Shown here: positions 1-64,000 of the stretch, piece by piece
How positions within the stretch are numbered: position 1 is the first letter of the stretch
Layout of the letters: every line of letters starts with the position of its first letter
DNA from: Aquimarina pacifica
Lineage (GTDB): Bacteria; Bacteroidota; Bacteroidia; Flavobacteriales; Flavobacteriaceae
Direction of reading: 5' to 3'
DNA: 64,000 nt
Assembly: GCF_000520955.1 (NCBI RefSeq)
Contig: NZ_JACC01000010.1
Location: 1 to 64,000 of the forward strand
Position numbers and translations under genes: made by a program
Notes under the pieces: generated by a model
Database searches by the model: none
The model's input: the letters and a program-made list of their open reading frames with translations, nothing else
What the model was told of the DNA's origin: nothing

Positions 1-3000
1 CGTACCAGATGCTCCATACGCCTCATCTGAATCACTACAACCATCGTTGTCAGTATCTGTATCTAAATTATTTGGCAGCCCATCGTTATCTGAATCACAA
101 AATTCTGAAGCCAGAATATTAGCTTTTAAACCTAGTTCAGCAGTAACATTAGTAGAAGAATTACCAATTAATGAAATTGTAATTTGGGTAACGCCTCCTT
201 TAGAAACTATCGTATTTCTTAATAATGAATTAAAAGTTAAGTATCCGAATCCTTGGGGAGTTCCTCCTGAAGGTGTGGGAGCAGCTACGTAATCAATACC
301 TGCTATATTCGTTTGAACTAATAAATCAGAAATAGCTGGAGGTGTGGGGAAATCTCCTGGAACACTGTTAATAACAAATGTAGCATTTGATAATATCGAA
401 CCATCAAGAAAGGTAAAAGTGAAATCACCTATTAAATTACTAGCTGAAGCTGATGTTTCATAGAATAGATCGCCAATATAAATTTCAATATCTGTTAAAG
501 GTACATCAGGTGTAATCGTTATTGTTTGAGTATTTCTCTCAAATAATCGTAAATTACCCGCGCCTGCGCCATTCCTAAAATTATTAGAAGTCAAAGCATT
601 TACGTTAATAGTTTCACCATTACTTGTCAGTACACCAACATTACTTGGTTGCGAACTAGCTAAATCGGGGAAATTAATTATTTGCTTATCTACAACTGTA
701 AAAGTTGGACATTCTACACTATCCAAAATCCCATCATTATCATCATCTAAATCGGCACTATTCCCTACACCATCATTATCGCTATCAGAATCTACAAAAA
801 GTGTAGCTGCTCCGCTTACTTGTTCACAAATATTAGCTTCATTAGTAATAACAACTTGATATTGATTACCAGAATCTGTTGTAGTCAATGCAGGAGTTGT
901 ATAGGTTAATAGCGCCCCTGATACAGTAGTTCCTGAACCACCACTACCGCCAACAACATCAGTAAAAGTATTTCCATCATCCGTACTTACTTGCCATTGA
1001 TAGATTAAATCAGTACTGGCTGTCGTAGCAGGATCTGTAGTAGGTGCAGCAAATGCAATTACTATGGCAGTAAAATCTGCTGTTTCGCCATCAAAAACTG
1101 AGGCATCTACTGGATCTGTAGTCACTTGGGTGGTTATAGCCTCTTGAAAAGTATTTTGCCCCCCAGCAGTGGTTGCTGGTGTTGTATCATAGGCACTAGC
1201 AGTTACACCGGCAGCCGTTACCAAACCATCGCCATCGACATCTGTATTAGTCAGCACCCCTGTACCAAACGTACCATTGTTATCAAAATCAGTATCCTGA
1301 TCTCCATACGCCTCATCAGCATCAGTACAGCCGTCATCATCACTGTCAGTATCTAAACGATCTGGATCACCATCGCCATCAGTATCTAAACTACAATCTG
1401 TAGTAAATACCGCTTCAGAAAAATCCAACTCCATAAATTCATCAGCATAATCAAAGGTTCCACTGTTTCTAACAGTTCCGGTTATTGTGACCTCTGTAAT
1501 ACCATTCGGTAAAACAATATCAAAATCATAATTACTCGTTAGGGTAGTTCCTTCCCCATTAGGGGTTACTGCTTCATACAGATCCCCATCATTGTCTAAA
1601 ACAAATTGATATCCATTACTAACTACAGTGTTAGCGAATATAGGAGAAGATCCGGTTGATGAAGGATCATAAATATTCTCTGATGTAGCATTTTGTGCGT
1701 TATTATCTATTGCTGTTCCTGTAGCTCCTGCAAATCCACCTGTCCAAGTAATTGTCCAGATAATTACATCTGAATTTCTAAAAGTCGTAGAAGGCACTTC
1801 AACTTTTGCTCCAGAAACCCCTTCATCAAATGTATGGGTTACAAAAATGGTATCCCCATTTGTCCCAGAACTTATATCCCAAAGAGCTCGTATACTACTT
1901 CCCCCTATTTCTGAAATTGTTGGAGTCGCAGTTCCTCCCGTACTTACAACATCATTATAGACCACACCATCCGAATCGGTTAATACAAAATTGGGGTCGC
2001 TTCCTGAAACTGCTAATCCCAAAGTAGTTGATACACCGCACTCTTCTGAATCCAATATACCATCATTATCATCATCTAAATCTGTATAATTTCCTACATC
2101 ATCATTATCAGTATCGATATCTACCCCTAGTATAGCACTATGTTCTATTAAAATACATGGATTATCAGGATGAGTAATCACCAAATTATACACATTCCCT
2201 TCTAATCCTGTTACATCGGATATTGTTAATTCTGGCAGTGGTGCCACTCCTGTTCCTGAGAACCCTGAATATACTCCTCCATCTGTCGTGCCATCAATAT
2301 CAACACCATTACGCTGCCATTGATATACCAAACTTGTAGAAACATCTGTTGGACTTGCTGTGTAATCTGGAGTACCCGGCACTGTATAGGTTGTGGTGCT
2401 TGTAGCACCTGCACTAGTAATTGTAAAACTAGTTCCCGCCCCCTCTAATATCAATTGATCTGTAAGCGCTATCGCATTTACATCTACTTCTGTTGCTATT
2501 TGAAAACTATTTCCAACTGGAGTGGTTAAGGTTGCAGGGGTAGTTGTGTATCCATCGTCTGTACCATTAATACCAGCGGCTGTAACCAATCCATTAACGT
2601 TTACCTCTGCTCCCGAAATTACCCCGCCATAGGTTCCATCAGCATTACTATCTGTACCCGAGGCACCATATGCCTCATCGGCATCTACACAATCATCTGC
2701 ATCACTATCAAAATCCCTATGATCCGGCAATGTGTCCCCATCAGTATCACAAGCATAATCATCTGCTGCTCCAACAAGAGATGTAGAGACATCCCAATCG
2801 TCACCATTTGCAGTAAAAACATAACAAATATCCATTATTGCTGCTCCTGACCAAGGAATAGTCACCGAAATAGACGTAAAGGCTCCTGATGTTGTTGAAA
2901 TAGGAAAGGATGCTAACGAAGCTGTTGCACCATTGCTTGTAGAAACTGTTGTATTAGTACTAACGTTATCATCAGGATTTGTGAATGTAGCATAGTCTGT

Positions 3001-6000
3001 ACCATTTACATTAAGTACTAGATCTGCAAAGAGGTTGTTTAAAATTACATTACTAGAACCGTTGGTACGCACCGACAACTCTAAGGTCACCTCAGTAGCA
3101 TTAGTAATAGAAGAAACATCAGTTACAGAATAACATATATCTTCATTTGTGGCACTATTTGATTGATTTTGAGCATTGGCACCCATAGCTGTAATCGTCC
3201 AACTAGTCCCTGTTCTATCCCAATTATTAAAATCTGTATCAACTGCTGGAACTGCACATTCATCTGTATCTATAATCCCATCGTTATCATCATCTAAATC
3301 TTCTAGATTCCCCACTAAATCACCATCATAATCAGAAGGTGATACGGCGGGACCTGTAGGGTCAATAATAATAGCATCTAGAGAAGTTTCATCTCCAGGA
3401 GCATTATCTGTTAATGTATAAGTAACAGTATAGACATCTGCTGCACCAATTCTTTCTATGGCTTCTGTGACCGTATAATTTTCATAAGTGCTTACTCCAT
3501 CAGGAGTAGGTGGGCCAAACTTGCGATATACATCTCGTAATGCCAGGCCTGAAATTCCGTACCAATAATATTTTACAAACGCACCTTCTCCTACTCCTGC
3601 ACATTCTAGTGTAAAATCAAGAAGCCCCAAAGGGTATTCATAGGTTGGATCTAAAGAGACCTGATCTTCTTCCTCTTCAATTTCCATTCGAATAATAGAA
3701 GTACAGTCTCCATTTACTGGGGTTGTTTGAGAAACTTCTAAAGACACATAAGTTCCCATCCCAGATCCATCCGGTCTTGATGCAACATTAGATTGCTGAG
3801 AATCTAATATGCCATCATCGTTTGCATCTCCTCCATTAGGTCCTGCATCTTCTACCGCCTGATCTACGCCATCACCATCATCGGCGCTGGTACAAATACT
3901 ATCATCACCACTATCGGTAACTGAAGTAGTTGTACCCTGAGGACTACCTGCCACTGTTGGCAAACCATTTTCATCTACTGTATCACCCAAACTATCATCT
4001 ACATCAAGATCAGCAGTCTCGAAAAAACCTGCTCCCTCTAATGCATCTGGGCAGCCATCTCCGTCTGAATCTGTAGACTGAAAATTCGGATTTCCTGCTA
4101 CATCAGTATCCGCTATTGTATAACTAATTGTTCCTGAATCAGCCATAGTTTCTACTCCATCAAAAAGACCATTGCTTCCTGACCCTGTATCTTGTCCCGT
4201 AATGACACCATCAGTATGAGGTAAACCGTGACCCGCTTCAACTACATCATATATCCCATCGTTATCACTATCCAGATCAAAGAAATCAGGCACGCCATCA
4301 CCATCGGTATCAAACTCAGGCTGTATCAAACCATCATCGTTACCTATACCGCCTATAGTATCATCATCATCTAAATATGCAAAATTACCATCTGCATCTA
4401 AATCGGCATATGGATCAGAGGGAGACTCATCAATATTTGTAATCCCATCACCATCGACATCTAAATCTAATGGATCTAAGGTAAAATCATCATCATCGTC
4501 AATTGCCGAATCACCGAGAGGACATGCAAACCCGTCATTACTAGTAGTAACTATTGTATTATTTAGCAAGGACTCAAAAGGGGTTCCCGTGGTATAATCA
4601 TTAATCAAATATAATCCACCATCGTTATAAGAAACGTACAATCTGTCTTCTGAATCCGTAAAGGCAGCCCCAAAATTAGTTGCCGTGGGCGTTGTTAATC
4701 CCGGAACTGTATATTTTTCTTCTAATGTGAGATCCCACACTACTAATTCTTGATTATCGTTTACACCGTATAGATTTCCGTTAATAAAAACGACATCATT
4801 TACTGTTGTTGAAGGAATTGCACCCCCACCAATACCCGTAAATGTAACACTTACTAAAGGTGGTGTTCCTCCTACCGGAAGTGTTGACAAATTCTCGATT
4901 TTATGATATTCTTGACCCACATTAATCCATAAATTATCAGCGTCATCTACATCTCCTGAGATTCCGCCACTACTCCATCCAGAAATGGCTCCAAGGTCCT
5001 CAATAGCTCCATCTATTCCTACCCTAATTAAATGGTTCTGTATGGGACTACTCGCCCCACCTTTTCCTATTGCATATACATAATCATCTGCAATATTATA
5101 CCCTGTGGCATTGTATACTTCTGTTGTGGCAATTGGATCCGAATATTCTCCCGAAATAGGGTCATATGTTTTTAACTCTCCCGATATTATCTGATAAAAC
5201 GCACTTGGGCAATCAAATGGTGTCAATGAACTAGACGGACATGCAGTGGCATCTAATGGATCTGTTACGGCCGTAGTTGTATCCTGCGGACTGCCTGCAT
5301 TTGTGGGTACGCCATTATCATCAACTGTATCTCCTAAACTATTATCCCCATCTAGATCACCTGCTACAAATGTACCATCACCTTCTATGGCATCGGGACA
5401 TGAGTCTCCGTCTGCATCGGTGGACTGAAAATCTGGATCTCCTGCAATATCTGTATCTGCGATTGTATAATTAATTGTCCCTGAATCGGCTGGGGTCTCT
5501 AAACCATCAAACAATCCATTACCTCCTGATCCCGTATCTTGATTTGTTATTCTTCCATCGGTATGTGGCAAACCATGCCCAGCTTCTACAACATCATAAA
5601 TACCATCATTATCACTATCTAAATCAAAAAAATCAGGAATACCATCACCGTCTGTATCGAAACTTACTTCTACCAAACCATCAATATTACCTATACCTCC
5701 AGTACTATCATCATCATCTAAATATGTAAACACGTTATCCATATCAGCATCGCCATAAGGATCTGAAGGAGATTCATCTAAATTAGGAATACCATCTCCA
5801 TCTGCATCTAAATCTGTATTATCAACAATATTATCTTCATCAAGATCTACTGCCGAAATGGTCGTTGAACAAGAAAAACCATCATTTCTTTGTGTATTAT
5901 CAGAAGGACCAATAAGTGCGGCTGTAGGAGTTCCTGTAGCATATCCGTCTACAAGAAATAATCCTCCTCCATTATTAGCGATATATAAACGACTCTGATT

Positions 6001-6771
6001 ATCTGTAAACACAGCACCATAATTGGTAACACCTGTAGTAGGAAGATCTCCTGTGATAGGAACAATACTTCGGTCAGGGATATCCAGGTCCCAAATATAT
6101 AATTCTACTCCATCGACTCCATAAAATGAATTTTCACTACTGATATATACAAGATCAAGTGCTGCCATTGCTCCTGGATTGTTATTCCAAAAAGCATTAT
6201 TTAACAATACCGTGGTTACTGTTCCTAAAGGATTCGAAGTCAAGGTTGATACATTGTCTATATAACGAAGGTTTCGTCCATCTCTCATATATAACCTATC
6301 ATTTGCTACATCTCCTGCAATGTAACTTGAAGCAGGTGTGGTATCTAATTCTCCCAGATCATCAAAATCACCATTACTATCAATACGAATTAAATGATTT
6401 GCTAAACTTTGCGGAGATCCTCCGGTATCTGTAAGCTCTACAACAGCATATAAGTAATCATCGACAGTATTGTACCCCCCTGCGTTATATATTTGGAGTG
6501 TACTAAGCGGTGTCCCATAAGAACCATCGGATGGATTATAGGGTCTTAATTCTCCGTTAATTGCCTGAAACAAGGTACTAGGACAATTAAAAGGAACGGT
6601 TGCTTGTCCGTAACTGGTGCTACCTATACTTAATAGGCATAGAAACAGTAATGATTTAAGACTATTAGAAAAACTCTTACTTACAATACATTTATGATCT
6701 CTAAAAATATTAAAAAAGATATTTCTTGTATGTGACTGTTTATTGAGTAATAATCGTGTAAAAACTTTCAT
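1..6771 (-). CDS. Giant secreted Asp-rich repeat protein (3' end outside window)
   Basis: The reading frame is open from an ATG at 6771 to the left edge, giving 2,257 codons without a stop; the C-terminus is missing. The N-terminus has a long polar region of about 38 residues, then a hydrophobic signal segment ending near SYGQA. Residues about 55-510 and 510-960 are two related units. Each starts with an NCPS/DCPS-type beta-propeller-like stretch (reminiscent of DUF6923) and ends in thrombospondin type 3-like Asp motifs such as DTDGDGIPD, which usually bind calcium. From about residue 1,000 on there are larger units with Ig-like stretches and CxDxDEAYG motifs. It is likely a cell-surface or released adhesin. 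T9SS export is inferred from the organism and protein type, because the sorting domain would lie outside the window. No enzymatic motif is visible. Confidence 0.85.
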   Translation of the reverse strand, partial: MKVFTRLLLNKQSHTRNIFFNIFRDHKCIVSKSFSNSLKSLLFLCLLSIGSTSYGQATVPFNCPSTLFQAINGELRPYNPSDGSYGTPLSTLQIYNAGGYNTVDDYLYAVVELTDTGGSPQSLANHLIRIDSNGDFDDLGELDTTPASSYIAGDVANDRLYMRDGRNLRYIDNVSTLTSNPLGTVTTVLLNNAFWNNNPGAMAALDLVYISSENSFYGVDGVELYIWDLDIPDRSIVPITGDLPTTGVTNYGAVFTDNQSRLYIANNGGGLFLVDGYATGTPTAALIGPSDNTQRNDGFSCSTTISAVDLDEDNIVDNTDLDADGDGIPNLDESPSDPYGDADMDNVFTYLDDDDSTGGIGNIDGLVEVSFDTDGDGIPDFFDLDSDNDGIYDVVEAGHGLPHTDGRITNQDTGSGGNGLFDGLETPADSGTINYTIADTDIAGDPDFQSTDADGDSCPDAIEGDGTFVAGDLDGDNSLGDTVDDNGVPTNAGSPQDTTTAVTDPLDATACPSSSLTPFDCPSAFYQIISGELKTYDPISGEYSDPIATTEVYNATGYNIADDYVYAIGKGGASSPIQNHLIRVGIDGAIEDLGAISGWSSGGISGDVDDADNLWINVGQEYHKIENLSTLPVGGTPPLVSVTFTGIGGGAIPSTTVNDVVFINGNLYGVNDNQELVVWDLTLEEKYTVPGLTTPTATNFGAAFTDSEDRLYVSYNDGGLYLINDYTTGTPFESLLNNTIVTTSNDGFACPLGDSAIDDDDDFTLDPLDLDVDGDGITNIDESPSDPYADLDADGNFAYLDDDDTIGGIGNDDGLIQPEFDTDGDGVPDFFDLDSDNDGIYDVVEAGHGLPHTDGVITGQDTGSGSNGLFDGVETMADSGTISYTIADTDVAGNPNFQSTDSDGDGCPDALEGAGFFETADLDVDDSLGDTVDENGLPTVAGSPQGTTTSVTDSGDDSICTSADDGDGVDQAVEDAGPNGGDANDDGILDSQQSNVASRPDGSGMGTYVSLEVSQTTPVNGDCTSIIRMEIEEEEDQVSLDPTYEYPLGLLDFTLECAGVGEGAFVKYYWYGISGLALRDVYRKFGPPTPDGVSTYENYTVTEAIERIGAADVYTVTYTLTDNAPGDETSLDAIIIDPTGPAVSPSDYDGDLVGNLEDLDDDNDGIIDTDECAVPAVDTDFNNWDRTGTSWTITAMGANAQNQSNSATNEDICYSVTDVSSITNATEVTLELSVRTNGSSNVILNNLFADLVLNVNGTDYATFTNPDDNVSTNTTVSTSNGATASLASFPISTTSGAFTSISVTIPWSGAAIMDICYVFTANGDDWDVSTSLVGAADDYACDTDGDTLPDHRDFDSDADDCVDADEAYGASGTDSNADGTYGGVISGAEVNVNGLVTAAGINGTDDGYTTTPATLTTPVGNSFQIATEVDVNAIALTDQLILEGAGTSFTITSAGATSTTTYTVPGTPDYTASPTDVSTSLVYQWQRNGVDIDGTTDGGVYSGFSGTGVAPLPELTISDVTGLEGNVYNLVITHPDNPCILIEHSAILGVDIDTDNDDVGNYTDLDDDNDGILDSEECGVSTTLGLAVSGSDPNFVLTDSDGVVYNDVVSTGGTATPTISEIGGSSIRALWDISSGTNGDTIFVTHTFDEGVSGAKVEVPSTTFRNSDVIIWTITWTGGFAGATGTAIDNNAQNATSENIYDPSSTGSSPIFANTVVSNGYQFVLDNDGDLYEAVTPNGEGTTLTSNYDFDIVLPNGITEVTITGTVRNSGTFDYADEFMELDFSEAVFTTDCSLDTDGDGDPDRLDTDSDDDGCTDADEAYGDQDTDFDNNGTFGTGVLTNTDVDGDGLVTAAGVTASAYDTTPATTAGGQNTFQEAITTQVTTDPVDASVFDGETADFTAIVIAFAAPTTDPATTASTDLIYQWQVSTDDGNTFTDVVGGSGGSGTTVSGALLTYTTPALTTTDSGNQYQVVITNEANICEQVSGAATLFVDSDSDNDGVGNSADLDDDNDGILDSVECPTFTVVDKQIINFPDLASSQPSNVGVLTSNGETINVNALTSNNFRNGAGAGNLRLFERNTQTITITPDVPLTDIEIYIGDLFYETSASASNLIGDFTFTFLDGSILSNATFVINSVPGDFPTPPAISDLLVQTNIAGIDYVAAPTPSGGTPQGFGYLTFNSLLRNTIVSKGGVTQITISLIGNSSTNVTAELGLKANILASEFCDSDNDGLPNNLDTDTDNDGCSDSDEAYGASGT
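14..2680 (-). repeat. Repeated DEAYG-containing units of 430-454 codons
   Basis: The motif CxDxDEAYG is encoded at about 2666-2700, 1304-1340 and 14-40. The spacings are 1,362 bp (454 codons) and 1,290 bp (430 codons). After each of the first two motifs comes a related stretch ending in GLVTAAG and TTPAT. Between motifs lie variable Ig-like or jelly-roll-like sequences and a TDLDDDNDGILDS-type Asp motif. The array continues beyond the window, so the copy number is unknown. Confidence 0.75.
3870..6610 (-). repeat. Tandem duplication of a ~449-codon module in the giant protein
   Basis: Two units follow each other in the coding sequence. Equivalent sites, for example the DNA for the HTDG motif at about 5555 and 4208, lie 1,347 bp apart, exactly 449 codons. 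The Asp-rich tails are nearly the same in protein and similar in DNA. The propeller-like heads are more diverged, with PFNCPSTLFQ in the first and PFDCPSAFYQ in the second. This points to an in-frame internal duplication that has had time to drift. Confidence 0.8.
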
Positions 6772-7530
6772 AAGCACGTAATATGATTATTTGGTAAATC
6801 GTTTAAAAAGATATGCAAGGATAGAAGGCAGATACTTCTCTTTGTGAATTAGAAATATTTTGAATATTTCTTATGCTATTAATATGTATTTCGGAAGTTT
6901 TCTTTAGAAAAGAAAAAAAGCACCTATTTACGGATATAAAAAAACGTATATCTATAGGACTAATATTGGGTAAAACTAAATTATTCTTGAAGACTCTAAG
7001 AAAACAAAAAGAAAGAATAGGTTGTAACAGTACCTTTGAAGTATGCGAAAGCAACTTTATCATAGTTGATGTTATTAAAATTTATCGTTATTCATTTCCC
7101 TTAGTTAATTGGCTCGCCAAAATTCCTTAACTAAGGTATATTTATGTATTTCATCTTTTATTTCTAAAATTAATATGCTAAAAAAGCAAGATTAGAAACA
7201 AACAGATTCTTTTATACTATTAAAAAACTACTTACTAAATTCTAAAATCAATCATTATCTCTGAACATTATGTTAAAGTTATGTATAAAACTTTGATAAT
7301 AAATACCATACAAACTCAAAATTTATACGTTAAAACAGTAATACTAAAATATCCACTGTTAAACTCATTAAAATTGCGAAAAAAATCGTTTTTATGACAT
7401 ATCTATCACAAAAACACATAATACCTCTAAAAAAACACAATAAAATTACATTTTAAACAAAAAAAATTGCTTTTATTACGGTTTTTCTATCTAAAAACCT
7501 TAACAAATTAACATTTTCCTTTTTTGCTTA
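6772..7530. other. Gene-poor gap with one strong stem-loop
   Basis: This 759-bp AT-rich gap lies between the start of the giant gene and the end of the FGE gene. Two overlapping open frames of 85-86 codons on opposite strands look like chance. The stem-loop at 7099-7136 is listed separately. A weak 7-bp hairpin at 7480-7499 lies just beyond the FGE gene but has no adjacent T-run on the right strand. I found no convincing promoter for the giant gene. Confidence 0.5.
7099..7136. other. Compact two-part stem-loop upstream of giant gene
   Basis: A perfect 10-bp inverted repeat, CCTTAGTTAA (7099-7108) and TTAACTAAGG (7127-7136), encloses a second perfect 5-bp hairpin, TTGGC-TC-GCCAA (7109-7120), stacked directly on the left arm with a 6-nt bulge on the right. 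It has no adjacent T-run, so it is unlikely to be a simple terminator. It could be an operator or an RNA structure; the function is unknown. Confidence 0.55.
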
Positions 7531-8634
7531 CTATTTATTAATGATCGTTCTAAAGCCCTTATGCTCTGAAGACGAATCTAGGCTATTTCCCATTCTGGCA
7601 GAAATTCTGAAACTTGCGCAATAAGTGTCATTGCACAAAAAGGAACCTCCTTTTATTACTTTTTCTGGTCTACCATTGATTGGCTGATTGGGTCCAGAAG
7701 GATTACTTAAAACCTGTTCGTGTATTTGTGAGTAATAGTTCGGATCATACCAATCTGATGTCCATTCCCACACATTTCCTGCTGTGTCATATAACCCAAA
7801 GTTATTCGCAGGGTATGTTTTTACAGGTGCAGTGTTACTATACCCATCACTTTTATCATCATTTTTAGGAAAATCTCCGGTGTAGGTGTTGGCCATAGCA
7901 GCGACAGCTTCTAATTGATTTCCCCAAAAAAATACTTTGTTTTTTTCACCTCCCGTTGCGGCGTACTCCCACTGGGCTTCAGTTGGCAATTCTCTACCTG
8001 CCCATTTACAATATGCCAAAGCATCTTCGTATGCTACATGAACTACTGGATAGTTTTCTTTTCCGAGGATATCACTTTCTGGTCCTTGTGGGTGCTTCCA
8101 GTTTGCTCCGTTTTTCCATTCCCACCACTGCGAAAAATTATATAAATTAGCTACTCCATCAGGTCGGTCCTTAAAAATCAATGATCCCGGTTGTAGGATT
8201 GAATCTGCTGGCTTTGGGGTTCCCGGGGGTAATTGCTTGCGCAACTCCTCCCAATCTACAGGCCTTTCTGCTAATGTTATATACTTTGTTTCTTGTACAA
8301 ATTTATCGAACTGCGCATTCGTTACTTCATGTATATCTATTAAAAAACTATCTATATGAACAGAGTGTCTAGGCATTTCGTGTGCCATAGCTAATGTATC
8401 AGATTTCTTCGCTCCCTGAAAAAATGTCCCTTCAGGAATCCAAACCATCCCAGAAGGGATGCTATCTTTACTTTTTATACGTATTGTATTTTCCTTTTCC
8501 TTAGTTACAGAAGTTTCAGATTTATCATTTTTACAGGCACACACCATACTACCTATTATAAATAAAACGAACATACAGAAGGAACGGGTTTGATGTTGTA
8601 TTTCTGAACACTTTTTTTCAAGTGAATATTTCAT
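7531..8634 (-). CDS. Formylglycine-generating enzyme (SUMF1 family), lipoprotein
   Basis: This 367-aa protein belongs to the SUMF1/FGE-sulfatase family, which oxidises a Cys or Ser in sulfatases to the catalytic formylglycine. The N-terminus has a hydrophobic segment ending in VCAC, so it is probably a lipoprotein. The catalytic core runs from about residue 60 (MVWIPEGTFFQGA) to the end, with the conserved NVWEWTSDWY block. The family's two copper-binding catalytic cysteines appear as C334 and C339 in GGSFLCNDTYC, at the same 5-residue spacing as in human FGE. The next gene upstream on the same strand is a Cys-type sulfatase, its likely substrate. Other members of this family have unrelated roles, but the Cys pair supports true FGE activity. 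The start at 8634 gives a long n-region; Met at 8574 is an alternative. Confidence 0.88.
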   Translation of the reverse strand: MKYSLEKKCSEIQHQTRSFCMFVLFIIGSMVCACKNDKSETSVTKEKENTIRIKSKDSIPSGMVWIPEGTFFQGAKKSDTLAMAHEMPRHSVHIDSFLIDIHEVTNAQFDKFVQETKYITLAERPVDWEELRKQLPPGTPKPADSILQPGSLIFKDRPDGVANLYNFSQWWEWKNGANWKHPQGPESDILGKENYPVVHVAYEDALAYCKWAGRELPTEAQWEYAATGGEKNKVFFWGNQLEAVAAMANTYTGDFPKNDDKSDGYSNTAPVKTYPANNFGLYDTAGNVWEWTSDWYDPNYYSQIHEQVLSNPSGPNQPINGRPEKVIKGGSFLCNDTYCASFRISARMGNSLDSSSEHKGFRTIINK

Positions 8635-8673
8635 ATTTCGACTTTGTTATTAAATTGATTCAATTTTATTACT

Positions 8674-8845
8674 TAAACCCAGCGTATGCATTAAAAAATC
8701 TACAGCGACCTTCAATAGCTTCAAAAACAAACGTTTAGCATCATTTTATACTTTCTGTCGCGGTGCTAGGCAGAAAGTGAGAAATGCCCTTCTTTATTGC
8801 ACTTGAACGCTTTACAACAAAGTTCTGCTGCATAAAGTGGGTTTA
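8674..8845. repeat. 172-bp nested imperfect inverted repeat
   Basis: The ends pair as TAAACCCA (8674-8681) with TGGGTTTA (8838-8845) and TATGCA (8685-8690) with TGCATA (8829-8834), separated by a symmetrical 3-nt mismatch. A central perfect 8-bp hairpin joins ACTTTCTG (8750-8757) to CAGAAAGT (8771-8778). It lies in the gap between the FGE and sulfatase genes. It could be a small non-autonomous mobile element, a recombination site or a structured RNA. No open frame lies within it. Confidence 0.45.
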
Positions 8846-8986
8846 GAGAACAATCAGAAAACATCCATATGACTAGACTTTCTGGTATTGGCCTATAGTA
8901 ATCAAAAACCTTGTTTCGTTATGCACATAGACAAATTCAGTGTAATGCGTGAACTGTTTTGATTTTCACTGAAAAGATATAAAAAA

Positions 8987-9022
8987 CCAAATGAGTAAGA
9001 AATATTTTTCAAACTCATTTGG
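8987..9022 (-). terminator. Intrinsic terminator of the sulfatase gene
   Basis: A 10-bp stem, CCAAATGAGT (8987-8996) with ACTCATTTGG (9013-9022), is followed on the minus strand by a run of six T (8981-8986). It lies about 30 bp after the sulfatase stop codon, so the FGE gene downstream probably needs read-through or its own promoter. Confidence 0.75.
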
Positions 9023-9052
9023 CACAATACACTTATTAATATAAACCCAATC

Positions 9053-12000
9053 TTACATTTTAATAAGCTGCTTTATTACTACGTCATTTCCTGAATGTAT
9101 CTGCATAAAATATTGCCCTGCAGGAATTGATGGAGATGCAATTCTGATTTTTTCTTCTGCATTAAAAGATTTAATGTATACTCTCTGCCCGATACTGTTA
9201 AACATCTGAACTTCTATTTGTTTGGCATTTATACCTTTTAACGAAATAAAGATTTCCTCGGTAAACATACTCGGATATACTGATGCAGAAAATTTACTTT
9301 GTACAGTACCTTCTTCAGTTATCGCTATGTTTTCTGAAATTACTTGATTTTCTTCTACACCCGAAGCTATTCGTGCAGCTGCACTTTGACAACCACTAAT
9401 TACAACATCATCTATATAGACCCAATCCTGATTTCCTGATGCATCTGCTCTAAATCGCAGTTGAGTAGTTGTTGTAAATGGTCCCGCAATAAGTGCCTGA
9501 CCAGGATTACGCTGATTATTTACAAACTCATCATTAAGGTTCCATTCTGCAACAGTTACAAAAGAAGCTCCTGCATCTGTCGATATCTGTACCCAGAAAT
9601 CTTCATTTACATTATCCATACTTACACAGATATATGAAAAATCAACCGTTAACTCTTCGTAAGGAGATAAGTCTAGTGTATTTGTAGTCATTACAGATTC
9701 ATCTGTATTGTCTTGTAATTCGATACAATAGCTACCCGTATTAGCATAAGCGGCATCTGCTATATTTCTATCAGCATCTACACCGCCATCATTCCAGATT
9801 CCCCAATCGGTCTCAAATCCTTCTGTATTAATCACTGTATAAGTACACGGCGTTGTATTATCTTCTAAACAGGCTGCTGATAATACCTGTGATCCTGACA
9901 ATGCAGCATTATATACGGCAACAGCATCCATTTTTCCTGTATAAAAACTATCTGCGGTTACCCCAAAACTATCCCTTGTTTGTACACCTCCTAATCCACC
10001 AGCACCGGTATGATTGGCAATCGAGGCTGCGGCTGCACCACTAGAACTTGTTAACACTCCATCAATATATAATTGATGACTACTAAGTGAACCATTATAT
10101 ACTAATGCAATATGATGCCAATCTCCGTCATTAGGAAATGCTGCGCTCAATGAATCTGAAGCCGAATTACTACTTCGCACTATAGTCTCTACATTGGTTC
10201 CGTTAAGACGAATCACAAAACCTCTTGATCCTCCTCCCTCTTCAAACAAATCTTGAATTCCTGAGAAAGAAGATGGTTTTACCCACATAGTAATGGTTCT
10301 CGCCGATGTAGCTGTAATCATAAAAGGACCTGGATTTTGACTGTATTGTATTTTTGTGGCTCCATCAAATACAGCAGCTTGATCTCCTTCTTTAAAATCT
10401 ACAGCATCGTATGTTATTGTACCAATTACAGCAATTGCATCATTTCCATTTGAGGACACATCATCTGTTCCTGAAGTAGTATCAAAACTCCAAAGTGCCT
10501 GGTATGTTTCTGGCGCAACGCAAGACCCGTCTACTGGTGGTGTTGTAATCTCTATTACCTCTGGCAATGGTACTGTAGCTCCTGTACTTCTATAGGTGGG
10601 TAAAGGCGCTGATACATTGATCAAATATGCCAGAAGATCTGTACTCATATCATTGGCAATAGTTAAGGTTGCAGTATCAGGACTTCCTGCCAGTAAATCT
10701 GTTGCCTCACCAATATCTGTATCTAAATTATATAACTCGTATGAGGCCGTTTCATAGTAATGAATTAATTTATAATCACCTTTTCTTATGATAGAAACAG
10801 GTCTTTGATCTCTTTGGCTATTGGCAATATACCCAGGAAAATGCCAGTACAATGCATCTCGACCAAGATCTGGATTAACTCCGGTGAGCATTGACCACTG
10901 ACTCACTCCGTCGATATCATACCCTGATGGTAACGAAGCTCCTGTGATTTCTGCCAATGTAGGATACAAGTCAAACGCTTGTATTGGTGTATTATTAATA
11001 GTTCCCATATTGGCAAGTAAGCCTTCTGACCAGGCAAAAGTAACGGATCGAATTCCTCCTTCTGTATATTCTCCTTTCATTCCTTTGAGCGGTACATTAT
11101 CTTCTGGGCCATTGGCTCCCCCATTATCTGAGATGAAGTACACCAAGGTATTTGCAGATAACATATTACCAGGATTACGCGGATCGGCGGTGGTCTTAAG
11201 GTAATCAATAATTCTACCAATATTTTGATCCATCCCTTCTAAGATTGCTGCTTGAGCAACATTATCATGTCCTATTTGACTTGGATTTGTCGAGTTTTTG
11301 GCTACATATTTTGAATAAAGATCTGGTCGTGCATTGGCTTGTCCCCAAGGACCATGAATTGCATAATTACTAAAATGCATAAAGAATGGTGTGCTCTTAT
11401 TTGTTTCCATAAAATCTAATGCAGCATCTCCTAAAGCATCTGTAACATGCTTATTGGTTCCTTCGATAGAATTATCTCCTGCCAAATCAAGTGATTCTTG
11501 GGCGGTATATGGATCTGCATATACATCTAATTCTGGACCAATTCGCGCATGAAACTCCCAGTCGGTGCCATTAAGGGCAGCAAAATAAGACCCAGGTGCC
11601 CCATCAGAATCTCCACCATAATTAAAATCAAATCCTTGATCTGTAGGACCATTACTTAAACTACCTCCTGAGTGATACTTACCAAAATGTGCGGTGGTAT
11701 ATCCCTCTGGAGAGGTTTTTACGGTTTCTGCAATCGTAATAGCACTTGCAGGTATTTCATCTTCTCCGTTAGACAATCCCTGACTAGGCCCAACTAATAA
11801 GGAATTGGCGTCTCCCCTATTAAGACCATTTACCGCAAATACATTATTGGTCGGCCTTGATGCCCACTGACCACTAAGAATGGCTGCTCTTGTTGGGGCG
11901 CAATTTGCGCCGTTTACATACGAATTCGGAAAAGCAATCCCTTCATTGGCAAGCAAATCAATGTTCGGTGTTTCATAAAAATCACTCGGATTATTCATGC

Positions 12001-12145
12001 TTGTATCTACAGAACTTGTCTGTGACCACCCCATATCATCTGCAATAATAATTACCACATTGGGCGAGGGTGTTTGTGCGTATGATATACTTTTTACAAA
12101 ACAAATCATAAAAAGTGTCATTACTAATCTGGTACTTTTTTTCAT
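9053..12145 (-). CDS. Secreted Cys-type sulfatase with LamG-like, jelly-roll and T9SS domains
   Basis: This 1,030-aa protein has a signal peptide (residues 1-24, ending SYAQ). The sulfatase domain (about 28-520) has the metal-binding ADDMGW start and the FGly motif C-A-P-T-R with Cys82, plus the HFGKYH, HGPW and SDNGG motifs expected of family S1. A LamG-like concanavalin fold follows (about 555-750), then a MAM/CUB-like jelly-roll with Asp-rich loops (about 760-920). The C-terminal 75 residues are a T9SS type A sorting domain ending VVIKQLIKM. It probably removes sulfate esters from a polysaccharide outside the cell; the substrate cannot be read from the sequence. The length is about twice that of a plain sulfatase. 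The neighbouring FGE gene on the same strand fits its maturation. Confidence 0.92.
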   Translation of the reverse strand: MKKSTRLVMTLFMICFVKSISYAQTPSPNVVIIIADDMGWSQTSSVDTSMNNPSDFYETPNIDLLANEGIAFPNSYVNGANCAPTRAAILSGQWASRPTNNVFAVNGLNRGDANSLLVGPSQGLSNGEDEIPASAITIAETVKTSPEGYTTAHFGKYHSGGSLSNGPTDQGFDFNYGGDSDGAPGSYFAALNGTDWEFHARIGPELDVYADPYTAQESLDLAGDNSIEGTNKHVTDALGDAALDFMETNKSTPFFMHFSNYAIHGPWGQANARPDLYSKYVAKNSTNPSQIGHDNVAQAAILEGMDQNIGRIIDYLKTTADPRNPGNMLSANTLVYFISDNGGANGPEDNVPLKGMKGEYTEGGIRSVTFAWSEGLLANMGTINNTPIQAFDLYPTLAEITGASLPSGYDIDGVSQWSMLTGVNPDLGRDALYWHFPGYIANSQRDQRPVSIIRKGDYKLIHYYETASYELYNLDTDIGEATDLLAGSPDTATLTIANDMSTDLLAYLINVSAPLPTYRSTGATVPLPEVIEITTPPVDGSCVAPETYQALWSFDTTSGTDDVSSNGNDAIAVIGTITYDAVDFKEGDQAAVFDGATKIQYSQNPGPFMITATSARTITMWVKPSSFSGIQDLFEEGGGSRGFVIRLNGTNVETIVRSSNSASDSLSAAFPNDGDWHHIALVYNGSLSSHQLYIDGVLTSSSGAAAASIANHTGAGGLGGVQTRDSFGVTADSFYTGKMDAVAVYNAALSGSQVLSAACLEDNTTPCTYTVINTEGFETDWGIWNDGGVDADRNIADAAYANTGSYCIELQDNTDESVMTTNTLDLSPYEELTVDFSYICVSMDNVNEDFWVQISTDAGASFVTVAEWNLNDEFVNNQRNPGQALIAGPFTTTTQLRFRADASGNQDWVYIDDVVISGCQSAAARIASGVEENQVISENIAITEEGTVQSKFSASVYPSMFTEEIFISLKGINAKQIEVQMFNSIGQRVYIKSFNAEEKIRIASPSIPAGQYFMQIHSGNDVVIKQLIKM

Positions 12146-12981
12146 AAAATAAAAGTTTAGAATTTACAATTGGTATATCAACACCAAACCTCTGTAAAGG
12201 GCCATATTCTGTGAACCTTTGACAAAAGTAATCGGTGCAGTACTTAATTTATATTACTGATATTATTCGGGGTAAGGCCACAAAGAAGCTGCCATGAAGG
12301 AGGCAATACCAACCCCCGTAAACAAACTGAAAACCTACGTTTAGTTATGCTTTGATCGATTATGAATCAAAACAATCAGGTATGTTCTAATGTACATTTT
12401 TGTTTGAGAGTGTTCAATAATTACATCCATAGTCATTTTTCTTTAAACTAATAAGGTTAAAAATTAAATAAGCATAGAAATGGGGTAATTAGAATGTGAA
12501 TCGAAAGAAGATAAATTCACATATTTCCACGAAGTTAAATTAAATATAAAATACTGAAAAACAATGATTTAAAAACACAATAAAACTACTGAGAAACCTT
12601 ACTTTTAACAAAAAATTAAGTTTTTGTCTATTATAGAAGAAAATAAAGATGATTTTTATAAAATTGACAAGAATACTGTAAAGTAATTCTCAAATTAGCT
12701 CTAATTTTTGTTTTTTCCTCACTTCTTTACTCATAATACCCCTACTAAGTCAAAAATATTAGAACAAAAAATCCCCTCAACATACATCACGGTATATCAC
12801 CTACAATTACCTTTTTTGAGATTCGGGTATTTCGAATGTATTAAGAGATGGTTTAGGATTTTAACATAGAAGTTTTTCTTGCTCCGTAGTGCTGCTATAA
12901 AGCTCAAAAAACACCTCCATTGATCAAAAAATCTTCATTTTTCGCCAGAATCAAAAAAGTTAAACCACTTTTCATAAGTAA
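12146..12981. other. Gene-free gap upstream of the sulfatase gene
   Basis: About 840 bp of AT-rich DNA without an open frame of note. Beyond the candidate promoter it holds AAAACCTACGTTTAGTTATG at 12330-12349, which resembles a site at 8904-8923 on the other side of the sulfatase gene. A short TGCC/GGCA hairpin lies near 12290. The rest shows nothing I can name. Confidence 0.4.
12223..12230 (-). promoter_or_regulatory. Candidate -7 element for the sulfatase gene
   Basis: On the minus strand the bases read TACTTTTG, matching the Bacteroidota -7 consensus TAnnTTTG. It lies 78 bp upstream of the sulfatase ATG. No -33 TTTG was found at the usual spacing, so the call is weak. Confidence 0.3.
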
Positions 12982-13016
12982 AAAAGGAGTTAACCAGTGT
13001 GGGTAACTCCTTTTTG
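12982..13016 (-). terminator. Terminator of the kinase-regulator operon
   Basis: A stem of about 12 bp pairs AAAAAGGAGTTA with GTAACTCCTTTTT (one G-T type imperfection near the loop) across a short loop; A and T runs on both sides let it work in both directions. It lies 64 bp beyond the response-regulator stop codon. Confidence 0.75.
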
Positions 13017-13079
13017 CTTATGCATTTGTGCTGTCTCATTGATTCTTTATAACAAATCAATGATGAGATACTATACGGT

Positions 13080-13751
13080 CTATATAAATCCTCTTTTACG
13101 AGCTTCTTCTAATAATTTTTGATCATCGGCTTTGGCAATAGAAAACATCTCTTTGATCTGATTCTTTCTTTTCTCAATTGCACTTAATGACAAACTCACA
13201 TAATTAGGTAAGTTCTTTGTTTTTACACCACGAGATAAATGGTATAAAATCTTAAGGTTTTTCTCATCTAGAGAGAATTTATTGGTCATCATTTTTCTAA
13301 AATGATCGTTCACTGTTGCACTGTAATATGCTTTTCCTTCTACAATATTATTAAAGGCTAACAGCAACTCACTAGAAGTCAAATCACTTTTGATCAAAAA
13401 CCCTGCTGGATTGATATTCTTAAGGATATTATGTATTCTATGATCCTCTCTATGCATGGTAAGTATAATCACACGGGCCTTTGGTAGTAATTGTTTTGCA
13501 TGTTTTGCCAAATCCTCACCAGATGTGATCGTACCATCGGTAGATGGTGGTAATTTTATATCTATAAAAAGCATATCATACGGGGTAGTCTCTGAAGATT
13601 TTACGATATTGGCATAGGCATCATCGCAATTTGATGCAATATCTATCTTAATCTGATATTCTTTTTGATTTTCTCCCAGTAATGTATTCTTATATCCTTC
13701 TATAATCATTGGGTGATCATCGATCATAAGAACTTTTAGCTTTTTCTTCAT
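13080..13751 (-). CDS. NarL/FixJ-type response regulator
   Basis: This is a 223-aa regulator. The receiver domain (about 4-125) starts KVLMIDDHP and has phosphoacceptor Asp64 in FIDIKLP and a conserved Lys in FLIKSD. The C-terminal part (about 150-205) is a diverged LuxR-type helix-turn-helix (LKILYHLSRG...SLSAIEKRK). I chose the ATG at 13751 because the receiver starts there; a frame open from 13805 would add 18 residues with no match to the fold. The gene follows the sensor kinase on the same strand with a 94-bp gap, so the two are a likely partner pair sharing the terminator at 12982-13016. Its target genes are not visible. Confidence 0.87.
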   Translation of the reverse strand: MKKKLKVLMIDDHPMIIEGYKNTLLGENQKEYQIKIDIASNCDDAYANIVKSSETTPYDMLFIDIKLPPSTDGTITSGEDLAKHAKQLLPKARVIILTMHREDHRIHNILKNINPAGFLIKSDLTSSELLLAFNNIVEGKAYYSATVNDHFRKMMTNKFSLDEKNLKILYHLSRGVKTKNLPNYVSLSLSAIEKRKNQIKEMFSIAKADDQKLLEEARKRGFI

Positions 13752-13845
13752 CTTAAAAATTTTGCGTTTTTTAGGTTTTAAAAAAATAACAAACCGCCAT
13801 ATCAACTATACACATAGAAACGATAGTTTGCCTCTCTATTATTAA

Positions 13846-15903
13846 TTAGACACTAACAGTAGCTGTATTGAGTGGTACAACAACCGAAACGGTGGTGCCC
13901 GAGCTATCATCACTTAAGAACTCTACTGCCCCACTCATTTGTTTTACTCTGGATGCAATATTCTTAAGACCAATTCCTTTTTTGACTTTATTGGCCTTAA
14001 ATCCTATTCCATCATCTAAAATAGTAAGTTTTATGCTATCTTCGACATAATCGAAACTAATTTTTATAGATTCTGCCTTTGCATGCTTAAAAATATTCTG
14101 CATCGACTCCTGTATTATTCTAAAAAAGTTTACTTTTTTCTGATGATCTACTTCTTCCCAATCGATGTTCTCATCATTGCTAAACTCAAAATTAATCTTA
14201 TGCGCATCGCATAGGTCACTGATCAGGCTTTCTACGGCATCGGTATAGGCTACATCCGTCGGGATCGCCTCTGTACCCAGGTCATGCGAGATCAATCGGA
14301 TTTCTTTTTCTATCGATTTGAGCTCATCGATATACTTGCTACGGGCATCATTAAACTCATCGGTTACCCGTTGGTTGATCCCATCGAGACTGAGCCGTAC
14401 CCCAAACAAACGGCCTAATACCCCATCATGTAGTTCTTCTGACATTCTTTTTTGCTCGAGTTGGCGACCTTCTTCGAGTTTGATTTGTTGGCTAAGCATG
14501 AGTCGATAGGTCTCCTCGTTGGATTCTTGTTGGCTCTTAGCAAACAGAAGCTCTTTATTGCTTTGTTGTTGCCTAAAGATGATGTATCCTAAAAGAAATA
14601 AGGCAGTAAGTCCCAAAATCGCAATAATCAGGATCTGATTTTCTTTACTCATCTGGATATTTTCTTCGACGATCTCCTCGGTTTCGAAACGAATACGGGC
14701 AAATTTATCTCTAAATAAACGCTCTTCTTTGACCAAACTATCATTTAACGCAATATATTTTTTTGAATACCCTAACCCTGTATAGCTATCCGAAACTTCC
14801 GATAAAATCTGATATGCCTTTAATAACTCCTCATTATTTTGTAAATTCATCGATATATCTCTAGATCTCTCTGCATAAGCCCTAGCAATACTATCTTCGT
14901 TAATTGATTGGTAGTACTCTGCCAAATGTAATGTATTCGTAGCTATTCCTGATTGATCATTAATCTTTTCCCTAATACCTAGGGAACGAAAAAAAAGATC
15001 GGGAATACTATCCAGATCTTTAGACAAAAAATTCACATAGGCTAAATTATCCAATAATAAAGCATGTCTTCTAAGGTTTTCAGACAGAAAATCTTTGTAT
15101 GCCAAAGCTTTGTTGTAAGAATTCTTAGCATCTATATATCTTTTTTGAGACTTATACGCCGTTCCTATATTATTAAGAGAAACTAATGTCTGCAAAACCT
15201 CCATTTCAGTTCCCTTTGAGAACTCAATTGCCTTTTTGTGATATTCAATTGCCTCTTCGTACCGCTCTGAAAATTTTGCTAGAATTCCTAAATTCGTATA
15301 ACAAATTGGTAAGTAAACTTTGTTTTCAGATTCTTCAAAACTTTCAATTGCCCTAATTGTAAGGGATTCACTTTGCCCATAATCTTTAGCTTTTCGTAAG
15401 ATCTGGGCCAAATCTATTAATACAGTTCCGCGATCGAATGCTATTTTCTTAACATTCCTACCTTTGGTACTTATAGTTGTATAAATCTTTTCTGCTTCAT
15501 AAAAATTGCTATAGGCCATCTCAATTTCTGATTTCCGATAATGAATTCCTAAATGAAAATAGGATTTAGCGATACTCAAAGAGTCATTAACCAATTTTGA
15601 AATTTCCAATGCCTTTTCATTCATTTTCTTATAATTTTCAAAATCTTTCAATGAATAATAAGCAATCCCTATTTCATGAATTTTTTCAATTTTTAATAAA
15701 TTATTCTCCAGTGTGGAGGCTATTCCGTAAGCTTTCTCCAGATTATTCCTTATTTCTTCCTCATTTGCTTTTTCCAATTCGGAATTATCAATATATGTCT
15801 GTATCAAATTTGACTTCAACTCTTGACTTTCTATAACTTCATTAGAATCAACACATCCAAAAAAGATCAAAATAAACAGAAAAAAACATAAATTAAGCCT
15901 CAT
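13846..15903 (-). CDS. TPR sensor histidine kinase (HisKA_3 type)
   Basis: This 685-aa protein has a lipoprotein-like or signal N-terminus (LILIFFGC near residue 17). About 350 residues of tetratricopeptide repeats follow (for example AICYTNLGILAKFSERYEEAIEYH-type helices near 200-240). After them come one transmembrane helix (about 425-445), a coiled coil, the dimerisation and phosphotransfer helix with His492 in ELHDGVLGRL, and a C-terminal ATPase domain (QNIFKHA, DDGIGF, GIGLKNI boxes). This is the NarX/DesK-like kinase architecture common in Bacteroidota, with the TPR region outside the membrane as the likely sensor. It pairs with the regulator downstream. The ligand is unknown. Confidence 0.9.
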   Translation of the reverse strand: MRLNLCFFLFILIFFGCVDSNEVIESQELKSNLIQTYIDNSELEKANEEEIRNNLEKAYGIASTLENNLLKIEKIHEIGIAYYSLKDFENYKKMNEKALEISKLVNDSLSIAKSYFHLGIHYRKSEIEMAYSNFYEAEKIYTTISTKGRNVKKIAFDRGTVLIDLAQILRKAKDYGQSESLTIRAIESFEESENKVYLPICYTNLGILAKFSERYEEAIEYHKKAIEFSKGTEMEVLQTLVSLNNIGTAYKSQKRYIDAKNSYNKALAYKDFLSENLRRHALLLDNLAYVNFLSKDLDSIPDLFFRSLGIREKINDQSGIATNTLHLAEYYQSINEDSIARAYAERSRDISMNLQNNEELLKAYQILSEVSDSYTGLGYSKKYIALNDSLVKEERLFRDKFARIRFETEEIVEENIQMSKENQILIIAILGLTALFLLGYIIFRQQQSNKELLFAKSQQESNEETYRLMLSQQIKLEEGRQLEQKRMSEELHDGVLGRLFGVRLSLDGINQRVTDEFNDARSKYIDELKSIEKEIRLISHDLGTEAIPTDVAYTDAVESLISDLCDAHKINFEFSNDENIDWEEVDHQKKVNFFRIIQESMQNIFKHAKAESIKISFDYVEDSIKLTILDDGIGFKANKVKKGIGLKNIASRVKQMSGAVEFLSDDSSGTTVSVVVPLNTATVSV

Positions 15904-15942
15904 AAAAATTTTATTTCCAAAATAATCAATTTAAACAAAACA

Positions 15943-15972
15943 AAAAAGTCCTAACCATAATTAGAACTTTTT
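15943..15972 (-). terminator. Terminator between repeat lipoprotein and kinase genes
   Basis: On the minus strand AAAAGTTCTAA pairs with TTAGGACTTTT (one G-U wobble) across a 6-nt loop and ends in a T-run. It lies about 35 bp after the lipoprotein stop, so the kinase gene is probably expressed separately or by read-through. Confidence 0.65.
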
Positions 15973-16007
15973 AAAATTGTTTTGAAAACTTTTAACGTTT
16001 TAGAATT

Positions 16008-16391
16008 TTATTTTTTAGGTTTGATTTCGATAATATCATCTTCCAACATCAATCTTCCCGGTATTGGTGAAGTTTCAACTTGATCATCTTCACTCATAAA
16101 CTTTTTGATAGGTTTCGTTTGTGCACTATCATCTTCAATCATGGTATTATTAGTAGTAGTGGGGTCCGTATCCACAATATCATCCTCTTCCATAGATTCC
16201 GTTGGTTGTGTTGTAGCTTCATCATCTTCAATCATAGACTTGTCCTGAGGTTCCGTTTCAGCAGTATCATCCTCATCACTCAATTTATCAATTCCTTCAA
16301 TTCCTACCTCATCATTAATATTATCGGCCTCACAGGCAATGATTAAAGAACTTAGTACTAATACAGCGAATATATTTTTTAACATTTTCAT
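16008..16391 (-). CDS. Small lipoprotein of six acidic nonapeptide repeats
   Basis: This 127-aa protein begins with a lipoprotein signal whose lipobox is SLIIAC, placing lipid-modified Cys20 at the mature start. The rest is low-complexity and strongly acidic. It contains six copies of the pattern E-D-D-x-[AVI]-x-[TI]-x-P, starting at residues 40, 55, 69, 86, 101 and 117. In each copy the Pro is exactly eight residues after the Glu, and linkers of 5-8 residues often end in Met. No known family is recognised. It lies between two regulatory loci on the same strand. Possible roles are metal or cation binding, or a flexible surface spacer, but these are guesses. Met3 is an alternative start. Confidence 0.75.
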   Translation of the reverse strand: MKMLKNIFAVLVLSSLIIACEADNINDEVGIEGIDKLSDEDDTAETEPQDKSMIEDDEATTQPTESMEEDDIVDTDPTTTNNTMIEDDSAQTKPIKKFMSEDDQVETSPIPGRLMLEDDIIEIKPKK

Positions 16392-16762
16392 CTTCTTAAT
16401 TTTTTTAGTTGTTATACTTTTCAGTTTCTAAAAGATCTTACTGATCTTCGGGGGGTTTAGTTACTCTATTTACGTTTGTTTGTTATGTTTGTGCATCGTC
16501 GCGCTCACGATTTCTATTTCTTAAAACTACACTTCTTCAATTTTATTTTTGCTAGAGAAGCATTTGTTGTTCGTTTTGTACATTACAAATGTAGTTCGAT
16601 TCTGTCTTCGCGCCTAATATATTAAAGAGTGTTTAGTAACTGAACGTCAATTAGAAGTAAATGAACGTAAGATACGGGTCATTGGTCGAATTTAAATAAA
16701 TGATGTTTTTTGTAGGAAAGAAATTACTAATGATATGATAAAAAAAATAAAAATTAGCACAA
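16392..16762. other. Gap upstream of the repeat lipoprotein
   Basis: This gap has no gene. On the minus strand a TACATTTG -7-like element lies at 16586-16593, about 195 bp ahead of the lipoprotein ATG, without a clear -33 partner. If used, it would give an unusually long leader. Nothing else stands out. Confidence 0.3.
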
Positions 16763-16800
16763 AAAAAGACCGAAAGTAATGTGATACTAACGGTCTTTTT
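16763..16800 (-). terminator. Terminator of the LytTR regulator gene
   Basis: A perfect 10-bp stem AAAAAGACCG/CGGTCTTTTT with an 18-nt loop and flanking A/T runs, 25 bp beyond the stop codon of the minus-strand regulator gene. Confidence 0.7.
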
Positions 16801-16824
16801 GAAGGTGTGTATATTCTAGATTGG

Positions 16825-17562
16825 CTATATATAAATTAAGCTTTTCTTGGCCAAAGCATCCCTTATTTCCTCGACATTATTCTTATAGGATTTAGAAAAC
16901 GGGATCATGTCATCGGTGTTCTTAATTGCACATTTGGCTTTGCCAAAATGAATCCTCGAAACATAGTGCGTATTGATAATGTAGCTATTATGAATTCTTA
17001 CAAAATGATCGGGTAATAAATTCTGAAAATGTTTTAAGGTTTTAAAGGCTTCTACCTTGTCGCCATTATTCATGATAAAATCCGTGGTATTATTATCTGC
17101 TTTGAGATACAAAATCTCATCTACATCAACAAACTTATAATCGCCATAAGATTTAAAACATAAGGTGTTATCTTCTATCTGCCCAAAATCCTTCTCAAAA
17201 CGCATCAACGTTCTGTTAACCTGACTTTTACCAAAGGGTTTCAAGATATAATCCATGATACGATTACGGATTCCTTCGATGGCATAATCTGATGTTTTGG
17301 TTATCACAACAAACTCTGGTAAGCGAGACATATATCTCGATAATTCTGTGATTAATGAGTACTTCGTTTTGTCACCATGGGCACCCGGTACTTCTGGCTC
17401 TAAAAAAACAATACGTGGTCTTCTTTCTAGAATTAAATCCAATGCATCTTGCTCATCCTTAGCAATTCCTGTACAGATATAATCTGAATTTTCTTCTAGA
17501 GAAATTTGTATAGTATCTGCTATTTTCTCATCATTGTCAATGACAACATATGGATATTTCAT
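16825..17562 (-). CDS. LytTR response regulator with Glu in place of the phosphoacceptor Asp
   Basis: This 245-aa protein combines a receiver-like domain (1-125) and a LytTR DNA-binding domain (about 140-240, with FVRIHNSYIIN and PFSKSYK). The receiver keeps acidic residues near the start (IDNDE), a Thr in VVITKT and the Lys in YILKPF. The phosphoacceptor position in the usual FLDxxMPG motif reads FLEPEVPG, with Glu55 encoded by GAG at 17398-17400. Glu at this site often mimics phosphorylation, so the protein may be constitutively active or regulated in another way. No histidine kinase lies beside it; in typical LytTR pairs a membrane kinase gene does. Targets are unknown. Confidence 0.88.
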   Translation of the reverse strand: MKYPYVVIDNDEKIADTIQISLEENSDYICTGIAKDEQDALDLILERRPRIVFLEPEVPGAHGDKTKYSLITELSRYMSRLPEFVVITKTSDYAIEGIRNRIMDYILKPFGKSQVNRTLMRFEKDFGQIEDNTLCFKSYGDYKFVDVDEILYLKADNNTTDFIMNNGDKVEAFKTLKHFQNLLPDHFVRIHNSYIINTHYVSRIHFGKAKCAIKNTDDMIPFSKSYKNNVEEIRDALAKKSLIYI

Positions 17563-18057
17563 AGGGTATATATTAAAAAGTTATTTTCGGCTTACTTGCG
17601 ATATGTTATTCCGTTTACAAGGTACGGCATTTAGGACCTTAGTCGGATGCGGTAAAACCGTACCATTAATACGTTAATACTTTATTTACTAGTAATAATG
17701 CGGGGTTACTCATCGTGTTTTATGGTTGTTTTATCTAAAAAAACACCAAAAACTAAAAAACCGCCATCAAACACGCTCTTTTTTGAGGGTAAAAAAGCCT
17801 AAATAATATGGAAAAACCTTAAATAAATCTTAAAACCCTTACTAATTTGCCTCATTTTTTTATAACAAAAAGTGTAAAAAATTGTGTTTTTTTATATTTT
17901 TCGTCATCCCATTTGTGTAGTTTTAAGGATCCAATGGTTTTTGGAAATTACTCCAAAAAAAACGGGGAAGCATTCGTTAAACGTATCTAAACATCGATAA
18001 AAGAAGTAATACTCTGATAATTGACACGAGTTCACCCCAAAAAAATATAGAACAGCT
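17563..18057. promoter_or_regulatory. Divergent regulatory gap with GGTACGG inverted repeat
   Basis: This 495-bp gap separates the minus-strand LytTR gene from the plus-strand sirtuin gene. GGTACGG (17621-17627) and CCGTACC (17658-17664) form a perfect 7-bp inverted repeat with 30 nt between; the right half also overlaps a small CGGT-AAA-ACCG palindrome. It lies 60-100 bp ahead of the LytTR gene, where an operator or promoter would be expected. No TAnnTTTG element was found for either gene. Confidence 0.35.
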
Positions 18058-18741
18058 ATGAAGAACATTGTCGTCCTGACTGGTGCAGGAATTAGTGCAG
18101 AAAGTGGTATTAACACCTTTAGGGATGCAAATGGCCTCTGGGAGGGTCATGATATTATGGAGGTTGCCTCGCCTATCGGATGGGAAGCAAATCCCGCATT
18201 GGTCCTCGATTTTTATAACAAACGAAGAAGCCAATTACTTACTGTATCACCAAATCAAGGACATCTAAGCCTCGTTGCTCTAGAAAAAAAATACAATGTT
18301 ACTATCATTACTCAAAATGTAGATGATCTGCATGAGCGGGCTGGTAGTTCTTCTATTTTACATCTGCATGGTGAACTTCTGAAGGTACGTAGTCAGCATA
18401 CACAAGACCTAGTTCTTGACTGGAAAAAAGATCTGAACTTAGGAGATTTATGCCCAAACGACTCGCAATTGCGACCACATATCGTATGGTTTGGCGAAGA
18501 AGTACCTCTACTTAATACTGCGATTACAATAACAGAAAAAGCAGACATTCTACTAATAATTGGTACTTCTATGCAGGTATATCCTGCGGCTAGTTTGTTG
18601 CAATATGCACCTAATCAGACGCCCATATATTTTGTTGATCCAAACCCTGCTATCGCTCCCAAACCCCATCTTACGATTCTCAAAGAAAAAGCTACTACAG
18701 GGATCCCCAAAATAGTGAACACTTTACTTGACCAAGCTTAA
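18058..18741 (+). CDS. Sir2-family NAD-dependent protein deacylase lacking zinc cysteines
   Basis: This 227-aa protein carries the sirtuin core: TGAGISAESGINTFR for NAD binding, TQNVDDLHERAG, the catalytic His104 in HLHGE, and IIGTSMQVYPAA. It removes acyl groups from protein lysines using NAD. Tyr53 and Arg56 (FYNKRR) match the YxxR pair that in SIRT5 and CobB favours succinyl or malonyl groups. The zinc-binding region between about 105 and 140 has only one Cys, so the usual two CxxC pairs are missing. Zinc-less sirtuins of this type exist in other bacteria, so this need not mean inactivity. The gene after it on the same strand starts 61 bp on and may be co-transcribed. Confidence 0.9.
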   Translation: MKNIVVLTGAGISAESGINTFRDANGLWEGHDIMEVASPIGWEANPALVLDFYNKRRSQLLTVSPNQGHLSLVALEKKYNVTIITQNVDDLHERAGSSSILHLHGELLKVRSQHTQDLVLDWKKDLNLGDLCPNDSQLRPHIVWFGEEVPLLNTAITITEKADILLIIGTSMQVYPAASLLQYAPNQTPIYFVDPNPAIAPKPHLTILKEKATTGIPKIVNTLLDQA

Positions 18742-18802
18742 GACTAATTACAGTTATCTATACCATAAACGTCTTACTCTAAATAAGGAAACCTTTGTAC
18801 AA

Positions 18803-19354
18803 ATGAGCATGCTAAAAGAGATTTTATCTACCATTAATCATTCGCGAGAAAAAAGAAGTTCTTTTGCACATATGATACTGCAACAACCAACATTGTTGCC
18901 CGAACTGCTCTCTATTTGTGAACAAGTCGATGACGAAATCTCGTTTAGGGCTGCTTGGGGATTAGAATTTTTATGTAAGGATTCTATAACACCTTTGCTT
19001 ACCCATCTCGATCGTCTCTTTATTATTACTCCTAAAGTATATCAGCACCAGGCTGTGCGACCAATGGCTAAAATATTCGAATATCTATCGCTTGGCTACT
19101 ACAAAAAAAAAGATCCCCAAATACAACAGGCTCTTAGTCGACTGCATCGAGAAAAAATGATAGAAATTTGCTTTGACTGGCTAATTACAGATCAAAAAGT
19201 AGCCGCAAAAGCATATTCGATGACTTCTTTATATTTATTAGGTACAGAATTCGATTGGGTACACCCTGAACTTAAAAACATACTCGAAAACACGTATAGT
19301 AATGGTAGTGCTGCATACCAAGCACGCTGTAGAATGGTCCTGAAAAGACTTTAA
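18803..19354 (+). CDS. Helical protein of unknown function (HEAT-like)
   Basis: This protein of 183 aa is counted from the ATG at 18803. A TTG-initiated form from 18728 would overlap the sirtuin gene and is less likely. The sequence is mostly amphipathic helix with pairs of helices (for example ISFRAAWGLEFLC and AAKAYSMTSLYLLG), reminiscent of HEAT or armadillo repeats. No signal peptide, membrane helix or catalytic motif is visible, so it should be cytoplasmic. Its position between a sirtuin gene and purB does not point to a clear role. I do not recognise the family. Confidence 0.7.
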   Translation: MSMLKEILSTINHSREKRSSFAHMILQQPTLLPELLSICEQVDDEISFRAAWGLEFLCKDSITPLLTHLDRLFIITPKVYQHQAVRPMAKIFEYLSLGYYKKKDPQIQQALSRLHREKMIEICFDWLITDQKVAAKAYSMTSLYLLGTEFDWVHPELKNILENTYSNGSAAYQARCRMVLKRL

Positions 19355-19677
19355 TGGTTATAATTTTTGTTCAAAATTAGATTTCAGATCTATGTACAGC
19401 TCAAATTAAAAGCAACCCAATTTCTGACATTTTGATCTACTCTAGCATAGATTCATAGACTTAAATTACTGTATTTCAACACCTCTACACACAAACATAG
19501 ACATCTTTCGTATGATTTCGCACTTCGATCTTAGCATGTGCAACTCGGCACCTAAAGTAATGAATACCAAAGTTTTTTATTTTTCTTTAAAAAAAACACC
19601 CAGATTACGGAAAACTGTAAATATTATTAAAAATCCCATCTTATTTTTATACTGAGTTTAATACCAAATCATTGATT
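19355..19677. other. AT-rich gap
   Basis: About 320 bp without a gene. I see no clear terminator for the gene before it and no -7 element for the gene after it. Confidence 0.4.
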
Positions 19678-20067
19678 ATGTCAAAATTATTTTTAGAACC
19701 TGGTGACATTGTTAAAGTAATCAACATATTACCCAAAGCAAAACACATCAAAATTAATGAGGAATATGCCGTGGAAAAAGTGAACACAAAACAATTTGCG
19801 ATACGGATACATAACAAATTGAAGTATTTCAACTTGAGTCAATATCCCATTATCTTTGAAAAAATTGAAAAAAATCCACTCTCTAAACTTACCGAAGCTA
19901 GTCTCATAGCAGTACAAAATGATCTTATTGCACTTGGTAATTTCTTTAGCGAAAAAGGATTAGAAAAAAAAGAAGCTGAAAACATGCGACGGCTATGCTT
20001 AGTTAAAGATGAAATCAACTTGAGGTATCAGGATCTTTTTCAGATATCGCAGGATTCGATGATATAA
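19678..20067 (+). CDS. Unrecognised small cytoplasmic protein
   Basis: This 129-aa protein starts at the ATG at 19678; an in-frame TTG six bases earlier is less likely. The first 65 residues look like a small beta-rich domain (FLEPGDIVKVINI, FAIRIHNKLKYFNL), perhaps SH3- or KOW-like. The last 60 residues are a charged helical hairpin. There is no signal peptide or membrane helix. Codon use and composition match its neighbours, so it is likely a real gene. No function can be assigned. Confidence 0.6.
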   Translation: MSKLFLEPGDIVKVINILPKAKHIKINEEYAVEKVNTKQFAIRIHNKLKYFNLSQYPIIFEKIEKNPLSKLTEASLIAVQNDLIALGNFFSEKGLEKKEAENMRRLCLVKDEINLRYQDLFQISQDSMI

Positions 20068-20459
20068 AGACGATATAAAGCCGACCTCTTATTTTTCAAA
20101 AAAAGCTGTCCCAAGATTAGGTCTAAGCTCCTTTTTTCGATTAGAACTCATCTTAACTTTTTCTAGCTCTTAAAAAACGGTTAAAAACAAAAAGTCAAGG
20201 TGAATCCTTGGTAAACTTCTGCTATTGGTCTCTCTGTAGCTCTGGTAATAGAAATATTTGTACTACCATCGTATCAATAACAAAAATGTAACTATGATTG
20301 TTTATATTAAAAAAATGAAATGTTGAATTCTCGATCAAATAAATATAATTTTGCTTTCATAAGAGCTTATAAGTATTAAGGCTTGATTATTCTTTCGCTA
20401 TACATTTAAAGTGCTATTTTGAATATTTTTTACGGGAATCTGTAATTACAAGTAGCGAA
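20068..20459. other. Gap ahead of the purB promoter
   Basis: Gene-free, AT-rich. It holds a small CAAGG/CCTTG hairpin near 20198-20212 and nothing else I can name. Confidence 0.4.
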
Positions 20460-20492
20460 TTGAAAAAAGTTTAAACCACTTCTTTATCTTTG
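20460..20492 (+). promoter_or_regulatory. purB promoter (TTG ... TAnnTTTG)
   Basis: TTG at 20460-20462 and TATCTTTG at 20485-20492, 22 bp apart, match the Bacteroidota housekeeping promoter. Transcription would begin near 20498, giving a leader of about 15 nt. This also rules out the in-frame TTG at 20490 as the start codon, since it lies inside the -7 element. Confidence 0.65.
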
Positions 20493-20513
20493 CAGCTTCC
20501 AAAAAAGAAAATT

Positions 20514-21857
20514 ATGTCTTCATTTCCTTTGCAAGCAATCTCACCTATTGATGGACGGTATGCTTCAAAAACTAAATCGTTAAGTGCTTTTTTTAGTGAA
20601 GAGGCACTAATCAAATACAGAGTATTAGTAGAAATTGAGTACTTTATTGCATTGTGCGAGATTCCGCTACCGCAATTAAAAAGTATTGATACTACTATTT
20701 TTTCGCAATTACGTGACATCTTTACTTCGTTTTCTACCGAAGATGCGCAAGCAATAAAAGACATAGAAAAAGTAACTAATCACGATGTAAAAGCGGTTGA
20801 ATATTTTATCAAAGAAAAATTCGACTTACTCGGTTTGCAAGAATATAAAGAATTTATACATTTTGGGCTTACCTCTCAGGATATCAATAATACTGCAATA
20901 CCTCTTAGTATCAAAGAAGCTATTGGTGATGTTTATATCCCTAACTATCTAGAATTAAAAGAAAAATTAAGTTCATTGGTATCAGATTGGTCAGACATCT
21001 CTATGCTAGCGCGTACACACGGGCAACCTGCCTCTCCTACACGATTAGGAAAAGAACTGCAGGTCTATGTAACGCGACTCGATGCTCAATTTGATTTATT
21101 GAACGATATCCCCAGTGCTGCAAAATTTGGCGGTGCAACAGGAAATTATAATGCACACAAAGTAGCATACCCAACTATTGACTGGAAAGCTTTTGGAACT
21201 CAGTTTGTTCAAGAAAAACTAGGATTACACCATTCTTTTCCTACGACGCAAATAGAGCATTATGACCATATGGCTGCCTTATTTGATGGACTGAAGCGTA
21301 TTAATACAATCATACTTGATCTTGATAGAGATATCTGGACGTATGTATCTATGGATTACTTTAAACAAAAAATCAAAAAAGGAGAAGTCGGTTCTTCGGC
21401 AATGCCACACAAAGTAAACCCGATTGATTTTGAAAACAGTGAAGGAAACATCGGTATTGCTAATGCATTGTTTGAGCATCTGTCTGCTAAACTCCCTGTA
21501 AGTAGACTACAGCGTGATCTTACGGATAGTACTGTATTGAGAAATGTAGGCGTGCCCTTTGGGCATACTATTATTGCTTTTCAGGCAACCCTAAAAGGGT
21601 TAAACAAACTTCTTCTTAATGAAACAAAATTCGCTGAAGACCTAGAAAACAATTGGGCTGTTGTTGCCGAAGCGATACAAACCATCTTGAGAAGGGAAGC
21701 ATACCCAAACCCATATGAAGCACTAAAAGGACTTACACGTACCAATGAGGCTATTAATCAAAAATCTATTGCTGATTTTATAGAAACATTAGAAGTTTCT
21801 GATACTATTAAAGCTGAATTGAAACAAATTACTCCGTCAAATTATACTGGGATATAA
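20514..21857 (+). CDS. purB: Adenylosuccinate lyase
   Basis: This 447-aa enzyme of the fumarase/aspartase superfamily carries out two steps of purine synthesis: splitting SAICAR to AICAR and adenylosuccinate to AMP, each releasing fumarate. It begins SSFPLQAISPIDGRYAS, as in the E. coli type of PurB. It contains the catalytic TxHGQPA region (ARTHGQPASPTRLG) and the superfamily signature GSSAMPHKVNPIDFENSEGN with its mobile-loop Ser. The length is normal for the family. Its own promoter lies just upstream and a strong two-way terminator just downstream, so it is a single-gene unit. The ATG at 20514 is chosen because the upstream TTG is within the promoter. Confidence 0.96.
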   Translation: MSSFPLQAISPIDGRYASKTKSLSAFFSEEALIKYRVLVEIEYFIALCEIPLPQLKSIDTTIFSQLRDIFTSFSTEDAQAIKDIEKVTNHDVKAVEYFIKEKFDLLGLQEYKEFIHFGLTSQDINNTAIPLSIKEAIGDVYIPNYLELKEKLSSLVSDWSDISMLARTHGQPASPTRLGKELQVYVTRLDAQFDLLNDIPSAAKFGGATGNYNAHKVAYPTIDWKAFGTQFVQEKLGLHHSFPTTQIEHYDHMAALFDGLKRINTIILDLDRDIWTYVSMDYFKQKIKKGEVGSSAMPHKVNPIDFENSEGNIGIANALFEHLSAKLPVSRLQRDLTDSTVLRNVGVPFGHTIIAFQATLKGLNKLLLNETKFAEDLENNWAVVAEAIQTILRREAYPNPYEALKGLTRTNEAINQKSIADFIETLEVSDTIKAELKQITPSNYTGI

Positions 21858-21873
21858 TCTAAATACATTATAC

Positions 21874-21920
21874 AAAACAAAAATGCTATGAACCTTATAG
21901 ATTCATAGCATTTTTGTTTT
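21874..21920. terminator. Bidirectional terminator between purB and DUF4252 gene
   Basis: A perfect 19-bp stem (21874-21892 with 21902-21920) encloses a 9-nt loop. The outer part is A-rich on the left and T-rich on the right, so it can end transcription from purB (plus) and from the DUF4252 operon (minus), which meet here. Confidence 0.85.
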
Positions 21921-21952
21921 ATACATCTTACCCTAAGCAGGTGAGGTGTTTC

Positions 21953-22489
21953 TTACTCAAAAGTCTTTGCGATACTCTTAAACGCATCAAGATTAAGCTT
22001 ACCTTTTTCGAAAGAGCTTGCCAATTTTGCCATTTTCTCAGGCCTCATATTGTCTCCTAAGACACGTATCAAAGCCAACCCTTTTTCTGAATCTGTTGCA
22101 AATACTATAACCTCATCAATATCATCATCTTCTCCCTGATATTTTAATACCGCTTTGGTACCGTTAGACCCAAAACTCATTAAAGTCTGATAGGTATCAT
22201 CATTTAATATTTTTTTAATGACCAAACGTTCTTCTTCGAATCTCGGTTGATTACTCTTATTGAGCGGTAATCCAAGAAAATTTACTTTTTTAATACTCTC
22301 GATAGCCTCTTTCTCTTCTGTGGTAAGGCTAATCCCTTCCTTATCTAAAAGGCTAGAAGGTATATCGACTGCTATAAAATCAGCATCTCCCTGATGATCA
22401 ACAAAATACTGTTGTAGTGATGGTTCACTATTACAACTCATTAATACCGCAATAGCGACTAAAGCTATTAATTTAACTACACTTCTCAT
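21953..22489 (-). CDS. DUF4252-like lipoprotein
   Basis: This 178-aa protein has a lipoprotein signal ending in VLMSC (Cys19). The mature part resembles DUF4252: a helical region, then beta strands with EDDDIDEVIVFATDSEKGLALIRVLG and a C-terminal helix MAKLASSFEKGKLN. It is the last gene of a minus-strand group with a second DUF4252-like gene, a probable anti-sigma factor and an ECF sigma factor. It probably acts in the periplasm or on an inner or outer membrane face; its biochemical role is not known. A 293-bp gap with a folded element separates it from its paralogue. Confidence 0.78.
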   Translation of the reverse strand: MRSVVKLIALVAIAVLMSCNSEPSLQQYFVDHQGDADFIAVDIPSSLLDKEGISLTTEEKEAIESIKKVNFLGLPLNKSNQPRFEEERLVIKKILNDDTYQTLMSFGSNGTKAVLKYQGEDDDIDEVIVFATDSEKGLALIRVLGDNMRPEKMAKLASSFEKGKLNLDAFKSIAKTFE

Positions 22490-22630
22490 TATCTATTCGT
22501 TTTGATTGATTATTGATTGATTTTATATAATACCATTTCTAACTTAAAATGGTATAACACGAAAAAAGGAGCTATTTGACTATTTTTTTAATGCTATTCC
22601 TATAATTGAATACTTTATTCAATATTGATA

Positions 22631-22740
22631 TAACCCGAGCCGATTGTAACGTTAAAAATAAGATTATTGTATTCTAGATTAAGACGAGAATGACATTGCT
22701 ACTACGAACAGGAATCTTATATTTTTTCGGACTCAGGTTA
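22631..22740. repeat. Nested imperfect inverted repeat between the two DUF4252 genes
   Basis: The outer arms TAACCCGAGCCGA (22631-22643) and TCGGACTCAGGTTA (22727-22740) pair with one bulge and one mismatch. The inner arms ATAAGATT (22658-22665) and AATCTTAT (22713-22720) are perfect, and a short ATTCT/AGAAT pair lies inside them. A separate 9-bp hairpin, ATACCATTT/AAATGGTAT, lies at 22530-22555. These may fold in the mRNA and adjust expression of the downstream gene, or be remnants of a small element. Confidence 0.45.
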
Positions 22741-22782
22741 CATTATATTATTTGTTATCGTGTTATTCTTACTTATTGCTTC

Positions 22783-23319
22783 TTAATTACTCTTTTTAAC
22801 TTTCTTCAACTCTTTCCCTCCAGGAATATTAAGGTCGTCTGCAAGTTTTGAGACTTGGCGTAAATCAATTTTTCCTGTTATTGTCAGTATAATTGATTTT
22901 GCTCCATCACCCTCATCATTTCCTTCTAGATACATAAACAACTCTTTTACATAGTCATCGCTGGCTCCTGGCTTATAGTAGAACTTTATGTTATCACCTT
23001 CATCACTTTTTACTCTCATTAATTCATCTAAAGAGGCTTTTTTGAGATAACTTCCTACATCACTTTTCATCTTCTGCCCTACTCCTTCATTTTCGGTAAT
23101 AAACACCTTGATATTATTAATATTCTCTACCAAATTAAGGTACTCTTGCGTTTCTTTGTCTGAGCTTTCGAAATCTATTTTGCTAAGAAGTTTAAACATT
23201 TTATTCGTAATCACCATAGAAGTGACATCATTCATATCTTCATATTTATCAAAATAACTTTGAGCATTTGACATATATGGCGCAACAATTAGTGCTAAAA
23301 CAATTGCTAACTTTTTCAT
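22783..23319 (-). CDS. DUF4252-like secreted protein
   Basis: This 178-aa protein has a cleavable signal peptide ending near SNAQ (residues 1-20), so it is exported but, unlike its neighbour, not a lipoprotein. The mature part has the DUF4252 layout: an N-terminal helical region, a central strand-rich part, and a C-terminal block (KSIILTITGKIDLRQVSKLADDL). It is a paralogue of the gene at 21953-22489 and lies in the same group after the sigma and anti-sigma-like genes. Co-occurrence with an ECF sigma factor suggests envelope stress or surface regulation, which is an inference from position only. Confidence 0.8.
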   Translation of the reverse strand: MKKLAIVLALIVAPYMSNAQSYFDKYEDMNDVTSMVITNKMFKLLSKIDFESSDKETQEYLNLVENINNIKVFITENEGVGQKMKSDVGSYLKKASLDELMRVKSDEGDNIKFYYKPGASDDYVKELFMYLEGNDEGDGAKSIILTITGKIDLRQVSKLADDLNIPGGKELKKVKKSN

Positions 23320-23372
23320 AATTTATATTCTTTTATTTTTCCTCATATAAAATATAGAGGTATTATTATTTT

Positions 23373-23804
23373 TTATTTTAAAAATTTGTTTTTAGTGTTT
23401 TCAAATTCTTTGAGGTACACTAAACCCTCTTTGCCCTCATTCATGTATTGAGAAACCATATTCAGAATTTTTTTGGTTTCTTGTAACGCAATTTCGGGAT
23501 CTTCAAAAGTATCTACCGGCTCTGATGGTCCTGTTCTGGCCATGAACAATCCTACAATCAAAGCAATAGAAGCTGCCATACCTACCCAGGCATAACTCTT
23601 TTTATTATGTGCAGTTAACTTTAGATCCCTACGGGCACTCACGGTGCTTTCTTCAGAAAAATACTTAAAAAGATATTGGTACTTCTGAAGGTGTGACGGC
23701 ACAGTTTCGCTGGTAAAATATACCTTTAATTCTTTCTCTTCTGAAATGGTCGTTTCGCCTTCGAAATACTTCTCTAGTAACTTTTCTATATTAGACAACT
23801 CCAT
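23373..23804 (-). CDS. Probable anti-sigma factor, single-pass membrane protein
   Basis: This 143-aa protein has a cytoplasmic N-terminus (about 1-70), one transmembrane helix (WVGMAASIALIVGLFMA, about 72-89) and a short exported tail. The N-terminal start MELSNIEKLLEKYFEGETTISEEKEL is typical of short partners of ECF sigma factors in Bacteroidota. It overlaps the sigma-factor gene by 14 bp, which implies translational coupling and matched amounts. It would hold the sigma factor at the membrane until a signal arrives. No zinc HxxxCxxC motif of the ZAS type is visible. The role is inferred from structure and position. Confidence 0.72.
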   Translation of the reverse strand: MELSNIEKLLEKYFEGETTISEEKELKVYFTSETVPSHLQKYQYLFKYFSEESTVSARRDLKLTAHNKKSYAWVGMAASIALIVGLFMARTGPSEPVDTFEDPEIALQETKKILNMVSQYMNEGKEGLVYLKEFENTKNKFLK

Positions 23805-24300
23805 AATTGTGTTTTTTTAATAATTCTTCTCTTATAACTTTTCTTCCGCGTGACAACGCTACTCTTACCGCCGTCTCATTCATTTCTAACATTTCTGCAA
23901 TCTCTGCATTATTATACTGTTCTATATCTCTTAATTGTATAATCATTCGTTGTTGTTCTGGTAGGCTCTCCATAATTTTACCTACCCAATCAAGACTATC
24001 TTTTGCTTCTACCTGTCGCTGCAACGATGCCTGTCCGTCTTCATAATTGTTATGTACAATCTTAAGGTTTCCTGTCTGCTTTGACTTTAATTTATCATAG
24101 CAATAATTCTTGGTCATAGTCATCGCAAATGCTTCTACATTTTTATACGTTCCTATTTTGCTTTTATTTTTCCAGAGTTTTAACAATACTTCTTGCGTTG
24201 CATCTTCTGCTTCTTCACTACTAACAAGCAAACGTTTAGACAACCTAAATAGTTTATCCTTGAACGTATTGGTAAGCGTTATAAATGCTCTTTCTTTCAT
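23791..24300 (-). CDS. ECF RNA polymerase sigma factor
   Basis: This 169-aa protein has the two-domain layout of group 4 sigma factors. Region 2 (about 15-80) contains SSEEAEDATQEVLLKLW, which binds the polymerase and the -10 box. Region 4 (about 110-165) contains LPEQQRMIIQLRDIEQYNNAEIAEML with a helix-turn-helix for the -35 box. It is first in a minus-strand group with the probable anti-sigma factor and two DUF4252-like genes, and is divergent from the S41 peptidase gene. It may control its own group and perhaps the peptidase. No standard TAnnTTTG promoter was seen upstream, consistent with self-regulation. Confidence 0.93.
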   Translation of the reverse strand: MKERAFITLTNTFKDKLFRLSKRLLVSSEEAEDATQEVLLKLWKNKSKIGTYKNVEAFAMTMTKNYCYDKLKSKQTGNLKIVHNNYEDGQASLQRQVEAKDSLDWVGKIMESLPEQQRMIIQLRDIEQYNNAEIAEMLEMNETAVRVALSRGRKVIREELLKKHNYGVV

Positions 24301-24436
24301 AGTATTGGTTTGGCTCGTTATAAAACTAATCTGTTAGCTTTATATAAGGGAGACGACTATCTATATAATTTGTTACACAATTCTTTTATTTTATAATAAA
24401 GTTCCTATTTTTAGGGTTATATAAACAAAAATTGAT

Positions 24437-25903
24437 ATGAAATATTTATTCTATTTTGTCCTTTTACTTTTTTCGGCAAGTATTATGACAAGTTGTGCAG
24501 AAGACAATGACGATGTTCTTGAACCAGCAACCGCCTCTGAAATTAATGATTTTATCTGGAAAGGGCTGAATGGTTTTTACTTATATAAATCCCAAGTCCC
24601 TGATCTGGCAGATGATCGTTTTTCTTCTAATGAAGGGTATGCAGATTTTTTAAACACTTTTACTACACCCGAAGCTATTTTTGAAGGTTTATTAACTACA
24701 CAAACCACGTTTGTCAATGGTGACACCTACAATGTTGATGACTTTAGTTTTCTTGTAGATGATTACGTTGCATTAGAAGAAAGTTTTGATGGCCTTTCTC
24801 TTAGCAACGGTATGGAGTTCTCCCTGTTCTTTGCTGATGAGACAGAAACAGCTATTTTTGGCGTTGTTCGCTATGTGCTTCCTAATACGGATGCAAAAGA
24901 TAAAGGAATACAACGAGGAGATGCGTTTAATAGTGTCAATGGTAATCAACTTACCGTTGATAATTACAGAGACTTACTTTTTGGAGCATCAACAACCTAT
25001 TCGATAGGTTTGGCTAATTATGATGGTGAAAATGTAACATCTACAGGACAATCAATAGAATTAACACAGGTAGAATATACTGAAAACCCAGTTTTTATTA
25101 CAAAAACACTAGATATTGGGGATGATACAGTAGGATATCTTATGTATAATTCTTTTACGGCAGATTTTGATACAGAACTTAATAATGCTTTTGGTGAGTT
25201 AAAAGCAGCGGGTATTACAGAGTTAGTTTTGGATCTACGCTATAATGGTGGTGGATCTGTAACCTCTGCTGTTGCTCTGGCAAGTATGATCTCAGCACAA
25301 TCTACAGACAACGTTTTTTCTGTAGAAGAATGGAATAGTGATATAAACCCACTGTTTAATGATGAAGATTTAATTAACTCTTTTGTTACTACCACAAGAG
25401 ATAATGATGCTATTAATAGTGTTAACCTGGATCGACTGTATGTATTAACTACTAATAGCTCTGCTTCTGCTAGTGAATTAGTGATTAATGGTCTTGACCC
25501 ATATATAGATGTGGTTACAGTGGGTACAGCGACTAGAGGAAAATTTCAGGCATCTATCACACTATATGATTCGGATAATTTCTTTAGAAGCGGTGATAAC
25601 CTAAATACAGGACATACCTATGCCATGCAACCTCTGGTTCTTAAATCTTCTAATTCTTTGGGAGTTACAGATTATTACGCTGGCTTTGCCCCAGATATAG
25701 AGGTGTTTGAAGATCGTTCAAATTTAGGAATTCTGGGAGATCCAGAAGAAACATTACTAAAAGCCGCTCTAGATGATATTCAGGGAGCTGCAAGGTCATT
25801 TAACAAATCTAAAACCTCAGCATTAAAGCTGTTTGGAGAAAGTAAAATGAACAGCCCTATTTTTCAGAGAATGTATTTGGATCTTGAAAACGCTAAGAAA
25901 TAG
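24437..25903 (+). CDS. S41-family C-terminal processing peptidase, lipoprotein
   Basis: This 488-aa protein begins with a lipoprotein signal (lipobox IMTSC). A helical cap with DFIWKGLNGFYLYKSQVPDL and a PDZ-like domain (about 120-210, GVVRYVLPNTDAKDKGIQRGD) come first. The S41 peptidase domain follows (about 230-450), with LRYNGGG, the SASASE motif holding the nucleophilic Ser, and TRGKFQ holding the general-base Lys. This is the tail-specific protease architecture of Bacteroidota; targets are probably periplasmic or surface proteins. It is transcribed away from the sigma-factor group and ends at a shared bidirectional terminator with btuB. Confidence 0.92.
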   Translation: MKYLFYFVLLLFSASIMTSCAEDNDDVLEPATASEINDFIWKGLNGFYLYKSQVPDLADDRFSSNEGYADFLNTFTTPEAIFEGLLTTQTTFVNGDTYNVDDFSFLVDDYVALEESFDGLSLSNGMEFSLFFADETETAIFGVVRYVLPNTDAKDKGIQRGDAFNSVNGNQLTVDNYRDLLFGASTTYSIGLANYDGENVTSTGQSIELTQVEYTENPVFITKTLDIGDDTVGYLMYNSFTADFDTELNNAFGELKAAGITELVLDLRYNGGGSVTSAVALASMISAQSTDNVFSVEEWNSDINPLFNDEDLINSFVTTTRDNDAINSVNLDRLYVLTTNSSASASELVINGLDPYIDVVTVGTATRGKFQASITLYDSDNFFRSGDNLNTGHTYAMQPLVLKSSNSLGVTDYYAGFAPDIEVFEDRSNLGILGDPEETLLKAALDDIQGAARSFNKSKTSALKLFGESKMNSPIFQRMYLDLENAKK

Positions 25904-25939
25904 AAATCATAGTTTTATCTTTCTATAAAAAATTATAAG

Positions 25940-25973
25940 AAAAGCCCCAAAACCTAGCAGTTTTGGGGCTTTT
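25940..25973. terminator. Bidirectional terminator between S41 peptidase and btuB
   Basis: A perfect 13-bp stem AAAAGCCCCAAAA/TTTTGGGGCTTTT with an 8-nt loop and T-runs on both strands. It lies between two convergent genes. Confidence 0.88.
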
Positions 25974-26015
25974 TTATATCTAATTCTCACAAATTCATAT
26001 TGACGGCATACTCGC

Positions 26016-27953
26016 TTAAAAAGTAAGATTAAGACCTACACGAGCATTTCTACCCCTCGTATTATATCCGAATACTTCTTGGTAATCTTCGTTTGCAATA
26101 TTATTGACAGCACCAAACAAAGTAAGATTTTTAAGGAGCTGATAATTCACATAAAAATCTAAAATTCCGTAACTATCTAAGGGAACGGCTACCGGAGCAA
26201 AAGTAATAGGGTCAAAGTTAGAATCCGTGCGCTCTCCACTATATTGATAACTTAACGATGTGTATGTTTTATCACATACTTGATATCCCAAACTTGCTTG
26301 TATTACATGCTCTGGTATTCTAATATTATCCTCGAGTTTATCTATATTGGTATATGTATAATTACCGGTTATAATCAACTTATCGTCTAGAAATTTTGTT
26401 TCTACCATTGCTTCTATACCGTCTACATCAATATCCTCTGAAGAATTTGAGTTTACAAAAGTTACAGGATCGAATGTGATGAAATTTTCTGATTTCCTAT
26501 TAAAGTAAACTACACTAAGCATTGCTCTCTTTTCATGAGAAAGTTCTGCACCTACCTCTATAGTTCTACTCTCTTCTGGTTGTAGATCTGGGTTACCACT
26601 AAAAAAAGCAGTATCGTATAATTGAAACAATGAAGGAGTAATGTAGGCTGTACTATAACTAGCTAGTCCCTTGATATAATTACCCCCAAAAGTATAGGTA
26701 TAAGATGGGTTTACACTGTAGACAAAGTGGTTGCCGTAGGCACTATGCATATTCAATCGTGCTCCTGCATTTATATTCAATCCAAAATCTGAAGTATATA
26801 CGAGATTAACATACGGATCAACGATATCAAAATCTGCTTCATTATCATTGATTGTCTGCTCAAAATCAGAGGCTCCAAACGGAATACTAAATAGGTTAAA
26901 ATCACTATTAGAACCATTCACCCCAACTAGTGTATACAACCCATTCTCTAACTTATATTTATGGTATACGTCAAAAGCGAAAATCTTGCCTTCATATTGT
27001 GATGGAAATCCAGAAATGAATTCTCTTTCTAGGTTTGCAAAACTGGTAACAGCTGTAAAACTCCCCTTGTTTTCATTATAGTTAAACTCTAAAAAATTCC
27101 CTATTCGTTCTTGAGTGCTTTCGAATTGATTATCGGCATCAAAGGCTGCACCACCATCAAAATCAGACTTATATGTGTCCAAATTTCCGAAGAAATGAAA
27201 TTTAAAATTCTTATTCACTTTATACCCTACTTTGGCATATACGTTGTACTTAGAATAGGAATCACTTTCTGCTCCTTCTGCCTCTGCAGCAGATAATCCA
27301 TCAGTGAATTGATTTCCTAGACTTACCATATAGCTCACTTTATTCACTGTACCATTTACCGAAGCCAAATTAACAAACTCATTAATATCATATCCTTGAT
27401 CTTCTTGAGATTGATTGGTCCCTAAACTGGTAGAGAATTGTGCTGCTATTTCTTTTTTGCTTTCTGACGTTGTAGTTATATTAATAACTGCTGCCGCTGC
27501 ACCAGAACCATATAACGTACTCGAAGCTCCTTTTAATACCTCTATAGATTCGATCTGATTAACCGCTAATAATCTAAGATCAAAATCTCCTGCTGATGAA
27601 GAAGGGTCACTTACCGTAATCCCATCAATACGAATAACTACCTGACGATTACGCCCCCCTCGAACATATACCCCAAGTGGTTCTCCTGCAGCACTGGTAC
27701 TATTATTAATAGATACTCCCGCGACACGATTTAAAACTGTTGCTACAGACTGTCCCTGGCTACGCTCTAACTCTTCTTTACTAATTTTGGTAATTACCTT
27801 ACCACTTTGTTCTCTTTTTAACTTGAACTTAGAATCCGAAAGGACAACTTCTTCTAATTCATTAACCTTTTCATCCGACGTTACTTCCTGCGCCGAAATA
27901 ATTTGAGTTGCAAACATTGCGAATGCAGCTCCAAAAAACATTTTTTTGTTCAT
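26016..27953 (-). CDS. btuB: TonB-dependent vitamin B12 receptor
   Basis: This 645-aa outer-membrane receptor imports cobalamin with energy from TonB. It has a signal peptide (ending IISAQ) and a plug domain (about 45-170) with RVAGVSINN, YVRGGRNRQVVIRIDGI and LKGASSTLYGSGAAAAVINI. The 22-stranded barrel follows, with the C-terminal strand ending RNARVGLNLTF. The length is close to E. coli BtuB. The assignment to B12 rests on the B12 riboswitch in its leader and on the cob genes next to it, since TonB receptors alone cannot be assigned a ligand with certainty. No N-terminal carboxypeptidase-like domain of the SusC type is present. Confidence 0.9.
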   Translation of the reverse strand: MNKKMFFGAAFAMFATQIISAQEVTSDEKVNELEEVVLSDSKFKLKREQSGKVITKISKEELERSQGQSVATVLNRVAGVSINNSTSAAGEPLGVYVRGGRNRQVVIRIDGITVSDPSSSAGDFDLRLLAVNQIESIEVLKGASSTLYGSGAAAAVINITTTSESKKEIAAQFSTSLGTNQSQEDQGYDINEFVNLASVNGTVNKVSYMVSLGNQFTDGLSAAEAEGAESDSYSKYNVYAKVGYKVNKNFKFHFFGNLDTYKSDFDGGAAFDADNQFESTQERIGNFLEFNYNENKGSFTAVTSFANLEREFISGFPSQYEGKIFAFDVYHKYKLENGLYTLVGVNGSNSDFNLFSIPFGASDFEQTINDNEADFDIVDPYVNLVYTSDFGLNINAGARLNMHSAYGNHFVYSVNPSYTYTFGGNYIKGLASYSTAYITPSLFQLYDTAFFSGNPDLQPEESRTIEVGAELSHEKRAMLSVVYFNRKSENFITFDPVTFVNSNSSEDIDVDGIEAMVETKFLDDKLIITGNYTYTNIDKLEDNIRIPEHVIQASLGYQVCDKTYTSLSYQYSGERTDSNFDPITFAPVAVPLDSYGILDFYVNYQLLKNLTLFGAVNNIANEDYQEVFGYNTRGRNARVGLNLTF

Positions 27954-27984
27954 TTCCTAAATGACTTATAATTTTACAATTACC

Positions 27985-28013
27985 GGAAAAAAGTATGTAG
28001 TTTACCCATACCT
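27985..28013 (-). terminator. Riboswitch expression platform: terminator/antiterminator
   Basis: On the minus strand AGGTATG (28013-28007) can pair with CATACTT (27997-27991), followed by T-rich sequence: a rho-independent terminator. Two competing pairings overlap it: AGTTTA with TAAACT (between 28018 and 27999) and AAACTT with AAGTTT (28034-28014). Mutually exclusive folds of this kind are what a riboswitch uses to stop or allow transcription of btuB. The terminator stem is only 7 bp with one G-U pair, so the model is tentative. Confidence 0.5.
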
Positions 28014-28039
28014 AAACTTCTATCCCGAAAGTTTACTAT

Positions 28040-28300
28040 CATGAATTAAGGCAGGTCTCCTGGCTTGCGTACTGTTGTTTACCTTCCCACTTGTATTGAA
28101 TCTCTATAAAATTCTACACAAGCAGTGGTTTAAAAGAATTAACAACAATCACCTCCTACAATTATGTGTAATTACACACTAACATTGATTTGGCAAAGCA
28201 TACAGTTGCGGGAACAGCTCAGGATTTATCAATTCAGAATTGAGGATTCTTAACTAATTTACCTGATTCCCTTTTAATTATCAATGCTGAGAACAGCATT
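28040..28300 (-). ncRNA. Cobalamin riboswitch
   Basis: Read on the minus strand, the hallmarks are in the right order. An outer hairpin CAGCATT-type stem lies at about 28282-28299. GGGAATCAGGTAAATTAG follows (28271-28253), matching the GGGAA-N3-GGT-NAA core. Then comes CCCGCAACTGT near 28212-28203, and the perfect B12 box AGCCAGGAGACCTGCC at 28065-28050. The element lies 97 bp ahead of btuB. In this class, adenosylcobalamin binding lowers expression, so btuB should be repressed when B12 is plentiful. The divergent cob operon on the plus strand is not covered by it. The limits are approximate. Confidence 0.93.
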
Positions 28301-28379
28301 TCAAAACCAAAATTCTGCGCGAATGTATTATATTTTACCGAATTTGAGATTACTTTAACGAATAAATAATTTATACTCC

Positions 28380-28387
28380 TAACTTTG
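28380..28387 (+). promoter_or_regulatory. Candidate -7 element of the cob operon
   Basis: TAACTTTG matches TAnnTTTG and lies 72 bp ahead of the chosen cobU start. No -33 TTTG is at standard spacing. If used, the cob operon has its own constitutive-type promoter, separate from the riboswitch-controlled btuB transcript. Confidence 0.4.
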
Positions 28388-28458
28388 CTTTTTTTAACCT
28401 ATGTGCCATGAGCTTTTTAGGTTCATACAACAAAGAAAGTATCAAAAAATCATTTCGA

Positions 28459-28971
28459 ATGATATATTACATTACTGGGGGCGAACGATCAGGCAAAAGT
28501 AGTTTTGCCCAAAACCTTGCACTACAACTTACCGACAGCCCAATTTATCTTGCTACATCCCGAGTCTGGGATCAGGACCATAGAGAACGTATTAATAGGC
28601 ATATTGATGATCGTGATCAACGCTGGACCTCTATTGAGGAGGAAAAAGAGCTTTCAACAGTTATTAAACCATCAGACATAGTCGTTATTGATTGTGTAAC
28701 CCTATGGTTGACTAATTTTTTCGTCGACACAAAAAATGATGTAACATTATCCTTAAAACAAGCTAAAGAAGAATTTGATAAACTACTAAAAATAAAAGCG
28801 ACTATTATTATTATATCTAACGAAATAGGTATGGGAGTACATGCAACTACAGAAGTAGGAAGAAAATTCACAGAATTACAAGGTTGGATGAATCAATATA
28901 TAGCCAAACACGCTGATAAAGCGACCCTCATGATTTCGGGAATCCCCGTAGAAATAAAAAATAAAAAATGA
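28459..28971 (+). CDS. cobU: Adenosylcobinamide kinase / guanylyltransferase
   Basis: This 170-aa bifunctional enzyme phosphorylates adenosylcobinamide and then transfers GMP to give adenosylcobinamide-GDP in the nucleotide-loop pathway. It has the P-loop GGERSGKSSF near the N-terminus, the RxxHxxxR region RINRHIDDRDQRW that carries the guanylylated His, and VVIDCVTLWLTN. The start at 28459 (MIYYITGGERSGKS) gives the usual family length; an upstream in-frame ATG at 28408 would add 17 residues not seen in the family. Its last bases overlap cobT by 4 bp (ATGA), indicating translational coupling. Confidence 0.94.
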   Translation: MIYYITGGERSGKSSFAQNLALQLTDSPIYLATSRVWDQDHRERINRHIDDRDQRWTSIEEEKELSTVIKPSDIVVIDCVTLWLTNFFVDTKNDVTLSLKQAKEEFDKLLKIKATIIIISNEIGMGVHATTEVGRKFTELQGWMNQYIAKHADKATLMISGIPVEIKNKK

Positions 28972-30017
28972 GCCAGATACACTTTGATATACAATCTATT
29001 TTAGACATCTCTTTAGAACAAAAAATACAATCTAAAATAGATAACAAAACAAAGCCCTTGGGAGCATTGGGTATTCTTGAAAAACTAGCATTACAGATAG
29101 GAATGATTCAGGGCACACACCAACCATACTTATCAAATCCTACGATTCTTGTTTTTGCCGGAGATCATGGCATTTCAAAAGAAGGAGTCGTTAACCCATA
29201 TCCCCAAGAAGTAACCGCACAAATGGTGTACAACTTTTTGAATGAAGGTGCTGCTATTAATGTGTTTTGTAAACAAAATGACATTGAACTCAAAGTAATA
29301 GACGCGGGAGTACATCATATTTTTGGTGGGGTTTCTGGGCTTATCAATGCAAAAATTGACATGGGTACCAAAAACTATCAATATGAACCTGCAATGTCTA
29401 TTGAGCAGTGTATTGATGCTATTAACAAAGGCGCAGAAATTGTTTCTAATACTCAAGCTAATGAGTGTAATTGTATTGGTTTTGGCGAAATGGGCATTGG
29501 TAATACCTCTGCAGCTTCACTACTAATGGCATACACAACAAAATTAGACATTGCTGATTGCGTTGGAGCAGGAACAGGATTACCTGATAAAGACATTTTA
29601 CGAAAAAGAGAGATTCTAGAAACCGTCTTTAAAAAATACCATCCGACCTCAACAATAGAAGCACTTGCTATTTTTGGAGGATTTGAGATTGCCATGATCA
29701 CTGGTGGGATTCTAAAAGCTGCAGAAAATAAAATGACAATTCTCATTGATGGCTTTATTGTTACTGCCGCGCTATTAATAGCCCATAAAATCAATAAAAA
29801 CGTACTGGATTATTGTATTTTTGCTCATACGTCTGGTGAACAAGGACATCAAAAGATGTTAGATTTCTTAGGTCAAAAGCCAATAGTTGACCTGGACATG
29901 CGATTAGGCGAAGGTACAGGTGCGGCAATTGTATATCCTATCCTACAATCCTCTGTCGCTTTCCTGAATACTATGGCTAGTTTTGAGGAGGCAGAAATTT
30001 CTAAAAATGACCACTAA
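28968..30017 (+). CDS. cobT: Nicotinate-nucleotide:dimethylbenzimidazole phosphoribosyltransferase
   Basis: This 349-aa enzyme makes alpha-ribazole phosphate from dimethylbenzimidazole (or another lower base) and nicotinate mononucleotide, supplying the lower ligand of B12. Recognisable blocks are TKPLGALGILEKLALQIG, VFAGDHGI, GEMGIGNTSAASLL, GAGTGLPD and the C-terminal LDMRLGEGTGAAI with the catalytic Glu. The length matches the family. It overlaps cobU by 4 bp, and a small membrane-protein gene follows after 6 bp. No genes for dimethylbenzimidazole synthesis are in the window, so the base must come from elsewhere. Confidence 0.96.
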   Translation: MSQIHFDIQSILDISLEQKIQSKIDNKTKPLGALGILEKLALQIGMIQGTHQPYLSNPTILVFAGDHGISKEGVVNPYPQEVTAQMVYNFLNEGAAINVFCKQNDIELKVIDAGVHHIFGGVSGLINAKIDMGTKNYQYEPAMSIEQCIDAINKGAEIVSNTQANECNCIGFGEMGIGNTSAASLLMAYTTKLDIADCVGAGTGLPDKDILRKREILETVFKKYHPTSTIEALAIFGGFEIAMITGGILKAAENKMTILIDGFIVTAALLIAHKINKNVLDYCIFAHTSGEQGHQKMLDFLGQKPIVDLDMRLGEGTGAAIVYPILQSSVAFLNTMASFEEAEISKNDH

Positions 30018-30023
30018 AGTATT

Positions 30024-30419
30024 ATGAACAAGGCAGTGTTATCATTACTTATATCTTTGGCTGGGATATTTCTGGTCTACAGAGGGAATCTTTTTTTATA
30101 TCAATTAGCTATCGAATCATTACCCATTCAAGACATACAAAATCAATCGTATGTAAATACTTCTATAGATATTATGGCTTTTGGCAAAACATATAGAATA
30201 GGAACGCTTTGTATAGGTTTACTAGCACTCTATCTCGGAGTGATTGCATATCTAAAAAAAAGTAAAATGGGTAAGGCTGCAATATTCATTTCTTTACTAT
30301 TGATTATCTTGGCTTTTATTCCTTTATGGAAATATAGGTATGAGATTGATTCATCACATATCGAGGCCATCAAAAACAGCGAAAGAATTTTACCTCATCT
30401 AAAACCAATAACTACTTAA
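30024..30419 (+). CDS. Small membrane protein inside the cob operon
   Basis: This 131-aa protein is predicted to have three membrane helices: about 5-25 (LSLLISLAGIFLVYRG), 58-76 (LCIGLLALYLGVIAYL) and 84-103 (AAIFISLLLIILAFIPLW). A hydrophilic loop lies between the first two and a polar tail at the end. It starts 6 bp after cobT and ends 8 bp before cobS, so it is surely co-transcribed. I do not recognise a family. CobS is itself a membrane enzyme, so a partner or assembly role for the lower-ligand pathway is possible, but that is inference from position only. Confidence 0.75.
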   Translation: MNKAVLSLLISLAGIFLVYRGNLFLYQLAIESLPIQDIQNQSYVNTSIDIMAFGKTYRIGTLCIGLLALYLGVIAYLKKSKMGKAAIFISLLLIILAFIPLWKYRYEIDSSHIEAIKNSERILPHLKPITT

Positions 30420-30427
30420 AAAAGCTT

Positions 30428-31192
30428 ATGAAAAAAGAGGTTCATATATTCTTTACAGCTTTAATGTTTTTTACCCGTATTCCGTGCCCAAAATGGGTAG
30501 ATCATGATCCTATTTATCTACAGAAAAGTTCTAAATATTTTTCACTAGTGGGGATTATCGTTGGAAGCATTGGCGCGCTATTTTTTTATGCAACTCATTT
30601 TCTTTTCTCTCTAGAAATTGCCCTTTTAATATCGATGGTATCAACAGTCTATGTTACGGGTGCTTTTCATGAGGATGGATTTGCTGATGTTTGCGATGGT
30701 TTTGGGGGTGGCTGGACCAAAGACAAGATCTTACTCATCATGAAAGACTCAAGGTTAGGAACGTATGGCACCATAGGCCTCCTTCTTCTCCTTGCTATGA
30801 AGTTTACCTCTTTGCGAGAATTTGAGATTTTATATATGCCTTTGATTATCATTGCCGGTCATAGTAGCAGTCGATTTATTGCAACTACCCTTATTTTTAC
30901 ACATCCATATGTGCGAGATACTGATGATAGTAAAGCAAAACCGGCGGCAAAAAGTATGAGCATATCTATGTTATTAATAAGTGGGTTAATAGGACTTGCT
31001 CCTTTATTACTTTTTAAAAATCCATTAGTATATCTTACCTTACTCCCGATGTATGTATCAAAACTTTTTTTGGCAGCAAAATTCAAAAAATGGATTGGTG
31101 GGCAAACAGGGGATTGTGCAGGTGCTGTGCAACAGCTAAGCGAAGTAATCTTTTATCTTAGTCTATTGGCGTTATGGAAATATATTTGGTAA
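30428..31192 (+). CDS. cobS: Adenosylcobinamide-GDP ribazoletransferase
   Basis: This 254-aa integral membrane enzyme joins adenosylcobinamide-GDP with alpha-ribazole (phosphate), the step that forms the cobalamin nucleotide loop. Signature features are FFTRIPCP at the start, the acidic motif GAFHEDGFADVCDGFGGG for magnesium binding, MKDSRLGTYG, and GGQTGDCAGAVQQLSE near the end, with about six to seven membrane helices. The length is typical. Its 3' end overlaps cobC by 19 bp, so the two are translationally linked. Confidence 0.96.
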   Translation: MKKEVHIFFTALMFFTRIPCPKWVDHDPIYLQKSSKYFSLVGIIVGSIGALFFYATHFLFSLEIALLISMVSTVYVTGAFHEDGFADVCDGFGGGWTKDKILLIMKDSRLGTYGTIGLLLLLAMKFTSLREFEILYMPLIIIAGHSSSRFIATTLIFTHPYVRDTDDSKAKPAAKSMSISMLLISGLIGLAPLLLFKNPLVYLTLLPMYVSKLFLAAKFKKWIGGQTGDCAGAVQQLSEVIFYLSLLALWKYIW

Positions 31193-31713
31193 GGCATACT
31201 ACTCCTAATATCGAAAAAGGAATTTGTTACGGACAAAGTGATATAGGAGTTACTGAGACTTTTGAGAAAGAAGTAGAAAAAATTCATTCTCAAATCCCAA
31301 TACATGATATTTCTAAAGTATACAGTAGCCCGTTGCAACGTTGTAAACTATTAGCCAAAACATTTAATCACACTACCTTTTTCGACGATCGACTAAAAGA
31401 ACTCAACTTTGGTGATTGGGAGTTAATGGCATGGGATGATATCAATCCTTCAGAAATCAACCCATGGATGAATGATTTTGTACACACACCAACCACGAAT
31501 GGCGAATCCTATATAATACTCCAAAATAGAATATTAGCATTTTTTAATGAATTGGAGCACTCTTCAAAAGAAAAAATTGTTATTGTAACCCATGCTGGCC
31601 CAATGCGAGCATTGCTTTCTTACATTCGAAAAATTGACCTCAAAGATTCTTTTAGTATCCATATCACATATGGCGATGTGATCCCTATTTATGACACCTT
31701 AAAACTACTATAA
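31174..31713 (+). CDS. cobC: Alpha-ribazole phosphatase (histidine phosphatase family)
   Basis: This 179-aa protein of the phosphoglycerate-mutase-like family removes the phosphate from alpha-ribazole phosphate or adenosylcobalamin phosphate. It has the catalytic YLVRHTTP (phospho-His), SSPLQRC, a Glu-containing ELNFGDWE and the second His in VTHAGPMR. The start within the end of cobS and the operon place support CobC rather than a general phosphatase. No clear terminator follows; only an AT hairpin lies about 130 bp on. Confidence 0.92.
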   Translation: MEIYLVRHTTPNIEKGICYGQSDIGVTETFEKEVEKIHSQIPIHDISKVYSSPLQRCKLLAKTFNHTTFFDDRLKELNFGDWELMAWDDINPSEINPWMNDFVHTPTTNGESYIILQNRILAFFNELEHSSKEKIVIVTHAGPMRALLSYIRKIDLKDSFSIHITYGDVIPIYDTLKLL

Positions 31714-32030
31714 AAGCTTCCGATTTATGTTGTTTCTAACAATATCACCATAGCAACAACAGTATAAAATCAATTAAAACAGTCCTTTTTATTGCATTTG
31801 GGACATCGTCTCTAAATTATAATTTCTGAATTCTGGGTAAAACTCTGTTTTATTTTTTTCAACGAAAAATAAAACAAATTAACAACAGGCTTTTTAAAAC
31901 CTAACAGTGTCATTTTTTATCAAAAAAAAATATTTTTTCTTAATAAAGTAAATACCTTTAAAATAAACACAACTTTTAATGATAAATTATTAATTTGGAA
32001 TACACAATTAAACTCATATATCAATCACAC
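31714..32030. other. Gap between cobC and xylanase genes
   Basis: This is an AT-rich gap. A perfect 12-bp stem made mainly of A and T, TGTTTTATTTTT (31846-31857) with its partner (31865-31876), has a 7-nt loop and lies 130 bp after cobC. No T-run follows on the plus strand, so a terminator role is uncertain. No TAnnTTTG promoter for the xylanase gene was found. Confidence 0.4.
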
Positions 32031-35000
32031 ATGAAAACTTTAAAATTTCTTTTTTTTCTTTTCGTATTAACCAACGTAACTGCCCAAATTCCAACTGGTG
32101 GCAGTGAATTAATTATTTCTTCAGTCGCTGATTATGGCTTTTATGGATCAGACTTTGGGTACAAAACAGACATTAGTGCAACACCTCTTCCTTTTGATGA
32201 AGCAGCAGAAATCACAGTCACCACGGCACCTACGAATCCCTGGGAAATTGCAGTAACATTTAGTCCACAGAGCGGCTACGACACAGGAGATGTCCTTCTT
32301 ATGGCTTTTTATGCAAGAACCACAGAATCCTCTCTAGGAACCGGTACAGGCGAACTAAGAGCGGTCGTCGAAGAAAACACGGTTTACACAAGCGATCTTG
32401 GTCAGAATGTAACCATTGGTTCAGATTGGCAATTGTACTATTTGCCATTTGTTTCTGGTCAAACATTATCGGCATCACAAATTAATATGGCACTACAGTC
32501 AGGGTTTCCAGAACAGGTTGTAGAAATTGCACAAGTTCGTCTTATTAATTATGAAAACACATTGACTATTGACGATCTTCTAGACACCAATAATCAAATC
32601 CCTGAGGGAGGTACCGATCTCATTTCTTCTTCTATAAATGATTATGGTTTTTATGGAGAGGTATATGGATATGTAAATAATGTCACTATAACCAATCCTC
32701 CTTTTACTGAGGCTGCAGAGATTACCGTTACTGAACAACCTACTAACCCTTGGGAAATTGCAGTAACATTTAATGCCGAAGAAGGATATACAGCCGGCGA
32801 TGTAATGCTAATGACATTTTATGCTAAAGCGACAGCCTCTTCTGATGATTCAGGAAAAGGGTTAGTTACAGCAGTAATTCAGGAAAATACAGTATACACT
32901 AGTGACCTTTCTAAAAATTTGGACATTGAAACTGATTGGAAAGCTTTCTACCTACCTTTTGAAGCTAGTCAAACCCTAGAAGCCTCTCAAATTAATATAT
33001 CATTGCAACTTGGACACCTTGCCCAAATAGTAGAAATTTCTGAAGTGCGTCTAATTAATTATAAAGATTCGTTAGCTCTTGAGGATTTACCAGATTCTGA
33101 AGCTATAGACGAAGAAGATGGAGAGCTAATTTCATCTGAAATTACAGATTATGGCTTTTATGGAGATGACTATGGATATAGAACAAATATTGAAATCGAA
33201 GGGCAACCTTTTACAGAAGGTGTAGAACTTACCGTTACTTCGCAACCTGATAGCCCTTGGGGTATTGCATTGACATTCCCTGCGCAGGAAGGATTTAAGA
33301 CGGGAGATGTAATGCTTATGTCTTTTTATGCAAGAACGACACGGTCTTCTCTAGAAAGTGGAGAAGGGTTTCTAAGAGCAATTGTTGAGGAAAATACTAT
33401 ATATACGAGTTCTCTCGGCCGCGATTATAGTATCAGCGATGAATGGAAACTATACAACCTTCCTTTTGTTGCAAATCAAACTTTAGAGGCTTCGCAAATA
33501 AATATAGGGCTACAAATAGGATATCCAGAACAAGTGCTAGAAGTAGCACAAGTACGTCTAACAAATTATAAAGATACCATTGAGGTAGAGGAACTTCCTT
33601 TAACCGAAGTAACCTATGTTGGTAGAGAAGATGATGCAGCATGGCGTGCAGAAGCAGATCAAAGAATCGAACAATATAGAAAAGGAAATATGGCAATCTC
33701 AATTGTTAATCAACACCAAATTCCTTTGTCGGGTGCTAATGTAAAAGTGACCATGAAATCACATCACTTTGGTTTTGGTACCGCTGTAGATGGGGCAACC
33801 TATTTGAGTAATAGTAGATATCGAGATAGCATAAGTTCTCTTTTTAATACCGTCGTTTTAGAAAATAATTTAAAATGGGAATTATGGGCCGATGATACTC
33901 AGAAAGATATTACTAATCAAACAATACAAGCGTTTAATGATCTTGGTATTCCTGTAAGAGGACATGTGCTTGTTTGGCCTTCATTTAGATACAACCCAAG
34001 TTTTGTAGAAGACTATGCGAATGACCCTGAGGGATTAAGAACGTTAATCAATACACACGTCACCGATATAGCAAGTACGTATGAGGGCAAATTATTAGAC
34101 TGGGATGTTATCAATGAAACTTTTAACAATACCGAGTTTATGGATATTCTCGGATATGATGAAATGGCCAAGTGGTTTCATTTGGCAAGAGAAAATGACA
34201 CCATTGCCAAAATGTACATGAATGATTTTGGTATTTTAGGTAGTGGTGGTATTAATACAAGACACCAAGATCATTATTATGAAACGATACAAAGAATAGA
34301 GGCAGATGGAGCACAGATTGACGGTATTGGTATGCAAAGCCACTTTGGAGCCCTATTAACAGCTCCTGTGCGACTATATAGTATACTTGAACGCTATAGT
34401 GAATTGAATAAAGAAATAAAAATTACTGAATTTGACATTGCTATTAATCAAAGAGATGTTCAGGCAGACTACACCCGTGATTTTATGACAATGGTCTTTA
34501 GCCATCCTAGCGTTTCTTCCTTTTTAATGTGGGGATTTTGGACCGGAAGACATTGGCAACCCGATGCCGCAATGTTTGATCTAGAATGGAATGCAAGACC
34601 AAATTATGAAGCATATCGCTCTTTGGTTTTCGAAAAATGGTGGACTCCCGAAACTATTTACAGTTCTGATACAGGCACAAAAGAAATCAATGGATTTCTG
34701 GGAACATACGAAGTTGAGATCGAATATAACGGCAAAGTCACCACACAAACCATTGCAATAGATGAAGCAGGAACAACCAAAGATATTGTAATAGAAATAG
34801 AAACAGAATCTTTTGTTCCTGAGGCTAATAAAACCTATTATATTACCAACCCACATTATGATGTTTATTTGGGATCATATGGTGGTGAAGCGCCATTTGC
34901 GTCTTCCATCCTTAGAAACGTAGCAGCTGTAAAATGGAAAATTACCCCATCAGATAATGAAGAATATTATTATTTGGATTGTGTTGGTGGTAGAAGAAAA

Positions 35001-35504
35001 CCTAGATTAAGAAGCGACAATACTCCTTATGCTGATATGGAAAGTAATTTATTTACCGAACCATCTGCTCAATGGAATTTGACTCCTACAGGGAATGGAA
35101 CCTATCTAGTAACTGCTTTTGAAAATTCACTCAACAGGTTACAAATCGATGAAGCCAAAAAAGTAAAAACTTCAACTACTCTATACGCCGGAGAATCTGA
35201 ACAGTTTATGATTGTAGATTCATCGTCATCTATCAGAAATACTAAACCATTCAATAAACCTATTTCAAAAATGAAAGTATTTCCGGTTCCTGCAAAAGAA
35301 AAACTTACTATATCGATCCCACATTCAGAAAATTACGACACATTAGAAATTAATGACTTTATGGGAAAAACACTGCACATACAACGTATTTTATCAAAAG
35401 AGGATATTTCTGTAGATACCAGCAAATACAAACCAGGAGCTTATGTTTTAAAAATGAAAAACAGTAATGGAGCAAACGAGTTTATACATTTTGTAATTAA
35501 TTAA
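32031..35504 (+). CDS. Secreted GH10 endo-beta-1,4-xylanase with three N-terminal modules and T9SS tail
   Basis: This 1,157-aa protein has a signal peptide (MKTLKFLFFLF...TAQ). Three tandem modules of about 169 residues follow (about 20-530), each with DYGFYG, NPWEIAVTF or SPWGIALTF, and an ASQIN motif; they look like carbohydrate-binding jelly-rolls. The GH10 catalytic domain (about 540-880) has acid/base Glu696 in WDVINE and nucleophile Glu800 in KITEFDI. A further beta-rich region (about 920-1065) and a T9SS sorting domain (about 1075-1157) complete it. It should cut xylan outside the cell. The ATG at 32031 is chosen because it opens the signal peptide; a TTG at 31995 is in frame but unlikely. 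No SusC/SusD genes are nearby. Confidence 0.93.
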   Translation: MKTLKFLFFLFVLTNVTAQIPTGGSELIISSVADYGFYGSDFGYKTDISATPLPFDEAAEITVTTAPTNPWEIAVTFSPQSGYDTGDVLLMAFYARTTESSLGTGTGELRAVVEENTVYTSDLGQNVTIGSDWQLYYLPFVSGQTLSASQINMALQSGFPEQVVEIAQVRLINYENTLTIDDLLDTNNQIPEGGTDLISSSINDYGFYGEVYGYVNNVTITNPPFTEAAEITVTEQPTNPWEIAVTFNAEEGYTAGDVMLMTFYAKATASSDDSGKGLVTAVIQENTVYTSDLSKNLDIETDWKAFYLPFEASQTLEASQINISLQLGHLAQIVEISEVRLINYKDSLALEDLPDSEAIDEEDGELISSEITDYGFYGDDYGYRTNIEIEGQPFTEGVELTVTSQPDSPWGIALTFPAQEGFKTGDVMLMSFYARTTRSSLESGEGFLRAIVEENTIYTSSLGRDYSISDEWKLYNLPFVANQTLEASQINIGLQIGYPEQVLEVAQVRLTNYKDTIEVEELPLTEVTYVGREDDAAWRAEADQRIEQYRKGNMAISIVNQHQIPLSGANVKVTMKSHHFGFGTAVDGATYLSNSRYRDSISSLFNTVVLENNLKWELWADDTQKDITNQTIQAFNDLGIPVRGHVLVWPSFRYNPSFVEDYANDPEGLRTLINTHVTDIASTYEGKLLDWDVINETFNNTEFMDILGYDEMAKWFHLARENDTIAKMYMNDFGILGSGGINTRHQDHYYETIQRIEADGAQIDGIGMQSHFGALLTAPVRLYSILERYSELNKEIKITEFDIAINQRDVQADYTRDFMTMVFSHPSVSSFLMWGFWTGRHWQPDAAMFDLEWNARPNYEAYRSLVFEKWWTPETIYSSDTGTKEINGFLGTYEVEIEYNGKVTTQTIAIDEAGTTKDIVIEIETESFVPEANKTYYITNPHYDVYLGSYGGEAPFASSILRNVAAVKWKITPSDNEEYYYLDCVGGRRKPRLRSDNTPYADMESNLFTEPSAQWNLTPTGNGTYLVTAFENSLNRLQIDEAKKVKTSTTLYAGESEQFMIVDSSSSIRNTKPFNKPISKMKVFPVPAKEKLTISIPHSENYDTLEINDFMGKTLHIQRILSKEDISVDTSKYKPGAYVLKMKNSNGANEFIHFVIN
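32131..33640 (+). repeat. Three tandem ~169-codon modules in the xylanase gene
   Basis: The DYGFYG-encoding sites at about 32131, 32641 and 33148 are 510 and 507 bp apart. The modules share phrases such as PWEIAVTF, GDVLLM/GDVMLM and QVRLINY/EVRLINY, with similar DNA. The third module is the most changed (SPWGIALTF). They represent internal duplication of a binding-type domain. Confidence 0.85.
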
Positions 35505-35547
35505 TACCGAAAAACACTTCTTACTATAGAAGTAACTAGACTGATGC

Positions 35548-35584
35548 AATACCCCTCTTTGATCTTTGATGCAAGAGGGGTATT
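35548..35584 (+). terminator. Terminator of the xylanase gene
   Basis: A 12-bp stem AATACCCCTCTT/AAGAGGGGTATT with a 13-nt loop followed by TT, 44 bp after the stop codon. Confidence 0.75.
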
Positions 35585-35769
35585 TTAATTGAGAAGCAAT
35601 ACACCATAAACCGATATTTATTAAAAAAAATAAAAACATCCTCTAAAAGCTATCGGTTATACCATTCAAAAAAACAATTAGCATCTTACTTATGTAGAAA
35701 ACAAAAAACTCAAATTAGTTCATTGTTTTAAAAAAAATATCGAAGTTTGATGTATCCTATACTTTTAGA

Positions 35770-36912
35770 ATGAAAAATCATCTACTAATACTGTTATTGT
35801 TTATTTCGTTTTTTTCATGCAAATACGAAAAAAAAACACAAACTGGTAGTACCGAAACTTCGCCAATAATTTCGCAGAAAATAGAATATGCCTCGGGGTT
35901 TTCTATAGAAAATCATGAAACCTATAAAAAAATACAAATCATATCTCCTTGGCCTGATGCAAAAAATACGTTTACGTATATTTTATATTCAAAAGGAACA
36001 CCAAGACCTTCTAGTACTCCAGATGCAAAATTTATAGCCGTACCTGTAGATAACTTAGTTGTAAGTTCGACAACAGATATCCCGATATTAGAATATTTGG
36101 ATATCGAAAATATGTTGGTGGGATTCCCCCATACGGACTACATTTCTTCTAAACGTACACGCGCACTCATTGATTCAGGAAAAATCAAGGAGTTAGGCAA
36201 CAATGGTCATCTCAATACTGAACGTACATTAGAAATAGCACCTGAATTAATTATTGGATATTCTGCCACCGGGGATACAAAAACATACGATTTGCTAGAG
36301 AGGACAGGAATTCCCGTCGTTATGAATGGTTCTTGGATGGAACAACATCCTCTTGGTAGGGCTGAGTGGATCAAATTTATTGCTGCTTTTGTAGGTAAAG
36401 AAGTTGAAGCTTCGAATATTTTTGAGAACATAAAAAAAGACTATACCCAAGCACAATCCCTTGCTCAAAAAACAACTATCTCTCCTACAGTATTATCAGG
36501 TAATATGTTCAAGGATATATGGCATGTACCGGGAGGCGATAGCTATATTGCTAAGTTTTTTAAAGATGCTAATACCACTTATATATGGGAAGACACAAAA
36601 AAAACAGGAAGTATAGCACTGAGTTTTGAGAGTGTTTTTGAAAAGGCACAACAGGCAGAATTATGGATTGGATCTGGTGTAGCCTCTTCATTGTCTGAGT
36701 TACAAGAAAAAAACAATCGATATAGTTTATTCGACGCATTTAAAAATAAAAGCGTATATTCTTCTGCATTAAAAACAGGACCAACAGGTGGATTGCTATA
36801 TTATGAATTGGGTCCAATGCGTCCGGATTTGATTCTGAAAGATATTATTCGGATAGCACACCCAGAACTGTTAACAGCATATGAACCATATTTTTTTGAA
36901 AAACTTAACTAA
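35770..36912 (+). CDS. ABC transporter substrate-binding lipoprotein, probably for corrinoids
   Basis: This 380-aa protein has a lipoprotein signal (lipobox SFFSC) and a periplasmic-binding fold of the helical-backbone class (Peripla_BP_2: VSSTTDIPILEYLD, LNTERTLEIAPELIIGY, and a long linker helix around 220-240). This class binds B12, haem or siderophores. Placement near cob and btuB genes makes corrinoids the best guess (BtuF-like). Its TAA stop is directly followed, in the same frame, by the TTG start of the permease gene. A xylanase gene separates it from the cob operon. Confidence 0.85.
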   Translation: MKNHLLILLLFISFFSCKYEKKTQTGSTETSPIISQKIEYASGFSIENHETYKKIQIISPWPDAKNTFTYILYSKGTPRPSSTPDAKFIAVPVDNLVVSSTTDIPILEYLDIENMLVGFPHTDYISSKRTRALIDSGKIKELGNNGHLNTERTLEIAPELIIGYSATGDTKTYDLLERTGIPVVMNGSWMEQHPLGRAEWIKFIAAFVGKEVEASNIFENIKKDYTQAQSLAQKTTISPTVLSGNMFKDIWHVPGGDSYIAKFFKDANTTYIWEDTKKTGSIALSFESVFEKAQQAELWIGSGVASSLSELQEKNNRYSLFDAFKNKSVYSSALKTGPTGGLLYYELGPMRPDLILKDIIRIAHPELLTAYEPYFFEKLN

Positions 36913-37944
36913 TTGACCCCAACAAAATCATACAAACGAGTTTTTATTGGTATTACTATACTTCTAGTACTCTGCTTCATCACTAATATAAGCTTGGGTT
37001 CAGTTGTAATCCCTTGGTTAGATACTTTAGCAAGTCTAGTAGGAGGTTCGGTCGAAAAAGAATCATGGAGACATATTATTCTAGATTATAGATTACCCAA
37101 GGCGCTCACAGCTATAATCGTAGGTAGCGGATTGGGAGTTTCTGGACTTCTGATGCAAACTTTATTCAGGAACCCACTAGCTGGGCCTTTTGTTTTAGGG
37201 ATTACGTCTGGAGCTACTCTGGGAGTGGCGTTACTCATTTTAGGAAGTACATTTATGGGAGCCGCCGCCGCTACATTTTTAATTTCGAAATGGGGGCTTG
37301 TAATTGCCGCCAGTTTAGGAAGCATGTTAATATTGTTTGCCGCAATGGTAGTTTCTGTAAAAGTGAAAGACACTATGGCTATTTTGATCATAGGACTTAT
37401 GTTTGGCAGTATTACCTCAGCCATTGTAAGTGTACTCTCCTATTTTGCTCCAGCGGATCAGTTACAGCAATATGTTTTTTGGGGATTTGGTAGCCTAGGA
37501 AATCTATCATGGTTAGAAGTAGCCGTACTTTTTGCAATATTCTTTTTAGGAATCCTTTTATCTATTATTGCCATAAAACCACTAAATACATTACTGTTAG
37601 GAGAGAATTATGCCCGGAGTCTGGGACTCAATATCAAATTAAGTCGTTTCCTAATTATTTCGGCTACAGGATTATTGGCAGGTAGTATCACAGCCTTTGC
37701 AGGACCTATAGCCTTCATTGGCTTGGCAACTCCTCATCTAACAAGACAGTTATTTCACACTTCTGATCATAAAACACTGATTCCGGCAGTAATGCTATTA
37801 GGAAGTGTTATCATGCTTATATGTGATTGTATCTCACAATTACCCTCTAGCGAATATACACTACCTATTAATGCAATTACTTCTCTAATCGGTGCTCCTG
37901 TAGTAATCTGGTTATTAGTTAGAAAAAGAAAAATGCTGTTTTAG
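36913..37944 (+). CDS. FecCD/BtuC-type ABC transporter permease
   Basis: This 343-aa protein with about ten membrane helices contains the family motifs DYRLPKALTAIIVGSGLGVSGLLMQTLFRNPLAGPFVLGI and GPIAFIGLATPHLTRQL-type cytoplasmic loops. It should form the inner-membrane channel for the substrate-binding lipoprotein just upstream. Only a TTG start is possible near the right place; the first in-frame ATG would cut off the first helices. It begins immediately after the upstream stop, which implies translational coupling. No ATP-binding (BtuD-like) gene follows or is found elsewhere in the window, so the ATPase must be encoded elsewhere. Confidence 0.87.
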   Translation: MTPTKSYKRVFIGITILLVLCFITNISLGSVVIPWLDTLASLVGGSVEKESWRHIILDYRLPKALTAIIVGSGLGVSGLLMQTLFRNPLAGPFVLGITSGATLGVALLILGSTFMGAAAATFLISKWGLVIAASLGSMLILFAAMVVSVKVKDTMAILIIGLMFGSITSAIVSVLSYFAPADQLQQYVFWGFGSLGNLSWLEVAVLFAIFFLGILLSIIAIKPLNTLLLGENYARSLGLNIKLSRFLIISATGLLAGSITAFAGPIAFIGLATPHLTRQLFHTSDHKTLIPAVMLLGSVIMLICDCISQLPSSEYTLPINAITSLIGAPVVIWLLVRKRKMLF

Positions 37945-38082
37945 AAGTGCTTTAGATAAAAATGTTACTACCCCCAAAATTTCTTATATTTATTCTTAAA
38001 GTGAACTAAAGAACACTGTATAGCTTGCAACGCTACGTCTAGTTTGTCTTTAATACTGATACCATATAAATAAGATAAAATC

Positions 38083-38658
38083 ATGGAGTCTATAGCATAT
38101 ATTGAAGGAATTAAAAAACAGTTTTTATATTATCAAGTCTTAGGAGAAAAAACAATTGCTCAAGTCCCAGAAGAAAAACTTTTCTGGCAATTTAATGACC
38201 AGAGTAATAGTATCGCTATTATCGTGCATCATTTATGGGGAAACATGCTATCTCGATGGACCGACTTTCTAACGAGTGATGGTGAAAAAGAATGGAGACA
38301 GCGCGATGCTGAATTTGAAAACACACTAACCACCAAAGACGAAATCCTAACTGAGTGGAATGAAGGATGGACTTGCCTTTTTAAAGCATTAGAGAGTATT
38401 GATGAAACTAATTTTGATCAACCTGTATATATCAGAAATATCGAGCACAGCATTACAGAAGCAGTCAATCGACAATTGGCGCATTATGCATATCACATCG
38501 GGCAAATTGTATATTTAGGCAAAATGATGGCTTCCTCTAAATGGCAAAGTTTATCAATCCCAAAAGGAAAATCTTCTGAATATAATCAAGAAAGTTTTGC
38601 CAAACCAAAGCACAAAGCACATTATACAGACAAACAGATTAAAGGAAATCAACCCTAA
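38083..38658 (+). CDS. DinB-like protein (DUF1572 type)
   Basis: This 191-aa protein has the four-helix bundle of the DinB/YfiT superfamily. The spaced His residues HHLWGN (about 47-48), a central region and HYAYHIGQIVYLGK (about 139-143) could form a metal site. Members are often thiol- or metal-dependent enzymes of stress or detoxification, but the specific reaction is unknown. There is no signal peptide. It is a lone gene between the btuC-like gene and dnaN. Confidence 0.85.
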   Translation: MESIAYIEGIKKQFLYYQVLGEKTIAQVPEEKLFWQFNDQSNSIAIIVHHLWGNMLSRWTDFLTSDGEKEWRQRDAEFENTLTTKDEILTEWNEGWTCLFKALESIDETNFDQPVYIRNIEHSITEAVNRQLAHYAYHIGQIVYLGKMMASSKWQSLSIPKGKSSEYNQESFAKPKHKAHYTDKQIKGNQP

Positions 38659-38706
38659 AATTAAGAATTAATAAAATAGTCAATAACTCCTAGTTGTTTG
38701 TTAATA

Positions 38707-38755
38707 ACTATGGTTTTGGGCATACCAAAATCCTAGTATATTACAATTATATTTG
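38707..38755 (+). promoter_or_regulatory. dnaN promoter candidate with overlapping hairpin
   Basis: TATATTTG at 38748-38755 matches the -7 consensus. Just upstream, a hairpin of 13 bp with two imperfections spans 38707-38737 and contains a TTTG at 38715-38718. The spacing from TTTG to the -7 is 29 bp, longer than usual, so the -33 is doubtful. The hairpin could be an operator. Confidence 0.4.
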
Positions 38756-38772
38756 CGTGAAACTAGTACAGT

Positions 38773-38847
38773 AATTAGCTATATAAGTGCATAAATCAAG
38801 CATTAATAATGCATAAAAATGCACTTAATAACAAACGATAGCTAATT
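38773..38847 (+). promoter_or_regulatory. Triple-nested stem-loop in the dnaN leader
   Basis: Three perfect stems are nested. AATTAGCTAT (38773-38782) pairs with ATAGCTAATT (38838-38847), AAGTGCAT (38785-38792) with ATGCACTT (38819-38826), and GCATT (38800-38804) with AATGC (38808-38812). The element lies between the likely -7 box and the dnaN ATG at 38877, so it would be in the 5' leader. No known riboswitch is recognised. It may regulate dnaN translation or RNA stability, or be a protein-binding DNA site. Confidence 0.6.
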
Positions 38848-38876
38848 CAGTCTGAAAACCAGAAAATAAAAAATAG

Positions 38877-39995
38877 ATGAAATTTATAGTATCCAGTTCA
38901 TACTTACTTAAGCAATTACAGGTATTAGGCGGGGTAATTAGTAATAGTAATACCCTACCGATTTTAGACAACTTTCTGTTCGAATTAGATAACAATTCAC
39001 TTACAGTTTCTGCCTCTGATCTTGAGACAACTATGTCTGCAAAACTGGAAGTAGAATCAGGTGATCAGGGAATTATGGCCGTACCTGCTAAGCTCTTACT
39101 AGAAACGTTGAAAACATTTCCTGAGCAGCCACTAACTTTTGTTGCCTCAGACAACAACACCGTAGAGATTAGTTCTAACCATGGTAAGTACGCTTTGGCA
39201 TATGCAGATGGAGAGGAGTTTCCCAAAGCAGTAGAATTAGAAGACCCAAGTGCCACAAATATTTTAGGAGATATTTTGGCTACTGCCGTGAGTAAAACAA
39301 TTTTTGCCACTGGTAATGATGATCTAAGACCTGTAATGAGTGGTGTGTTTTTTCAACTCTCTACAGAAGGACTTACATTTGTAGCCACTGATGCTCATAA
39401 ACTTGTCAAATATACAAGAGAAGATATACAGGCATCGCAATCGGCAGAATTTATTATGCCTAAAAAACCTTTGAACTTATTAAAAGGAATTTTGGCAGGA
39501 AGTGATACAGAAGTACTCATAGAATACAACGAATCAAATGCAAAATTTTCTTTTGATCAAACTCAATTGATCTGTAGATTAATTGATGGTAAATACCCTA
39601 ATTATGAAGCGGTAATCCCTAAAGAAAATCCAAATAAACTTACTATAGCAAGAACACAATTTTTAAACTCTGCGCGAAGAGTATCGATTTTCTCAAATAA
39701 GACCACACACCAAATTCGCTTAAAAATAGCAGGTGCAGAATTGAATATATCTGCAGAAGATATAGATTATTCTAACAAAGCAGAAGAACGACTAACTTGT
39801 GATTATCAAGGTGATGACATGCAAATAGGTTTTAATTCTCGTTTCTTAAGTGAGATGTTAAATAATCTGAATGCAGATGAAGTACAACTAGAAATGTCAC
39901 TTCCTAATCGAGCAGGAATCCTTACTCCTATTGATGGATTAGACGAAGGAGAACACGTTACAATGTTAGTTATGCCTGTAATGCTTAACAGCTAA
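38877..39995 (+). CDS. dnaN: DNA polymerase III beta subunit (sliding clamp)
   Basis: This 372-aa protein with three clamp domains forms the dimeric ring that holds the replicative polymerase on DNA. Recognisable parts are LPILDNFLFEL, VSASDLETTMSA, LRPVMSGVFFQL, LVKYTRE, CRLIDGKYPNYEAVIP and the C-terminal MLVMPVML, near the protein-binding groove. The length is normal. It is not next to dnaA, recF or gyrB here, as in E. coli, but dnaN alone is common in Bacteroidota. A strong terminator follows. The leader has an unusual folded element. Confidence 0.96.
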   Translation: MKFIVSSSYLLKQLQVLGGVISNSNTLPILDNFLFELDNNSLTVSASDLETTMSAKLEVESGDQGIMAVPAKLLLETLKTFPEQPLTFVASDNNTVEISSNHGKYALAYADGEEFPKAVELEDPSATNILGDILATAVSKTIFATGNDDLRPVMSGVFFQLSTEGLTFVATDAHKLVKYTREDIQASQSAEFIMPKKPLNLLKGILAGSDTEVLIEYNESNAKFSFDQTQLICRLIDGKYPNYEAVIPKENPNKLTIARTQFLNSARRVSIFSNKTTHQIRLKIAGAELNISAEDIDYSNKAEERLTCDYQGDDMQIGFNSRFLSEMLNNLNADEVQLEMSLPNRAGILTPIDGLDEGEHVTMLVMPVMLNS

Positions 39996-40020
39996 AAAAG
40001 GTAACATAAAGCATATTAAT

Positions 40021-40057
40021 AAAATCCAGCTACAAATCTTTATAGCTGGATTTTTTT
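40021..40057 (+). terminator. dnaN terminator
   Basis: A perfect 12-bp stem AAAATCCAGCTA/TAGCTGGATTTT with a 10-nt loop, followed by a run of T, 26 bp after the dnaN stop. Confidence 0.88.
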
Positions 40058-40099
40058 CTGATCGGATTTAGACTTTTTTGATTTTATAAAAAATAACTA

Positions 40100-41053
40100 A
40101 TGGTACTATCTTCTATAGGTCTTGGGACTGCGGCATTAGGACGCCCTGAATATATTAATATTCGTAAAGAAAAAAAGATACTTGAGCCTGTTGCTGATTT
40201 TCGAAAAAGAAGTCTGAGTACTATAGAATATGCTTACAAAAAAGGGATTCGATATTTTGATACAGCTCCCGGATATGGACTAGCAGAAGAACTACTAATA
40301 GATTGGGCAAAATCTAAACAAGATCCAACAATAGAAATAGGGACAAAATGGGGATATACCTATACCGCTAATTTTGACCCAAATGCTACCATTCATGAAG
40401 TAAAAGAACATAGCCTTTCTAAACTAAATGAGCAATGGCAACAATCAAAAAAGTTTTTATCCAACCTAAAAATATATCAAGTTCATTCTGCTACTTTTGA
40501 GTCAAACATCCTTACTAATATTGAAGTCCTAGAACGACTTGCTGAACTAAAATCAAAATATAATATAGACATTGGTATCACCACAAGTGGTTACAACCAA
40601 GTCGATATACTACAGAAAGCATTGCAAATTACCGTATCAGGAGATCCATTATTTGATACTTTTCAGGTTACTTATAACATTTTAGACAATAGTATTTTAC
40701 AAATAGCCAATATACTTAATACGCATAATAAAAAAGTTATAGTAAAAGAAGCACTAGCAAATGGTCGCCTATTACCCAATCCGAGATACAAAAAATATGC
40801 TCCGCTTTATAAATTATTACAAACAATAGCCGATAAATATAATGTAGGTATTGATGCAGTCGCCATTCGATTTTGTATTGACAGCCTAAAACCATACAAA
40901 GTACTTAGCGGAGCTTCTAACGAAAATCACATTAAGGATAACCTCAAAGCACTAGAGTTTAACCTAAATCCAGAAGAAATACATCTATTATCTTTATACA
41001 AAACAGAACCCAAAGTGTATTGGAATGAAAGAAAACAATTAACATGGAACTGA
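40100..41053 (+). CDS. Aldo/keto reductase
   Basis: This 317-aa NAD(P)H-dependent oxidoreductase has the (beta/alpha)8 fold. The catalytic tetrad is visible: Asp and Tyr in FDTAPGYG, Lys in IGTKWGY and His in YQVHSA. Near the end, SGASNENHIKDNLKALE is the cofactor-binding region. It belongs to the AKR group of short bacterial proteins, and the substrate is unknown. It is followed by a methyltransferase gene after 74 bp on the same strand; a functional link is not clear. Confidence 0.9.
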   Translation: MVLSSIGLGTAALGRPEYINIRKEKKILEPVADFRKRSLSTIEYAYKKGIRYFDTAPGYGLAEELLIDWAKSKQDPTIEIGTKWGYTYTANFDPNATIHEVKEHSLSKLNEQWQQSKKFLSNLKIYQVHSATFESNILTNIEVLERLAELKSKYNIDIGITTSGYNQVDILQKALQITVSGDPLFDTFQVTYNILDNSILQIANILNTHNKKVIVKEALANGRLLPNPRYKKYAPLYKLLQTIADKYNVGIDAVAIRFCIDSLKPYKVLSGASNENHIKDNLKALEFNLNPEEIHLLSLYKTEPKVYWNERKQLTWN

Positions 41054-41127
41054 ATTACTAATTGTGATTTATAATATTAAAACCTTGCAAAGAATTAGTA
41101 AACCCTAGATTAGTCAAATATGCCTTT

Positions 41128-41769
41128 ATGAAAAAATTGCTTAGTTATTTATGGCCTTTTACCAAAGAGGTTAAATCACAAGTCAATGGCACTTTAGAAC
41201 TTACATGGATCAATGGAAAAAAAGTACTAGATAGCCAGAATGCCAACTATTCATATGGTTCCTTGCAAAAACTCTTGTGTTTTGGACTCTCAAAAATCGA
41301 AATTCATAATAACGATCAAATTCTATTGTTAGGTCTTGGTGGAGGAAGTATTATAAGATCACTTAGAGAAAAGTTTATTTTTAATGGAAAGATTACTGCT
41401 GTTGAAATTGATGAACTTATCATAAAACTTGCCAAAACTGAATTTAACATCACAAATTCAAACACTCTAGAAATCATATGTGAAGATGCTTTTGCTTATA
41501 TTCATCAAAGTAAAGGTCAATTCGAGATTATCATTGTTGATATATTTATTGATACTCAGGTCCCAGAACAATTTTATTCGTTACAATTCTGGAATCAATT
41601 AATGAAACGTCTTTCGCCATCAGGCTACATACTATTTAACGCAGGCATAAACCTAACCGATCAAAACAAAATAAAACATCTAATATTGGCTTTCGAAACA
41701 AAGATAGGATTTACAGAATATCAAAAAGTAGAAGGTGCGAATACAATTTTGGTAGGAAGAAAGCTCTAA
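41128..41769 (+). CDS. SAM-dependent methyltransferase (spermidine synthase-like fold)
   Basis: This 213-aa protein has a Rossmann-fold class I methyltransferase layout. LLLGLGGGSIIRSL binds S-adenosylmethionine, ITAVEIDELII holds the acidic ribose-binding residue, and IICEDAFAYI and IIVDIF follow. The order resembles spermidine-synthase-type proteins. It is short for a true spermidine synthase and lacks that family's usual N-terminal domain, so a methyltransferase of unknown target is the safer call. Neighbours do not point to a substrate. Confidence 0.8.
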   Translation: MKKLLSYLWPFTKEVKSQVNGTLELTWINGKKVLDSQNANYSYGSLQKLLCFGLSKIEIHNNDQILLLGLGGGSIIRSLREKFIFNGKITAVEIDELIIKLAKTEFNITNSNTLEIICEDAFAYIHQSKGQFEIIIVDIFIDTQVPEQFYSLQFWNQLMKRLSPSGYILFNAGINLTDQNKIKHLILAFETKIGFTEYQKVEGANTILVGRKL

Positions 41770-41832
41770 TTTTGAATATCCAAAGTAGTCAAAATTAGAC
41801 TTATATTTAGATCAATAAAAACTATCAAAATT

Positions 41833-42768
41833 ATGAATATCTCGGAGTTAAAAAACTGTAGTCAAAGAATTCAACCATATATACACAAAACTCCAATATT
41901 CACTTCTAGTCAGCTTAACCAAATATCTGGTACCACCCTTTTTTTTAAGTGCGAAAATTTCCAGAAAATGGGGGCTTTCAAAATGCGAGGAGCAACCAAT
42001 GCAATTCTTCAATTATCGATCGAACAACGCAATAAAGGGGTTGTTACACACTCATCAGGTAATTTTGCACAAGCAGTTGCACTTGCTTCTCAAAGCCTAG
42101 GTATAACCTCTTATATCGTGATGCCTTCTAATGCCCCTCAGGTAAAAAAAGATGCCGTAAAAGGATATGGCGGACATATTATTGAATGTGACCCGACACA
42201 TAAAGACCGAGAAGAAACTGCTAAACGAATCGAATTAGAGAAAGGAGCCACCTTCTTACACCCTTATAATGACATTAATGTAATATTAGGGCAAGGAACA
42301 GCGGCTTTAGAATTATTAGAAGACCATCCTGATTTAGACCATATTTTTTGTCCTGTGGGTGGTGGCGGATTGATCGCTGGAACAGGAATTTACACTCACT
42401 ATTTCGGAAATGAATGTAATGTGATAGGAGGAGAACCTTTTGAAGTTGATGATGCTTACCGTTCATTACTAAGCGGTCGTCTAGAAACTAATAAAACTAC
42501 CAATACCATTGCAGATGGTCTCAAAATGCCATTAGGTGATGTTAATTTTCCTATCATACAAAAACATGTATCAGAAATTATTCGGGTTGAAGAAAGTGAA
42601 ATTATTGTAGCCATGAAACTCATATGGGAACGAATGAAAATTATCATAGAACCATCGTGCGCAGTTCCGTTTGCAGCACTATTAAGAGAAAAAGAACGTT
42701 TCAGGAATAAAAAAATAGGCATAATTCTCTCTGGTGGTAATGTAGATTTAGAAAAACTGCCTTTCTAA
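41833..42768 (+). CDS. PLP-dependent threonine/serine dehydratase or serine racemase
   Basis: This 311-aa fold-type II PLP enzyme has the cofactor Lys in MGAFKMRGA, the substrate-binding SSGNFAQA loop and the phosphate-binding glycine loop VGGGGLIAG. It lacks a C-terminal ACT-type regulatory domain, like catabolic threonine deaminase or serine racemase. It probably deaminates threonine or serine to the 2-oxo acid and ammonia. Sequence alone does not separate dehydratase from racemase. It is last in a run of three closely spaced plus-strand genes and has no clear terminator. Confidence 0.88.
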   Translation: MNISELKNCSQRIQPYIHKTPIFTSSQLNQISGTTLFFKCENFQKMGAFKMRGATNAILQLSIEQRNKGVVTHSSGNFAQAVALASQSLGITSYIVMPSNAPQVKKDAVKGYGGHIIECDPTHKDREETAKRIELEKGATFLHPYNDINVILGQGTAALELLEDHPDLDHIFCPVGGGGLIAGTGIYTHYFGNECNVIGGEPFEVDDAYRSLLSGRLETNKTTNTIADGLKMPLGDVNFPIIQKHVSEIIRVEESEIIVAMKLIWERMKIIIEPSCAVPFAALLREKERFRNKKIGIILSGGNVDLEKLPF

Positions 42769-43078
42769 AATCTTTTGATCTCATACTCTCTAGCTAGTAA
42801 ATTTTTACAGATGATACCTTGTTTTATTTAAATTAACTCTAAAATATTACATAAGAGATACTTCTTTTTTTACCTCGATTTTTTTTATTCATATTACCTA
42901 CAGCCATCAAATCACAGTATTTTTAGAGAAAAAAAATAACAACAACTTCGATACAACCGTTTAAAATTAAATTAGTATTACCAATTTATAATCAAACGAA
43001 TAGTGTTGTATGAGAATAGAAAAGTGAACAGAACGAAAAGTATTTTTTTTACTATTTTTGCCAGCAAAATTAGTCAAA
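42769..43078 (+). promoter_or_regulatory. Gap with candidate promoter for the DUF285 lipoprotein
   Basis: This is an AT-rich gap. TATTTTTG at 43053-43060 matches the -7 consensus, 18 bp ahead of the GTG start at 43079, which would give a leader of about 12 nt. The in-frame TTG at 43058 lies in this box and so is unlikely to be the start. Nothing else is seen. Confidence 0.45.
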
Positions 43079-44590
43079 GTGAAAAATTTAAAAATTACAA
43101 ATACCTTATTGGGCTTCCTAACTATTGTGTTAGTATCGTGTAGCAAAGATGATGATACTAATAGCTCAGATGGTTTCAAAGATTCTACCGCCGAAATCAT
43201 ATCATTTACAATAGATGGAATTGAAGGTAATATTACGGATAATAACATACAGATATTACTGTTTCCTGGTACAAACCTAACAGCCCTTACACCTGTTATT
43301 AACCATAACGGAGAGCGTATTTCTCCTTCTGAGAATACTGCTCAAAACTTTACCAACCCAGTAACCTATATTGTAACTGCAGAAAATGGTGACACAAATA
43401 CCTATACGATATCTGTTGGGTACAAGGAAGAAATAGTCGCAGGAACCGAATTTATAACCACATGGTCTGGATCAGAAATCACTATTCCTGCAACAGCTGG
43501 AGCTAATGGCTATAAGGTTGATTGGGATAATGATGGGTTTATTGACCAAACAGGAATAGAAGGACCTGTAAGCCATGATTTTGGAAGCGATGACACATAT
43601 ACCATCCGTATTACAGGTGATCTTTCCTCTATTAGTTTTGAAGAAACTACAGAACGCGAAAAAATTATCGCTATTAATCAGTGGGGAAATATTGTGTGGA
43701 GTACCATGAAAGCAGCTTTTTCTGGATGTACAAAACTTGAAGTACCTGCAGAAGATGCTCCTAATCTATCTAAAGTAAGTGATCTATCTGATATGTTTTT
43801 ATATGCTGCTATGGCAAATCCTAATACAACAAACTGGAATACATCAAACGTAACAACGATGGAAAACATGTTTGCTTTTGCTGATGCTGCAAATCCAAAT
43901 ACGAGCAATTGGGATACATCTCGAGTAGAAAATATGAGTTTTATGTTCTCTAATGCTCTAATCGCAGACCCAGATACTAGTAATTGGAATGTTGGCAATG
44001 TAACAGAGATGAGAAGTATGTTTGCTGATACTGAGATGGCAAATCCAAATACTACCGATTGGAACACATCTCAAGTAATTTATATGAATGGCATGTTTTC
44101 TAATGCACAAAGCGCGAATCCTGATACCAGTGGTTGGAACACTTTAATGGTTCGAACTATGGAATTTATGTTTGCTAACGCTCCTGTTGCAAATCCAGAT
44201 ACTAGTGATTGGGATACTAGTAATGTTTTACTAATGAGAAATATGTTTGAGAATACTACCGTTGCCAATCCAGATACTAGTAATTGGGATACAGGTAAAG
44301 TTCAGGATATGTCATATATGTTTCTAAATGCGGCCATGGCGCAACCACAAATCAAAGACTGGAAAATTACAAACGTTGAAAAAATGAATGGTATGTTTCA
44401 AGATGCCACATTCGCAATCGTAGATTATGATGACGTATTAATTAATTTTTCGGCACAGGAAAAACAATCTGGCATAAGTTTTAATGCAGGACTTTCTACA
44501 TATTGTTCGACAGAGGCAATAGCAGCAAGATTAAAGCTAATTAATCAAAATAATTGGACCATCACTGATAATGGTGAGTGTGTAAATTAA
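43079..44590 (+). CDS. DUF285/BspA-type repeat lipoprotein
   Basis: This 503-aa surface lipoprotein uses a GTG start at 43079 (then KNLKITNTLL) and lipobox VLVSC. After an acidic linker there are two Ig-like regions (about 30-120, 125-205, with TYTISVGY and KVDWDNDGFID). A run of 25-residue repeats (about 235-440) follows, of the form ANPxTxxWxTxxVxxMxxMF. This is the DUF285 pattern typical of Mycoplasma and Bacteroidota surface proteins. At least eight copies lie in register at 75-bp spacing. Binding to host or other cells is common for BspA proteins; here it is inference. A terminator follows. Confidence 0.88.
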   Translation: MKNLKITNTLLGFLTIVLVSCSKDDDTNSSDGFKDSTAEIISFTIDGIEGNITDNNIQILLFPGTNLTALTPVINHNGERISPSENTAQNFTNPVTYIVTAENGDTNTYTISVGYKEEIVAGTEFITTWSGSEITIPATAGANGYKVDWDNDGFIDQTGIEGPVSHDFGSDDTYTIRITGDLSSISFEETTEREKIIAINQWGNIVWSTMKAAFSGCTKLEVPAEDAPNLSKVSDLSDMFLYAAMANPNTTNWNTSNVTTMENMFAFADAANPNTSNWDTSRVENMSFMFSNALIADPDTSNWNVGNVTEMRSMFADTEMANPNTTDWNTSQVIYMNGMFSNAQSANPDTSGWNTLMVRTMEFMFANAPVANPDTSDWDTSNVLLMRNMFENTTVANPDTSNWDTGKVQDMSYMFLNAAMAQPQIKDWKITNVEKMNGMFQDATFAIVDYDDVLINFSAQEKQSGISFNAGLSTYCSTEAIAARLKLINQNNWTITDNGECVN

Positions 44591-44639
44591 GTCTGGATAG
44601 TGTAAAAATTATTTAACTGACTTTTTGACGAAAAAAAAT

Positions 44640-44678
44640 AAAAGAGCTGTTTTGTGCAACAAACAAAACAGCTCTTTT
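44640..44678 (+). terminator. Terminator of the DUF285 lipoprotein gene
   Basis: A perfect 15-bp stem AAAAGAGCTGTTTTG/CAAAACAGCTCTTTT with a 9-nt loop, 49 bp after the stop codon. Confidence 0.88.
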
Positions 44679-44858
44679 TACTTCAAAACACTAAGAAACA
44701 ACATATTAAAAAAACACCCAATACCTTATTAAAAAAACAAAAACTTTTTTAAGACATAGGATTCATTAAAAACAAAATGCATCTTCATTCTTTTTAGACT
44801 AAAAAAAACTATGTTAAAAAAATTAACTATTTTTAACAAAAAAAGAAAACTATTATAT

Positions 44859-45791
44859 ATGAAAAAAATTACGCTACTACTCTGTATCGTCTCTTGTATG
44901 AATCTTTATTGCCAAACAAAGGCAGTCATATTTAAAACTAAAAAGAATAGCGATAAAAGCTTAGATATTATATATGAGAAATCTGTTGAGGGCAACTATA
45001 CAGCAATTGTTGAATTTACAGGTTTAGAAAATGTATCAGATAGACAAGCTAGACATATCTGTAAGATTAAGGGTCAAAGAGGATTACTTCTAAAACTAAG
45101 AGCTAAAGACCCCGAAAAAAGTATTACCTATGATTCGTATAGAACTGTATATATACGCGGAAGACTTAAACCTAAAGTTAATAAAGACTATATATACAAT
45201 CTTCCTTTCAAAAAAGGAAAAACAGTTAAATCCTATAACCTGAGTAACGTATCAAAAAAATACTTTGGTAGTAAGCTCCCAACCAATTGGAAAGCATATG
45301 GGTTTAAAGCAAAAGATACAGATACTGTAGTATCGATCAGAAAAGGAACGGTAGTTCGCATAAAAGAAGATCATCATCATGAATTAGATTCAATAAGTTC
45401 ATATACTTCTGAATCTAATAAAGTATATATTGAGCATAAGGACGGAACAATTGCGAGATATAGTGGTTTTATTAAAAATGGCGTTCTTGTTCAACCAGGA
45501 GATAAGGTATTGCCTAATACACCAATAGGAATAATGCCAGACCCAAAAAAGACGGATAAAAATATGCTAAAGTTAACGATCTCCTACCTTTCTAGTTCAG
45601 AGTTTCGTAAGACTCCAACAAAATTGAAGGACAAAGTTGCACATTACACATATATAACGCCGAAATTTTTAACAACAGAGGGTATCCTAGAGCTTGAGCC
45701 TAAAAAAGAATATACTTCGGATTTTACAGAAGAAATCTTGTTTTCTGAGTTTTCTAAACGAGAAAAGAAAAAATATATGGCGAATAAATAA
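44859..45791 (+). CDS. Exported M23-like protein lacking catalytic residues
   Basis: This 310-aa protein starts at the ATG at 44859, which opens a signal peptide (KKITLLLCIVSCMNLYCQ); an upstream in-frame ATG at 44811 adds 16 residues and is unlikely. The region about 150-250 resembles the LytM/M23 fold (VVSIRKGTVVRI, KVYIEHKDGTIARYSGF, VLVQPGDKVLPNTPIGIM). However, the usual YxHL is YSGF and the usual HLHF is MLKLTI, so the zinc-binding His residues are missing. It is likely a non-catalytic relative, perhaps with a binding or activating role as in EnvC-like proteins. A two-way terminator separates it from gltD. Confidence 0.72.
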   Translation: MKKITLLLCIVSCMNLYCQTKAVIFKTKKNSDKSLDIIYEKSVEGNYTAIVEFTGLENVSDRQARHICKIKGQRGLLLKLRAKDPEKSITYDSYRTVYIRGRLKPKVNKDYIYNLPFKKGKTVKSYNLSNVSKKYFGSKLPTNWKAYGFKAKDTDTVVSIRKGTVVRIKEDHHHELDSISSYTSESNKVYIEHKDGTIARYSGFIKNGVLVQPGDKVLPNTPIGIMPDPKKTDKNMLKLTISYLSSSEFRKTPTKLKDKVAHYTYITPKFLTTEGILELEPKKEYTSDFTEEILFSEFSKREKKKYMANK

Positions 45792-45823
45792 TAGCTTTAT
45801 TAAACGTATTTAATGTCACCAAT

Positions 45824-45864
45824 CAAAAAAAGCTGCTAATTCCCATATTAGCAGCTCTTTTTTT
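45824..45864. terminator. Bidirectional terminator between M23-like and gltD
   Basis: A perfect 10-bp core stem AGCTGCTAAT/ATTAGCAGCT with A-run on the left and T-run on the right serves convergent genes on both strands. Confidence 0.85.
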
Positions 45865-45929
45865 CTTAACACTTGTAAATAATACTATAACTTCTCTAAA
45901 TAATTAGAAGAAATTACAATAGGTTCTTT

Positions 45930-47393
45930 TTATACTCTTGGCAAATCACCATCTCCTTTTAACGGAAGATTAGATGATCCCATTAAATATGTATCAACAT
46001 GATAAGCAGCTTGTCTACCTTCGGCAATAGCCCAAACAATTAAAGATTGTCCTCTACGTGTATCTCCTGCAGCAAAAACTCCTGCAACATTGGTTTTGTA
46101 ATTATCTTCGGTTGCTTCAATATTTGTTCGCGCATCCATAGTAATTCCTAATTGTTCTGCAATTGTTGGCTCAGAACCCGTGAAACCAAGTGCTAGCAAA
46201 GCAAGGTCACATTTCCACTTTTTCTCTGTATTAGGAACTTCTTTTAGAGTAAAACGACCATTCTCCTTTACCCATTCTACTTGAGAAGTAATTAATCCCG
46301 TTAGGTTTCCGTCTTTATCTCCTATAAACTCTTTTGTAGAAATGCTCCAATTACGCTCTACGCCTTCTTCATGAGAAGAACTTGTACGTAAACGCATAGG
46401 CCAGAATGGCCATGGTTGATTTTGCGGGCGCTCTGTTGTTCCTTTGCCCATAATCTCAAAATTAGTTACAGATGTAGCCCCATGACGAACAGAAGTCCCG
46501 ATACAATCAGACCCTGTATCTCCTCCACCTATAACAATGACATCTTTATCGGTCGCCAATATCTCTTCTCCTAAATCCTTAATACCATCTACTCTTCTAT
46601 TGTTTTGTGGCAAAAAGTCCATTGCTTGCACCACACCTTTTAGGTCCGACCCTTTTACAGGTAAGTTACGTCTTACAGTGGCTCCAGTACATAATACAAC
46701 AGCATCAAACTCTTCTTTTAACTGATTCGCTGTAATATCTTTTCCTATATGTGTACTAGTTTTAAAAATAATCCCTTCTTCTTCAAGAACCTCTGCACGA
46801 CGATCAATGACATGTTTTTCCATCTTAAAATCAGGAATACCATATCGAAGTAAACCTCCTACTTTTTCGTCACGCTCAAAAACTGTCACTAGGTGTCCAG
46901 CACGATTTAATTGTTGTGCTGTTGCTAACCCTGCAGGACCAGAACCAATAACCGCAACGGTTTTTCCTGTTCGGTCAGAAGGAGGGGTTGCTTTAACCCA
47001 ACCATTCTTAAAAGCTTCTTCTACAATATTTTTTTCAATATTTTCTATGGTTACTGGGTCTTCATTGATCCCCAAAACACAAGCTTCTTCACAAGGAGCA
47101 GGACATAATCTTCCTGTAAACTCAGGGAAATTATTTGTAGAATGCAGAATATGAGCTGCTTTCTCCCATTTACCTCTGTATACTGCATCATTGAAATCTG
47201 GAATTAGATTTCCTAATGGACATCCACTGTGACAAAATGGAATACCACAATCCATACAACGTGCTCCTTGATTTTTGAGTTTTTCTTCTGGCATTGCTAC
47301 CGTAAACTCTTTATATCCTTTTACACGATCTTCAACAGGTTGGTAGTTTTCAATCTCTCTTTCAAATTCTAAAAATCCAGTTATCTTTCCCAT
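45930..47393 (-). CDS. gltD: Glutamate synthase small subunit
   Basis: This 487-aa flavoprotein passes electrons from NADPH to the large subunit. The N-terminal Cys-rich region (CMDCGIPFCHSGCP and CPAPCEEAC) holds iron-sulfur clusters. An FAD-binding GSGPAGLATA (about 150) and an NADPH-binding GGGDTGSDCIG (about 290) follow, with AAGDTRRGQSLIVWAIAEG near the end. The length is normal. It follows gltB after 85 bp on the same strand, so they form an operon. Confidence 0.96.
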   Translation of the reverse strand: MGKITGFLEFEREIENYQPVEDRVKGYKEFTVAMPEEKLKNQGARCMDCGIPFCHSGCPLGNLIPDFNDAVYRGKWEKAAHILHSTNNFPEFTGRLCPAPCEEACVLGINEDPVTIENIEKNIVEEAFKNGWVKATPPSDRTGKTVAVIGSGPAGLATAQQLNRAGHLVTVFERDEKVGGLLRYGIPDFKMEKHVIDRRAEVLEEEGIIFKTSTHIGKDITANQLKEEFDAVVLCTGATVRRNLPVKGSDLKGVVQAMDFLPQNNRRVDGIKDLGEEILATDKDVIVIGGGDTGSDCIGTSVRHGATSVTNFEIMGKGTTERPQNQPWPFWPMRLRTSSSHEEGVERNWSISTKEFIGDKDGNLTGLITSQVEWVKENGRFTLKEVPNTEKKWKCDLALLALGFTGSEPTIAEQLGITMDARTNIEATEDNYKTNVAGVFAAGDTRRGQSLIVWAIAEGRQAAYHVDTYLMGSSNLPLKGDGDLPRV

Positions 47394-47478
47394 TATATTT
47401 ACCTATTTTTTTATTACAATTTTAATATCCCGATGTACCTACAAAAGGTATAACAGAAGTATTAATTGAAATTGTAAT

Positions 47479-50400
47479 TTATGCTTGTGCTAATTTTTCT
47501 TCTTCTAATCGTTTTAATGCTTGCTTATACTCTTCTGGGAATATTTTAATAAATTTTGGCAATTCTTTTTCCCAGTTTTCAAGTATTCGTTGAGCCAAAG
47601 GACTCAAAGTAGCATTATAATGCTTCTCTATTAAAGTTTTTAACTCTTGTATATCTTCTTGTTCTACAAGTGGGTCCAAATTCAAAGCTTCTTTATTACA
47701 ATTAGCTTCGAATGTATTATTCGCATCGTATATATAAGCAATACCTCCTGACATTCCTGCCCCAAAGTTTCTTCCTACTTCTCCCAGAATAACAGCAACA
47801 CCTCCGGTCATATACTCACATCCATGATCACCAATTCCTTCTACTACAGCTTTAGCTCCTGAGTTACGAACACAAAATCGTTCACCTGCTTTTCCGTTAA
47901 TAAATACTTCTCCGGCGGTAGCACCATATAAAGTAACATTACCTGTAATTACATTATCCTCGGGTACTATTGTGGCTTCATAAGGAACTTTTATCACCAG
48001 TTTAGCTCCAGAAAGACCTTTACCTAGGTAATCATTGGTATTTCCGTTAACTACCATGGTCAATCCTTTGGTAGCAAATGCTCCAAAACTTTGTCCTGCA
48101 GATCCCGAAAAATTAAGTTTCAAAGTGTTTTCTGGCAATCCTTGTGCACCATAAATTTTAGAAATTTCATTACTAAGGATTGCACCAACTGCTCGATCTG
48201 TATTACAAATATCAAAATTAAGTGTGGTTTTTTCTTTACGGAACAATGCAGGGTGTGCTTGTTCTATGATTTCAAAATCTATTGACTTACCTAAACCATG
48301 ATCTTGACTCTCTGTATTACATAACGCAACTCCCTCAGGTACTTCAACCTGGTGAAGAATTGGTGTAAGATCAATTCCTGCCGCTTTATAATGATCAATA
48401 GCTTTTTTATGATTCAGTTTACCTACTTGCCCTACCATTTCATCGATAGTTCTAAAACCAAGTTGCGCCATTATCTCACGTAGTTCCTGTGCTATAAAAT
48501 ACATGTAATTTACTACATGCTCAGGTTTCCCTTTGAATTTTTTACGTAATTCTGGGTTCTGAGTTGCGATACCCACCGGACATGTATTAAGGTGACAAAC
48601 ACGCATCATAATACATCCTGATGCTACAAGCGGCGCTGTTGCAAAACCAAATTCTTCGGCTCCTAACAGACATGCTATTGCTACATCTCTTCCTGTTTTT
48701 AATTGTCCATCACATTCTAACACGATACGACTACGAAGATTATTACCTACTAATGTCTGTTGCGCCTCTGCTATACCTAGCTCCCATGGTAAACCAGCAT
48801 GCTTTAATGATGTTAATGGAGATGCTCCTGTTCCTCCGTCGAAACCTGAAACTAAAACAACATCAGCTTTTGCCTTGGCAACCCCAGCAGCAACAGTACC
48901 TACACCTACTTCTGACACTAACTTAACATTAATTCTTGCATCTCGATTCGCTGACTTAAGATCATAAATCAACTGAGACAAATCTTCTATTGAGTAAATA
49001 TCGTGATGTGGTGGCGGAGAAATCAGCCCTACATAAGGTGTAGAGTTACGTGTTTTTGCAATTTCAGGATTTACTTTGGGTCCTGGTAACTGCCCTCCTT
49101 CTCCGGGCTTAGCTCCTTGAGCCATTTTAATCTGAATCTCTGCAGCACTTGTTAGATAATTTGAAGAAACCCCAAATCTACCAGAAGCTACTTGCTTTAT
49201 CGCACTATTTTTCCAGTCACCGTTTACATCTTTATAAAAACGCAATGGATTTTCTCCTCCTTCTCCAGAATTACTTTTACCACCGATACGATTCATTGCT
49301 ATTGCAAGGTTTTCGTGTGCTTCCTTACTAATAGAACCATAAGACATTGCTCCTGTTTTAAAACGCTTTACAATTTCTGTCCAAGGTTCTACATCATCTA
49401 TCGGAATGGGATCATAATTAGAGAATTCTAATAATCCTCGAATTGTCATCAAACTTTTTGATTGTTCATTGATCAATTCTGCATATTCTTTATAGGTAGT
49501 AGGATCATTATCCCTAACTGATTTTTGCAGTTTGGCAACTGACAATGGATTAAACTGGTGTTTCTCTCCATTACGTCTCCATCTGTACTGCCCTCCTGTT
49601 TCGAGGTCTAAATTAGCAGCTACTTCTTGCCCTACGTACGCTTTCTTATGTCTTTTAGAGATTTCTTTTTCTATTTCGTATAATCCGATACCTTCTATAC
49701 GAGTCGCAGTATTTGGGAAATATTGATCAACTACTTTCGTGTTAATACCAATACATTCGAATAACTGAGAACTTCTGTAGGAATTCAACGTAGAAATTCC
49801 AATTTTATTCATCACTTTTAGTACGCCTTTACCAACTGCCTTATTATAGTTAGAAACAGCCTCTTCACTTGTAAGTCCTGTAATATTATCATCTTCGATT
49901 TCCTCTCGAATGATTTCATTAACCATATATGGGTTAATAGCACTTGCTCCATAACCAAATAATAATGCAAAATGATGTACTTCTCTTGGCTCTGCAGACT
50001 CGATAATAATACTCACTTTTGAACGCTTACCTAATCTTTGCAATCCACTATTAACATAAGAACAGGCCAAAATTGCAGGAATCGGTGCTTTATGTTTGCT
50101 AATATTTCTATCAGAAAGAATTATAACATTAGTACCATCATCGATGGTTTCTGACACACTAGTAAGTAATGATTCTAATGCATCTTCTAAACCGTTAAGA
50201 CCTCTATTAACATTGTACAACATCGAAACCGAAGTTACTTTGAAGCCTTTGTCACTATAGGTTTTGATTTTATCGAGATCCTCTTTTGATATTACTGGGT
50301 TTTGTATTTTTAATTTATTACAATGCTTTTCATTGATATCAAATATATTATGATCTGATCCTAATGTTAAGCTAATATCTGTAATCAACTCTTCACGAAT

Positions 50401-51978
50401 CCCATCTAATGGTGGGTTTGTTACTTGTGCAAATAATTGCTTGAAGTAATTATAAAGAAGTTGTGGTCTTTCAGAAAGCACAGCAATAGGAGTATCAGAT
50501 CCCATCGAACCAATTGGTTCTTTTGCCAATTGCCCCATAGGTGCAATAATCGTATCGATATCTTCTTGCGTATACCCAAAAACAGATTTACGCTTTGCGA
50601 TGGTTTCTTCGCCTAAGAATAATGGACAATCGTTATAAGGAATATCTTTTAGGTGAACTAAATTAGTATCTAACCATTCTTTATACGGATATTTTGCCGC
50701 AATTTCTTCCTTAATTTCTTCATCATTAATTATTCTCCCGGCATCCATGTTTACAAGAAACATCTTACCTGGCTCTAATCTACCATGATATTCGATATTA
50801 CTTGGTTCTATATCGACCACACCGGTTTCAGAAGACATAATCACATATCCATCTTTTGTAACGGTATATCGCGATGGTCTTAAACCATTTCTATCTAATA
50901 CTGCACCGATATAGTTTCCATCTGTAAAAGGAATAGAAGCCGGACCGTCCCAAGGTTCTATTGCACAAGAATTGTACTCATAGAACGCTTTCTTAACTTC
51001 AGACATTTGCGTATTCTTTTCCCACGCCTCTGGTACCATCATCATCATTACCTCTGGTAATGATCTTCCTGTCATTAATAGTAATTCTACTACCATATCC
51101 ATAGATGCAGAATCCGATTTTCCTTTAAGAACTACAGGAAGTATTTTTTTGATATCCTCACCAAACCAATCACTTTCTAACAACTCTTCTCTTGATCGCA
51201 TTCTTGATACATTACCTCTTAAGGTATTAATCTCACCATTGTGACACATATATCTAAAAGGTTGGGCAAGGTCCCAAGTAGGAAATGTATTGGTAGAAAA
51301 CCTCTGATGTACCAATGCTAATCTTGTTACCACTTTTGGATCCATAAGATCTGTATAGTATAACTTAATATCCTCTGGCATCAAAAGTCCTTTAAAAATA
51401 AGGGTCTTGGTAGACAAACTTGGTAAGTAAAAGAATTTACTCTCAGAAAGCTTAGAACTATATATAGTATGTTCGGTAATTTTTCTTGCAGTAAACAATC
51501 TTAGATTAAAGTTGAAGTAATCTTGATCTTTGGTTTCTTTACCAATAAATATTTGTTTGATAAAAGGCTCTGTAGTAGCTGCAATTTCTCCCAAATGTAT
51601 ATGATCAACAGGAACATCTCTCCATCCTAATACAACAAGACCTTGGTCTGTAATATTTTTCTCAAAAGTATCTATACAGAACTGTCTTTGATTATCTTTT
51701 TTAGGAAGAAAAACGTTACTCACGGCATATTCTCCTGCGGCTGGTAAATCAAAACTACATTTTTCAACAAAAAAATCGTGAGGAATATCAATAAGAATCC
51801 CTGCTCCATCTCCTGTTTTACCATCTGCACTTACTGCTCCACGATGCTCTAATTTTTCGAGAATCTCAAGAGCTTTATGAATAATATCGTTAGATTTTTT
51901 TCCTTCCAAACTACATATAAATCCAGCACCACATGCGTCATGCTCAAATTCTGGTAGATACATTCCTTGTTTCTTCAT
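47479..51978 (-). CDS. gltB: Glutamate synthase large subunit
   Basis: This 1,499-aa enzyme makes two glutamates from glutamine and 2-oxoglutarate. The class II amidotransferase domain begins at Cys16 (EHDACGAGF), after a short propeptide that should be removed. The central and FMN domains have [12 protein letters not shown] and [10 protein letters not shown] 3Fe-4S cluster site [13 protein letters not shown] lies near 1120. The C-terminal GXGXG beta-helix ([21 protein letters not shown] in parts) completes the standard architecture. It is divergent from glnB-amt. A start at Met6 (51963) is an alternative that gives a still shorter propeptide. Confidence 0.96.
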
Positions 51979-52356
51979 ACTTTTATCCTATCTAAGTGTT
52001 TCGAGTTAGTAAAATTAACAAATGATTAAGGAATGAAGAAGAAAATAGAATCTTTCCGTGTAACTTTTCTTGGCTTTGTAAAAAAAGTTTAAATTGGATG
52101 TAATAATCACAAAAAATGTTCTAATCATTACGAATTTGATAATACGCTTTTTTATTAAAAAACCTAATAAAACAAGGGGATGCAGAAACCTACATCACCC
52201 TCATTATCAAGCAGTTTTTAAAAAAAATGCAAGAATTCATTTTTTGCAACTCCGCAGTATTGAATTATTAGTTTTTTTTAAAAAAAATACATACCCCTGA
52301 TTTTTTAGGGGGTAAATATTATAAAATCATAAAAATTTCCGAATTACCCTAGAAAA
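51979..52356. promoter_or_regulatory. Regulatory gap between gltB and glnB
   Basis: This gap separates the two divergent nitrogen operons. TACCCCT (52292-52298) and AGGGGGTA (52307-52314) form a 7-bp inverted repeat around an 8-nt T-rich centre, about 43 bp ahead of the -33 box of glnB. It is a candidate operator or activator site. Two A/T-run patches (near 52225 and 52275) are symmetrical and may bend DNA. A 68-codon frame at 52094-52300 looks like chance. Confidence 0.4.
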
Positions 52357-52389
52357 TTTGGATGCAAAAAACAAATTAACATACTTTTG
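52357..52389 (+). promoter_or_regulatory. glnB-amt promoter
   Basis: TTTG at 52357-52360 and TACTTTTG at 52382-52389, 21 bp apart, match both parts of the Bacteroidota promoter. Transcription would start near 52395, giving a leader of about 30 nt ahead of the glnB ATG. Confidence 0.7.
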
Positions 52390-52425
52390 AACTACAATTA
52401 ACATTAATTTTAACTTTTAATCTTT

Positions 52426-52764
52426 ATGAAGAAAATAGAAGCAATCATCAGGAGATCAAAATACCGTGTGGTAAAGGAAGCTTTACATGAGCAGGGCATT
52501 ACATTTTTCTCGTACTGGGATGTAACCGGGGTAGGAAATGAAAAAAAAGGAAGTGTATATCGTGGCGTTTCCTATAGCACAACTGATATCCAGAGACGTT
52601 ATTTATCTATTGTTGTTAACGACGAATTCGAAGAAGCAGCTATTTCTGCAATATTAGAAGCAGGAAAAACTGGTGAAGTTGGAGATGGTAAAATATTTGT
52701 TTCTGATGTCAAAGAAGCATATCGTATCAGAACAGCAGAAAAAGGTGGGGCAACATTATCATAA
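52426..52764 (+). CDS. PII nitrogen regulatory protein
   Basis: This 112-aa trimeric signal protein senses ATP/ADP and 2-oxoglutarate. It begins MKKIEAIIRRSK. The T-loop (about 37-55) has YRGVSY; Tyr50 corresponds to the uridylylation Tyr51 of E. coli GlnB, and Tyr45 to Tyr46. The B-loop region TGEVGDGKIFV and the C-loop RIRTAEKG are present. Its place just ahead of amt fits the GlnK role of blocking the ammonium channel when nitrogen is plentiful. Whether it is modified in this organism cannot be judged. It shares one promoter with amt. Confidence 0.94.
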   Translation: MKKIEAIIRRSKYRVVKEALHEQGITFFSYWDVTGVGNEKKGSVYRGVSYSTTDIQRRYLSIVVNDEFEEAAISAILEAGKTGEVGDGKIFVSDVKEAYRIRTAEKGGATLS

Positions 52765-52828
52765 CAATTAATTGATATACCTCACAAACACTAATAACTA
52801 GAAAAAATAATTTAATAGTCAATTCACA

Positions 52829-54082
52829 ATGGAAATGTTAACTATAAACAATGTATGGATGATGGTGTGTACAGCACTTGTATTTTTCATGCACTTAGGT
52901 TTCTCTTTTTTAGAAATAGGATTAACGCGTCAAAAAAACACAATTAACATACTTTTTAAAAATGTATTTATAATCTGCGTAGGCTTGCTACTTTATTGCC
53001 TTGTAGGATTTAATTTAATGTACCCAGGATTTGCAGAAGGTTCTGCAGGTTTCTTTGGTTTTGCAGGTTTTGGATTAACCTCTCCCTTAGTTACTGATCC
53101 AGAGACAGGAAAACAAATTCTTGATCTTGCATATAGCGAAGGGTATACTTACTGGACAGATTTCTTGTTTCAGGGAATGTTTGCCGCTACTGCTGCAACC
53201 ATCGTTTCTGGAGCAGTTGCTGAGCGTATCAAGCTTGGTAGCTTCATGATATTTACCGTTATTTATGTAGGTGTTGTATATCCTATCGTAGGTTCTTGGA
53301 AATGGGGAGCCGGATGGTTAGATAAATTAGGATTCTATGATTTTGCTGGATCAACTCTTGTACACTCTGTAGGAGGATGGGCAGCATTAGTAGCTGTATT
53401 CTTATTAGGATCTAGAATCGGTAAATTTAATAGCGAAGGAAAAGCACAAGCAATCCCAGGACATAATATTCCTCTTGCAGCTGCAGGGGTACTTATTCTT
53501 TGGTTAGGATGGTTTGGTTTTAACGGTGGTTCTGTTCTTTCTGCTGATGCAGGTTTAACATCTTTGACACTTGTTACTACTTGTCTTGCAGCAGCCGCTG
53601 GTGGTGTATCTGCATTTATAGTATCTACAATCATGTACAAAAACTATGACCTTACTATGTTCTTAAACGGTATTCTTGGTGGATTAGTAGGAATTACTGC
53701 AGGAGCAGATCAAATGAGCCCTACAGATTCTGTATTAATAGGACTTATAGCAGGTATCATTATTGTATTTGGTGTTGCTTTGATAGACAAATTAAAACTT
53801 GATGATCCGGTAGGAGCTATCGCAGTACACTTAATTTGTGGTATCTGGGGAACATTAGCTGTTGGAATCTTTGGAGAATTAGCAGGAATGGATCAATTTG
53901 TTTCTCAATTGATCGGTGTTGGTTCTATCGGAGTTTTCTGTTTGGTAAGCTCATTTATCATCTTATTTGCTCTTAAGAAAACAATAGGACTAAGAGTTTC
54001 TGAAAAAGAAGAAATAGATGGATTAGATGGTCATGAGCATGGTATGGATGCATACCCTGATTTTAGAACTAATCAGCACTAA
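52829..54082 (+). CDS. amt: Ammonium transporter
   Basis: This 417-aa inner-membrane channel protein of the Amt/Rh family has about eleven helices. The conserved pore blocks are present: the twin His pair in STLVHSVGG and IAVHLICGIWG, the Phe-gate region (WTDFLFQGMFAATAATIVSGAVAER) and the central AAGVLILWLGWFGFNGGS. The C-terminal tail EEIDGLDGHEHGMDAYP is the PII-contact tail of this family. It follows the PII gene after 64 bp, and a strong terminator closes the operon. Confidence 0.96.
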   Translation: MEMLTINNVWMMVCTALVFFMHLGFSFLEIGLTRQKNTINILFKNVFIICVGLLLYCLVGFNLMYPGFAEGSAGFFGFAGFGLTSPLVTDPETGKQILDLAYSEGYTYWTDFLFQGMFAATAATIVSGAVAERIKLGSFMIFTVIYVGVVYPIVGSWKWGAGWLDKLGFYDFAGSTLVHSVGGWAALVAVFLLGSRIGKFNSEGKAQAIPGHNIPLAAAGVLILWLGWFGFNGGSVLSADAGLTSLTLVTTCLAAAAGGVSAFIVSTIMYKNYDLTMFLNGILGGLVGITAGADQMSPTDSVLIGLIAGIIIVFGVALIDKLKLDDPVGAIAVHLICGIWGTLAVGIFGELAGMDQFVSQLIGVGSIGVFCLVSSFIILFALKKTIGLRVSEKEEIDGLDGHEHGMDAYPDFRTNQH

Positions 54083-54130
54083 AATATAAGTATAGAATTT
54101 TTATAAATTCTTTTATATAAAATTTTGAAA

Positions 54131-54159
54131 AGCGGGTGATTAATTAAATCACCCGCTTT
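54131..54159. terminator. Bidirectional terminator of glnB-amt and the DUF4870 gene
   Basis: A perfect 12-bp stem AAGCGGGTGATT/AATCACCCGCTT with a 5-nt loop, followed by a T-run on the plus strand. It touches the end of the convergent DUF4870 gene. Confidence 0.88.
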
Positions 54160-54162
54160 TTT

Positions 54163-54501
54163 TTATTTGATAATTTCTATTGCCAAAGGATAAGAGGGTT
54201 CTTCTCCTTTATTCACCTTTACTGCGTTAATAATAGGAAACACTACACATAACACTCCTATCACCGCCAAACCAAGTAACCCCAAACCGAAGATAAGTGT
54301 TAACGGGATGCAGATAGCAGCGTATATGAACATACTTATTTGAAAATTCATAATAGCCTTACCATGCGAATCCATCTCATAAATTTTCTCTCTTTGACTT
54401 AACCACATTACTAAGGGAACAATAAAACCACCGAATCCCATAATTAAGTCTAATAATTGAGATAAATGAGTCATTACTAAAAGTTGTCTGTTGTCTTTCA
54501 T
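54163..54501 (-). CDS. DUF4870 small membrane protein
   Basis: This 112-aa protein has three predicted membrane helices (about 14-34, 53-74, 76-95). It has the DUF4870 layout, including LGFGGFIVPLVMWL-type first helix, a YEMDSHGKAIMNFQIS loop and GLLGLAVIGVLCVVFPIINAVKVNKGE. The family is widespread and of unknown function. It lies convergent to the amt operon and is probably a single gene. Confidence 0.85.
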   Translation of the reverse strand: MKDNRQLLVMTHLSQLLDLIMGFGGFIVPLVMWLSQREKIYEMDSHGKAIMNFQISMFIYAAICIPLTLIFGLGLLGLAVIGVLCVVFPIINAVKVNKGEEPSYPLAIEIIK

Positions 54502-54732
54502 TTTATTTTTGATTTTGATTGATGATGAATGATTGCTAATAAAATTAGCATTATATACTTAATATGACGCAAACATCTAATTTTTGTTACATCTTTTACT
54601 AAACCTTACCTACTTATACCTATTAAACTTTGTATTTACCACAAAATAACACCCGTGATTTTTTATGATGAAATAGAAAAGAGTACATAGCCTCGAACCA
54701 AATCAATAAATTAGTAGGTATTACTACTAAAA

Positions 54733-54763
54733 AAAGCATCTCAGATTTTCTGAGATGCTTTCT
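54733..54763 (-). terminator. Terminator of the trypsin-like protease gene
   Basis: A perfect 13-bp stem AAAGCATCTCAGA/TCTGAGATGCTTT with a 3-nt loop; on the minus strand it is followed by a T-run. It lies 37 bp beyond the protease stop codon. Confidence 0.85.
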
Positions 54764-54799
54764 TATGTTACTAAATTTAATATCTATAAATAGTTGTTA

Positions 54800-57232
54800 T
54801 TATTTGATTATTAATTTTTTGGTGGTGGTTTCTCCATCACTTTCTATGTTGATCAAATAGATCCCTTTGGCAAGCAATAATTTTTTTGTAGAAATACTAT
54901 TGACACCCGGTTGTAATTCAACTTGAGCTTGCTTTTGACCTAGTATAGAAAATATAGCCGCATTGGCTCTTTTCACATTAGCATTAAGTGATATAGTAAA
55001 AGAACCACTTGTTGGATTCGGTGCAATTTTTAGATCTGCCAAGATACCTTCAGGTTCTTTCCCTAATTTTGGCTCAACAGATTCTAAACTAGCCATTAAA
55101 CTCTCTGTAGCTACCGATTCATCACAAGAACCTTCATAAATCTTTACATTAGAGATAACCGTAGTATTACCAGAACCACTATCATTATCATTAATAAATA
55201 CTAATCTGTCCATATCTCCTGTATAGAAATTACCTACAGGAATTACATATGTAGTTGTTCCATTAGAATAATTATCATAATTGGTCACTCCATAATCTTG
55301 AGTACCATGAACTTTGAAATACCTAGAAGAGGTTAATGTATTATCATCTTCAAAACCAATTCCGTGAATTTCTCCTTGAGAAGTACTGCTAAAATCAAAC
55401 TCTACAACTGTACTAGACGTTACAGAATAATCAAGTGAAATAAATTTCCATGCATTATTTGTTAAAGATATTGATGCTCCTCCGTTTCCGATCACAAAGT
55501 TTCCGCTTGTATTGGAATCCTGATTAGAAAAAGGGCTAATTACAAAGTCATTAAAGTTAAGTGCCTCACAAGTTGGTGGCGGTGGAGGTGTCGAACCATT
55601 TGTAATATTTAAGTCATCAATAACGATATCTCCTTGCCAACTGCTACCTGTAACAACATTTAGTCTTAATTGTACGCTTCCATTTGAAGCATATGAAGAA
55701 AGATCAATACTTGCCAAGTTCCAATCTGTTCCTTGATCACCTGATCGATTAAAGATACTTACCCAATTGCCAGAATTATTAGTTCGGGCTTCTACACTTA
55801 ATGTACCAACAGCATTACCCGTCATATGATATTGAAAACTAAGACTGGGAGATTGCACTGTACTAAAATCTAAACAAGGCGAATTAAGGATTGCCTGTTT
55901 AGTAGGAAATCCTACACCATCAACCGACGCTTCAACATATATATAAGAAGAACCATCAATTGCACTGCTAGGACCTGTTCCTGTAGACGGTGTTCCGTTA
56001 GAATCAACCGTCCAATTAAGATCATCACCCGTTGACTGACTCCATGCTCCTATAGATCCTTCAAAACTTTCTTCGTAAGGAAAAGAATTGATATCTCCTA
56101 AACACTCATCTGTTGGTGGTGGTGTAGCCCCTAATCCCATAGCATCCCAAAATGCAGTAATCGTTGCTCTTTCTCCAGAATTAGATCCTCCACTTGTACT
56201 ACAACCGCCATAGGCATGAACTCCGACAGCATTTCCTGTAGCTGAATCAATAATTGGACTACCCGAGTTTCCTGGTGTTGTATCTGCTCTGTACCTAACA
56301 AATGTATTGGTCACAGAACTAAGGGGTCCTGTATGAATTTGTTGTGTTTGATTATCTATACCAGTATCTGTACCAAAGCCTGTAATAGTTATATTACTTC
56401 CCGGAACACTCTGAACCACGTTAAACGATTTACCTTGCGCCTGAATTGGCGTTTGACCAGTTTGTGAATTAGCGCTTGCCTCAAAAACCGCCCAGTCATT
56501 CGCCTGACTAGGACTATTTGGATAAGGAGATACAAAATTACCAATTGGATACTGATCTTCTGGTCCTGGATGCACAATACTTCCATTAGAATTCGATTTA
56601 GGCACATTGAATTCGATTAACTCAGCACTACTAACTACACAATGCCCAGCAGTAACCAATTTTCCATTAGTAATAATCCAACCGGTACACCCTACAGGCA
56701 CCATTCTTCCTATTGCTGCATCACTTGAGTCGACTCTATCATCATTAGAACCACATTGAGACTTAATCAACGGGTCTATATCCCCTATACTTAATTCTGA
56801 AATATGCACTCCTATTGATTTGTCATTAGAAGCTACATTTAGAGTTACAGTTACTGCATCTCCGTTAAAGTACGCCGATGAATTATTCCACTCAGAAATG
56901 GTTTTGGCATTTAGAGTTTGAGTAGCGCCATCTAATTGAGAGGTGATCGTAATTGTACTATTGTTTCCTAAATTAACATCTTTAAAAAACAAACGTAACC
57001 AAGTAGCTCCTTTTTCAGAAATCTCCTTAGTAATCGTTTCAGTTCCACTTTTAGTAGTAATACCAGAAGATGTCAATTGTAGGTCATAAGAAATTTCATG
57101 CCTTGCCAAATCATTAGTCTGAGAATAATTAATAAAAGGAAACGCCATACACATGGCACAGCTTAAGATAATAATTTTGCGTTTCAAGAGTAGCGCCCTA
57201 CTATGAATTGAGTTTGTGTTGTGATAATACAT
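54800..57232 (-). CDS. Secreted trypsin-like serine protease with T9SS sorting domain
   Basis: This 810-aa protein has a signal peptide (ending INYSQ near residue 37, with a long n-region) and a short pro-domain (about 40-165). The S1 chymotrypsin-fold domain (about 170-375) has the full triad: His197 in TAGHC, Asp246 in NDWAVFE and Ser323 in GNSGSP. A MAM-like jelly-roll (about 390-545), a second beta-rich domain (about 560-720) and a T9SS type A sorting domain (about 735-810, ending TTKKLIIK) follow. It resembles V8-like or glutamyl endopeptidases of Bacteroidota. It probably degrades proteins outside the cell. Confidence 0.92.
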   Translation of the reverse strand: MYYHNTNSIHSRALLLKRKIIILSCAMCMAFPFINYSQTNDLARHEISYDLQLTSSGITTKSGTETITKEISEKGATWLRLFFKDVNLGNNSTITITSQLDGATQTLNAKTISEWNNSSAYFNGDAVTVTLNVASNDKSIGVHISELSIGDIDPLIKSQCGSNDDRVDSSDAAIGRMVPVGCTGWIITNGKLVTAGHCVVSSAELIEFNVPKSNSNGSIVHPGPEDQYPIGNFVSPYPNSPSQANDWAVFEASANSQTGQTPIQAQGKSFNVVQSVPGSNITITGFGTDTGIDNQTQQIHTGPLSSVTNTFVRYRADTTPGNSGSPIIDSATGNAVGVHAYGGCSTSGGSNSGERATITAFWDAMGLGATPPPTDECLGDINSFPYEESFEGSIGAWSQSTGDDLNWTVDSNGTPSTGTGPSSAIDGSSYIYVEASVDGVGFPTKQAILNSPCLDFSTVQSPSLSFQYHMTGNAVGTLSVEARTNNSGNWVSIFNRSGDQGTDWNLASIDLSSYASNGSVQLRLNVVTGSSWQGDIVIDDLNITNGSTPPPPPTCEALNFNDFVISPFSNQDSNTSGNFVIGNGGASISLTNNAWKFISLDYSVTSSTVVEFDFSSTSQGEIHGIGFEDDNTLTSSRYFKVHGTQDYGVTNYDNYSNGTTTYVIPVGNFYTGDMDRLVFINDNDSGSGNTTVISNVKIYEGSCDESVATESLMASLESVEPKLGKEPEGILADLKIAPNPTSGSFTISLNANVKRANAAIFSILGQKQAQVELQPGVNSISTKKLLLAKGIYLINIESDGETTTKKLIIK

Positions 57233-57500
57233 AAAAATAAAAGTTTAGTATATAGAAATTAAATTTAGTTACTAAATCCACTGTCAAGATCACAAATGAT
57301 CAAAACATAAATCCCATAAAAAGTAAATTCGATATATCATCGAACTCCTTTTTTTACTCTATTTCCCTTTTATTTTTTTGAACTTTACTTGATAAAAAAT
57401 TATATCTGTTTTTTTTAAACCCAATATTAAATGTAAGAAAGAAAACTTCTTCTACAAAAAGTTTGGAGTCTAAATTAAAAAGTAAGACATATATAATGTC

Positions 57501-57508
57501 TACTTTTG
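57501..57508 (+). promoter_or_regulatory. Candidate -7 element for mnmE
   Basis: TACTTTTG matches TAnnTTTG and lies 19 bp ahead of the mnmE ATG, giving a short leader of about 14 nt. No TTTG is at the standard -33 spacing. The rest of the gap from 57233 holds no recognisable feature. Confidence 0.45.
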
Positions 57509-57527
57509 TGTTTCTTTTACTAAAAGT

Positions 57528-58925
57528 ATGATACTACAAGACACCATTGTTGCTTTAGCTACTCCCTCTGGAGCAGGAGCTATAGCTGTGATACGAGTTT
57601 CTGGAAAAGATGCAATACGTATTTCTTCTTCTCTTTTTCGTTCTGTAAGCGGGAAAGATTTGAATACTCAAAAAAGTCACACGATACATCTAGGACATAT
57701 CGTTGATAATAACAAAATATTGGACGAAGTATTAGTTTCTATTTTTAAAGGAACAAATTCTTATACTGGTGAACCTACTATAGAAATATCTTGCCATGGA
57801 TCTAGCTACATTCAGCAAGAAATCATCCAGTTATTATTACGAAATGGCTGTCGAATGGCTAATGCTGGTGAATTTACACTTCGCGCTTTTGTAAACGGAA
57901 AATTAGATTTATCCCAAGCAGAAGCTGTTGCTGATTTAATTGCTTCGGATTCAGAAGCATCACATCAGATAGCTATGCAACAAATGCGAGGTGGTTTTAG
58001 TAATGAAATTCAAAAATTACGAGATGAATTACTAAATTTTGCCTCCCTTATAGAGTTAGAACTTGATTTTGCCGAAGAAGATGTAGAATTTGCAGATCGT
58101 AAACAGTTTCAGGAGTTAATTTCAAGAATAACGAATGTACTAAAACGACTTATCGATTCTTTTGCTGTCGGAAATGTTATTAAAAATGGAATTCCGGTAG
58201 CCATAGTCGGTGAACCGAATGTTGGAAAATCTACCCTGCTTAATGCACTCCTTAATGAAGAAAGAGCAATTGTCTCAGATATTGCAGGAACTACTCGTGA
58301 CACGATTGAAGATGAAATCAATATTGGTGGAATTGGTTTTAGATTTATCGATACTGCTGGAATCAGAAATACAGAAGATATAATTGAAGGATTAGGGATT
58401 CAAAAAACATTCGAAAAAATAGAACAAGCCCAAGTTGTTATTTATTTGGTTAATTCTGAAAAGCTATCTATTAACACTACAGAACTAAAAGAAGTATTAG
58501 TAGAAATCGGAAAAATAAAGAATAAATACCCTCAGAAACCATTGATTATAGTTGCTAACAAGGTAGACACACTTGATAAAAATGAAATTGAAACCCTAAA
58601 ATCAAAAATAGAGCATGTTCACTTACTCTCTGCCAAACAGAACCTAGGAGTAATCGAATTACAAAATAAGCTCCTTGAATTTGTAAACACGGGCGCTTTA
58701 AGAAATAATGAAACTATTGTTACAAACTCAAGACATTATGATGCCCTTTTAAAGGCGTTAGAAGAAATTCAAAAAGTGCAATATGGTATCGATAATGGAA
58801 TATCTGGTGATTTAATGGCCATAGATATTCGACAGGCACTATATCATTTTGGTGAAATCACTGGCGAAATTACTAGTGATGACCTATTGGGTAATATTTT
58901 TGCTAATTTCTGTATTGGGAAGTAA
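57528..58925 (+). CDS. mnmE: tRNA uridine-5-carboxymethylaminomethyl modification GTPase
   Basis: This 465-aa GTPase works with MnmG to modify the wobble uridine of certain tRNAs. The N-terminal folate-binding domain (about 1-120) is followed by a helical domain. An inserted G domain (about 220-375) has the P-loop GEPNVGKST at about 228, the switch region DIAGTTRDT, DTAGIR and NKVD. The C-terminal FCIGK holds the essential Cys of the CxGK motif. The length is normal. No mnmG gene is in the window. Confidence 0.97.
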   Translation: MILQDTIVALATPSGAGAIAVIRVSGKDAIRISSSLFRSVSGKDLNTQKSHTIHLGHIVDNNKILDEVLVSIFKGTNSYTGEPTIEISCHGSSYIQQEIIQLLLRNGCRMANAGEFTLRAFVNGKLDLSQAEAVADLIASDSEASHQIAMQQMRGGFSNEIQKLRDELLNFASLIELELDFAEEDVEFADRKQFQELISRITNVLKRLIDSFAVGNVIKNGIPVAIVGEPNVGKSTLLNALLNEERAIVSDIAGTTRDTIEDEINIGGIGFRFIDTAGIRNTEDIIEGLGIQKTFEKIEQAQVVIYLVNSEKLSINTTELKEVLVEIGKIKNKYPQKPLIIVANKVDTLDKNEIETLKSKIEHVHLLSAKQNLGVIELQNKLLEFVNTGALRNNETIVTNSRHYDALLKALEEIQKVQYGIDNGISGDLMAIDIRQALYHFGEITGEITSDDLLGNIFANFCIGK

Positions 58926-59005
58926 ACTTATGATAGTATCGAACACCAATTTAAATTTCATAAACTTAAATTTTTGATATTAGAATAGTACAAAGATTAA
59001 AGCTA

Positions 59006-59746
59006 TTAAGCCATTGCCCCGTTTACGCCTATGTTTTGAGCAGAAATCCACTTGGCTTCGTCACTAGCCAAGAACACTACAATTCTTGCAATATCCTCTG
59101 GTTCTCCAATACGGTTAAAAGCTGATAAAGAGGCTAATCTATTAATTACTGCTTCTGGCTTTCCTTTTGTGAACAACTCAGTATTTGTAGGTCCGGGAGA
59201 AATTGAATTTACATTAATACCTCGGCTTCCTACTTCTTTTGCAAATACACGGGTCAATTGTTCGACTGCCGCTTTGGAAGCTACATATGGTCCATATGTG
59301 GGTAACATGATTCTGTTTACAGAAGTTGAAAAATTAATAATGCTTCCATTTTCTGATAATTTTGTGGCGGCTTCACGCAGTGTATTAAATACTCCTTTTA
59401 CATTTACATCCATTTGTTTTGTAAAATCCTCGTCGGTGGTATCTTTTATCAAAGTATTGATCATAACACCTGCATTATTAATTAATACATCAATTTTTCC
59501 ATAATAGGAAATAGCATCCTCAAAAAGTTTTTTTACATCTTTCGAACTACCTACATCCGCTTGCATAGTAATAGCATCTCCGCCATTTGCTTTGATGTGT
59601 TGTACGACCTCCCCTGCGGCTTCGTAACTGCCTGAATAATTAATAATAACCTTTGCTCCGGCATTGGCCAAATGTACTGCTACCTCTGCCCCAATACCTC
59701 TAGATGCACCCGTTATAAGTGCCACTTTGTTTCTTAAATTTTTCAT
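59006..59746 (-). CDS. Short-chain dehydrogenase/reductase (FabG-like)
   Basis: This 246-aa classical SDR has the cofactor loop TGASRGIGAE, NNAGV, the Ser in STSVNR and the YVASK catalytic pair, and a C-terminal NIGVNGAMA. It uses NAD(P)H; the substrate is not fixed by the sequence. I chose the ATG at 59746; the longer frame from 59776 would begin inside the likely promoter box. The AraC-type regulator gene lies just upstream on the same strand, and such pairs are often regulator and target. Confidence 0.9.
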   Translation of the reverse strand: MKNLRNKVALITGASRGIGAEVAVHLANAGAKVIINYSGSYEAAGEVVQHIKANGGDAITMQADVGSSKDVKKLFEDAISYYGKIDVLINNAGVMINTLIKDTTDEDFTKQMDVNVKGVFNTLREAATKLSENGSIINFSTSVNRIMLPTYGPYVASKAAVEQLTRVFAKEVGSRGINVNSISPGPTNTELFTKGKPEAVINRLASLSAFNRIGEPEDIARIVVFLASDEAKWISAQNIGVNGAMA

Positions 59747-59773
59747 TTGTCTATCTTTTAAAATATGATAGAA

Positions 59774-59781
59774 CAAATGTA
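59774..59781 (-). promoter_or_regulatory. Candidate -7 element for the SDR gene
   Basis: On the minus strand TACATTTG matches TAnnTTTG, 27 bp ahead of the SDR ATG. It supports the shorter SDR start, since the alternative ATG at 59776 lies within it. A -33 partner is not obvious. Confidence 0.4.
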
Positions 59782-59867
59782 TTTAGGAACACCTCTTTGT
59801 TTGTTGCGCAGAATACAGGACAAGTTGCAAAATTTAAACAGAAAAAGAAAAATACGGAACTAGCTGA

Positions 59868-60791
59868 TTAACTAGTATGCTCTTTTCGATACTGAACAGG
59901 GGATATTTTGGTATGCTTTTTAAAAAAGTTGCTAAAATGAGCAGTTTCTGAGAATCCCAGTCTATAGGTTATTTCTTTGATGGGCATTGATGAGTTTTGT
60001 AATAATGATTTGGCTTCAGAAATAGATTTATCTGCAATCCACGTAGTAACAGATTTTCCTGTTTTGGTTTTTATAATGTTGCCTAAATAGTTAGGATGAA
60101 GATTTTGTGCATCTGCATAGTCCTGAACTCTGAATGCAGTTTCCGTTCTTCCTGTAATTAAATCACGATAGTGTTTTTCTAGTAATCGCTTAAATGATTT
60201 TACAATTTGTGAACTTCTGTTTCCTTCGTAAATAGGATTATAATCCTGCCAAAAATAGGATCTTATTTTATAAAGCATCACTGCCAAAAAATGCCCTATA
60301 ACTCTATATTTATCATCGTATTGGCTGATATATTCGTTATGAATATTTAGGTAAACCTGTTCTATGGTCTCATAAAATTCATGGCTTACAACTTTTGGAC
60401 TGATTGTTTCGGTCAATAAAAATGGAAATATTGAGAAGATATCTTTGTTGATATATTGTTTTAGAAATGCTTCATCAAAAGTTATCAGATAAATTTCTTC
60501 GATTTTTTCCCAACTAAATGTTCGATAGTTACTCGGATTGGTAAAGTATATAGAATGTGGTTGTACTGCGAATGAGTGGTGATCTATAGTGTAATTTCCT
60601 TTGCCATTTTTCACGAAAAGAAATGAAAAATAGTCGGGGCGAAATAAGGGTGATTGATATGGAAGTGTGAAATTGATATCCTTCAAATTAAGAATAGCGA
60701 ATCCTTCTGAAGGCTGAATTAAATCCACAGGTAATCCCAAATGAATGTATAGTTCATAGAGTGATTTTGCCTCAGGATTTTCGTCTTTCAT
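59868..60791 (-). CDS. AraC-family transcriptional regulator
   Basis: This 307-aa protein has an N-terminal cupin-like sensing domain (about 25-160; FTLPYQSPLFRPDYFSFLFV, NYTIDHHSFAV). The C-terminal double helix-turn-helix (about 205-305) has the family signature ITYRLGFSETAHFSNFFKKHTKISPVQYR. It lies 121 bp ahead of the SDR gene on the same strand and may regulate it. The inducer is unknown. The upstream gap has a 9-bp hairpin that might be an operator. Confidence 0.93.
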   Translation of the reverse strand: MKDENPEAKSLYELYIHLGLPVDLIQPSEGFAILNLKDINFTLPYQSPLFRPDYFSFLFVKNGKGNYTIDHHSFAVQPHSIYFTNPSNYRTFSWEKIEEIYLITFDEAFLKQYINKDIFSIFPFLLTETISPKVVSHEFYETIEQVYLNIHNEYISQYDDKYRVIGHFLAVMLYKIRSYFWQDYNPIYEGNRSSQIVKSFKRLLEKHYRDLITGRTETAFRVQDYADAQNLHPNYLGNIIKTKTGKSVTTWIADKSISEAKSLLQNSSMPIKEITYRLGFSETAHFSNFFKKHTKISPVQYRKEHTS

Positions 60792-61526
60792 TTATCAGGC
60801 TTTACATTGAATGTTATATTGAAATGCTCCTCATTAACAAATTTAAAGAATCATGACTAATTCTTAAGCAAAGTTATAATACAATTACAGATAAATAACT
60901 TCCTCAAATAGGCAGTCATTAGAGCTAAACAAATGACATTAGAAACGCCAAAATAGATGCCTTTTCTAATGGTTTCTATAATTCATCCTTCGCATAAGTA
61001 AAATAGTAATATGTAAACTTTTAGCCTAAATATTTTATTTAGAAATTCTTTGAACTAGAATCTTCAGGTTAAATAAAGGAAGACAAAAACACTTTATTTT
61101 TACAACTCGAACTCTACTTCTCTAGTAGATAATTTATTTTGAAGATATTGGTATTGGTAAACAGATTACAAGTTTTTTTGAAACAGAAAAAGAGTGTTTA
61201 AAAAGTTTTAAAGACATTTATTAAGCAACAAACAACCTAACAAAAAACTACTAATTGACTGTTGTAGATCGTATGCTTTTGCAAAAAGGGGATAAAAGAA
61301 ATACCCAATATCATTTTGTTAATCGAATATTTAACCCCAAAATATCCAACTTTTAGTAAATCTCTTACCCTCCCCTTCACTTTATTAATTATAGGACGCT
61401 AACATATTGTATTAAAAAGCAACAACTGTCAATGTTTATATACGAATCAGCTTCATTATTAAATTAATAAAGAACATGATCTATATTAATTACCAATAAT
61501 ACTTATGCATACATCCTCGCTACAGC
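60792..61526. other. Gene-poor gap between AraC and glycosyltransferase genes
   Basis: This gap of 735 bp has a hairpin CATTAGAAA (60937-60945)/TTTCTAATG (60963-60971) with a 17-nt loop, about 150 bp ahead of the AraC gene. It also has a short coding-like fragment at 61129-61224, listed separately. I see no terminator for the minus-strand glycosyltransferase gene. Confidence 0.4.
61129..61224 (+). pseudogene. Possible gene remnant
   Basis: A short stretch reads like the end of a real protein, with FEDIGIGKQITSFFETEKEC and then LKSFKDIY followed by a stop. Stops lie just upstream in the same frame and there is no start codon. It may be what is left of a lost gene. The evidence is only the protein-like composition, so this is weak. 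Confidence 0.2.
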
Positions 61527-62981
61527 CTATGAGACCACAGCAACTTGTTGTTGATCTTCCTTTAACTCTTCTTTTACCTCTTTCTGAGATAAATCACGAG
61601 TTAACCAACTACTTCTACTAGCTGTGGCAATAGCATATGGAGTAATCCAAAACAGGGTAAACGCATAAAATATACTATATGGATACGCCCAAAAAGCCTC
61701 TGAAACACTATGTTTTTTTGCATAAAACAATGCCTGTATACTCGAAAAAACGAGAATGCTTACAAGCGTAGAACTAAAAAATAATATGGGATATGTAAAA
61801 ACAAAAAACAACATTAAAAGTACTCCGGGATATGCCATTGTCATTTTAAGCCATTGATTAAGAAGTAATATTCTTGTTCCACTTTTGGCTCCCTTTCTAA
61901 AGTCTCTAAACGCAAACCTACTCATCGCAATATTCTCTCTTACATTACTCCTTTCCCAACGAATAAACATCTTGTATAAATTTTTATAACGTTCTGGGAT
62001 ATTTGTAAAAACGTACGCATTTCGTTGAAACAATACTTTAAACCCTTGCTTTAAGATCATATTAGTCATTGCTCTATCTTCACCAATTTTCGACACTTCA
62101 CCCATAAATGTTTGACTAATCCAATCTTCAAGACAATTAAAAACTGCTGTTCTTCTATATGCAGATAAAGCCCCAGGAGTACATAATACGGATCCTAATC
62201 TACTTTGTGCAGACCGTATAAACTCAAAACTAAAGGCAAAACTTACATTTAACATGCGAGGAATCAGGGCCTTGTCTGCGTTTAACACACGTACATTTCC
62301 TGCCACAGCACCACAGTCTTCATTGACTACAAAAGGGCTAGCCATTAAGCGTAATGTATCTTTTTTAACAACAGAATCACTATCGACCGTAATCAACACT
62401 TCTCCCATCGCCATATTAAATCCACGATATAATGCATGTCTTTTACCTTTATTCTTCGGTTGTTGATAGATAGAAACACGGTTACCTAACTCTTCTTTAG
62501 CCTTCAACATCCATTGCCAAGTATCATCTTGACTACCATCATCTATAGAAATAATTTGTAATTTTTCTTTCGGATAATCACTTGCAACAAGGCTGATCAA
62601 GGTCTTATAAACCAATTCTCCTTCGTTATAAGCGGGTACAATAACTGTACACAATGGTAATTGATCATCTGATACTGTATCAACAACTTTATATTTCAAA
62701 TACAGAAATAATATAAATACCAAAAAACTAACTTTTATTGCCAACAAAGACATGCCTATAACCATAAGAGCAATTCCCCAAGGCGTATTCATTCTCTCTA
62801 GGTAAATTTGTTCAAAATAAGATTGAAGAAAATAAAACAACGAGCCACCACCAAACATCAACAAAAATGTTGCTATCAAGATCAAAGATGATGAACTAGA
62901 AAAAAACTGTTGTATCTGATCAAGAGAGTTGCTTCTTGATTTTGGTGTTTCTGAAGATTCGAAAGATGTTAATTGATTCAT
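61527..62981 (-). CDS. Membrane glycosyltransferase family 2
   Basis: This 484-aa processive-type GT2 protein has two N-terminal membrane helices (about 32-52, 69-95). The catalytic domain (about 105-345) has IVPAYNEGE, DDGSQDD, the DxD in VDSDS, GEDRAMT and the RW of FIRWERSN (a Q/RxxRW-like motif). About four C-terminal helices follow. This layout is shared by poly-N-acetylglucosamine, hyaluronan and cellulose synthases, so it probably makes an exported polysaccharide. No pgaB-like or bcsB-like partner gene is seen in the window. The product is unknown. Confidence 0.87.
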   Translation of the reverse strand: MNQLTSFESSETPKSRSNSLDQIQQFFSSSSSLILIATFLLMFGGGSLFYFLQSYFEQIYLERMNTPWGIALMVIGMSLLAIKVSFLVFILFLYLKYKVVDTVSDDQLPLCTVIVPAYNEGELVYKTLISLVASDYPKEKLQIISIDDGSQDDTWQWMLKAKEELGNRVSIYQQPKNKGKRHALYRGFNMAMGEVLITVDSDSVVKKDTLRLMASPFVVNEDCGAVAGNVRVLNADKALIPRMLNVSFAFSFEFIRSAQSRLGSVLCTPGALSAYRRTAVFNCLEDWISQTFMGEVSKIGEDRAMTNMILKQGFKVLFQRNAYVFTNIPERYKNLYKMFIRWERSNVRENIAMSRFAFRDFRKGAKSGTRILLLNQWLKMTMAYPGVLLMLFFVFTYPILFFSSTLVSILVFSSIQALFYAKKHSVSEAFWAYPYSIFYAFTLFWITPYAIATASRSSWLTRDLSQKEVKEELKEDQQQVAVVS

Positions 62982-63173
62982 AGATGTCCCTTAATTTTTT
63001 CTTTAAAACAAAACAAGATTGATACCATTAAAAAAAACACTGATTAACAGTGTTTTACATTTTTATCATGAATCAAAAAGTGTAGAAATCTTCCACAGGT
63101 GTGTATAATCAAACACACAATTGGGTAAGACAAATGGGAACAGCTATCGATTATCAGGGAAATTGTAGACCAA

Positions 63174-64000
63174 TTATTCGACAATTTTTTTAAACCATAA
63201 ATCATGTAATGTCTCATATTTCACAAAAAAACCAGTTATTCTACCGCTAGTATCTTTAATGATTTGGATATTACTCAAAAACTCGTGATTGCCTGAAAAT
63301 GTATTTTCTTTAATATGACTAAAAATTGTTTTTCCGGATCTTACATTATCAAAAACCAATTTATTATCTTCAATATCAACATGGTATACAACATCTAGCA
63401 TTTCGCAATAATACGCCCCAACAAATTGATTATATTCTTTATCTGTATATTTTGACGGCACATAATACTCCATCAAAAAAGGATCTGCTTCACCGATGGT
63501 AAAGGTCATTTTCTTATCTGTAGTGTTCTTTACTTCAAAAGACACATAGATCTTATCATCACCAGTTACCTTCATCTGAAAATTATCGTTTCCTAAAGGA
63601 ATTAATGAAGACTCATATCCATTGGTTCGTATATACCGTAAGGTATCGTTTTTCACTTCTATTTTTCTAGAGAGACCATATTTTTCATCCCAGTAAGAAC
63701 CAGTATATCGATTTAATTCTTTGACTGTAAGCTTTTTTGTCGGGATTTTTGTGAAATCAACCGTGATAGGTTCGGTAAATTTATCTTTAAGAAAAGAATA
63801 TGCAGATTGCATACCATAATATCCCGTATAAGTCTCTCCTGTATTGCTAAGTACAATTACTATAAAGTCTTGCTCATCGAACTTAAAAATAGAGCTCGCA
63901 TGTCCAGCCATAGAACCACCAAGATATGCCGTGTTAATGCCTCTTTCCTTATGAACATACTGTTGGCCATATGTTAGTTTACCCCAAGGTACATTATACT
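63174..64000 (-). CDS. Serine hydrolase (beta-lactamase family), C-terminal part
   Basis: The frame enters from the right edge and stops at 63174, so only the last 275 or so codons are seen; the N-terminus with the SxxK active site is missing. The visible start includes NVPWGKLTYGQQ and the family motif GGSMAGHASS (the HxG region near the active site), then VIVLSNTG. The remainder (about 170 residues) is beta-rich, with repeats of a lipocalin-like GSYW and GAYYCEML pattern, as in DUF3471-type tails of class C beta-lactamase-like proteins. It is probably a periplasmic or surface hydrolase; the substrate is unknown. An in-frame Met at 63911 is not the true start. Confidence 0.8.
   Translation of the reverse strand, partial: YNVPWGKLTYGQQYVHKERGINTAYLGGSMAGHASSIFKFDEQDFIVIVLSNTGETYTGYYGMQSAYSFLKDKFTEPITVDFTKIPTKKLTVKELNRYTGSYWDEKYGLSRKIEVKNDTLRYIRTNGYESSLIPLGNDNFQMKVTGDDKIYVSFEVKNTTDKKMTFTIGEADPFLMEYYVPSKYTDKEYNQFVGAYYCEMLDVVYHVDIEDNKLVFDNVRSGKTIFSHIKENTFSGNHEFLSNIQIIKDTSGRITGFFVKYETLHDLWFKKIVE

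Follow-up and report, generated by a model that had tools for sequence, protein, structure and literature searches.

The nested hairpin in the dnaN leader of Aquimarina pacifica appears to be a worn copy of a dispersed start-codon element

In Aquimarina pacifica, a member of the Flavobacteriaceae, the leader of dnaN carries a nested hairpin. On sequence comparison, this appears to be a worn copy, specific to the lineage, of an element of about 90 bases that has not been reported before. The window, by which is meant the whole stretch of 64,000 nucleotides that was analysed, probably holds this hairpin within a degenerate copy of a dispersed leader element of about 86–94 nt that inserts exactly at ATGAA starts. 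A bolder reading, offered only tentatively, is that the element is a mobile leader which recognizes and duplicates ATGAAA start codons and installs a translational toggle before unrelated genes, the copy at dnaN in the window having decayed.

The nested hairpin and its leader

The features of the window's dnaN region are collected in Table 1. A sequence-only reading had described three perfect nested stems of 10, 8 and 5 bp, and the outer and inner stems are as it had them, whereas the middle stem is of 9 bp; its spacing of 29 nt between the end of the hairpin and the dnaN ATG (38877) was likewise borne out. As RNA, the 75-nt hairpin folds at -19.4 kcal/mol (z = -5.56), with none of 200 dinucleotide shuffles folding equally well. 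A z of -5 or lower is reached by about 10 of the 1599 75-nt windows on the forward strand of the whole 64 kb, so that the fold is in the top 1 % or so yet not unique. No terminator-like site was found at the hairpin, and the start region is largely unpaired in the fold of the window's leader (mean unpaired 0.64). The hairpin joins the old leader to the 3' arm of the element and leaves the start region largely open.

The same -7 box precedes nearly all dnaN leaders examined. Since TAnnTTTG occupies -12 to -5 in Flavobacterium psychrophilum (PMC9723704), where dnaN is also predicted to have its own promoter (PMC5682007), the box places the predicted transcript start at about 38760, and the nested hairpin is predicted to begin at about +14. 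A further hairpin reported at the promoter (I2) was found, with arms of 22 nt that are 73 % complementary, but it lies upstream of the predicted transcript start and is therefore not RNA. Upstream of the promoter (38679–38709) there are also two direct repeats, GTYAATAACT, 21 bp apart, a pair that occurs once in the genome. At that place of the promoter TGTTAATAA is nearly invariant in the approximately 70 Flavobacteriaceae promoters listed; it resembles the DnaA box TTATNCACA, an identity that was rejected because there is no cluster of the motif near dnaA.

Table 1. Features of the dnaN leader region in the window
Feature	Position	Strand	Basis or remark
-7 box TATATTTG, dnaN promoter, Bacteroidetes primary sigma type	38748-38755	+	sequence; consensus and spacing from PMC9723704
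Ancestral short dnaN leader (pre-insertion)	38756-38790	+	homologue of the entire leader (26-35 nt) in congeners of the short class; alignment A11
Outer stem, 5' arm AATTAGCTAT	38773-38782	+	in ancestral leader, outside the element copy
Middle stem, 5' arm TAAGTGCAT	38784-38792	+	9 bp, perfect
Putative degenerate element copy, 86 nt	38791-38876	+	alignment A11; right end abuts the dnaN ATG
Inner hairpin GCATT-AAT-AATGC	38800-38812	+	GCATT 38800-38804, AATGC 38808-38812; 5 bp
Middle stem, 3' arm ATGCACTTA	38819-38827	+	pairs with 38784-38792
Outer stem, 3' arm ATAGCTAATT	38838-38847	+	10 bp, perfect; homologous to the element's P1 3' arm
CAGTCTG, remnant of anti-start CATCTG (P2 5' strand)	38848-38854	+	column homology in A11
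A-rich unpaired ribosome-loading region of the element (predicted)	38855-38876	+	sequence, fold, alignment A11
dnaN, DNA polymerase III beta clamp, start ATGAAATTT	38877-39995	+	ORF; TIGR00663 E 3.6e-74

The exact triple-hairpin shape is private to this genome, no match to it having been found at dnaN in any other of the 66 Aquimarina genomes searched. Among the aligned Aquimarina leaders the outer stem does not covary, nor does the pairing register of the relatives in the same alignment, and no consensus structure is predicted for the aligned Aquimarina long dnaN leaders; the covariation check proposed for the triple hairpin as a conserved structure thus went against it, the structure not being kept in relatives. 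By alignment column, the outer arms read AATTAGTCAC and GGCGAATT in relatives and AATTAGCTAT and AGCTAATT here. Alignment with one congener (L168) hinted that the outer stem was born by a template switch with a 7-nt insertion; this origin was set aside when alignment with another (L086) showed the AATTAG of the 5' arm to be ancestral, so that a single template-switch event is not required.

Comparison of dnaN leaders from 63 Aquimarina and 161 other Flavobacteriaceae shows that they are mostly short (22–50 nt; 113 of the 224 examined) or long (100 nt or more), and that intermediate lengths of 50–99 nt also occur. Long leaders outside Aquimarina cluster at 120–132 nt, and among the 21 long leaders of Aquimarina nine measure 110–129 nt and 11 measure 160–179 nt. 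Thirty-six short leaders match the leader of a long relative, and because 31 of these 36 matches continue into an internal copy of ATGAAA, a long leader can be read as a short one plus one unit lying between two copies of ATGAAA. On the dnaN tree, which is weakly resolved, at least 33 changes of the long class are counted, and the sister lineage of the window's genome (L170/L172) has a leader of 26 nt.

Compared with other leaders, the long dnaN leaders show no clear excess of folding energy (mean z -1.17 in 51 non-redundant long leaders vs -0.85 in 52 controls); a first control was too small, and the larger one gave similar values. Sequestration of the start as a general trait of long dnaN leaders was rejected, since it reaches significance in a subset of Aquimarina only and is lacking from the window and from other genera. 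Also rejected was a long-range interaction between the 5' end of the leader and early codons of dnaN, which is modest in one clade and has a z of 0.18 in the window. Separate structures occur elsewhere among dnaN leaders. Intermediate Aquimarina leaders of 58–61 nt (L007, L008, L098, L103, L106, L191 and relatives) precede a GTG start codon and have two small hairpins (GCTATT/AATAGC and ACTGT/ACAGT) with some two-sided changes; another mid-type leader (L190, genome G381) contains an inserted palindromic segment of about 110 nt that is unlike the start-codon element; and Psychroserpens-type leaders (L024, L040, L044, L047, L061) carry a different short hairpin directly after the promoter, with a two-sided change from A-U to G-C in its second pair.

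A dispersed element at start codons

The element is about 86–94 nt long and has three conserved parts: two helices, the hairpin P1 and the helix P2, together with a short ORF upstream of the gene. As a consensus drawn by eye, the intact Aquimarina form is ATGAAATAAGCCATAACAATTATGTTGATACCCACCGATATGATTATATGGCGATTCCATCTGACCATTAAAAAACAATAAATATAAACAG followed directly by ATGAAA. The upstream ORF is often ATGAAATAA, and often comprises just two codons (ATG AAA stop) or encodes MKHP. In P1, GCCAT pairs with ATGGC and the helix can be extended to the ATG of the upstream ORF. In P2, CATCTG pairs with CAGATG (in general form CAUNUG/CANAUG), taking in the start codon of the gene. P2 is a weak helix, of about -5 kcal/mol, and its pairing is well kept: 99.1 % of its cells are paired in alignment A13, where the central N pair over 19 rows is CG in 14, GC in three, AU in one and UA in one with zero mismatches, and that pair is complementary in 45 of 48 units found by pattern. 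Intact copies thus have what is looked for in a translational riboswitch, an alternative covarying helix that includes the start codon; in the window it is weak.

Evidence that the element is dispersed comes from covariance models built on separate sets of copies. The leader hairpin of Algibacter-type dnaN genes covaries, and in the dnaN-derived model R2, which contains no ATG or start codon, 18 of 22 pairs have two-sided changes (0/500 shuffles). Across 149 genomes of the family R2 finds matches in 37, with up to 21 per genome. Twenty R2 matches were read, 19 of them at loci of G116 and the other in G061; every one abuts an ATGAA start, although in one case the frame so opened has only four codons. 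Counting the copies away from dnaN that were read in G116 and G061, among the top family loci and among Aquimarina loci, 52/52 adjoin an ATGAA start codon; at L339 the longest frame begins a few bases beyond the element-adjacent start codon. Because ATGAA starts are common in the window (they open 19 of its 30 ORFs that reach 200 aa), it is the start-codon position, rather than ATGAA alone, that is striking. A further model, R3, was derived solely from copies that precede other genes, in other genera; it matches dnaN leaders both in Algibacter-type genomes and in Aquimarina, and does so at the exact place (L181, E = 1e-10; L091, 3e-6; L003, 2e-5; L086, 5e-4; L096, 0.004; L168, 0.014). Matches at E <= 10 occur in 52 of 57 Aquimarina genomes, with copy numbers of 0–45 per genome, and outside the family, within the class, matches at E <= 0.01 occur in 12 of 118 genomes of the phylum. 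The genes behind the element are unrelated and have no common theme; they include coaD, fabG, the genes of an ABC transporter ATPase, of the iron-sulfur subunit of succinate dehydrogenase/fumarate reductase (sdhB) and of 3-hydroxybutyryl-CoA dehydrogenase and, as named by eye, those of aspartokinase, nadD, a Fur-like regulator and others.

Among congeners, the site at sdhB is filled in G015 and G030 and empty, with clean flanks, in G014, G018, G029 and G010. Empty sites read ...GTTATAAATGATATATT/ATGAAAGTAAC, and the stop codon of the upstream frame lies just ahead, so that this insertion is between adjacent genes and probably inside an operon. The sdhB unit begins with ATGAAA and ends just before ATGAAA, an arrangement in which a target duplication and an element end are indistinguishable, since one copy may be the element's own. 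Clean filled and empty sites, a mark of miniature inverted-repeat elements (MITEs), are thus found at both dnaN and sdhB; a terminal inverted repeat was not seen by eye. Some R2 matches stand in tandem at 89 nt. Upstream of a gene resembling glycogen synthase (named by eye; L292 in G189) three tandem 89-nt copies match at 98 %, each ending CACATGAA. Searches of phages and plasmids gave no match to the element. The sequence-only reading knew of no described dnaN leader element of such shape, and this held: the leader structure has no counterpart in Rfam, a scan of the leader and the element loci against Rfam 15 gave no family above the gathering threshold, and a literature search of incomplete coverage found no described element of this kind. 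That reading had also stated that many genomic copies, as of a mobile repeat, would refute its interpretation; such copies are what the family displays but not the window's own genome, where no second similar copy of the window's sequence was found.

For the window copy, the case is one of homology. The putative copy has the size of a unit and lies directly before an ATGAA start, and the window's leader aligns over its full length with further long dnaN leaders from Aquimarina (A11), among them the congener leaders L086 and L168, which do match the model. Its ancestral part aligns with the 5' part of L086 (0/300 shuffles equally good) and with the short leaders L085 and L002 (p = 0.01), and the copy itself aligns with the element consensus (p 0.006–0.009) and with the unit of L168 (p 0.005; 0.005–0.02 over the comparisons with L168). 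At its left end ATAAATCAAGC stands in place of ATGAAATAAGCC; ATGAAA has become ATAAAT and the upstream AUG is gone. The P2 duplex (CAGTCTG/TAGATG) is weakened to -2.3 kcal/mol vs -6.8 in intact Aquimarina copies. R2 (4.9 bits) and R3 (10 bits, in another register) miss the copy even without filters. When a profile was made from the dnaN units, 38825–38873 came out at the top of the 64 kb, but with an E of only 0.27; membership therefore rests on the alignment with congeners, and descent of the window copy from the element is likely, not proven. The window's genome holds three weak family matches, the best at E = 0.01 (R3). One candidate from a profile of dispersed copies (34126–34195, E = 0.0018) lies inside a xylanase-like ORF (31995–35504) and was read as chance.

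Possible action and competing explanations

One and the same CAU takes part in P2 and in the closing of P1 onto the upstream ATG. The base of P1 and P2 are hence mutually exclusive, and their competition for this CAU suggests a translational toggle. Such a toggle, acting in cis in the mRNA, would fit the finding that flavobacterial initiation is tuned by structure around the start codon and not by Shine-Dalgarno pairing (PMC6847099). With the anti-start CAU paired to the AUG of the element's own upstream ORF, at the base of P1, the AUG of the gene would be free; with the CAU paired to the gene's AUG, in P2, it would be closed. Initiation might then be tuned by the passage of ribosomes, or by a small RNA or a factor that acts on P1. 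The element would spread, and would be lost probably by deletion between the ATGAAA repeats. Against this account stand the weakness of P2, the missing of the window copy by R2 and R3, the lack of a clear excess of folding energy in dnaN leaders as a class, and the fact that no transposase or other mobilizer was found; gene conversion or horizontal transfer may be what dispersed the copies. At dnaN in the window the loss of the upstream AUG and the weak P2 would mark a decayed copy, in which the 3' arm, after small changes, may have come to pair with the older leader and so to form a perfect, lineage-specific hairpin; the dnaN leader of this genome would probably be a constitutively open leader or a relic.

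Other explanations differ in what they make of the hairpin and of the family. It is unlikely that the hairpin is a chance or mutational palindrome, functionless and without tie to the element, in a leader that evolves freely. Several points speak for such an origin: the triple hairpin is confined to this genome, its outer stem does not covary among congeners, there is no consensus fold, other leaders fold comparably, and one event of template switching during replication can make perfect stems (PMC8794818). Yet the whole leader aligns with those of element-bearing congeners (with L086, 0/300 shuffles), the 86-nt unit matches the element in length and position, and the ancestral AATTAG dispenses with a one-event origin of the 5' arm. 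Rather more weight, though still short of an even chance, goes to the proposal that in this genome the 5' hairpin serves solely as an mRNA stability or spacer element, which would suit a strong fold near the predicted 5' end, the largely unpaired start region and the lack of a terminator, but congeners with short leaders manage without the hairpin.

The family itself may not be mobile. It could be a cis-regulatory RNA of wide occurrence that serves a large regulon, either in the manner of a riboswitch or through a shared factor that binds it, and that is gained and lost with its genes. The conserved internal sequence, the covariation of P1 and P2 and the strict position at start codons would all be expected of it; against it stand the lack of a common theme downstream, the range of 0–45 copies within one genus, the clean filled and empty sites and the tandem copies, and it too is considered improbable. 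Least credible by far is an autoregulatory leader specific to dnaN that senses replication or growth, the role first imagined for the hairpin as a tie between clamp synthesis and either process. The conserved own promoter and the long leader in many genera would agree with this, but copies of the element precede dozens of genes unrelated to one another, so that it is no device peculiar to dnaN; half of those dnaN leaders that were examined are short, and start sequestration is confined to some Aquimarina and is absent in the window. A degenerate copy of a dispersed element accordingly stays the preferred account of the window's hairpin.

Comparison with known systems

Small interspersed repeats are a known kind of sequence, common in bacteria. 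To our knowledge, none lands exactly on start codons, and the exact placement at the start codon together with a covarying helix that includes it is, as far as we know, new. Bacteroidetes lack Shine-Dalgarno initiation, and an element on a start codon has to serve as the region in which translation of the host gene is initiated. If P2 is functional, the element would be a natural means, in such a phylum, by which translational control could spread to genes that are unrelated. Should the mobile-leader reading be true, many unrelated bacterial genes would be under one portable translational switch. With the element, the choice of start codons in Bacteroidetes, and the way in which a repeat can target them, are open to direct testing.

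Structured leaders as such are already known in the family, as 64 structured 5' regions have been reported in F. psychrophilum (PMC9723704). Flavo-1 RNA (RF01705) is similarly a structured RNA motif widespread in Flavobacteriaceae; the Rfam scan gave no match to it at the element loci, even at E 0.5–1. Translational riboswitches and other start-sequestering leaders resemble the element in having alternative helices that compete for the segment closing the start. Unlike them, it has no shown ligand pocket or common pathway, is dispersed before unrelated genes and is not in Rfam 15. With attenuators based on upstream ORFs or leader peptides it shares a short upstream ORF within a folding leader, but its ORF is often of two codons or MKHP, there is no terminator and the genes are unrelated. 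The closest likeness is to repeats of the MITE/REP type (REP, ERIC, BOX, RUP and Correia), which are likewise short, dispersed, palindromic and non-coding, lack a transposase ORF, vary in copy number and occasionally stand in tandem. Those repeats are known mainly from intergenic DNA, with some in 3' untranslated regions (PMC12306157), whereas the element described here stands strictly at start codons, between ATGAAA repeats of which the start codon is a part, and carries with it a short upstream ORF and a start-codon helix.
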